A DNA stretch of 35,418 nucleotides from Candidatus Harrisonbacteria bacterium (lineage in GTDB: Bacteria; Patescibacteriota; Minisyncoccia; UBA6257; WO2-44-18). The stretch covers positions 1-35,418 of the forward strand of contig JACOXP010000010.1 of assembly GCA_016182295.1 (NCBI GenBank). The letters run 5' to 3'. Under the pieces are notes generated by a model. It saw nothing but the letters and a program-made list of their open reading frames with translations, made no database searches and was not told the DNA's origin. The translations under genes and the position numbers were made by a program. Positions 1-35,418 of this stretch are shown in pieces (the stretch's first letter is position 1; every line of letters starts with the position of its first letter).

Positions 1-116
1 TCGCCGAAGGCGGTAGTGGTCTCGGAATGAAGGGGTTGACCCCGCACCTATCCGAGACTTGCGGCTCGTCACCTCGCCGAAGGCGGTAGTGGTCTCGGAT
101 AGGTGCGGGGTTGACC
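1..116. repeat. Interspersed palindromic repeat unit: 26-nt direct repeat (1-26 and 74-99, tcgccgaaggcggtagtggtctcgga) and 19-nt inverted repeat (40-58 / 92-110)
   Basis: Exact string matches read from the sequence; ccccgcacctatccgagac versus gtctcggataggtgcgggg. Confidence 0.85.
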
Positions 117-139
117 AAAACAAAATTCCGTCCTATAAT
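111..139 (+). promoter_or_regulatory. Sigma70-like promoter for groESL
   Basis: TTGACC (111-116), 17-nt spacer, TATAAT (134-139), 21 nt upstream of the groES ATG. Confidence 0.75.
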
Positions 140-160
140 GTTTAAATTGTAAATACTAAA

Positions 161-451
161 ATGGAATTTAAACCACTTTCCAATCACGTTTTTATCGAGC
201 CGTTAAAAGAAGATAAAACGACCAAGTCGGGCATTGTTTTGCCGGAAACTTCAGAAGAAAAACCGATGCTTGGCAGAGTTGTAGCGGTTGGAGCCGGCAA
301 AAGGGACGAGAAAGGCAATTTAGCGCCGATGTCCGTCAAAGTTGGCGACAAAGTTTTATTTAAAAAATACGGGCCAGATGAAGTCGAAGTTGACGGAAAG
401 AAATACCTAGTTGGCAGTGAGGAAGACATTTTAGCTGTCGTTAATGACTAA
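161..451 (+). CDS. groES: Co-chaperonin GroES
   Basis: 96 aa; typical Cpn10 sequence (PLSNHVFIEPLKEDKTTKSGIVLPET...KVGDKVLFKKYGPDEVEVDGKKYLV), directly upstream of groEL. Confidence 0.97.
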   Translation: MEFKPLSNHVFIEPLKEDKTTKSGIVLPETSEEKPMLGRVVAVGAGKRDEKGNLAPMSVKVGDKVLFKKYGPDEVEVDGKKYLVGSEEDILAVVND

Positions 452-475
452 TTACTAATTTCTGATTACTAAACT

Positions 476-2089
476 ATGGCAAAACAAATTTTATTCGATG
501 AAAAAGCGCGAGAAGCGCTCAAAAAAGGAGTAGATAAGCTTGCTAAGGCGGTGCAGGCCACTTTGGGTCCGCGCGGCCGGGCGGTTGTTTTGGAAAAAGG
601 ATACGGCGCCCCGCAAGTTACTTTCGATGGCGTGACTGTTGCCAAAGAAATCGAATTAGAAGATAAATTTGAAAATCTTGGCGCTGATCTCCTGAAGCAA
701 GCGGCCGACAAAACCAACGACGCGGTTGGAGACGGCACTACCACTTCTATTGTATTAGCTCACTCTTTGATTTCCGAAGGGGAGAGAATTTTGAAATCCG
801 GCAAGGGCGTCAATGTTATTCAACTCGCCGAAGATCTCCGCGCCGGTGTCGCCGAACTTATTAAAAAACTTGAAGCGCAGAAAGAAGCGGTCAATGATCA
901 GAAAAAACTGGAAGAAGTCGCCTCGCTTTCCGCCAAAGACAAAACTATCGGCAAGTTAATCGCCGAGGTTATTAATAAAGTGGGCAAAGAAGGGGTTGTA
1001 ACAGTTGAGGACTCCAACACCATCAACAATGTCTACGAAATTGTCGAAGGAATGCAGTTTGATCGCGGATTTATTTCGCAATATATGGTTACCAACGCCG
1101 AGCGAATGGAAGCGGCGCTTGAGAATCCTTATATATTAGTAACCGACAAAAAGATTTCTTCCATTCAGGAATTGCTTCCGATTTTAGAAAAAATCGTGCA
1201 GAGCGGCAAAAAAGAAATGGTGATTATTGCCGATGAAGTTGATGGCGAGGCGCTCGCTACTTTGGTAGTTAACAAGCTACGCGGTATTTTCAGCGTGCTC
1301 GCTGTTAAAGCTCCGGGTTTTGGCGATCGCCGCAAAGAAATGTTGCAAGACGTCGCTATTGTTACCGGCGCTCAATTTATCTCCGAAGATCTTGGTAAGA
1401 AACTTGAAAATATTGATCTTGGCGATCTTGGGTCGGCGCATCGCGTTGTTTCCAATAAAGACGTGACGACCATCGTCGGCGGCAAAGGCGACAAACAGCA
1501 AATTAAGGACAGAGTTTCCCAAATCAAGGCCCAGTTGCAAAAAACCGATTCCAGTTTCGACAAGGAAAAACTTCAGGAACGGCTTGGAAAACTTGCCGGC
1601 GGTGTCGCTGTTATTAAAGTCGGCGCTCCGACCGAATCGGCCCAAAAAGAATTAAAACAGCGCGTCGAGGACGCGGTGCACGCGACCAAAGCCGCGATGG
1701 AAGAGGGAATCGTGCCGGGCGGCGGCATGGCGCTTTTCTACGCCGGTTTGGAATTGCGTGGCCAGCAAAATTACGCCAACGATCTTCTGATTTCCGCTTG
1801 CGAAGCTCCAATTCGGGCGATCGTGGAAAACAGCGGCCAATCGCCGGACACCATCATCAACCGCCTTCCGAAAAAAGCCGGTTGGAACGGGTATGACGCT
1901 GGCAAGCAAACAGTTGTCGATTTGAAAGCGGCCGGCATCGTTGATCCACTCAAAGTGACCAAAACCGCTTTACTGAATGCCGTTTCCGTCGCCGCGAATT
2001 ATTTGACAATTGGAGCGGCTGTTACCGAGCTACCAAAAAAAGATAGTTCGACAGGCTCACCGCAAGGCATGCCGCCGATGGAATATTAA
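476..2089 (+). CDS. groEL: Chaperonin GroEL
   Basis: 537 aa; VQATLGPRGRAVVLEK, DGVTVAKEIELED, NDAVGDGTTTSIVLA and VPGGGMAL motifs. Confidence 0.98.
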   Translation: MAKQILFDEKAREALKKGVDKLAKAVQATLGPRGRAVVLEKGYGAPQVTFDGVTVAKEIELEDKFENLGADLLKQAADKTNDAVGDGTTTSIVLAHSLISEGERILKSGKGVNVIQLAEDLRAGVAELIKKLEAQKEAVNDQKKLEEVASLSAKDKTIGKLIAEVINKVGKEGVVTVEDSNTINNVYEIVEGMQFDRGFISQYMVTNAERMEAALENPYILVTDKKISSIQELLPILEKIVQSGKKEMVIIADEVDGEALATLVVNKLRGIFSVLAVKAPGFGDRRKEMLQDVAIVTGAQFISEDLGKKLENIDLGDLGSAHRVVSNKDVTTIVGGKGDKQQIKDRVSQIKAQLQKTDSSFDKEKLQERLGKLAGGVAVIKVGAPTESAQKELKQRVEDAVHATKAAMEEGIVPGGGMALFYAGLELRGQQNYANDLLISACEAPIRAIVENSGQSPDTIINRLPKKAGWNGYDAGKQTVVDLKAAGIVDPLKVTKTALLNAVSVAANYLTIGAAVTELPKKDSSTGSPQGMPPMEY

Positions 2090-2095
2090 AAAAAC

Positions 2096-2127
2096 CGCCC
2101 CGATGGACATCGGGGCGATTTTTGTTT
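2096..2127 (+). terminator. Rho-independent terminator after groEL
   Basis: CGCCCCGATG-GA-CATCGGGGCG perfect stem followed by ATTTTTGTTT. Confidence 0.85.
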
Positions 2128-2159
2128 AGTCTTGAGTTTGGTTCTTTGAGGAAAGCCAA

Positions 2160-3728
2160 ATGAGATACCGGTATGATCTGACTCCGGCCGAATACGATTT
2201 TGTAAACGCTTATTTGATTGAGAAAGGCGTGCCGATAGACAGAACTGTGACTTTTGACGATATGCCGCTCGAAGACGATTATTCTGAAATCGAATCCAGG
2301 GCAAGTATATACAAAATTCCCAGAGCTTTTGAAGTGGAATTAGCGCCCGGGGTAAAACTCGGCATCCCGATTATTTTGGCCAATATGGAATGCGTGGCTG
2401 GCGGAGACGAAATGCGCGGCGCCGCTCCGGGAGCCCGGGCAATAACCGCGATACAGCAATTAGGCGGATTAGGAATACCGCCGCAGACGTTGGATTTGAA
2501 AATGCGGCTAGACATGCTGGAAAAAATCAGCAGAACCGATTGCGCCTACATTAATAATCCGTTAACCATTCACCCGAACCAAACACTTCGGGAGGCCAAA
2601 AGAAAAATGCGCGAAAGTATCCGCAGTTTGATCGTTGTTGACATGGAAAGTCATCCTGTCGGCGTGTTGAGCCACCGGGACTGGAAATACGAAACTGACG
2701 ACACCAAGCTAGTGAAGCAGTTAATGGGAGGCAGAAAGAAGCTTTATACCGCCCCTAAAAACATCTCTTTTGAAGAAGCGGGGAAAATACTGCGCAAACA
2801 TCGAATCGAAAAGCTTCCTTTGATAAATAAAAAAGGACGCCTAGCCGGTCTTTTGACGGCTCACGGTCTTTTCTACAAGCAGCATTATCCGAGAGCTATC
2901 AGTGATGGCCGGGGCCGGTTTTTAACCGTCGGCAGTGTCGGTGTTGGTAAGGAAAATTTTGAAAAACACCACCTTCACCAGGTGGAAGCCCAGGTTGAAA
3001 TGGGAATTTGCCTGCTTTTGATTGACACGGCGCGCGCTTTTTCCATTAACATGAAACGGGCGCTGGAAACAGTCAGAAAACATTTTCCTGATTTGCCGAT
3101 CATGGCCGGAAATACCTGCTCGCCAAGAGGCGCTAAATTTCTTTTCGAACACGGCGCTGACATTGTTAAAGTCGGCATCGGTCCGGGAAATGCCTGCACG
3201 ACGCGCAGGATCGGGATAGGCGTACCTTCACTCAGCGCTGTTGTCCGTTGCGCCGCTATTGCTAAAATGGATCGCTCTGGCCGCAGAAAAATCGTGGCTG
3301 ACGGCGGATTTAGCAGCCCGGCGCATATTTTCAAAGCAATAGGCGTCGGCGCTGACGCGATTATGTCCGGGCGTTTATTTATCGGCACTTATGAATCTGC
3401 CGCTGAACCGGAACCGATTGAATTAAAAAATCACGATTTTGTCGAAGGCGAAATAGCGATCAAAAAGTACACAGGCATGGCCTCGCTTCAGGCGCAAAGA
3501 GAGAGAGTAAAAAGAGGCGGTCAGGATTATATCAATGAAGCAGAGGGCAGAATGGTTTACGTGCCGGTAACCTGCAGCATGAAAGACAAGGTTGATTCGT
3601 TGCTTCGTCGGATGGCTTCGGCGATGAGCTATCGCGGAATGTGGAATATCAAAGAAATTCAGGAAAAGTTTCAGTTTGACAAGCCGCAATCATCAGCCGG
3701 TCTCATTGAAGGAACAAAGAAAAAATAG
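2160..3728 (+). CDS. IMP dehydrogenase/GMP reductase family protein with tandem CBS domains (atypical)
   Basis: Catalytic loop KVGIGPGNACTTRR, VADGGFSSPAHIFKAIGVGADAIMSG, CBS-like insert; N-terminal TFDDMPLEDDYSEI. Confidence 0.85.
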   Translation: MRYRYDLTPAEYDFVNAYLIEKGVPIDRTVTFDDMPLEDDYSEIESRASIYKIPRAFEVELAPGVKLGIPIILANMECVAGGDEMRGAAPGARAITAIQQLGGLGIPPQTLDLKMRLDMLEKISRTDCAYINNPLTIHPNQTLREAKRKMRESIRSLIVVDMESHPVGVLSHRDWKYETDDTKLVKQLMGGRKKLYTAPKNISFEEAGKILRKHRIEKLPLINKKGRLAGLLTAHGLFYKQHYPRAISDGRGRFLTVGSVGVGKENFEKHHLHQVEAQVEMGICLLLIDTARAFSINMKRALETVRKHFPDLPIMAGNTCSPRGAKFLFEHGADIVKVGIGPGNACTTRRIGIGVPSLSAVVRCAAIAKMDRSGRRKIVADGGFSSPAHIFKAIGVGADAIMSGRLFIGTYESAAEPEPIELKNHDFVEGEIAIKKYTGMASLQAQRERVKRGGQDYINEAEGRMVYVPVTCSMKDKVDSLLRRMASAMSYRGMWNIKEIQEKFQFDKPQSSAGLIEGTKKK

Positions 3729-3730
3729 TG

Positions 3731-3762
3731 ATTCCCCCGATGCAATATCGGGGGATTTTTTT
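3731..3762 (+). terminator. Rho-independent terminator
   Basis: tcccccgatgcaatatcgggggatttttttg. Confidence 0.85.
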
Positions 3763-3797
3763 GTATAATAAGATTAGATCTTTTTAGGAGGCGGAAA

Positions 3798-4340
3798 ATG
3801 AAATGGCGAATAGCTGAACACCCCGGTTATCTCGGAAAGCGGCGAGAGGAAAAATACAAAGAATGGGATCAAAAATACGGCGCGGGAAATTGGAGACTGG
3901 CGTGGAATTACGGACAGATTTACACAAATTTTCTCGGCGCCTGCGCTTTGTATGAAGACGCCTATTTCCAATTTTTACGGGACAATCCGTATGTCTTGAA
4001 CAAATTGATCACAGAAGCGTCGGATGTTTATGACGACGAGCCGTCGAACGTCGAGTCCGGACTGGATTATACGAAACAAGAAACGAAAAGAACCCACATT
4101 CAAGATACCGCCATTCGCCGATCGCTTGTGCGTTTGGGCGTCTGGTTTAGCGGAGAGGAATTGATTCGAATCAGACAGGAAAAAGGAACGCATCCCTTGA
4201 GCATGATTTTGTCGCCTGGGAAAGTTCCGTTTCATCGGCCGGATCTCATTGACAAGCCGGAGCTTGTCGGTTGGTGGGACGCCGGCAGCGTCGAATCTTT
4301 TTACCAATCCAATAAATATTTACAAACAAAAACCCCATAA
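3798..4340 (+). CDS. Conserved hypothetical protein
   Basis: 180 aa ORF with AGGAGG Shine-Dalgarno, between two terminators. Confidence 0.7.
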   Translation: MKWRIAEHPGYLGKRREEKYKEWDQKYGAGNWRLAWNYGQIYTNFLGACALYEDAYFQFLRDNPYVLNKLITEASDVYDDEPSNVESGLDYTKQETKRTHIQDTAIRRSLVRLGVWFSGEELIRIRQEKGTHPLSMILSPGKVPFHRPDLIDKPELVGWWDAGSVESFYQSNKYLQTKTP

Positions 4341-4352
4341 AGGGGTTTTTTA
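4329..4352 (+). terminator. Terminator overlapping the end of the preceding CDS
   Basis: aaaccccataaaggggtttttta. Confidence 0.75.
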
Positions 4353-4353
4353 T

Positions 4354-4530
4354 TGGCGGAGGCGGGAGGATTTGCGCTTCGCTCCGTGGCTGCCGCCCGG
4401 AGCTCGCCGAACCATAATGCCGCACCCCGACCCCCGCACTGGACACCTTCGGGTTTCCAGCGACCGCTATCCTATCGGATAGCGGTCTGCCTTCCAACAC
4501 GGGGTGCGGCTCGGTTCGAATCCACCGCCA
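4354..4530. other. GC-rich, strongly self-complementary intergenic element (possible structured RNA or tRNA-derived element)
   Basis: Outer ends TGGCGGAGG/CCACCGCCA pair 8/9; GCCGCACCCCG/CGGGGTGCGGC 11-bp stem; ACCGCTATCC-TATC-GGATAGCGGT 10-bp hairpin; CTGGA...TCCAG; no convincing ORF. Confidence 0.5.
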
Positions 4531-4531
4531 G

Positions 4532-4569
4532 AAAAATTCGAAAATGCCACAAGGGCATTTTGAATTTTT
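4532..4569. terminator. Bidirectional terminator-like hairpin
   Basis: aaaaattcgaaaatgcc-acaag-ggcattttgaattttt. Confidence 0.75.
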
Positions 4570-4570
4570 G

Positions 4571-4655
4571 CGGAGGCGGGAGGATTCGAACCTCCGATAC
4601 CTTGCGGCATACTCGCTCTCCAAGCGAGCGCACTAGACCACTATGCGACGCCTCC
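4571..4655 (-). tRNA. tRNA-Ser(GGA)
   Basis: Minus strand GGAGGCGTCGCATAGTGGTCTAGTGCGCTCGCTTGGAGAGCGAG...GGAGGTTCGAATCCTCCCGCCTCCG; 7-bp acceptor stem, anticodon loop TTGGAGA, long variable arm, CCA not encoded. Confidence 0.93.
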
Positions 4656-4782
4656 ACTTCCCGTATTTTAATCCAAAAAGGTCTTAATTACAAATTTTGT
4701 AATAGATGGCCTTTATCGGCGTCATCTAGCATGTGGATAAGCCCCACCTGACAAATTAAAAGGTTTTGGTATTATAAAAACA

Positions 4783-5850
4783 ATGATTAAAAGATCCATA
4801 ATTAAAAACATATTAATTGTAACGGTCGTTTTGGGCGCTGGATGCGGCGCTGTTTTAGCTTTAGCTCACGAAGAAGATGAGATTGCCCAGGCGCGTATTA
4901 AAGCGCAGTTGCCGGCTTCCTCCGATGTGCAAAAAAATCTGCAAGAACGGCAAGCTGAGCAGAAACGAGAGCTTGAAGAAAAAGCAGTATTGCGGTCTCA
5001 ACAAAAAGAAGATACTCAAGCCAAGCGAGAGGAATTAAGTCAAAATAGAAAAGAAGAGGCGGAGAAGCGCCGGGAAGAAGTTGAAGAAAAAAAGGCTGAA
5101 TTCCGTGAAAAAGCGGAAGAAGTTAGGAAGGAGCGAGAAGAAGAAGTTAAGCAAAAGCGTGAAGAATTGGAAGAACGGCTTAAGGAATGGCGCGATGAGC
5201 AGAAAAAGAGAGTCGCTGAGCGAGTTCACGAACAAATTAATAATGTGAACGGCAAATTAGCCGATACCTATTTCCGACATTTGGATAATATGGAGCGGCT
5301 TTTGAATAAAATTGAGGAGCACGCCGATCGTTTTGAAGCTGATCGGGGAGTTGAGGTTACCAACACTCGCGCCGCGATTGCCGCGAGCCGTGAGGCGATA
5401 GAGGCCGCCAGAGAAGCGGTGCTTGCCCAGAAAGAAAAAGTTTATAGCGCTGATGTGGAATCAGTCGATCGAGCGAAGGACGCGTTTCAAGCAACCACGC
5501 GCGAGTTTAGAGCTGATCAACAAAATTTGCGCGAGGAAGTTGTAAAGCCGGTTAAGAAAACAGTTTTAGAAGCGCTTCACGCCCTTCGTGATGATGTAAA
5601 AGCCAGCGCTCCAGAAGAAGAGCCAACTCCATCGCCGAGCCCGACTCCAACTCCAACAGCAACCCCGACCCCAACCGCGACTCCGACCGCGACGCCAACG
5701 CCTACTCCGACTCCAACTGCCACTGCCACTCCGACCCCGACACCCACTGCCACCGCAACGCCTACCCCAACACCTACGCCCACCCCGACGCCTACCGCAA
5801 CTCCCACTCCGACCCCAACCCCAACCCCAACGCCAACGCCAACCAGTTAA
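4783..5850 (+). CDS. Membrane-anchored or secreted coiled-coil protein with C-terminal Thr/Pro-rich repeat tail
   Basis: N-terminal hydrophobic segment, ~250 aa Lys/Glu/Arg-rich heptad-like region, ~75 aa (P-T/A-T) tail. Confidence 0.85.
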   Translation: MIKRSIIKNILIVTVVLGAGCGAVLALAHEEDEIAQARIKAQLPASSDVQKNLQERQAEQKRELEEKAVLRSQQKEDTQAKREELSQNRKEEAEKRREEVEEKKAEFREKAEEVRKEREEEVKQKREELEERLKEWRDEQKKRVAERVHEQINNVNGKLADTYFRHLDNMERLLNKIEEHADRFEADRGVEVTNTRAAIAASREAIEAAREAVLAQKEKVYSADVESVDRAKDAFQATTREFRADQQNLREEVVKPVKKTVLEALHALRDDVKASAPEEEPTPSPSPTPTPTATPTPTATPTATPTPTPTPTATATPTPTPTATATPTPTPTPTPTPTATPTPTPTPTPTPTPTS

Positions 5851-5868
5851 TAAAAAAATAAATAAACT

Positions 5869-6051
5869 ATGAACAAAACAATTTTATCAATCATCATTGC
5901 GGTAGTAGTCGTAGCGGCGGTGGCATTGTTTCTGATTTTGAAACCGGCGCAAGACCCAATTGATTCTTTAGAGCAGGAACTGCAGAGTCTGGAAATAAAT
6001 GATTTGGATAGTGAATTGCAGGCGATTGAGCAAGAGCTCCAAAACTTGTAA
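5869..6051 (+). CDS. Small single-pass membrane protein with acidic helical tail
   Basis: 60 aa: MNKTILSIIIAVVVVAAVALFLIL + EQELQSLEINDLDSELQAIEQELQNL. Confidence 0.7.
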   Translation: MNKTILSIIIAVVVVAAVALFLILKPAQDPIDSLEQELQSLEINDLDSELQAIEQELQNL

Positions 6052-6071
6052 ACTTAAATAATCATCTTATT

Positions 6072-6102
6072 AAGACCCCTATAGACAATGGGGTCTTTTT
6101 TT
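6072..6102 (+). terminator. Terminator whose loop contains the -35 box of the next gene
   Basis: agacccc-tatagacaat-ggggtctttttttt. Confidence 0.8.
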
Positions 6103-6110
6103 GTTATAAT
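6082..6110 (+). promoter_or_regulatory. Promoter of tsaC-like gene, leaderless arrangement
   Basis: TAGACA-17-TATAAT, 8 nt before ATG. Confidence 0.65.
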
Positions 6111-6118
6111 AGGGACTT

Positions 6119-6688
6119 ATGGTAGAAAAGAAGAGTGAAATAGATGAAGTTGTCCAAGCTTTTAACGCCGGCGGGGTAGTGATTTTTCCGACCGAAACTC
6201 TTTACGGTCTTGGTTGCGACGCTACCAATCCGCAGGCGCTTTTGAAGGTTTATAAAGTCAAACAACGCGAATTTGGCAAGAGTTTTCCTATTTTGGTTAA
6301 GGATTTTAATATGTTGGCGGACTACGCTATTTTTGGAGCGGATCAGAAAAAATTTATGCAAAAAGAAGGCCGAAAGCGTCCGACTAATTTCGTGTTACGG
6401 GCTAAAAATCTTTCTCCGTTGACCACTAAGCATCACACCGCCGCTTTCCGCATTTCTTCCAGTGCTTGGGTTAAAAAGTTTTTCAAAAAATTTGAAAAAC
6501 CGATTGTCGCCACCAGCGCCAATCTTTCCGGCAAAAACCCGTTAACCGACCCGCGTAAATATAAGGAAATTTTTAACAAAGACGCCGAACTTATTGATTT
6601 CATGATCTTTAACGGAGTCAACAAAAAACGCGTCGGTTCGCGAATTATTGATCTCACTAAGAAACCATATAAGGTATTGAGAAAATAG
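6119..6688 (+). CDS. tsaC: Sua5/YciO/YrdC family threonylcarbamoyl-AMP synthase
   Basis: FPTETLYGLGCDATN, KSFPILVKD and ATSANLSGKNP motifs. Confidence 0.93.
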   Translation: MVEKKSEIDEVVQAFNAGGVVIFPTETLYGLGCDATNPQALLKVYKVKQREFGKSFPILVKDFNMLADYAIFGADQKKFMQKEGRKRPTNFVLRAKNLSPLTTKHHTAAFRISSSAWVKKFFKKFEKPIVATSANLSGKNPLTDPRKYKEIFNKDAELIDFMIFNGVNKKRVGSRIIDLTKKPYKVLRK

Positions 6689-6701
6689 AGTATTTTGGAT
6701 T

Positions 6702-7088
6702 ATGGATAAAATTGTTGTAGCTGTCGTAATTTTAAATAACCAAGCCTTAATGGTACGCCGTCGTCAAAAAGAAGGCGCGCTTTATTGGCAGTTTCCATCT
6801 GGCGGCATTAATTCTAAAGAAAGCGAATTATCAGCCGCAAAGAGAGAGGTTTTTGAAGAAACTGGTGTTAGTTGCCGCGGTGTGCGTGAATTGGGTCAAC
6901 GAACACACCCCGATACTGGTCGTGATATTGTCTATATTCTTTGCGATTATGTAGGCGGTGTGCCAATAGTTAAAGATACCGAGGAACTCGATCAGGTTAG
7001 CTGGATGAATTCCGATAAAGTACTTCAAGTCGTAACCAGCGATCTTTTTCTTCCGGTAAAAAATTTGCTCGAAAGGTTAAAAAAATAA
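6702..7088 (+). CDS. NUDIX hydrolase
   Basis: Nudix box GGINSKESELSAAKREVFEETGV. Confidence 0.93.
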   Translation: MDKIVVAVVILNNQALMVRRRQKEGALYWQFPSGGINSKESELSAAKREVFEETGVSCRGVRELGQRTHPDTGRDIVYILCDYVGGVPIVKDTEELDQVSWMNSDKVLQVVTSDLFLPVKNLLERLKK

Positions 7089-7120
7089 AAATGTGTTATA
7101 ATGCGAAAAGTAAATTTAAC

Positions 7121-7192
7121 GCCGCGGTAGCTCAGTGGTAGAGCGCTGCCCTGAAGAGGCAGGCGTCGGGTGTTCGATTCACCCCCGCGGCA
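7121..7192 (+). tRNA. tRNA-Phe(GAA)
   Basis: GCCGCGGTAGCTCAGTGGTAGAGCGCTGCCCTGAAGAGGCAGGCGTCGGGTGTTCGATTCACCCCCGCGGCA; anticodon loop CTGAAGA. Confidence 0.93.
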
Positions 7193-7208
7193 CAAAAACC
7201 CCGACCCC

Positions 7209-7238
7209 TTGACGGAGAAGTGGGAATGCGCATATACT
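7209..7238 (+). promoter_or_regulatory. Candidate promoter for a short terminated transcript
   Basis: TTGACG-18-TATACT. Confidence 0.5.
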
Positions 7239-7245
7239 GTATCTA

Positions 7246-7287
7246 ATGGAGAAGCCAGCCAACCAGGCGGCTCTGGCCCTGGCGTGA
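7246..7287 (+). CDS. Putative 13-aa short ORF (MEKPANQAALALA)
   Basis: ATG GAG AAG CCA GCC AAC CAG GCG GCT CTG GCC CTG GCG TGA; stop lies in the terminator loop. Confidence 0.3.
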   Translation: MEKPANQAALALA

Positions 7288-7307
7288 CATACGCCAGGGC
7301 CTTTTTT
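7275..7307 (+). terminator. Strong rho-independent terminator
   Basis: GGCCCTGGCG-TGACATA-CGCCAGGGCC-TTTTTT. Confidence 0.9.
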
Positions 7308-7314
7308 AATTGAG

Positions 7315-7343
7315 TTGACAAATTGGAAAAAGTGTGCTACGTT
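7315..7343 (+). promoter_or_regulatory. Candidate promoter for the 7407 ORF
   Basis: TTGACA-17-TACGTT. Confidence 0.5.
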
Positions 7344-7349
7344 GTAAGC

Positions 7350-7379
7350 ATTGGAATACCGAGGTAATGGTAATCCAAT
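7350..7379 (+). promoter_or_regulatory. 5'UTR hairpin
   Basis: ATTGGA-a-TACC-gaggtaat-GGTA-a-TCCAAT. Confidence 0.55.
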
Positions 7380-7406
7380 AAAGCACATTAACTTTAAGGA
7401 GGGTTT

Positions 7407-7802
7407 ATGCCGAAAATTCTTTCGGCCGCCGATGACAAGGGTGTAATTTCTTACTATCCAATCCACGATGATTGTGAGTGTGAGATTTACGCCAGTCAGC
7501 CGGAAGTATTTTGCCTGCGAGTCGCAAAATCCGATGGAATTGTTGTCAAGCGGCTTCAGGAAAAAGATGCGGAAGAGCTTGCCATCGGTGTGTGCGCCGG
7601 TTTGATCGAGCTCGCCACCAGAGCCAAGCAGTATTTTGGCGAGGTCTACAGCGAGGACAACTGCCTGATTGCTTACGTGACAATCGAACGCGATGCCGTA
7701 GGCTATCTTACCTCTGTTGTGGTTAGATCATTTTGTAAGTGCATTCAAGACTTACAAATCGATCTTTTCCGTTCGTCGCTGCCCTCCCCGAGCCTCAACT
7801 AG
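7407..7802 (+). CDS. Hypothetical protein
   Basis: 131 aa ORF; Shine-Dalgarno aaggaggg; followed by a terminator. Confidence 0.7.
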   Translation: MPKILSAADDKGVISYYPIHDDCECEIYASQPEVFCLRVAKSDGIVVKRLQEKDAEELAIGVCAGLIELATRAKQYFGEVYSEDNCLIAYVTIERDAVGYLTSVVVRSFCKCIQDLQIDLFRSSLPSPSLN

Positions 7803-7808
7803 AGGCCC

Positions 7809-7836
7809 AATGCCGCTGTTCCCAACAGCGGCATTT
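7809..7836 (+). terminator. Terminator hairpin
   Basis: aatgccgctgttcccaacagcggcattt. Confidence 0.75.
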
Positions 7837-7894
7837 GATTTTGCGCGGTTTATTGCGGTAAAATAATTAAAGATTTTTAAGAAAGGAATACGGT

Positions 7895-8365
7895 ATGAAG
7901 AAACTCGCGCTCTATTGCTTGACGGTTGCTTTGTTTGCTTCCTGCGGACGCGAAGAAGAAAAAATTCGAAAAGATGACAAAATTCAAGAAAAAGAAGCTC
8001 CTAAATCAGAAAAGATTGTTTCCGAGAAAGAAAATTCTAAAATTGAGCTTCCGATCATCGATGCTTTTAGCCCAACGTGGGATGATTATATTCTTTTTGA
8101 AGTTTTAGAGCATTATAAAGAATCGCTCAGTTGGCATTATAGAGTACCGGCGTTTAATGTTTCGGTTGAGTTTAGAAAAGATATGCGTGATTATACTTCT
8201 GTTTTATTAATTAATAAAAAATCCAATGACGCTGAAGCGGCCATTATTCTTGTTCCGAAAAAAGAGGATGTTGAAATTTGGGGAAAATGGATAGACGTGA
8301 TCAAGAAACGAGTAGAAGAAAAATTGGGAAGATACAGACCCCAAAGAATTCTTCCCAAAGAATAA
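7895..8365 (+). CDS. Small lipoprotein (paralogue of the 9558-10022 product)
   Basis: MKKLALYCLTVALFASCG lipobox; C-terminal AAIILVPKKEDVEIWGKWID motif. Confidence 0.8.
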   Translation: MKKLALYCLTVALFASCGREEEKIRKDDKIQEKEAPKSEKIVSEKENSKIELPIIDAFSPTWDDYILFEVLEHYKESLSWHYRVPAFNVSVEFRKDMRDYTSVLLINKKSNDAEAAIILVPKKEDVEIWGKWIDVIKKRVEEKLGRYRPQRILPKE

Positions 8366-8390
8366 CCCCGACCCAATCGGGGTTTTTTTA
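8366..8390 (+). terminator. Terminator
   Basis: aaccccgacccaatcggggttttttt. Confidence 0.8.
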
Positions 8391-8405
8391 TGATATAATT
8401 TCGAT

Positions 8406-8753
8406 ATGGAAATAAGGATTATTAAGATCCCCATCGAGCGTCACGAGCTATTGGAAATTGCAAATGAAACATTTGGCGAATTGATTAAGGCGGTTGTGGA
8501 TATAGAAAAAAGCGTTATGGCAATCGGCGGAGAATTGCACTCCGACGAGGAAGTTTTATTGACGGAAAACGAAGGGTCTAAAAGAGAAAATACTTGGGGT
8601 ATCAATCTTTATCCCAAAAAAGATGGCGATGACTGGATTGAATTTGATTCGATGATTAATATTAAACCGCAATACGATAATCGTTCTCGTGATGTTGAAG
8701 ATCCAGAAATTCGAAAAAAGATAAAATCTGTCGTCAATGCGTTAATAACGTAA
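8406..8753 (+). CDS. DUF5674 family protein
   Basis: AVVDIEKSVMAIGGELHSDEEVLL...WGINLYP...IEFDSMINIKP...NRSRDVEDPEIRKKI resembles DUF5674 proteins as recalled. Confidence 0.8.
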   Translation: MEIRIIKIPIERHELLEIANETFGELIKAVVDIEKSVMAIGGELHSDEEVLLTENEGSKRENTWGINLYPKKDGDDWIEFDSMINIKPQYDNRSRDVEDPEIRKKIKSVVNALIT

Positions 8754-8757
8754 AAGT

Positions 8758-9084
8758 ATGATACGACATAAATCTTTGGCTGCCGGGGGATGGCAGAAGC
8801 TTTCCTTGGCCGAACAACTTGGCAATATAGGCAGCGAAATCGGTCGGGCAAAGCGTTGGCAGGAAAAAGATCAAAAGCTTTTTCACGAAGCCGTTGATCG
8901 GTCCTTGGAGCTCTTCGATCTTACCCTGGAAGATCCGCGCTGGAAAGGACGCAGGCGGGAAATAGAAATAGCAAGAGAAGTATTTTGCGAAATCATTTTT
9001 GGAGAAAATAAATACCACTCCTCTCTTCCGGATCTATTGCGTTATTTTGATCAGTTTGCCTACGCCGCCCGTCTGCGCGTCTGA
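8758..9084 (+). CDS. Small conserved alpha-helical protein of the type common in CPR genomes
   Basis: SLAAGGWQKLSLAEQLGNIGSEIGRAKRW...LELFDLTLEDPRW; starts 4 nt after the DUF5674 stop. Confidence 0.7.
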   Translation: MIRHKSLAAGGWQKLSLAEQLGNIGSEIGRAKRWQEKDQKLFHEAVDRSLELFDLTLEDPRWKGRRREIEIAREVFCEIIFGENKYHSSLPDLLRYFDQFAYAARLRV

Positions 9085-9181
9085 AAGAAAACACCCCCAT
9101 TGCTTGACTGCGAGGTATTAAATATTAGATACTGGACTCTAGGTACTGAATTTGTATTGTTCTTTAAGAAAGGAATACGGT

Positions 9182-9466
9182 ATGAGGCGTTTCGTAAATG
9201 CGGTCAAGGTTGTTTATTTAACCGCCGCTTTAATTTCTTGTTTGGTTATTGGTTTGCAAATATTGTTTTTTGTAGGAATTACCATTTTGTCAGAATTTGG
9301 CATTGTTTCGAATGGAGAAATTGATACGCTTTTTGGTTTTGAATTGCTTAAGCATTTTCAAAAAATTGGGATGGTTAGCGCAATAATTATTTCCCCCCTC
9401 TGTGTTTATATTGGTGCCAGACTGGGAAAGAAAGCCGCAGAATCGATATCTCATACCAAGACTTAA
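9182..9466 (+). CDS. Small membrane protein
   Basis: MRRFVNAVKVVYLTAALISCLVIGLQILFFVGI; Shine-Dalgarno gaaagga; start moved from 9152 to the M after the SD. Confidence 0.65.
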   Translation: MRRFVNAVKVVYLTAALISCLVIGLQILFFVGITILSEFGIVSNGEIDTLFGFELLKHFQKIGMVSAIIISPLCVYIGARLGKKAAESISHTKT

Positions 9467-9496
9467 TCGTGCCCGTTATCAAGGTTGAAAAAAATA

Positions 9497-9519
9497 ACCC
9501 CGACTCAATCGGGGTTTTT
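9497..9519 (+). terminator. Terminator
   Basis: accccgactcaatcggggttttt. Confidence 0.8.
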
Positions 9520-9557
9520 GCATACTTCGTCGGTTTTTTTTAGTACACGTTGTCATA

Positions 9558-10022
9558 TTAAGGCACAAAACGCCTTGGAACGTAAATGGGATCGTTCCTT
9601 TTTGCCTTTCGGTTAATCAACCAGGTCCGCCATTTTTCAGAGTCGCTTTCATTGGGAGCCAGAATAACGGCCGAAGAGTAATCGGGATCGAAGATCAGGA
9701 AAGTTTTGCCTACTAGTTTTACCAGAAGGTATCCTCGTTTTTGAGGATCTACGGCGACAGTCACATTGTCCCAGTCTACTAAATAATATTCAGCTTCGTA
9801 ATCATTCTTGATTACGGAAAAGTGCAGATAATTCCTATCATAGGTATACATCCCATGCAGAGGCGCCTCTTTATTAGTAAAAGGAAGGGGTCTTCCCGGT
9901 AGGACATAGCAACCCATTACAGATCCGAATAAACTTGTTAGACACCACATTAAGATGACTACCCACCATCGCACACCAGAAGGTTTCTGGCTTGGCTCCG
10001 TCCCGTTTTTTTCCTCCGTCAT
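9558..10022 (-). CDS. Small membrane-anchored protein (paralogue of the 7895-8365 lipoprotein)
   Basis: One N-terminal TM segment; SSAVILAPNESDSEKWRTWLINRK aligns to the 7895 product; SD GAGGTG. Confidence 0.75.
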   Translation of the reverse strand: MTEEKNGTEPSQKPSGVRWWVVILMWCLTSLFGSVMGCYVLPGRPLPFTNKEAPLHGMYTYDRNYLHFSVIKNDYEAEYYLVDWDNVTVAVDPQKRGYLLVKLVGKTFLIFDPDYSSAVILAPNESDSEKWRTWLINRKAKRNDPIYVPRRFVP

Positions 10023-10086
10023 TTTTCACCTCACAAAGAACAATCACATTATATCAAAGATGGTTTGTAATACAATCTTAGAGTTT

Positions 10087-10116
10087 ACCCCCACACCAAA
10101 ATTTTGGTGTGGGGGT
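10087..10116. promoter_or_regulatory. Perfect 30-bp palindrome upstream of the ribonucleotide reductase gene
   Basis: ACCCCCACACCAAAA|TTTTGGTGTGGGGGT. Confidence 0.8.
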
Positions 10117-10125
10117 TTATCCACA
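10117..10125 (+). promoter_or_regulatory. DnaA-box-like site
   Basis: TTATCCACA exact consensus. Confidence 0.45.
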
Positions 10126-10195
10126 GAAATTTTTTTTAAAAAGCTACCCAATATGCTATTGTTGTTGCTATTATTAAATTATAAATTACTTCAGC

Positions 10196-12436
10196 ATGCC
10201 TCCATTTGGATCAATTAGAAAAAGAGACGGCCGAATCGTTCCCTGGGACCAAAGCCGCATCACTAACGCCGTTTTAAAGGCCCTTAAAACCACCGGAGAG
10301 GGCGAAGAGCAGGATGCGCGACGAATTTCCGACAAAGTTGTCAAGGAATTACAGAAAAAATACCGGCCAGACAAGGTTTTAGGCATCGAAGAGATCCAAG
10401 ATGTGGTAGAGGAGATGCTGGTAGTGATGGATTATCCCAAAACCACCAAGGCCTACATCCTTTATCGCCGCGATCGGGCGGAAATTCGCGAGCAAAAGAA
10501 AGAAATTCCGGAGCATGTCAAGAAACTTGCCGCCGAAAGCAAGAAGTATTTCCGGAACCCGTTGTCAGAATTCGTTTATTACCGCACTTACTCCCGCTGG
10601 ATAGACGAAGAGGGCCGCCGCGAGACCTGGATTGAGACGGTTGATCGCTATATCAATTTTATGAAAGAAAACCTCGGCAATTCTTTGGAAGAAAAAGAAT
10701 ATGCCGATTTGCGGGAAGCGATTTTAAAGCAGGAGGTGATGCCGTCAATGCGTTTGATGTGGTCGGCGGGCCAAGCCGCGGCCAAAACCAACGTATCCGC
10801 CTACAACTGCTCGTTTATAGCGCCTTCAAAACTCGAAGATTTTGCGGAGATTATGTATTTATTGATGTGCGGAACCGGCGTCGGTTTTTCCGTGGAACAG
10901 CAGACAGTTCAAAAACTGCCGCAAATTCAGAGGCAAACCGACAAAGTTTTATCGACTTACGTCATCGAAGACAGCAAGGAGGGCTGGGGCGACGCTCTAA
11001 CCATTGGTTTAAGGACTTGGTTTAGCGGCAAAGATATAAAATTCGATTTTTCCAAACTCAGGCCGTTAGGATCGCGGCTTAAGACCATGGGAGGCAAAAG
11101 CTCCGGTCCGGGTCCGCTGATAGCGCTTTTGGATTTCTCCAGAAAAAAAATTATGGCGAAGCAGGGGAGTCGATTGAGCCCGATAGATGTTCACGACATC
11201 ATTTGCAAGATTGGCGAAGTAGTGGTGATGGGCGGCGTTCGCCGCAGCGCTTTGCTTTCGCTTTCCGATCTCAACGACGAGGAAATGCGTCTTGCCAAAA
11301 CCGGCCAGTTTTATCTCACCGAACCGCAGCGCGCCATGGCCAATAATTCCGCCGCCTATAACGAAAAACCGAGTGCCAGCCAGTTTTTGGATGAATGGAT
11401 AGCTTTGGCTAAAAGCGGCACGGGAGAACGGGGTATTTTCAACCGCGGCGGCCTTAAATCTCAACTTCCGTCCAGGCGCTGGAAAATTTTTCAGGATCAC
11501 TGGGCAACTAGCGGCACAAATCCTTGTGGTGAAATTATTTTGCGCAGTAAGCAATTCTGCAACTTGACTGAAGTTGTGGCGAGGCAGGACGACACCAGGG
11601 AATCCCTGCTTAAAAAAACTCGTCTGGCGACCATAATGGGCACTTATCAATCGTCTTTGACCAATTTCCCGTATCTCTCCAAGGAATGGAAGAAAAATTG
11701 CGAAGAAGAACGGCTTTTAGGCGTTTCCATTACCGGGCAGTGGGATTCGCCGGTTGTGCGCGATCCGCAAGTTCTGGCCGCGATGCGAGCGGAATCCGTT
11801 AAAACCAACGAAGTTTACGCTAAAAAGATGGGCATCAGCCCGTCAGCGGCTATTACCTGCGTTAAGCCGTCCGGCACGGTTTCCCAGCTTGTGGATTCCG
11901 CTTCCGGTCTTCATCCGCGCCACGCCGCCTATTATATCCGCCGCATCCGCATTGCCGGAACCGACGCCCTTTTCCAGATGCTTAAAGACCAAAAAGTTAA
12001 TTATTATCCGGAAGTCGGGCAAAACGTGGAAAGCGCCACCACTTATGTTTTGGAATTTCCAGTGAAAGCGCCTAAAGATTCCGTTTTCCGCAACGACATT
12101 TCCGCCATTGACCAGTTAAAATACTGGAAAGTGGTTAAAGAAAATTTTACCGAGCATAATCCGTCAGTGACTATTTCCATAAGCAACGACGAATGGATCT
12201 CGGTGGCTAACTGGCTTTACGAAAACTGGGATATGATCGGCGGCCTTTCTTTTCTGCCGCGCAACGATCATGTTTACGCGCTGGCGCCTTACGAGGAAAT
12301 TGACGAAGAGCGTTACAAAAAAATGGTTTCCGTTTTTCCCAACGTGGATTTTTCCCAGATTCTTATTTACGAAAAAGCGGACGAAACGCAAGGCGCCAAA
12401 GAATTGGCTTGCGTTGCCGGAGTTTGCGAAATCTAA
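10196..12436 (+). CDS. nrdJ: Ribonucleotide reductase, class II (adenosylcobalamin-dependent)-like, with N-terminal ATP-cone-like region
   Basis: 746 aa; GSIRKRDGRIVPWDQSRITNAV, CNLTEV, NPCGEI, ITCVKPSGTVSQLVDSASGLHPR; C-terminal CVAGVC (Cx4C). Confidence 0.85.
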   Translation: MPPFGSIRKRDGRIVPWDQSRITNAVLKALKTTGEGEEQDARRISDKVVKELQKKYRPDKVLGIEEIQDVVEEMLVVMDYPKTTKAYILYRRDRAEIREQKKEIPEHVKKLAAESKKYFRNPLSEFVYYRTYSRWIDEEGRRETWIETVDRYINFMKENLGNSLEEKEYADLREAILKQEVMPSMRLMWSAGQAAAKTNVSAYNCSFIAPSKLEDFAEIMYLLMCGTGVGFSVEQQTVQKLPQIQRQTDKVLSTYVIEDSKEGWGDALTIGLRTWFSGKDIKFDFSKLRPLGSRLKTMGGKSSGPGPLIALLDFSRKKIMAKQGSRLSPIDVHDIICKIGEVVVMGGVRRSALLSLSDLNDEEMRLAKTGQFYLTEPQRAMANNSAAYNEKPSASQFLDEWIALAKSGTGERGIFNRGGLKSQLPSRRWKIFQDHWATSGTNPCGEIILRSKQFCNLTEVVARQDDTRESLLKKTRLATIMGTYQSSLTNFPYLSKEWKKNCEEERLLGVSITGQWDSPVVRDPQVLAAMRAESVKTNEVYAKKMGISPSAAITCVKPSGTVSQLVDSASGLHPRHAAYYIRRIRIAGTDALFQMLKDQKVNYYPEVGQNVESATTYVLEFPVKAPKDSVFRNDISAIDQLKYWKVVKENFTEHNPSVTISISNDEWISVANWLYENWDMIGGLSFLPRNDHVYALAPYEEIDEERYKKMVSVFPNVDFSQILIYEKADETQGAKELACVAGVCEI

Positions 12437-13158
12437 AACTCTCTCCGCTGTTTAGATTTTTTGATGATGGCGAAAGCTTGCTCGGCCGTGTCCACGACGT
12501 TGTAGAGTTTTACGTCTTCCGGATCGATAGTTTTATATTCTTTGAGCAGTTTATCCCGCAACCATTGGTCAATGGCTCCCCAGAAGTTTTTTCCAACCAA
12601 AATAATCGGCACTTTCGTGTAAATCTTTTTGGTTTGCACGAGAGTTAAAATCTCAAAAACTTCATCGAGAGTCCCGTAACCGCCGGGGAAAAACACATAG
12701 GCCTGAGCGGAAAAAGAAAGCATTACTTTTCTGGTGAAGAAGTAGTAAAAGCCGCGTCCTTTTCTAACCCACGGATTGACGCGCTGTTCATAAGGCAGTT
12801 GAATGTTCAGACCGACGGAATCGCTTTTACCTTCGGAAGCGCCCCTGTTGCCCGCTTCCATAATGCCCGGACCGCCACCAGTAATGATGGAAAAACCGGC
12901 ATTGCTCATCATTCGGCCGAGTTTTCTGGCTTCTTTATACCAGCGATCGGTTTCTTTGAAGCGAGCCGAGCCGAAAATGGTAACGGTTTTTTTGAAATCC
13001 GCGAGAAATTGAAAACCCTCGACGAATTCCGCCATTATCCGGAAAATCCGCCAATGGAAAGAGTGCCGCCAATCGTGAGGATGCTTCGGCGTTGGCAGAT
13101 CTTTCGCCGGAACCATTAAATTCCGCTTCTGTTTATCGTTATTTTTATTCTTAGACAT
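12433..13158 (-). CDS. LOG family / TIGR00730 Rossmann-fold protein
   Basis: TGGGPGIMEAGNRGA and FFPGGYGTLDEVFEILT motifs. Confidence 0.92.
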   Translation of the reverse strand: MSKNKNNDKQKRNLMVPAKDLPTPKHPHDWRHSFHWRIFRIMAEFVEGFQFLADFKKTVTIFGSARFKETDRWYKEARKLGRMMSNAGFSIITGGGPGIMEAGNRGASEGKSDSVGLNIQLPYEQRVNPWVRKGRGFYYFFTRKVMLSFSAQAYVFFPGGYGTLDEVFEILTLVQTKKIYTKVPIILVGKNFWGAIDQWLRDKLLKEYKTIDPEDVKLYNVVDTAEQAFAIIKKSKQRREF

Positions 13159-13189
13159 TGTTATTAATTATACTATAATTAATATAAAC

Positions 13190-14395
13190 ATGCAGGACTT
13201 AAAATTTTCAGCAGAGGTTAAATCGGCTCCGCCTAAGGCGTTGCTTGACTATGTTAAATCTTTAAAAACGGTTCCGGCTGACGACCCCCGGAGCTTTATT
13301 CAGGCGTCGTCCGATGAAAAAATGATGGCGGTGATTTTCGAAGCCGCCAACCGTTACCGAGGTTTTAACCCCAAAAACGTGGTTTTAATCGGTATCGGCG
13401 GTTCCAATCTGGGCGCTTTGGCTATTTACAGCGCCTTAAAGCAAAAGGGCGCCGGAGAAATCCTTTTTGTCGACACAATCGATTCCAGAAACCTTGAACG
13501 GATTTTGGGGAAAATAGACAAAACCAGCTTGATAGTCATTGTTTCCAAGTCCGGAACCACTGCCGAGACCATAGCCAACGCCGCGGCGATTTTGGACCGT
13601 TTTCCCGGCAATAAAGCGGTTGCCATTACCGACGCCGGTTCCAAACTTTGGCGTTGGGCGGAGAAACGGGGATTGGAACACTTGGAAATTCCCAAAGCTG
13701 TCGGCGGCCGGTTCTCCACCTTCACGGCAGTCGGTCTTTTCCCGTTGGCGGTTGCCGGTATCGACATTAAGAAATTGATAATCGGCGTCAAAAAAGCCAC
13801 CGACGTTTGTTTGCTGGAAGATTCGTCTCAAAATCCGGCTCTCGTTTCAGCTTTAGCCATTTATGAAAATTATAAAAAGGGGCAGACGATTTACGATCTT
13901 TTTATTTTCGAACCGGATTTAGAAATGATTGGAAAATATTGCCGCCAGCTCATCGGTGAAAGTTTGGGCAAGGACGGCAAGGGAATTACCCCGACGGTTT
14001 CCATCGGCACCGCCGATCTCCATTCAGTCGGCCAGCTGTATTTAGGCGGCCCGAAAGATAAATTTACGACATTTCTCTCTGTTAAAAATCACGGCGCCGA
14101 TTTCGTCATTCCCAATAAAACCAGTATCGCCGAATTAGTGCCCGATCTCGCGGAAAAAAAATTCAGCGAAGCGCTCGCGGCGACTTTAAATGGGGTAAAA
14201 GCCGCGTATCGAAAAAAAGACCTGCCGTTTTCCGCGATAGAACTGGCGGAAATCTCCGAAGGAACCATCGGCGCTTTTCTGGCGATGAAAATGCTGGAGA
14301 CGGTGTATTTGGGGAAACTTCTGAACGTAAACGCTTTTGACCAACCAGCGGTGGAATCGTATAAAGAAGAAACCAGAAAACTCTTATCTAAATGA
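13190..14395 (+). CDS. pgi: Glucose-6-phosphate isomerase
   Basis: LIGIGGSNLGALAIYSAL, IVSKSGTTAETIA, GGRFSTFTAVGLFPLA. Confidence 0.92.
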   Translation: MQDLKFSAEVKSAPPKALLDYVKSLKTVPADDPRSFIQASSDEKMMAVIFEAANRYRGFNPKNVVLIGIGGSNLGALAIYSALKQKGAGEILFVDTIDSRNLERILGKIDKTSLIVIVSKSGTTAETIANAAAILDRFPGNKAVAITDAGSKLWRWAEKRGLEHLEIPKAVGGRFSTFTAVGLFPLAVAGIDIKKLIIGVKKATDVCLLEDSSQNPALVSALAIYENYKKGQTIYDLFIFEPDLEMIGKYCRQLIGESLGKDGKGITPTVSIGTADLHSVGQLYLGGPKDKFTTFLSVKNHGADFVIPNKTSIAELVPDLAEKKFSEALAATLNGVKAAYRKKDLPFSAIELAEISEGTIGAFLAMKMLETVYLGKLLNVNAFDQPAVESYKEETRKLLSK

Positions 14396-15096
14396 CCGTC
14401 CCAATTCTTTCAGTTAAGAATCTCAACGTTCGGTTTGACAGTAAATCGATTATTGAAAATCTTTCTTTTGATATTCAAAAAGGCGAAGTTATGGCGATTA
14501 TCGGCCCGAACGGCGCCGGTAAAACCGTGCTCTTTCGCGCCTTGTTGGGCCTTATTCCCAGCGACGGGCGGATTGAATGGCCAAAGAACATAAAAATCGG
14601 TTACGTGCCGCAAAAACTGGCGGTGGACGAGGATTTGCCGCTTTCCGTGATGGAGTTTTTGAGATTCAAAGGCGCTTCCGACGAAGAGATTTACGAAGCG
14701 CTGGAGGCCGTCGGTTTTCTCAAAGGCCATGATTTTTTAAGATCTCGTCTCGGAAATGTTTCCGGAGGGGAATTTCAGAGAATAATGATCGCCTACGCGC
14801 TGATTAACCACCCCGATATTTTATTATTTGACGAGCCGACGGCCGGAGTGGACATCGGCGGAGAAGAAACGATTTATTCGCTTCTGGAACGGCTTCATCA
14901 AAAAGAAAACCTGACGATACTTCTTATCACCCACGACCTTAACATCATTTATCGTTATGCCAAAAAGGCGCTTTGCTTGAATCGTGAAAAAGTTTGTTTC
15001 GGCGTCCCAAAAGAAGTATTGAGTCCGGAAATTTTAGAGAAATTATACGGCGCCAAAATCGGCGTTTATGAACATAATGGAGAACATACTCACTAA
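14392..15096 (+). CDS. ABC transporter ATP-binding protein (ZnuC/MntB-like)
   Basis: Walker A IGPNGAGKT, signature NVSGGEFQR, Walker B ILLFDEPTAGVD; ATGA overlap with pgi. Confidence 0.93.
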   Translation: MTVPILSVKNLNVRFDSKSIIENLSFDIQKGEVMAIIGPNGAGKTVLFRALLGLIPSDGRIEWPKNIKIGYVPQKLAVDEDLPLSVMEFLRFKGASDEEIYEALEAVGFLKGHDFLRSRLGNVSGGEFQRIMIAYALINHPDILLFDEPTAGVDIGGEETIYSLLERLHQKENLTILLITHDLNIIYRYAKKALCLNREKVCFGVPKEVLSPEILEKLYGAKIGVYEHNGEHTH

Positions 15097-15865
15097 TCAA
15101 ACTTTGTTTATAAGTTTAGTCGTCGGTTTGTTTGTCGGCGCCGCTTCCGGTTATTTGGGATCGGTAATGGTTTTAAAACGGCTGGCTCTGGTCGGCGACG
15201 CGCTTTCCCACGTGGCTTTGCCCGGTATCGGCATCGCCCTTCTTTTGGAAATAAATCCCTTTGTCGGCGCTTTCGCGGCGCTCTTTATCGGGACGTTGCT
15301 GGTCTGGGGAATCGAACGGATTACCACGGTTCCGGTGGAAGCGATTGTCGGCATTATTTTTTCCGTTTCCTTGGCCGTCGGTCTTTTGGTAACGCCGGAG
15401 CCAGAATTGTTGGAAGCTCTGTTTGGAGACATTTCCGCCGTTAGTCCAATCGACGGGATTTTGGCGGTCGCGCTGTCTGTCTTGGTCGTCGCCGCGATGA
15501 TGGCGATAAAAAGGAAAATGCTTTTAGGAATTGTCTCCGAAGATTTCGCCAAAGCCCAGAATATAAAAATCGGCGTTCTGAATCTTTTATTTTTGATTTT
15601 AGTGGCGATTGTGGTTGCCTTGGGCGTGAAAGTGGTCGTCACTTTGCTGATGGGTTCGCTGGTGATCATACCGGCCGCCGCTTCAAAAAACATCGCCAGG
15701 AGTTTTTCGACTTACGGGATTTTAAGCTTGATTTTAGGTGCGATCAGCGCCGTTGGAGGAATATTGGCCGCCGGCTGGCTTAATTTCGCGCCTGGGCCGT
15801 TGGTAGTTTTAGCAAGCGCCGCCATTTTCTTGGCAACTTTTGCTTTTAGAAGCGGGAGGGCTTAA
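15068..15865 (+). CDS. ABC-3 family metal ABC transporter permease (ZnuB-like)
   Basis: GYLGSVMVLKRLALVGDALSHVALPGIGIALLL; overlaps the ATPase gene. Confidence 0.92.
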   Translation: MNIMENILTNQTLFISLVVGLFVGAASGYLGSVMVLKRLALVGDALSHVALPGIGIALLLEINPFVGAFAALFIGTLLVWGIERITTVPVEAIVGIIFSVSLAVGLLVTPEPELLEALFGDISAVSPIDGILAVALSVLVVAAMMAIKRKMLLGIVSEDFAKAQNIKIGVLNLLFLILVAIVVALGVKVVVTLLMGSLVIIPAAASKNIARSFSTYGILSLILGAISAVGGILAAGWLNFAPGPLVVLASAAIFLATFAFRSGRA

Positions 15866-16301
15866 TCGGAGTTTCTCCGTATAATTCCTTATCTATTTTC
15901 CTGTCAAAACAAAACTTGCCGATTCCGTGCTGCCAGTTTTGCTCGCTGGCGTAGGGCTCCGGAGAAAGGACTCGGGCATTCGGCTGATTTTCCAGGGCGA
16001 AAACCGCGCAGAGAGTAAATTCTTCCGGTCCGCGGACGATGTATTCGTAATCAGCGCCGCTTTCCGGATCTTTGGGAACTACAAAACCGCGAATGCTGTC
16101 TTGAAGTTCGCTCAATACCGACGGCAATCGCTCCTTGTTGATCCAATAATTAAGGATTTCGGACTGAATAATTTGTAAATGCTGGATTCTTTGCTCGTCA
16201 AAACGGCGCAAACGTTCGGTGCCGGGAGATCCAACGATGAAAAAACCGGCGATGACGGACGCCGCTACTACCCCGATTATGCCGTAAGCAAAATACTTCA
16301 T
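15846..16301 (-). CDS. Pseudopilin-like small membrane-anchored protein
   Basis: N-terminal TM then RRFDEQRIQHLQIIQSEILNYWINKERLPSVLSEL...VPKDPESGADYEY. Confidence 0.65.
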   Translation of the reverse strand: MKYFAYGIIGVVAASVIAGFFIVGSPGTERLRRFDEQRIQHLQIIQSEILNYWINKERLPSVLSELQDSIRGFVVPKDPESGADYEYIVRGPEEFTLCAVFALENQPNARVLSPEPYASEQNWQHGIGKFCFDRKIDKELYGETPIKPSRF

Positions 16302-16305
16302 TGTT

Positions 16306-16791
16306 TTATTCTGTTTTATATCGCCTAAGTTCCCAGAGATAGTAAACGAAAACGGAAGCGGCCACGAAGAATACCGCCGCCACCTTAATTAAAAACCGAA
16401 TCGTCAGTTCGCCGCCCAAAAGATTGTTGATCAGAGTGACCAAGTCGCCGATGATGATCAAAGAAGCGGCGAACAGAGTAAAATAAATCAGCCATTTGCG
16501 GATTCGGAGATCGCGCTTCGAAGAATTCTTTTCGTAATTTTTAAAAAGATGGCGAGCGGTAAAAAGATAAACGGGAAAAACTACCAGCAAAGAAGAAATG
16601 GACCAGCGAATGGCGTTGTACGCGGAATTGAAGGCGTAGTAACCGCCGTTAGAAACCGGATCGGGGAAGAGAACGTTAACATACTGGAAAATAAGCACTA
16701 AAAAGCCGATGCCGCTTGTGTAAAGAGTAACGATGGCCAGAAGATGCAGAAAAACATCCTTTGGCGACACTTTTAACGCTTTATCCATCAT
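16306..16791 (-). CDS. DUF5671-like integral membrane protein
   Basis: PKDVFLHLLAIVTLYTSGIGFLVLIFQYVN...YYAFNSAYNAIRWSISSLLVVFPVYLF. Confidence 0.75.
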   Translation of the reverse strand: MMDKALKVSPKDVFLHLLAIVTLYTSGIGFLVLIFQYVNVLFPDPVSNGGYYAFNSAYNAIRWSISSLLVVFPVYLFTARHLFKNYEKNSSKRDLRIRKWLIYFTLFAASLIIIGDLVTLINNLLGGELTIRFLIKVAAVFFVAASVFVYYLWELRRYKTE

Positions 16792-16808
16792 TGAACTATA
16801 TTATAACA

Positions 16809-18251
16809 CTATTTGAATCTTATTGGAATACGCACTTCTTGGTCGTTTTCCGGCAGTCCGGACGGATTGTCTTTTTGCAGGACAAGCGTGCCGTTCGCGG
16901 TGGCTGGCGCTGAAAATTCCAACTTGGTTTCAAACGGCACCAAATCCACAGTCATCCAGTTGGCCGACGTCATAGCGATACCGACGGCAATTTCTTTATC
17001 GTTGCCGTCAAGAAGGCGCACCGGAAAACTTGCTTCAAAAAACCAAAATCCGCGCATTGTTCCTTTGAGCGTGAACGGACTGGAGATAATGTCATTGGCT
17101 TTAAGATTATCCAGGCGATAAAGATCCTCATAAACAACTTTATAAATAACACCCGCCTTGTCGTCGGAAATATATGCCGTTCCGCCCGGCTGGGCGATAA
17201 TATCCACCGGCCGCCCCAGCACCTTGCCGTTTTTGGTCAGCCAGCCGGTGATAAAATCTTCTTCGCCGATGTACGCGCCGCCCGGAGCAAGTTTATAACG
17301 GACTATTTTGTAACCAGTCGCTTCGCTCCGGTTCCAGGATCCGTGATAAGCGACCAACAGGTTGTACCAAAAACTTTCCGGCCAGCCCTCTTCTGGAATA
17401 AAAGCAAGACCAAGCGGGGCGGAATGAGCCGGAATGTCTATATGGCTTTGAGTTTCAAACGGTTCCATGCAGGGGTTGCGGATATAAGTGTTTTTATCAA
17501 AAGAAGTGTCATGAACGTTTTTCCCATAACAAATCGGCCAGCCGTAATTTTTTCCGGATTTTACGATATTGATTTCGTCCGGAGGCAAATCGTCGCCCAA
17601 AAAATCACGCCCCATTTCCGTCGCCCACATTTCTCCGGTAACGTAACTCCAGTCGAAAAAAACGGCGTTGCGCAGACCGCGGGCGAATTCTTGAAAGCCG
17701 CTTCCGTCGGGATTCATGGAGAATATCTTGGCGCGGCGATCGTCGCTTTCATTGCAGACATTGCAGGAGGAACCGATGGAAACATAAAGCCGTTCGTCCG
17801 GACCGAAATCAATGGTGCGTGTTGAATGCTGGCCGCCAGCCGGCAAATCCGCGATTTTTTGCAATCCACCTTCGGAATAAATGCGGACTTTTGAAATTTT
17901 ATCCGTCTCGGCGATGTAAAGCTCAAAAGGATCCCTGTGATAGATGGCCAGTCCGTGAGGCCGGTTAAGACCGCGGAAAATATCGTCTTGATGGACAACC
18001 TGCCCGTTTTCAATTTCTAAAAGGGTAACAGCTCCTTCACTTGGACGACTGACCCACATATTGCCGAGCTGATCGAAAACCATTGCTCTGGCGCCCGGGA
18101 GATCTTTCGCGAAAATGGATATTTTAAAACCAGCGGGAAGATTGAGCGGTAAAGGCGAGGAAAGCTCCTCGCTTGGCTTAACAAAATAAAGAACAGCCGC
18201 TCCCGTCGCGAGAAGGATTAAGCCAATCGCCAGTTTAATAATTTTTGCCAT
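16809..18251 (-). CDS. PQQ-dependent sugar dehydrogenase-like beta-propeller with C-terminal Gmad2-like domain
   Basis: LNRPHGLAIY, ERLYVSIGSSCNVCNE, ARGLRNAVFFDW, AYHGSWNRSE; C-term IISSPFTLKGTMRGFWFFEASFPVRLLD...LVLQKDNPSGLPE. Confidence 0.85.
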   Translation of the reverse strand: MAKIIKLAIGLILLATGAAVLYFVKPSEELSSPLPLNLPAGFKISIFAKDLPGARAMVFDQLGNMWVSRPSEGAVTLLEIENGQVVHQDDIFRGLNRPHGLAIYHRDPFELYIAETDKISKVRIYSEGGLQKIADLPAGGQHSTRTIDFGPDERLYVSIGSSCNVCNESDDRRAKIFSMNPDGSGFQEFARGLRNAVFFDWSYVTGEMWATEMGRDFLGDDLPPDEINIVKSGKNYGWPICYGKNVHDTSFDKNTYIRNPCMEPFETQSHIDIPAHSAPLGLAFIPEEGWPESFWYNLLVAYHGSWNRSEATGYKIVRYKLAPGGAYIGEEDFITGWLTKNGKVLGRPVDIIAQPGGTAYISDDKAGVIYKVVYEDLYRLDNLKANDIISSPFTLKGTMRGFWFFEASFPVRLLDGNDKEIAVGIAMTSANWMTVDLVPFETKLEFSAPATANGTLVLQKDNPSGLPENDQEVRIPIRFK

Positions 18252-19837
18252 TAGAGTTTTACTTTATAAACAGTGAAAGCGGGCGCGTTTTCCCTGTCAG
18301 AGATTACAACTTCCGGTGAAAGTCCGATGTTTTTAAAATTAGCCTCAATCGTTTCGGCGTAAGAAACCGACACGGGACGGACGGTCGTGGCTGGGCCGGC
18401 TTTAACAAAATAGATTTCAAAACCGCTGAGATCGGATATTTTTTGGTTTCTGATCAATTCCATAAAACCGCTGGCGGGTATGGTTGGTATTCCCTGATAA
18501 TACTGACGGCGACTGAAAAGCCAGAGTCGGGCCGGTGTCGCGATACTGTCATCATACACTATTCCGATCAAATCGAGGCCGACCGGTTTTGAAGAGGCGT
18601 ATTTTTGAATAACTTCGTTAAGGTGGGGATTGGGATGCCTGGGAAGACCGGCAAGGCGGTAGTTTCCGAATGCCGAATCAAAATAATTATCCAGCCGGAC
18701 AATGCCGTAATCCGCGGTGTTCAGAAAAATATTGCTGATAGAAAATGTTAGTTCATAAATAAGAAAAATTCCGGCCAAAATCAGGACGGATTGTTTGTTT
18801 TTCAGACGTCCGGAAAGAAAAACATAAAATAAAACGATAAAGAAAATTCCCGGGACCAGATAAAGCGACACGAATCTGATCGCCGATCCGATTACCGCGA
18901 GCATCAAAGTGAGAAAAACGAAACCCAGCATTGGAAGGAGGCGGGGCTTGAGGACGGCGCCGGCGGCAAAAAGCGCTAGAAACGGAATTGAATAGATAGT
19001 GAGAAGATTGACGGCAATATCCGAAAACGGATCCATCTGTTTTCCGCCGACGCCCTGCCATTCCGGTGTCGCTTGTTTGAACAAGCTCGCGAACTGCAGG
19101 TCAAAATGGCCGAAAGCCAAGTAGTAGTTGATATTGTAAATAATCACCGGAGAAAACAGAGCCACCGTGGTTAAAAGGGCGAAATACAAGCGCTTGTCTC
19201 TTAAGATTGGAGATTTTTTGATCAGCAGGAAAACGGCGTAAGTCGGCAGAAGGAAAAAGCCGGTATATTTAGTAAGAAAACAAAGCCCCAGTGTGACGCC
19301 GAACGCCAGCCAGCGTTTGGGGTTTTCCAAAAAACGGAAGAAAAAATAAATGTTCAAAAGAATAAAAAAAACAAGCGTCGATTCCATCATCGCCAATCTG
19401 GAAAGAGCGACGTGAGCGAATGTCGCGCCGGCCACCGCCGCTCCCAGCAATGCCGGTTTGGTATTTCCGAATCTGCGAATGATGAAATAGACAAGCGCCA
19501 CCGATCCTATTCCGGCCAGGGCGGACGGCAAACGGGCGACGAATAACGAAGTCCCCAATAACGAAAAGAAAATATGCTGAATCAGGAAAAACAACGGGGG
19601 ATGGTCGTGGAAAGAAAGTCCGGTCCAGAAAGGCAGTTTTTCGTCGGCGAGCAATTGAATCGGCGTGACTTGGTCGGGGCTTTCGAGATAATCGAGATAG
19701 CCAATAGAGCGAAAAGCGTAAAGCCCTTCGTCGAACATCAGCTCCGCCGAGCCGAGTTGCCACAGCCGGAGCGTTGCCGCTATTAAAACTATTACGATGA
19801 TCGCCCAATGGCGGGAAATTTTAGCGGTTGTCTCCAT
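18251..19837 (-). CDS. Glycosyltransferase family 39 (PMT/ArnT-like) membrane protein
   Basis: AELMFDEGLYAFRS...FHDHPPLFFLIQHIFFSLLGTSLFVARLPSALAGI; start METTAKISRH, overlapping the upstream CDS end by 17 nt. Confidence 0.88.
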   Translation of the reverse strand: METTAKISRHWAIIVIVLIAATLRLWQLGSAELMFDEGLYAFRSIGYLDYLESPDQVTPIQLLADEKLPFWTGLSFHDHPPLFFLIQHIFFSLLGTSLFVARLPSALAGIGSVALVYFIIRRFGNTKPALLGAAVAGATFAHVALSRLAMMESTLVFFILLNIYFFFRFLENPKRWLAFGVTLGLCFLTKYTGFFLLPTYAVFLLIKKSPILRDKRLYFALLTTVALFSPVIIYNINYYLAFGHFDLQFASLFKQATPEWQGVGGKQMDPFSDIAVNLLTIYSIPFLALFAAGAVLKPRLLPMLGFVFLTLMLAVIGSAIRFVSLYLVPGIFFIVLFYVFLSGRLKNKQSVLILAGIFLIYELTFSISNIFLNTADYGIVRLDNYFDSAFGNYRLAGLPRHPNPHLNEVIQKYASSKPVGLDLIGIVYDDSIATPARLWLFSRRQYYQGIPTIPASGFMELIRNQKISDLSGFEIYFVKAGPATTVRPVSVSYAETIEANFKNIGLSPEVVISDRENAPAFTVYKVKL

Positions 19838-20150
19838 CCCCGGAAATTTTATTCCGTTCGAAACGAGAATACAACTTTTCAAGATTTCCGGCGGCAACGG
19901 TTTCGAGCGGGATGTTAAATTCACTTGAGATCTGGGCGACATACCACAAAACATCGCCCAGCTCTTTTTTCAGCTCTTCCTTTTTCTCGTCGCTGATTTT
20001 TCCGCCATGGTCGCGCAAAACTTTCTTTATTTTCTCCGCGACTTCCCCGGCTTCGCCGGCCAGTCCCAGAGTGGGATAGATAAAATTGTTTCCGGCATTC
20101 GGATAAATGGCCGTTTTGCGGGAAAGTTTTTGATATTCCTCGAAGGTCAT
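19821..20150 (-). CDS. MazG-like nucleotide pyrophosphohydrolase
   Basis: MTFEEYQKLSRKTA...LGLAGEAGEVAEKIKKVLRD...KKELGDVLWYVAQIS. Confidence 0.9.
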   Translation of the reverse strand: MTFEEYQKLSRKTAIYPNAGNNFIYPTLGLAGEAGEVAEKIKKVLRDHGGKISDEKKEELKKELGDVLWYVAQISSEFNIPLETVAAGNLEKLYSRFERNKISGDGDNR

Positions 20151-20713
20151 TGAGTTAATGAAACGATTGAATAGGTCAGCGTGAGAAAGATGATAGACGC
20201 AACAATTAAAATTACAATCGGCGGAATCAACCAGGAAAGCACCGCTTTGGTGGTGGTCAAATTGTGAAGCGTTTTTAAGCCAGTGGTTAAAATTATAATT
20301 GACCACGTGGAGCCGATAAGGCCTCCGATAATCGGAATGAAATTGAGCATTAAAGGAGCGCTGTCGTAAGCGCTTGCCCTAAAGGTATCCCGATAATTGC
20401 CAGTGCCTTTAAAATACCTGACTACGATATGAATCAACGCCGCGCTGACAAACGCTCCGACGACATAACCGGTAATGGTCATCGGGACGGCAAGTATCGC
20501 GTAGACGGCGGGGTCTATGGGAAAATCATTCGGAGTTAAGGGACCCAAAACCGATTCCAGAGCCAATCCGGTCAAAAAATTCAGAAATCCAATGACGGCC
20601 GAAGTAATAATCAGAAACTTAACCGGTTCGCGGTAGCCGGATTCCGCTTTGATCGCGTTAAAAAACTCCGTCGGGCGGAACAAGACCATTTTTAATTTTT
20701 GAAAATAATTCAT
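20147..20713 (-). CDS. YIP1 family-like membrane protein
   Basis: LFRPTEFFNAIKAE, five TM segments, RASAYDSAPLMLNFIPIIGGLIGSTWSIII. Confidence 0.78.
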   Translation of the reverse strand: MNYFQKLKMVLFRPTEFFNAIKAESGYREPVKFLIITSAVIGFLNFLTGLALESVLGPLTPNDFPIDPAVYAILAVPMTITGYVVGAFVSAALIHIVVRYFKGTGNYRDTFRASAYDSAPLMLNFIPIIGGLIGSTWSIIILTTGLKTLHNLTTTKAVLSWLIPPIVILIVASIIFLTLTYSIVSLTQ

Positions 20714-20718
20714 AAGTT

Positions 20719-21138
20719 TTAAAACACTATGTCGCCGCAGGAAACGCTGACGCCAAGCTGATCGTTGGATAAGTGGATATTGATGGCGAGCGGCAATTCT
20801 TTTTGAATCTGGCCTAACGGAACGTCGATAATCGTGGCCGAAATACCATTGGCGACATCGTTAAGCGGATATTTAATCGCGCCGAGATTTTCGCAAGAAC
20901 CATCGTGAATATGAACCGGCTGAATATAGGTTTGAGAAAAACCGCCGGACATATTGATTACTACCTTGGTCTGATTTTCCAAACCAATGAGCGTGGCGAT
21001 GCCCAACTCCGTCGATCCCCGGCTTGCCGGCAGAGGAATGCCCAACACTTCCGGTTCGGCCGGACTTTTTTGCAGGGCTACTATTATTAAAGCGACCACA
21101 GCGGCGGCGGCAACCAGTAAATAAATAGTTTTCATCAT
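20719..21138 (-). CDS. CHRD-like / SodC-fold-like secreted or membrane-anchored protein
   Basis: Signal/TM; VVINMSGGFSQTYIQPVHIHDGSCENLGAIKYPLNDV. Confidence 0.65.
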   Translation of the reverse strand: MMKTIYLLVAAAAVVALIIVALQKSPAEPEVLGIPLPASRGSTELGIATLIGLENQTKVVINMSGGFSQTYIQPVHIHDGSCENLGAIKYPLNDVANGISATIIDVPLGQIQKELPLAINIHLSNDQLGVSVSCGDIVF

Positions 21139-21148
21139 TAATAGTTTA

Positions 21149-22222
21149 TCAAATCTCGACTTCTTCTAAAACAGGCAGGTTATTCACCTTGATTACGTCA
21201 AACGAGATCCGGCCGATGATCTGGCCGCGATCGGTGATCACGTCCAGCCGCCATTTTCCCGGCTGGATGTTCCTTATAAAAGTATAACCGCGGTATCCCT
21301 GATCGCGCCCGCCGATTATTGAAAATCCGATTTTGCCGGTTTCGATCCAGGTCCGCCGATCTTCATTATAGTAGGACCAGCGGTGGAAAATTTCCGTTTC
21401 CAAATCAGTCGGAGCGAACACCGAACTGAAACCGTAGATCGGCGAGCCGTCGGCAACATGAAGCTCGTTGCCGCTGAAGATCGCGTACCAGGGCCGTTGC
21501 TCCTTCGTTACCAAATAAGCGTTTCCGGGAGCGCGTCGTATGCCGTGATAAATGCCGATATCTTTTAACGCGAGCGGTATCGGGGGAATAATGTTGGTAA
21601 AATAAAAGATGTTGAAGACGATGAAAATTGAAGCGACGGTGCCGAGTATCAGTTTGCGGTGGCTTAAAATCCGCTCCGGCGCCACGCGTTTGAGCAGGCG
21701 AAACATAGCGGCGAAAGCAAACAAGCTGATGACTCCGCTTAAGAGGAAAATCTCCGGTCCGATTTTATTTAAAACCACCGGAATGGAAAAAATCAGATAA
21801 GAAAAGATGGCGATGAAAAAAACGGCCAGATTGAAATTCAACTGCTCGTAGCGCCGGCGGAAAAACTCGTTGCCGATGAAAAAAATCGCCAGCATCAGCA
21901 TAAACGGCCAGTTGGTCAAAAGGGATGCGCTGCGGGAATAAAAAACTATGAAGCCGCTGAAAAGCGCTCCGAAAATGAATTGCAGGGCGAAGGGCGTGAA
22001 TTTTGATACGGTGAAACGGAGATTTTGCAGAAGAATGCACACGGCCGCGACCACTAGGTAAAAAAGCAGGATTAAATTATCGAGCAGAAAATCGACGCGG
22101 CGAAGCGTTAAGCTGTCAAAAATAAAACCGCCGACAAGAAAAGCAAAACCGAGGCGGTGTTCATAGCGCTCGAAAAAATCTTTGACCTTATTCCAATAAA
22201 ATCGCAGTCGGGTGGTTATCAT
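21149..22222 (-). CDS. DUF2914 domain membrane protein
   Basis: Multi-TM N-terminus plus C-terminal FHRWSYYNEDRRTWIETGKIGFSIIGGRDQGYRGYTFIRNIQPGKWRLDVITDRGQIIG. Confidence 0.82.
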   Translation of the reverse strand: MITTRLRFYWNKVKDFFERYEHRLGFAFLVGGFIFDSLTLRRVDFLLDNLILLFYLVVAAVCILLQNLRFTVSKFTPFALQFIFGALFSGFIVFYSRSASLLTNWPFMLMLAIFFIGNEFFRRRYEQLNFNLAVFFIAIFSYLIFSIPVVLNKIGPEIFLLSGVISLFAFAAMFRLLKRVAPERILSHRKLILGTVASIFIVFNIFYFTNIIPPIPLALKDIGIYHGIRRAPGNAYLVTKEQRPWYAIFSGNELHVADGSPIYGFSSVFAPTDLETEIFHRWSYYNEDRRTWIETGKIGFSIIGGRDQGYRGYTFIRNIQPGKWRLDVITDRGQIIGRISFDVIKVNNLPVLEEVEI

Positions 22223-22959
22223 GATAAAGAATTGACGAGGAAGTAAACCCCAACGGCCAGCAAAAGAATATGAACCGCGATCCGGAAACCACGCTCCGGA
22301 ATTTTTTCGGCGAGCCGGCTTCCGGCAAACGCGCCAACGACGGCGATGGCGACGAGGCCGCCCGCCAACCAAAGATTGGCTTCGGTGAAAACTAAAAGCC
22401 CGGAGGCGAGATAGATGGGTATTCTTAGAATATCGGTAACGACCGCCATCGCGGCGCTGGTGCCAAGATAAGACGCTTTTGGCAGTTTGAAAATTTGCAG
22501 GGCCGCCGAACGGGCGGCTCCGCCGGTGCCAAGAAGTCCCGCCAAAAAGCCGGAAACCGCGCCGCCGACAAAAAGAAAAATCTTTTTAGGCGAAAGGGAA
22601 ATTTTTTGATTTGAAAAAATCACAACCAAGCCGTAAATAATGAGAAAAGACCCGAACACCCCCCGCGCGACCGGATCGGGAATATAAGCGATGACGCTGG
22701 CGCCGACGACGGTGAACAAAACATCCGTTAGCATAAACCACCCAAAAATTCCCCAGTTAATATGACGGAAAAAATAAATGCCGCGAACCAAGGCGCCGGA
22801 AAGATGGAGAAAGGCCGCCAGCGCGATGACTGTTTTGAGGTTCAGTAAAAGCGCTCCGAAAGCGGTAAAAATGGTGGCGGAGCCGAATCCGCCGATTGTC
22901 CCGATTAATTCGGAAATTAAGGCAACGCCGAAAAATAAAATAAGCAAAACCCCGCCCAT
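22219..22959 (-). CDS. TauE/SafE (TSUP) family sulfite exporter-like permease
   Basis: GTIGGFGSATIF and VGGAVSGFLAGLLGTGGAARSAALQIFKLPKASYLGTSAA. Confidence 0.88.
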   Translation of the reverse strand: MGGVLLILFFGVALISELIGTIGGFGSATIFTAFGALLLNLKTVIALAAFLHLSGALVRGIYFFRHINWGIFGWFMLTDVLFTVVGASVIAYIPDPVARGVFGSFLIIYGLVVIFSNQKISLSPKKIFLFVGGAVSGFLAGLLGTGGAARSAALQIFKLPKASYLGTSAAMAVVTDILRIPIYLASGLLVFTEANLWLAGGLVAIAVVGAFAGSRLAEKIPERGFRIAVHILLLAVGVYFLVNSLS

Positions 22960-22978
22960 TATTTTATTTTAACATGAA

Positions 22979-23005
22979 AATCCCCTCCGAAAATGAGAGG
23001 GGATT
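22979..23005 (-). terminator. Terminator-like hairpin between regulator and permease genes
   Basis: aatcccctccgaaaatgagaggggatt; minus strand followed by TTTT. Confidence 0.6.
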
Positions 23006-23062
23006 AGGAATAGCCGAAAGATATGGTTTTCATTCCGATGTAAGCGATGGTCGCAATAAAGA

Positions 23063-23096
23063 AAAACCCTCGGTACGTTTCCATACCGAGGGTTTT
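23063..23096. terminator. Bidirectional terminator
   Basis: aaaccctcggtacgtttccataccgagggtttt. Confidence 0.8.
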
Positions 23097-23160
23097 GTTC
23101 GCTACTTGCGGACAGCCGCGAACCGACTATTCAAGGTAAAATCTTACGGGTCTTTTTATT

Positions 23161-24216
23161 TTATTTCTTCTTCCTGGCTTCGTTTTTTGCGCGCTTCACC
23201 ATAAACTTCACGCCTTCGGACGCGTTCTCTTCTTGGATTAGAATGTCTGGATGCGCGTTTTGGAACACGCGGTAAATTTCATCCACAAACGCTTGCCCCA
23301 CCAGCGGCACGTTTTCAAAATCGAGCAGAATCACTTTAAACTTTTCGAGTCCCTCCAAAATCCTGCGCGCCTGCGAACGGGAGATGTGAACGCCGCCCGA
23401 AGTGTAAAGCTTTACTCGTATCTCGGTCTTATCAAAACCGTAGTCGCTGTCATTGTTGATATTGGTGTATTTTTTAAAAACATCATTAAGGTGACGATCA
23501 GAATCAGTTTTAATCCTAAAGATAACTCGCGTGCCGCGCTTGACGGCGGACGCACGGCGCGCGGAAATATCATGCTTAAGATTGTTAATAGTAAGCATCT
23601 GGCCAAAACTGTCCAACGTAAACGCATCTCCGGCTTTAGAGGTAAAGAAGATCCCCTCACCGGAATGGGTTCTCGGCATGGTGGTGGTTTTCCCTTTTAA
23701 TAAGTCCTGGATCGCTTCTGTTTCCGATTTAAGATTTCGCTTTTTCATAATGTTGCGGAATACACCAATGCCGGAATCATTTACAATAAAAGACAGAAAG
23801 TCGCCCCGCAATGTTACTTCCACTGAAATAATTTTTGACGCGGAGTGTTCAATTGCGTTGTTGAACATCTCGGAAAATGCGAATGTAAAAATACTCCGCA
23901 CATTTTCAGGCAGATTCTTGAGTTGCGGCAAGTTGTCTTCTATTTCCAGAAAAACCTTATGCTCTTCGAGTGACTTATTAACGTACCTTTTCTTTAAAGT
24001 ATTTGGGACCAGCTCCGGATGCTCAACGATATACGCTTTTGAGACATAAAAAGCGCCCCGAGTTCCTCCAAGCTTAACCACTTTGTCTTCTGCAACAAGA
24101 CCGGAAATCACAAGATTGACATACTGACGAGATACGCCGATTGCCTCTATAATTTCGCGCGCCGTTGCCCTGCCCTTTTGTTCAATTAATTGTAAGATTT
24201 TATCCTTATTTCCCAT
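23161..24216 (-). CDS. HTH - HATPase (GHKL) - STAS-like DUF4325 regulatory protein
   Basis: MGNKDKILQLIEQKGRATAREIIEAIGVSRQYVNLVISGL (wHTH); FTFAFSEMFNNAIEHSAS (N-box), NDSGIGV, HSGEGIFF (G-boxes); RSQARRILEGLEKFKVILLDFENVPLVGQAFVDEIYRVF (STAS-like). Confidence 0.85.
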   Translation of the reverse strand: MGNKDKILQLIEQKGRATAREIIEAIGVSRQYVNLVISGLVAEDKVVKLGGTRGAFYVSKAYIVEHPELVPNTLKKRYVNKSLEEHKVFLEIEDNLPQLKNLPENVRSIFTFAFSEMFNNAIEHSASKIISVEVTLRGDFLSFIVNDSGIGVFRNIMKKRNLKSETEAIQDLLKGKTTTMPRTHSGEGIFFTSKAGDAFTLDSFGQMLTINNLKHDISARRASAVKRGTRVIFRIKTDSDRHLNDVFKKYTNINNDSDYGFDKTEIRVKLYTSGGVHISRSQARRILEGLEKFKVILLDFENVPLVGQAFVDEIYRVFQNAHPDILIQEENASEGVKFMVKRAKNEARKKK

Positions 24217-24226
24217 ACGCAATTCC

Positions 24227-24269
24227 ATTGTAAAGCAATCTGTATTTGATTGTCAAGCGATTGTCAATC
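24227..24269 (-). promoter_or_regulatory. Promoter with repeated GATTG/CAATC half-sites (putative auto-operator)
   Basis: Minus strand TTGACA-18-TACAAT; + strand CAATC(24236) GATTG(24248) GATTG(24259) CAATC(24265). Confidence 0.6.
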
Positions 24270-24336
24270 TATTAAAGATAGGGGCCAAATTATTTCTTCT
24301 TCCAATACTGAATTTATTCATTAGCAAAAGGGGGAC

Positions 24337-24365
24337 TTGCATTATTTCCAAGTATGTGGCATTAT
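24337..24365 (+). promoter_or_regulatory. Promoter for the 24394 lipoprotein gene
   Basis: TTGCAT-17-CATTAT. Confidence 0.45.
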
Positions 24366-24393
24366 CACGGAAGAATATTGAAAGGAGACCGTC

Positions 24394-24879
24394 GTGAAGA
24401 ACGCCTTGCTCGTTATTGGACTTTTGATTGCTGGTTGTTGTAGAAAGCCTTCTGAAACTTCAAAACTGCCCGCTATCACCGATGCAGAGATGAGGTTGAT
24501 TTCAGAACAAGGTGGGGGCGTCATTAGATTCCCCGATTTTTACAAATCAGAAGGTTGGAGTAAATACGAAGCCAAGCCCAGCGGAGAGTATCGGCAGTCT
24601 TTTGGGCGATATCAACTACTTCACCCTATTTTCGGATGCTATCTTGCCAAGTGCTCAGACCAACCCTGTAAAGAATTAGCCAACAAGGCAAAATTTAGAA
24701 AACTTTTCAATTGGCAAGATGTTTCAGTGGTTGTTGCGGCGTTCGAGAAACAACATCCCGCTTTCCAGTTTCTTCTCGTTACCGTCCACAAGAAAAGGCC
24801 TGAGAGCTGCCCACACGGGTTAGACTGCCAGCATTGCTTCGCTTTCGTCTATGACATTCTCGCATACCGCAAAGAATAA
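24394..24879 (+). CDS. Putative lipoprotein, Cys-rich, unknown function
   Basis: MKNALLVIGLLIAGCC lipobox; Shine-Dalgarno aaaggag; terminator follows. Confidence 0.75.
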   Translation: MKNALLVIGLLIAGCCRKPSETSKLPAITDAEMRLISEQGGGVIRFPDFYKSEGWSKYEAKPSGEYRQSFGRYQLLHPIFGCYLAKCSDQPCKELANKAKFRKLFNWQDVSVVVAAFEKQHPAFQFLLVTVHKKRPESCPHGLDCQHCFAFVYDILAYRKE

Positions 24880-24890
24880 ACCTTACCCCA

Positions 24891-24916
24891 AGCCAACCCC
24901 CAACGGTTGGCTTTTT
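24891..24916 (+). terminator. Terminator
   Basis: agccaacccccaacggttggctttt. Confidence 0.8.
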
Positions 24917-24953
24917 ACTTTTTGGCTGCCCCACGAAGCTGAACACCATTCCA

Positions 24954-25748
24954 TTACTTGCGAGCCACCAACACCTCAAGATTCTTTATTTCTATAAATT
25001 CCCCAGTTGGGTTGAGTTTTAATAACTCTTCTTTGAGTTCTTTCTCAAAATCCTTGGCTTTTTCACCAAAAAATCTTTTTGAAGCAAATGAAGTCGTATA
25101 AAGCAGACCAATAATCGCATCAATGTTCCACTTGCGTTCGTAGCGATATGTTAAAGTTTCGGATTTGCCAAAAGGAGAACGCGCAACCACTGTTTCAAAT
25201 TTCTCCTTCGGTTCAATATAAAGAGAACTACCCGCTCTGCGTTCTTTTCCTAAATATTTTTGGATTATTTCTTTAACTTTTCCTTTCCAGCCAGCTTTTT
25301 CTGTATTTCTCCACACCGAAGAGGAACCGCTCACAATTACTAATCCACCATTTGGCTCTAATAATTCGTAAACCTTAACAAGCGTCTTATCCTGTTCCAT
25401 CCAATGAAAAGAAGCAGCCATTGTTGCTAAACGGAAAGTTCCCATATCTGAAGAAATATCTTCGGCTCGCTTTTTTAGCCATTTTATATTTTTAACGCCC
25501 GCTTTTTCAGCTTCTTCTTTTCCTACGGCAAGCATATCGGCATCAACATCTAAACCGACTACTTCTTCAAAATGCGGCGCCAACGGAATGGCTATTTGCC
25601 CCGTCCCGCAACCAAGATCAAGCAAGCGTCCTTTGCCGTCTAAATTAAAACGTTGAATAACCTGGTCAAAAAATTCTTTTGGATAACCAGGGCGGTATTT
25701 AGCGTAATCCCGCGCGGCACCTTTGAATAGTTCTTTGTATCGCGGCAT
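24954..25748 (-). CDS. Class I SAM-dependent methyltransferase
   Basis: YAKYRPGYPKEFFDQV, LLDLGCGTGQIAIPLA, VVGLDVDADML, SFHWMEQDKTL. Confidence 0.93.
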   Translation of the reverse strand: MPRYKELFKGAARDYAKYRPGYPKEFFDQVIQRFNLDGKGRLLDLGCGTGQIAIPLAPHFEEVVGLDVDADMLAVGKEEAEKAGVKNIKWLKKRAEDISSDMGTFRLATMAASFHWMEQDKTLVKVYELLEPNGGLVIVSGSSSVWRNTEKAGWKGKVKEIIQKYLGKERRAGSSLYIEPKEKFETVVARSPFGKSETLTYRYERKWNIDAIIGLLYTTSFASKRFFGEKAKDFEKELKEELLKLNPTGEFIEIKNLEVLVARK

Positions 25749-25790
25749 AGCCTTAATTTCTAACTAAAATTCATCAAAAAACTAAGCAAA

Positions 25791-25838
25791 TTAAATCCGC
25801 TCAAGAATTTCGAGATACTGCTCTCTGCTAATACCAAG
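25791..25838 (-). pseudogene. HicA toxin C-terminal remnant
   Basis: Minus-strand translation LGISREQYLEILERI* resembles HicA C-termini; no intact ORF upstream in frame. Confidence 0.5.
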
Positions 25839-25928
25839 TAGTCGTAAATTATTTTGAATAACAAATTAAGGCCCTTTCTCCAATAAATTCTATGGTCTCC
25901 TTTGGATTGCGGTAATTTTGGGCATGCA

Positions 25929-26207
25929 TTATCTTGCCGGAACTGTAACGGTTGCGCTTTGCTGAGATACTACTACTGGTGGTTTCCAATTTCTATGAAC
26001 TTTATTCCAACCCAAACTACTCAATACCTCATCAGAGGTTTTCTCTTTAATTATTTCTTCAAAAAACAACAAAGAGGCCTCGGCAAATCTTTTTTGAGCT
26101 TCGTCAAAAGTTTTGCCGGAGGTAGATAAATCAATCGCTGGGGAATAAGCAACGTAGCGACTTTTTTCTTTTAAGATTGTTACTGGTAATTTATAACTTA
26201 ATTCCAT
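25929..26207 (-). CDS. hicB: HicB-family antitoxin-like protein
   Basis: YKLPVTILKEKSRYVAYSPAIDLSTSGKTFDEAQKRFAEASLLFFEEI; start chosen from leaderless promoter position. Confidence 0.8.
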   Translation of the reverse strand: MELSYKLPVTILKEKSRYVAYSPAIDLSTSGKTFDEAQKRFAEASLLFFEEIIKEKTSDEVLSSLGWNKVHRNWKPPVVVSQQSATVTVPAR

Positions 26208-26213
26208 GTCTGT

Positions 26214-26219
26214 ATTATA
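26214..26219 (-). promoter_or_regulatory. -10 box of leaderless hicB promoter
   Basis: TATAAT 6 nt upstream of the ATG; TTGCAA 16 nt further upstream. Confidence 0.55.
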
Positions 26220-26342
26220 CCAAAGTAAACAGTCATTGCAAATAATAGTTAGAACCGAAAAACAGCCCATTTTGTGAGCCATTTCCCGTTCGCTCCCTAC
26301 CCTCGAGAAAGAAAAATAAAATACCCCGACAAGCGGAGTATT

Positions 26343-26426
26343 TTATTTTTTGTACTCCAAATAAACTCCGTAGGCGACAAGCAGAGAAATTAAAAATCCT
26401 ATTGTAAAAATAGCGGTGTCGCTCAT
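26343..26426 (-). CDS. 27-aa single-TM micro-protein (not in ORF track)
   Basis: MSDTAIFTIGFLISLLVAYGVYLEYKK*. Confidence 0.5.
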   Translation of the reverse strand: MSDTAIFTIGFLISLLVAYGVYLEYKK

Positions 26427-26455
26427 ATTGACTGGCCGAGCACAGACCTAAAATA

Positions 26456-26599
26456 TTACTTACGTAAAAGCGCGCCCAAGCTTAAAATAGACGGAACCCA
26501 CAAACCGACAAAAACACCGGTGTCCTTTTGTCCCGTAAACCATAAATACACCGCCAACAAAAACGCAATCCCAGCGGCTACAATAAATTTATTTTTCAT
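26456..26599 (-). CDS. 47-aa membrane micro-protein (not in ORF track)
   Basis: MKNKFIVAAGIAFLLAVYLWFTGQKDTGVFVGLWVPSILSLGALLRK*. Confidence 0.55.
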   Translation of the reverse strand: MKNKFIVAAGIAFLLAVYLWFTGQKDTGVFVGLWVPSILSLGALLRK

Positions 26600-26674
26600 A
26601 AAAATTCTTAAATTATTTTTAATTACTCGACCGTATTCATTGTAGCATATTACAAATAAATACTTTCTTGCCCG

Positions 26675-26767
26675 TCCGTAGCTTTAGTGAAGGATTGCTC
26701 AACACCGTAGACCTGCCTGCCGGCATATTAGAATCGTGTTTAGGCAAGAAAATGAATATATTTATAT
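26675..26767. repeat. Interspersed repeat element copy A
   Basis: tccgtagctttagtgaagg ... cctgcctgccggca ... attagaatc ... atatttatattcc, shared with copies B and C. Confidence 0.6.
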
Positions 26768-26801
26768 TCCAAATCTTACGCTGACGGTATAAACTCTTTG
26801 T

Positions 26802-27431
26802 ATGAGAAGCTTCGCATTTGTTGACGCCTCAAATCTGTTTTATGGTGGCGAAAAAAGTCTGGGCTGGAAAATCGATTATCAGAAATTGATTGATTATCTT
26901 AAAAAGAAATATGGAGTAAGCGCAGTTTTTTATTTCGGTGGGGTGGAAACTCACGACTTTACTTTTGATTATCTTAATAACGAAACGGTGTCTATTATAG
27001 GGTTAGAAAAATACTTGGTTAATATTCTCAAAAATAATGAGGAAAAGTTAAATGAGGCAGATATTGTATTAATTGGCAGACACTTAAAACGAGTTCGCTT
27101 TTATGAACGCCTGGAGAAATTTGGATATACATTAGTTTTGAAACCAGTAAAAACTTACGAACAAGAAGACGGTACAACTAAAAGAAAAGCTAATTGTGAT
27201 GTAGATATGACTTTTTATTTAATGAAAGAAGTGGACAATTTTGATAGAGCGATCATCCTATCTGGTGATGGAGATTTTCTGCCAGTTTTGAAACACCTTA
27301 GGAAGCTTGGGAAAAATATTGAAATATTAGCTAGAGGCCCAAGAACCGCTAAAGAGATTCGCCAGTTTGCCGGCCCCAGCTTTAAAGATTTCGTGCGTTT
27401 AGAAAACGCCCTCAAATACAACAAGAACTAA
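26802..27431 (+). CDS. NYN domain (LabA/DUF88-like) putative ribonuclease
   Basis: SFAFVDASNLFYG; CDVDMTFYLMKEVDNFDRAIILSGDGDFLPVLKHLRKLGKNIEI. Confidence 0.92.
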   Translation: MRSFAFVDASNLFYGGEKSLGWKIDYQKLIDYLKKKYGVSAVFYFGGVETHDFTFDYLNNETVSIIGLEKYLVNILKNNEEKLNEADIVLIGRHLKRVRFYERLEKFGYTLVLKPVKTYEQEDGTTKRKANCDVDMTFYLMKEVDNFDRAIILSGDGDFLPVLKHLRKLGKNIEILARGPRTAKEIRQFAGPSFKDFVRLENALKYNKN

Positions 27432-27625
27432 AAGAGGCGGACATGCGAAATATCCGCCTCACGTTTAGTACTTCCAAATATAGGGCTAAAGGAGGTGTTA
27501 GTCAATAGACTTATCAACACCCCCCATCATATGTTCAATAACAATTGAGAGCAAGTCTTAGGAGGGATTTTGGCCATTTCGGCCAAGGAGTGTCGGATGC
27601 GGGCGGCTCAGTTGAGGACAAGTAA

Positions 27626-28054
27626 TTAAAATAATTTTTCCGAAATCCGCTTGAACTCACGAATACTGGGATCGCGCCTTTTTCTTTTTAGTAAAATTTG
27701 CGCCAGTTGATTATGCGTTGTTCGCCATAAACCGATAACTCGATATTTTTCATCCAGTGTAACCAAAACGGCATAATGAAATTGGTGCTTTGAAAAAGTA
27801 CTTATTCGCCCCTTGTTATTGTTTGCGCGCCGAGCCTTGATCTGATAAGTTTTGCCGCGGCCGTCTTTGGCATCATAGCCAGCAGTTCTCGGGTCGGCCA
27901 TTAATTTTAGCCCAAGTTTTTTACAAACCAATAACTCTCCAACCTCGCCAGTGATGCCAAGATTTCTACCGGACAGCTTCTCGTATTCTAACGCCGCCGA
28001 TATGGCTTGCTTTACTATTTTAAAAATTTTTAGGGTAATCCGAACCGTTCGCAT
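27626..28054 (-). CDS. PD-(D/E)XK-like putative nuclease (DUF6998-like)
   Basis: GEVGELLVCKKLG...AGYDAKDGRGKTYQIKARR (D...QxK), FHYAVLVTLDEKYRVIGLWR. Confidence 0.6.
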   Translation of the reverse strand: MRTVRITLKIFKIVKQAISAALEYEKLSGRNLGITGEVGELLVCKKLGLKLMADPRTAGYDAKDGRGKTYQIKARRANNNKGRISTFSKHQFHYAVLVTLDEKYRVIGLWRTTHNQLAQILLKRKRRDPSIREFKRISEKLF

Positions 28055-28072
28055 ATGAGTATTGTTTTGAAC

Positions 28073-28138
28073 GCACCCAGGTCTCCGCCGGCTGGCGGAT
28101 TCACCAAAACTAACTGCTCCTGAAATGGGGTTCTAACT
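28073..28138. repeat. Interspersed repeat element copy E
   Basis: gcacccaggtc + palindromic tccgccggctggcgga (28084-28099) + aaaactaactgct (28106-28118) + ggttctaac; shares core with copy D. Confidence 0.6.
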
Positions 28139-28241
28139 TGTTTTTAGCTTAAAATAATACTTCCCAATATACAATATTTTACTTCAGGGAGCGTATTTGA
28201 TATTTTTGAAGTAGCTTTTTGATATATAGCGGAGGTGAACA

Positions 28242-29426
28242 TTGGCAAAGATTAGTTGGCCAAGACGAGCCATAAGCTTATCTTTCTGGATTTTTTCGGC
28301 CTGGTATCTTTACATAAGTGGAATAGCAACTCAAAGTTTGAATTTTGTTGATACGCTTATTAGTATTTTATTGGCGAATCTTATCTTTGTTTCAATCTTT
28401 ACTTTTTACGCGGGAACTGGAAAGAACAAAGATATTCTCTTCCAAGAGGCCTTCGGCGCTGGGTCTGCACGATTTATTATTTCTCCTTTACCCGCGTTAG
28501 CACAAATTGGCTGGTTCGCGGTTTTGGTAGAAGCGGGAGGTGGGGCGCTGGCGAATGCTTTAAACGTTGCAACTGATTCCATAGTCGGAATTTCCCTCAT
28601 TGCCTTGTACGGGTTAATCGCCACATGGATTGCGTGTCGCGGTCTCGGCACTATAGATCGCTTAAGTTTATTTGCAATTTTTGCAATGGTTGGATTTTTT
28701 GGCTGGGGTGCTTATAAAGCATTTTCTCAATTAGGCGCGTCAGGAATTTTCGGATATCAGCCTAGTGGATCAGCCGGCATATTTTTTGGAACACAACTTT
28801 TTCTTGCTGCTTTTATATCAGCTGCAGTGACTATTCCTGATTTTCTGCACGACCTTGGAAATAAGAAAAAAATATTTTTAGCTTCCTTTTGGGGACTCCT
28901 GCCAACCGCTGTAGCAGTCGGCGCTCTTGGATCAACACTCGCCATTATCGGAAAAGATTATGACGTGTTGAAAACCTTACAATTTTTGAGCGGTCCGTTT
29001 TTTATCTATCTGCTTTTTAGTATTGATAACCTCAAACCGATTGCTATTTTCCCCGTTGGCACCAGTTTTGCTAGCTTGCATAAACAGTCTGAAGATGTAG
29101 CAGTAAATGAAAAACGCCGTAAGCTTTGGACTATTGCGGGGGGAGTGATAGCTATTATTTTTGCAGAAATAGGCATCGTTCAGCATTTACCGGAGTGGCT
29201 TAATATCTTGAGTATTGTCTTCGCGCCTATTATTGGGGTTGTCCTTGCAAATCAATACATAGTGAAAGAGAATTCTACCGACAAAAGATGTCATTTTCTT
29301 GCTCTTTTAGCCTGGGGTGCGGGTTGCGCCGCATCTTTTGTACCTTTCGGAATACCAATGCCGCAATCTTTACTAGTCGCGTTTGCGATATTTATTCTAC
29401 TAAAGAAAGTATTTCTACCCAGTTAA
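28242..29426 (+). CDS. Cytosine/purine permease-like (NCS1-type) transporter, TTG start
   Basis: ~12 hydrophobic segments; ALAQIGWFAVLVEAGG; SD ggaggtg 5 nt before TTG. Confidence 0.65.
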   Translation: MAKISWPRRAISLSFWIFSAWYLYISGIATQSLNFVDTLISILLANLIFVSIFTFYAGTGKNKDILFQEAFGAGSARFIISPLPALAQIGWFAVLVEAGGGALANALNVATDSIVGISLIALYGLIATWIACRGLGTIDRLSLFAIFAMVGFFGWGAYKAFSQLGASGIFGYQPSGSAGIFFGTQLFLAAFISAAVTIPDFLHDLGNKKKIFLASFWGLLPTAVAVGALGSTLAIIGKDYDVLKTLQFLSGPFFIYLLFSIDNLKPIAIFPVGTSFASLHKQSEDVAVNEKRRKLWTIAGGVIAIIFAEIGIVQHLPEWLNILSIVFAPIIGVVLANQYIVKENSTDKRCHFLALLAWGAGCAASFVPFGIPMPQSLLVAFAIFILLKKVFLPS

Positions 29427-29430
29427 TTAT

Positions 29431-29457
29431 ATAAGCCACCTTTTAGGTGGCTTATTT
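29431..29457 (+). terminator. Terminator
   Basis: ataagccaccttttaggtggcttattt. Confidence 0.8.
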
Positions 29458-29511
29458 ATATAATAAATTTAAATCGGTTCTGCGTCCCATTTGGCTTATA
29501 GTGCTTGCAAT

Positions 29512-29615
29512 TCCGTAGCTTTAGCGAAGGCGGGTTTGCCCCCCATAGCGAGCGACTTGAGAGGTTATTAGAACCAGAATTCAGCAGTCCAAAGCACATA
29601 TTTATATTCCCGCTT
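29512..29615. repeat. Interspersed repeat element copy B
   Basis: tccgtagctttagcgaagg; ggttattagaaccagaattcagcagtc (29563-29589) identical to copy C. Confidence 0.75.
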
Positions 29616-29625
29616 TAACGCATAT

Positions 29626-29820
29626 CAACGCTTTCTTAGAGGCGTTCTCTCATCTTTCATTTCTCGTTTCACAGCTTCATCGTAATTTTCACCGCTTATG
29701 ACGTGCCCGCCAACAGAATGGTCTAATAATCCATCTTTTTTGCGAAGCTTTCTAGGTGTATTGGTTTCGGTAGCCCTAATTTGCCCTACCTTGTTGTAAA
29801 AATACCAAACGGGTGATAGG
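29626..29820 (-). pseudogene. Truncated NUDIX hydrolase fragment
   Basis: Minus-strand reading LSPVWYFYNKVGQIRATETNTPRKLRKKDGLLDHSVGGHVISGENYDEAVKREMKDERTPLRKR* without ATG; ends just after the Nudix box next to repeat B. Confidence 0.65.
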
Positions 29821-29859
29821 ATGTGCCTAGCTCGTCAGTTTACGAAATGGAGGACGCGA

Positions 29860-30099
29860 ATGAGCTGGGTAGATAAACTCGTCAAAGGAAAGGTGCCTTA
29901 CAAATTTGATGAGATAGTGAGCCTACGCAAGAAAAAGAAAACTTATTACCTTTGTCCAGAGTGCGGAAGCAAGTTAACGACCCATTGTCTCTGTCCAAAA
30001 GTGGATGCCGTATGCGAAAACGAACATAAGTGGCATTTGGAATATGACGCCACCACAAAAAAGTATTTTGTCAGAAAAGGACACTCTGACCACCTCTAA
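29860..30099 (+). CDS. Small zinc-ribbon-like protein
   Basis: YYLCPECGSKLTTHCLCPKVDAVCENEHKW; SD tggagga; start moved from 29821. Confidence 0.7.
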   Translation: MSWVDKLVKGKVPYKFDEIVSLRKKKKTYYLCPECGSKLTTHCLCPKVDAVCENEHKWHLEYDATTKKYFVRKGHSDHL

Positions 30100-30117
30100 C
30101 ACGATAAAAAGTCTTAT

Positions 30118-30140
30118 GACCTGCTTTTGCAGGTCTTTTT
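30118..30140 (+). terminator. Terminator
   Basis: gacctgcttttgcaggtcttttt. Confidence 0.8.
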
Positions 30141-30156
30141 ATTTTATTTATTTTTG

Positions 30157-30330
30157 GATGCACCTGGGTCTGCCCTCCTTTGCTAAAGATACGGAAGGGC
30201 GATGCCTCGCCTTCGCATAAAGTTTTGGCGGAGCTAAGCAAAACTAACTGCTTGCCTTGAACCTGCTTGCGGTGAGCTTGTCGAACCTGTCGAAGGGCTC
30301 CGCGCGCTTCACGCATTTAGAACCGCAATC
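30157..30330. repeat. Interspersed repeat element copy D (composite)
   Basis: gcacctgggtct; aaaactaactgct (30241-30253); nested gcttgcggtgagcttgtcgaacctgtcgaagggctc; tttagaacc. Confidence 0.65.
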
Positions 30331-30410
30331 TGGCAGATTCCCGGCAACATTTCTCCCTTCAAGATCGTGAACTACTGGTGAGAACCTGCCGTATTGAATC
30401 GAATTTGACG

Positions 30411-30449
30411 AAAACAAGAAGCCGGATCAATTATCCGGCTTCTTGTTTT
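30411..30449. terminator. 17-bp-stem bidirectional terminator; contains merC-like stop codon
   Basis: aaaacaagaagccggat-caatt-atccggcttcttgtttt. Confidence 0.9.
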
Positions 30450-30813
30450 TTCTAAATAGCGACTTGTTGTAGAAAACTGAGATAACAATCAATAACGCAC
30501 CGGGTCCCCAAATCCACCACGCGCCACAAGTGCTTGCGAATACATATCGGCCGACATAGAGAAGAGCCGCACCGATAATCAACAATATAAGCGGCTTAGG
30601 ATTTTTGTGTGCTCGGTAATCAAGAATAAAACCTACTGCGCCGAGAGCGATGAACCCGAACGCAATCCACTGCCATGCTGGGATTAATGCGCCAAGACCC
30701 AAATAAGTTAAAAGCGAGGCGGAACCAATCCAACAAAGAGGGCATACGCCTATTGCTCCAGCACCCAACACTGGGGCTAACATCGAAAGCAGTTTTTTGA
30801 AGAAGTTTTGCAT
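30427..30813 (-). CDS. MerC-like membrane protein
   Basis: Four TM; GAGAIGVCPLCWIGSASLLTYLGLGALIP; located in operon with merA. Confidence 0.6.
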   Translation of the reverse strand: MQNFFKKLLSMLAPVLGAGAIGVCPLCWIGSASLLTYLGLGALIPAWQWIAFGFIALGAVGFILDYRAHKNPKPLILLIIGAALLYVGRYVFASTCGAWWIWGPGALLIVISVFYNKSLFRKNKKPDN

Positions 30814-30822
30814 ATAGCTATT

Positions 30823-31323
30823 TTAGCAAGAAATACAAACTTTGTTTATTTTGCGAGCCATTAAATAAATCGCAATAAGCATTAGAGCAGTGACTCCAAC
30901 GACAAAATACCAACGATAATCCAGGACAAAGACAACGCCGCCAAACCCTATACCAAAAATTGCAAACAGAGGCGCGAGGCACGAAGCGCAAAAAGCTGTA
31001 CCTGCGATACCGGCAAAAAGAGCACCGAGCCCGCCGCCCACCGTTCCACCCAAACCCGCAACTTTTTTTCTCAACTTCATTACAAATACTTGCATAGTAA
31101 TGAAAAGCGAGGATAGGCCAGACAAAAGTACAAGAACCGCATAGTCACGAGCAGTAAAAATCTTTAATTGATATGCAAGAGTATTGCCGGCCACCGTCCA
31201 GACAGGGATAAGGACAAAAAGGGCAAAGAAAACGGAAAAAAGAATAAGAAAAAGAATAGTATAGTTTATATTTTTGAATGGCTCACGAGTACCGAACCAT
31301 ATTGTTGTTATAATTTGCCTCAT
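30823..31323 (-). CDS. Cys-pair membrane protein in mer operon
   Basis: Multi-TM; AGTAFCASCLAPLFAIFGIGFGG and C-terminal KINKVCISC. Confidence 0.65.
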   Translation of the reverse strand: MRQIITTIWFGTREPFKNINYTILFLILFSVFFALFVLIPVWTVAGNTLAYQLKIFTARDYAVLVLLSGLSSLFITMQVFVMKLRKKVAGLGGTVGGGLGALFAGIAGTAFCASCLAPLFAIFGIGFGGVVFVLDYRWYFVVGVTALMLIAIYLMARKINKVCISC

Positions 31324-31616
31324 AGAAATTTATGTTTATGTTCGTCGCACACCTTCGCTTGATGGAAATAAGAAAAAATAACTATAAATGAAATGGCAAT
31401 GATATGAGCGGAAATCAAGAAAATAAGCACTCTATCGCCAACAGCAATGGCGTGCGGCAAAATAAGTAATGTGGCGAAAAACCATAACAACCATGCTTTT
31501 ACACTGATGCCATAGGCGCAATGTTTTGTAATCAAATGTACGATTTGAGGTATATATGCAATAGCAACCAGAATAGTTCCGATGAATGCGAGAAGTTCTA
31601 AATTCATATACAGCAA
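31320..31616 (-). CDS. PQ-loop/SemiSWEET-like membrane protein
   Basis: 98 aa, three TM, IAYIPQIVHLI, GISVKAWLLWFFATL. Confidence 0.75.
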   Translation of the reverse strand: MLYMNLELLAFIGTILVAIAYIPQIVHLITKHCAYGISVKAWLLWFFATLLILPHAIAVGDRVLIFLISAHIIAISFIVIFSYFHQAKVCDEHKHKFL

Positions 31617-33007
31617 CTCAATTTACTGATGTCTTTGGTAAATGACAATGCGGCAATTTTTATCGCCTCCGAAAGTGTCGGGAACATCGGCAGAGAATTC
31701 ACCACATCGTCAATAGTATTTTTGTTCTTTACAATCATCATTCCGGTCGCGATCAATTCACCGGCATTCGGCGCGAGAATCTGCATGCCGACAATTTTCG
31801 GTGATTTTGTATCTACGGCCATATGAATCAGCCCTTCGGTGCGGTGCATAATAATTGCCTTGGGCACATTTTCAAAAGATATCGTCCGGCAGTTGCAAAT
31901 ACCTTGCTCTTTCATTTGTCGGCTCTCGCTTGTACCAACACCGGCGATTTGCGGGTCGGTAAAGACGGTGAACGGCACGGTGTCGTAGTCGATAGAGAGC
32001 GTAGCCCCCTTGAGTGCATTTTCCGCCGCAAGCGTACCTTCGCGTCCGGCTGTAGTTTCGTAACGAGCGGGAGCGTTCGTCACATCGCCAACGGCGTATA
32101 TGGCAGGGTTTGTTGTCTGGAGCGTCTCGGTAACCACAATCGATTTTCGGTCATTCACCTCGACACCTACTGCCCCCAAGTTAAGCCCCTCTGTGTTGGC
32201 CGTTTTGCCGGCGGCAAGCAGTATTTCATCCGCCTCTACCGTTTGCTCTTTGCCTTCGGCGGTAAACGCAATAACTTTTTTGTTTCCTGCTTTGTATGCT
32301 TTTGTGATTTCTGCGTTTGTGATGATAGTCACGCCCTCTTTCTTGAGTACCTCCGTCAAACGATCTGTGAGCGGTTTTTCTACTTGAGGAAGAATAGACG
32401 GTCCGCGTTGGAGCACGGTTACCTTCGTGCCAAACCGAGCGAACATTTGTGCAAACTCCAGGCCGACCGGCCCTGCGCCGATAACAATCAACTCCTTGGG
32501 CTGTTTTGGCATTTTTAGAGCTTCGATATGAGTAACAAACCCTACTTCACGAATACCTTCTATCGGCGGGACATTAGCGGTAGAGCCGGTGGCGATAATA
32601 AATTTTTCCGCAACTAACTTCTCACCATTCACTTCCACCTCATTTTCGGAAACAAATTTTGCCTTGCCCTCAATGGCGACTACATGCTCTAAATTCTTTA
32701 AAACCTTTTCGTATTTTTCAATCCGCAATTTTTCAACCAGCGATAATTCATCTTGCACAACTTTTTGAAAATCAAAATTCTTTACTTCAATATCAAGACC
32801 GGGAATTCCATGATGTTTGGCATGATGCATCGTTTCGCCGGCCCAGAGAAGTGTTTTTGATGGAACACAGCCGACATTGACGCAAGTACCGCCTAGTGGC
32901 AGGCCGGCATTAATCATGGCAGTTTTTGCTTTTAGTTCGTTAGCGCGGATTGCGGCCGCAAATGCGCCTGCCCCGCCGCCGATAATAATGAGGTCGTATT
33001 TGGTCAT
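31604..33007 (-). CDS. merA: Mercuric reductase-like FAD-dependent oxidoreductase
   Basis: GGGAGAFAAAIRANEL, GGTCVNVGCVPSK, IYAVGDVT, C-terminal vicinal SKLSCCI; start MTKYDL; no N-terminal HMA domain. Confidence 0.85.
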   Translation of the reverse strand: MTKYDLIIIGGGAGAFAAAIRANELKAKTAMINAGLPLGGTCVNVGCVPSKTLLWAGETMHHAKHHGIPGLDIEVKNFDFQKVVQDELSLVEKLRIEKYEKVLKNLEHVVAIEGKAKFVSENEVEVNGEKLVAEKFIIATGSTANVPPIEGIREVGFVTHIEALKMPKQPKELIVIGAGPVGLEFAQMFARFGTKVTVLQRGPSILPQVEKPLTDRLTEVLKKEGVTIITNAEITKAYKAGNKKVIAFTAEGKEQTVEADEILLAAGKTANTEGLNLGAVGVEVNDRKSIVVTETLQTTNPAIYAVGDVTNAPARYETTAGREGTLAAENALKGATLSIDYDTVPFTVFTDPQIAGVGTSESRQMKEQGICNCRTISFENVPKAIIMHRTEGLIHMAVDTKSPKIVGMQILAPNAGELIATGMMIVKNKNTIDDVVNSLPMFPTLSEAIKIAALSFTKDISKLSCCI

Positions 33008-33318
33008 GTATTTAATCGCCCCTTGAGCATTTTCACAAAAGGAGTTTTCTTTAATTGATAATAGACATTGCGAAAGTCCCGACGGTTTTCCACAATATCG
33101 GCTTCCTGAAGTTTTTTGAGCGTATGAGATACGGCAGAAATAGATACGCTGATAATATCGGCAATTTCTCCCACGGAAAGCTCTTTGTGTCGGCACAAGA
33201 GATAGCAGATTTTAAGACGGGTCGGATCGCCAACCATATTGAACTCACCGGCGCATTGCATAAGCGCGTCGTGGTTCTCAAGCTCTTTCTGAATTTTCTT
33301 TATGTCTCTGGTTTGCAT
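33004..33318 (-). CDS. ArsR/SmtB family regulator
   Basis: MVGDPTRLKICYLLCRHKELSVGEIADIISVSISAVSHTLKKLQEADIVENRRDFRNVYYQL; ATGA overlap with merA. Confidence 0.92.
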   Translation of the reverse strand: MQTRDIKKIQKELENHDALMQCAGEFNMVGDPTRLKICYLLCRHKELSVGEIADIISVSISAVSHTLKKLQEADIVENRRDFRNVYYQLKKTPFVKMLKGRLNT

Positions 33319-33328
33319 ACCTATTCAA

Positions 33329-33357
33329 ATGATAACGAAAAAATAAAAAGAGCGCAA
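33329..33357 (-). promoter_or_regulatory. Promoter of arsR-merA operon, 10-nt leader
   Basis: Minus strand TTGCGC-17-TATCAT. Confidence 0.5.
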
Positions 33358-33394
33358 TGCCCACAATCCACAATTACCCCGAATTACGAGCTGT

Positions 33395-33510
33395 ATGCCC
33401 CCGTGGCGAGAGTTTGCCACCGGGACAGAGCCCTGCCTGCCGGCAGGCAGGGGTTATTAGAACCAGAATTCAGCAGTCAAAGGAGTGGGTTCATATTCCC
33501 AACCTCGCTT
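33395..33510. repeat. Interspersed repeat element copy C
   Basis: Perfect palindrome CCCTGCCTGCCGGCAGGCAGGG (33431-33452); ggttattagaaccagaattcagcagtc (33452-33478) identical to copy B. Confidence 0.8.
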
Positions 33511-33515
33511 CATAA

Positions 33516-33944
33516 TCATTTTAGATGCTGCGTTCTTATTGCAACAACGTTGAATATGTTGTGGAGTAGATAGCCAAAAATTCTACCACTTTTCGTGTAA
33601 TCAACTTCTAGTAATTCTTCTGTATCTTCGGGCAAATCCGTAAAAAGAACGCTATATTTAGCACTATTATAGACTGCCTTGCAAGCTATGCCTGACGAGC
33701 TTTGATGTCTAAAATGTTTTGTGAGAGTTTTGTTAATTTTCTTTAACTCGGTAGTAAGATGCTTGGCACTTTTCTTATCTAGTTTGGCTATCTCGCACTG
33801 ATTATTGTTATAACTTTCAAAACTTAAAACCACTTTCTGGCTTTCATAATCTGGAATCGCTGAGGATACAGCTGCTTTTTGTGGTATTTTTGTGTCCTCA
33901 AGTTCAGTAATTTCATCACTGACTTTCTTTAAGCTTTCGCTCAT
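33516..33944 (-). CDS. Unknown small protein, candidate toxin partner of the Panacea-domain gene
   Basis: 142 aa; overlaps upstream Panacea ORF by 29 nt; basic C-terminal part DYTKSGRIFGYLLHNIFNVVAIRTQHLK. Confidence 0.6.
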   Translation of the reverse strand: MSESLKKVSDEITELEDTKIPQKAAVSSAIPDYESQKVVLSFESYNNNQCEIAKLDKKSAKHLTTELKKINKTLTKHFRHQSSSGIACKAVYNSAKYSVLFTDLPEDTEELLEVDYTKSGRIFGYLLHNIFNVVAIRTQHLK

Positions 33945-34395
33945 AGTATTCTCTTGCTTTATTCAGGTCTATTTTTCTACTTGATGGCTCTGCCGCAGTT
34001 AAGCCCTCTCTTGCTTCTCGCCAGGGCAGTTCGGAGTGAGTTAGGGCTTCCAAATATTCAGCGTCGTATTTTCCGTATACCTCCCAAACATCGTCCAGTA
34101 ATTCCGATTGTTTTTTAGAAAATGAAAAATCGATATCAGATAAATCTGTCGTAATAGGATTGGATTCAAATCCTTTGAATCTCCTATATAAAGATGGGAT
34201 TGCAGGACCGTGCACCCAAGCTTCAATGGATTCTCGGAAAAGTCGTTCTTTATTAATAACCAAAGACCAAACCTGTGCGTAATAAACCAGCTTCTGAAGC
34301 TTCTTGTTTGTTATCTTTTCTCCCTCATCTTGTGCCCTTTTAAGAAAGTATTGAGCAACTACCAGTGCATTAACTTGTTTTTTTGTCCTGCTCAT
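33916..34395 (-). CDS. Panacea domain (DUF4065/SocA-like) putative antitoxin
   Basis: VAQYFLKRAQDEGEKITNKKLQKLVYYAQVWSLVINKERLFRESIEAWVHGPAIPSLYRRFKGF. Confidence 0.9.
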   Translation of the reverse strand: MSRTKKQVNALVVAQYFLKRAQDEGEKITNKKLQKLVYYAQVWSLVINKERLFRESIEAWVHGPAIPSLYRRFKGFESNPITTDLSDIDFSFSKKQSELLDDVWEVYGKYDAEYLEALTHSELPWREAREGLTAAEPSSRKIDLNKAREYYERKLKESQ

Positions 34396-34536
34396 AAAAT
34401 TTATAAAAAAATAACAATAACGGAATCGGCAGTCAAGGTTGCCCTCGTATAGCTTGATTATACCATAGGGTCTCATATGTATACCGCAAATTGCGTTGCA
34501 ATTCCATTACCCCACCCTGTCGCACACTATATTTTA

Positions 34537-34992
34537 TTACTTAACTAATTCTTCGTAGCTATATGGTTCGTAGTCAAGGAAAACCCTATTTCCAAGCTTG
34601 CATTGAGGCACCCATTCCCTTTCATAGGTTTTGAAAGCGTCGGCTTCTGCTTCTTCATAGGTCTCACGGCAAGAAGTAGGAAATGGAGAGTCTGTGCAGT
34701 ATGCCATCCTCATCAAAGTAAAATTATTTTGCAAGGTCTTTAATTCATTATAAGCGTCGGTGATGCAATTATTTACCCAACTTTCTGCCCTTGCCTCCTG
34801 TTGCCGCTCTATTTCAGCTTGCTCCTTGGCTTCTCGCTCTATCAACCGCTCTTGTTTTTCTTGTTCAATTTTTGTTTGTTGCTGCTTCTCAATGGACTGC
34901 TGTTTTAGGTATTGAACAACAACAAAGCTGAGGGCTAATACAATGGCTGATAACAAAATAGCTGTTGGGAGTGAGATTTTTCTTATATCCAT
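34537..34992 (-). CDS. Membrane-anchored coiled-coil protein, unknown
   Basis: MDIRKISLPTAILLSAIVLALSFVVVQYL then Q/E/K-rich coiled coil and Cys-containing C-terminus. Confidence 0.7.
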   Translation of the reverse strand: MDIRKISLPTAILLSAIVLALSFVVVQYLKQQSIEKQQQTKIEQEKQERLIEREAKEQAEIERQQEARAESWVNNCITDAYNELKTLQNNFTLMRMAYCTDSPFPTSCRETYEEAEADAFKTYEREWVPQCKLGNRVFLDYEPYSYEELVK

Positions 34993-34993
34993 T

Positions 34994-35209
34994 TTAATAT
35001 CCTGGTTGCACAATAATGGTATTGCCTATCATCGTGGCGGACGAGCCGTCACTGCCGTATATTGTATTGCCAATTCGTGAATAAGATGTTCCGTCATCGC
35101 CATAGATAGTGTCCCCAATAACAGAATAGGTTGTTGGGTAAGAAGAAGTAGGAATTGTTGGCAAATTTGCGGCACCTAACAGAGAAAGACGAGAACGAAT
35201 AATTTGCAT
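34994..35209 (-). CDS. Small protein with IG(N/D)TIYG(S/D)DG(S/T)S repeats
   Basis: SVIGDTIYGDDGTSYSRIGNTIYGSDGSSATMIGNTIIVQ. Confidence 0.6.
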   Translation of the reverse strand: MQIIRSRLSLLGAANLPTIPTSSYPTTYSVIGDTIYGDDGTSYSRIGNTIYGSDGSSATMIGNTIIVQPGY

Positions 35210-35318
35210 ATCTTGGGAATACTTACTGCGACACGCTGAGCCAAAAGCCAGCGTTTCTCCTTGATTTTCATTTTTCTATTACTTTTTTAACTTCTTCGCG
35301 GTCAGATTCATCTTATTC

Positions 35319-35418
35319 TTATCTGAATTTGAACTGGCGTTTATTCGCCTCTTGCAGAATTTTTAAGGTTGCTTGCACCGAGAGATTGTCGGAATGCAAT
35401 AACACTAACCGCTCGCCT
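35319..35418 (-). CDS. C-terminal fragment of a CDS running off the window edge
   Basis: Open minus frame ...GERLVLLHSDNLSVQATLKILQEANKRQFKFR*. Confidence 0.45.
   Translation of the reverse strand, partial: GERLVLLHSDNLSVQATLKILQEANKRQFKFR

Follow-up and report, generated by a model that had tools for sequence, protein, structure and literature searches.

The mosaic of short repeats in the accessory intergenic regions of this Patescibacteria genome is a mixture of a locally duplicated spacer and micro-palindromes that are spread through the phylum. Two of these palindromes, termed P1 and P2, recur as units with defined boundaries, both in intergenic DNA and, in frame, within conserved genes, and P2 can sit inside P1. 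The window, meaning the whole stretch of 35,418 bases that was analyzed, is the entire contig C16 of a 632-kb genome assembled in 19 contigs, 91% complete and assigned to Patescibacteria from its size and gene content. Background frequencies were taken from a 281-kb sample of the same genome (about half of it, read as stretches), and statements on the whole genome are based on pattern and family searches. Accessory genes fill 24–35.4 kb, including an NYN-domain gene (26802..27431, + strand), DUF6998, a block of MerC-like to ArsR-type genes and an antitoxin SocA-type gene. An Rfam search of the window matched no family besides two tRNAs.

The duplicated spacer is represented by an ungapped 52-nt module, R, which was recovered by in-register comparison at three sites, A (26720..26771, +), B (29560..29611, +) and C (33449..33500, +). 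Identities reach 32/52 between A and B, 31/52 between A and C and 42/52 between B and C, as against a best value of 30 among the 561,752 other positions of the own-genome sample. Contig C2 yielded a fourth copy, G, in a profile search with R (E 1.8e-4); it lies upstream of a second NYN gene whose DNA is 71% identical over 783 nt to that of the NYN gene at A, which itself lies 30 nt downstream of R. Since the genes downstream of A and G are paralogues, the two sites are 5' regions of paralogous genes. Comparing them reveals that CCTGCCTGCCGGCA in A (26712..26725), a partial P2 that the first bases of R overlap and that is absent at the paralogous site, replaces GGC of G. In addition, A contains an extra 348 nt (26353..26700), ending in P1 and without a C2 counterpart, between R and block F (26276..26352), which is 77 nt long, contains a terminator-like inverted repeat and is 96% identical to the block adjoining R on C2. 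B and G have in common P1 with its left flank, and R; the arrangement in A, B and G thus gives one consistent order, P1 then R. The direct R repeats of B and C enclose genes for MerC-like, MerT-like (our own reading, without a Pfam match), PQ-loop, flavoprotein disulphide reductase and ArsR-type proteins (30427..33318, −). R is local to this genome, and D, E and the short motif TTAGAACC lie outside it.

In the preliminary description, five sites, A to E, were regarded as one family with exchangeable modules, an observation that was partly confirmed and an interpretation that was partly supported. All motifs quoted there were found in place or a few bases off. The sharing between B and C was borne out by a 33-bp match in a self-search of the window (E 3e-7), and the sharing between A and B (tccgtagctttagYgaagg) and between A and C corresponds to the P1 and P2 modules, respectively. 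Pairwise tests against 300 dinucleotide shuffles (floor p 0.003) placed the similarity of A, B and D through P1, of A and C through P2, and of D and E over 27 nt above the shuffles (each p ~0.003–0.007). By the same test, the similarity of A–E, B–E, C–D and C–E was no higher than shuffle level. The single family did not hold, as R has no alignable counterpart in D or E and three layers (R; P1/P2; P3/P4) had been mixed. Furthermore, TTAGAACC, proposed to connect D and E with the other sites, is a background-level motif with 17 occurrences in the 281-kb sample, several of which fall in an unrelated MITE. As a phylum repeat, AAAACTAACTGCT was rejected, with matches in 10 genomes and in more with the reversed control. 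The 27-mer core was likewise rejected as a genome-wide or phylum-wide repeat: the genome holds just two exact copies of it, and no convincing one was seen elsewhere, the only matches outside being two with 2 mismatches each among 380 phylum genomes. Apart from P1 followed by R, module order was inconsistent. The proposed scaffold with swappable palindromic inserts was upheld insofar as a repeated scaffold does carry inserted palindromes; that scaffold is a private four-copy spacer. Few copies genome-wide, which had been named as evidence against a repeat family, is thus what was found for R, and the inserts are low-copy per genome yet phylum-wide.

Sites D and E contain palindromes of their own. 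E carries P3, TCCGCCGGCTGGCGGA (28084..28099), of which TCCGCCAGCTGGCGGA variants recur in this and other genomes, together with the segment common with D (TGGCGGA...AAAACTAACTGCT; 28092..28118, +), a local two-copy similarity. D combines a degenerate P1 in inverted orientation (30177..30195, −), the segment common with E (30226..30252, +) and the palindrome P4, CTTGTCGAACCTGTCGAAG (30277..30295, +). In this and other genomes, P3 and P4 (TGAGCTTGTCGAA) show low counts and are sparser than P1 and P2. A P4-like TTCGACAGGCTCACCGCAAG lies in frame in the 3' end of groEL (2046..2066, +), encoding SSTGSPQG; the groEL tails of relatives vary too much for it to be called an insertion. At C, a hairpin, CCCGTGGC-GAGAGTTT-GCCACCGGG (33400..33424), occupies the position where P1 would be.

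P1 consists of a CTTG tag and the hairpin CCGTAGC-TTTA-GCGAAGG, together about 30 nt. In the window it is present at A (core CCGTAGCTTTAGTGAAGG; 26667..26693, +) and B (29504..29530, +), in both cases with a decayed stem (the outer stem at A), and in degenerate form at D. Searching with the pattern TCCGTAGCTTTAGYGAAGG, with at most 1 mismatch, detected it in 58/287 phylum genomes at 1–8 copies each, and the reversed pattern gave 0. When 58 copies were aligned without gaps together with A and B, the consensus was CTTG-YCCN-CCGTAGC-TTTA-GCGAAGG-N'GGR, in which 91.6% of stem cells are paired. The four outer pairs covary, with 51 double changes where 19 are expected (0/500 shuffles), counts of a kind that related sequences inflate; the covariation collapses when the stem partner is slid as a control. 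Because copies were selected by the core and not by the outer pairs, this covariation is not built in. The stem is thus kept by compensatory change. The core retains mismatches, and the tag is unpaired, with its four bases found in 35/58 (C), 36/58 (T), 32/58 (T) and 42/58 (G) copies. P1 also tends to lie close to tRNA genes: 18/113 copies are within 100 bp of one, compared with 1.5 expected from tRNA density, an excess that is milder, about twofold by our own estimate, when intergenic DNA alone is counted. Four of 152 copies begin 1–4 nt past a tRNA 3' end, where a rough estimate based on 45 tRNA genes per Mb predicts ~0.03. As a candidate mobiliser, a GIY-YIG nuclease was considered: three independent P1 loci, and one more in this genome, have its gene no further than 200 bp away (~3 against 0.6 expected, by our own estimate), which is a lead, not a result.

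P2 is a perfect 20-bp palindrome, CCTGCCTGCCGGCAGGCAGG, without tag or mismatch, and a complete unit is present at C (33432..33451). With the search pattern CTGCCTGCCGGCAGGCAG, it was detected in 40/192 genomes, at up to 24 copies, and the reversed control gave 0. The unit measures exactly 20 bp in 35/36 copies, with flank information of ~0 beyond it. It occurs in frame in dnaE (two genomes, at different positions), fpg and msrB, and relative to solved sequences the net inserts at these sites amount to 8 residues in MsrB and 5 in Fpg. In dnaE of one genome (G208), the P2 insert comprises 21 nt and encodes the peptide LPAGRQA. Three genomes of the same genus, G092 (87% identical protein), G070 and G142, have dnaE without these 21 nt; the insertion is precise and absent from three relatives. 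For P2, this locus gives the single clean comparison of occupied and empty sites at the nucleotide level. P1 was also found in frame, in a uvrD-like gene of one genome of a genus, where it encodes SFAKASEG; the protein loop concerned is hypervariable, and in a relative from the same genus it contains a P2-like LPTGKQA a few residues from the P1 site. In pth of the present genome, a P1 hairpin carries P2 in its loop, the whole being in frame, and homology to most solved Pth sequences ends at this insert. The same nesting was found in one other genome (G196), making two places in all. Located outside the coordinates of the preliminary description, the pth case is the strongest support for its idea of swappable inserts.

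Altogether, the arrangement is probably best explained by palindromic insertions into spacers, combined with the duplicated R, the palindromes being non-autonomous selfish micro-elements. The spacers would represent intergenic sites that received short palindromic insertions of several phylum-wide families, a few of them also having R, duplicated within the genome and accompanied by an NYN gene in two of four copies. P1 and P2 may be elements of the REP or Rickettsia palindromic element (RPE) kind that insert in folded single-stranded form and leave no target duplication, and their copies may have reached this genome with accessory, horizontally acquired DNA. Against this reading weigh the single clean empty site for P2, the variable loop around the uvrD-like P1 example, the decayed P1 stems at A and B, and copy numbers (1–8 for P1) that are low beside those of classical REPs; no mobiliser was identified. 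MITEs have terminal inverted repeats and target duplications; the latter showed no clear excess at P1, nor at P2 in 72 copies, save one 8-base coincidence, and P1 and P2 do not qualify as MITEs. Their absence, the sharp ends and the hairpin shape fit folded single-strand insertion, as carried out by Y1 (HUH) enzymes; this mode is established for IS200/IS605 and has been proposed for REPs (PMC8266576). The leading guess for the mobiliser, albeit a tentative one, is a Y1 enzyme that works in trans or worked in an earlier host. Y1 genes are commoner in P2-carrying genomes (29/40 vs 63/152, odds ratio 3.7, p 6e-4, phylogeny-uncorrected) and slightly commoner in P1-carrying ones (p 0.03, ancestry-uncorrected), and P1 and P2 tend to co-occur (odds ratio 2.7, p 0.012, phylogeny-uncorrected). 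These genome-level associations may stem from genome size or ancestry.

The foremost rival treats P1 and P2 as canonical REPs whose movement depends on a dedicated RAYT, a Y1 HUH transposase that recognises tag and hairpin. The unpaired tag and mismatched stem of P1, the lack of target duplications expected from Y1 chemistry and the higher frequency of Y1 genes in P1 and P2 genomes speak for it, but the HUH transposase link drawn in the preliminary description proved weak. No Y1 transposase (PF01797) was found in this genome (91% complete), and none is present in 23/58 P1 genomes. Those RAYT-like genes whose surroundings were read have flanking palindromes of a different kind; at 20 such loci, P1 or P2 was present in two only (G175 and G130), outside the flanking palindromes and never as the flanking repeat, and a RAYT linkage was rejected. 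Moreover, the tag is CTTG, and the perfect symmetry of P2 offers no strand discrimination, so that this rival is unlikely. More speculatively, P1 and P2 might be the first members of a class of mobile micro-palindromes that extends through the phylum and has a non-RAYT mobiliser of its own. Insertion could then be partly directed to tRNA 3' ends, in line with the four P1 copies that begin just past one, and the P1 loop could serve as a P2 landing site.

The remaining explanations fail. Ordinary transcription terminators or mRNA-stabilising hairpins would account for GC-rich intergenic hairpins, but a T-run follows P1 in 2/58 copies only and both palindromes also occur in frame inside ORFs. The terminator-like site at 30118 adjoins D and is not D, and the inverted repeat at 29428–29458 adjoins B, which leaves this reading very improbable. 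Still less probable is an integron-like cassette array in which the elements are attC-type folded sites between single-gene cassettes. Although genes or operons in 26.7–33.5 kb have roughly one element each and the two arms of A are complementary (p 0.0055), B, C and the C2 copy lack significant arm complementarity, module make-up and orientation are inconsistent, and P1 and P2 are found singly genome-wide and also inside genes. In this 91% complete genome, no integron integrase exceeded the curated cut-off (best 82 bits vs 265), and the attC reading was rejected as largely refuted. Finally, the view that there is no element, only motifs shared by chance and a single local duplication (B–C), has next to no probability: it is refuted for P1, P2 and R, which are far above background, and continues to apply to the D–R and E–R links, where TTAGAACC, GCACC..GGTCT and AAAACTAACTGCT are at or near background.

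These elements matter because Patescibacteria genomes are very small, yet P1 and P2 are each carried by about one-fifth of the sampled genomes, including inside dnaE, fpg, msrB and pth. If the preferred reading of selfish palindromic insertions is true, few known mobile DNAs would be smaller than this 20-bp unit, which would time and again have given essential enzymes an extra peptide that they tolerate, and one would have to ask by what means DNA is moved in Patescibacteria. The odd peptides LPAGRQ and FAKATED that recur in proteins of the phylum would then be best read as insertions, not as the protein's own biology. No description of P1/P2-type elements in Patescibacteria was found in the literature consulted, the coverage of which is incomplete.

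Among known systems, integron attC sites resemble the present elements in spacing, the accessory genes or operons of this stretch having roughly one structured site each, but conserved arm complementarity and an integrase above cut-off are lacking here. BIMEs, the mosaic clusters of REPs, are comparable to D in having mixed hairpins clustered in one spacer; here, however, orientation does not alternate regularly and the families are mixed and sometimes nested. REPs themselves are 20–40 bp long, bear a GTAG or CGTC tag and also occur inside replication and repair genes (PMC3733652), a feature shared by the present elements. In the GTAG and CGTC super-families associated with RAYT/TnpA-REP, they share with P1 a 20–40 bp hairpin, a short unpaired one-sided tag, conserved stem mismatches and a preference for intergenic sites (PMC3733652, PMC8266576). 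Both P1, by covariation, and P2, as a perfect palindrome, agree with REPs in size and conserved stem. Architecture and behaviour are thus REP-like, as proposed in the preliminary description, whereas neither P1 nor P2 has a GTAG or CGTC tag (P2 having neither tag nor mismatch), copies number tens at most per genome, and no cognate RAYT flanked by the same repeat, or other dedicated transposase, is linked to them. RPEs are ~150 bp long and often in frame in genes (PMC10969869). Together with the protein-coding palindromes of Wolbachia and Methanocaldococcus (PMC10969869, PMC2996958), they are like P1 and P2 in occupying intergenic DNA as well as in-frame positions within unrelated genes that are often essential, to whose products they add a short tolerated peptide. 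In-frame insertion was observed in dnaE, fpg, msrB, pth and the uvrD-like gene, and empty orthologous sites at the dnaE locus. RPEs differ in their size (100–150 bp as against 20–30 bp) and in being known from few genera, P1 and P2 being spread through the phylum at low copy. Altogether, P1 and P2 work like REPs and RPEs, and depart from REPs in tag, copy number and transposase, and from RPEs in size.

Both repeat types were found in contigs that are viral by catalogue entry, that is, putative viral genomes (L180-L234). Herein, the 20-bp perfect palindrome P2 occurred in 33 stretches, compared with 0 for its reversed pattern, and the CTTG-tagged hairpin P1 in 22, compared with 1. The RAYT-like Y1 transposase genes of the phylum (L072-L091), which encode proteins of ~200-260 aa, carry palindromes of their own on their flanks, such as CAAGGACTGTCCTTG or GGTGCGACCTATGGCATAGGTCGCACC, and these differ from one gene to the next.

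Several occurrences of TTAGAACC in the window's own genome are accounted for by a clean 117-bp MITE, present in three copies (C9:10187-10303, C11:8502-8618 and C12:4784-4900) with 98-100% mutual identity, termini TCCCGTTAGAACC/GGTTCTAACGGGA and 4-bp target duplications (TGAA, TGAG, TTCA). Additional MITE ends, ATCCCGTTAGAAGTGG, lie on C8 and C12.

Within the window, 33-bp direct repeats of sites B and C (29560-29592 and 33449-33481) enclose 3.9 kb with a mercury-type gene block, a segment that could possibly be an excision unit. Furthermore, block F, which is terminator-like, is 96% identical between its two loci (window:26276-26352 and L236:15822-15898, the latter on contig C2), whereas the genes beside it are just 71% identical; this disparity suggests recent conversion or mobility of F itself.

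In four stretches (L265, L297, L038 and L040), P1 starts 1-4 nt beyond a tRNA 3' end, in each case in the orientation opposite to the tRNA. On C2, a third tRNA 3' fragment adjoins P1 beside G, a copy of the spacer module R (L236:15979); the other two each duplicate 15 bp of a tRNA 3' end (CCCTACCCGGGGAGC) and bracket a GIY-YIG gene (L236:12542-12966). A P1-like sequence is also seen at each end of its reading frame. This gene region has the appearance of a tiny tRNA-end element.
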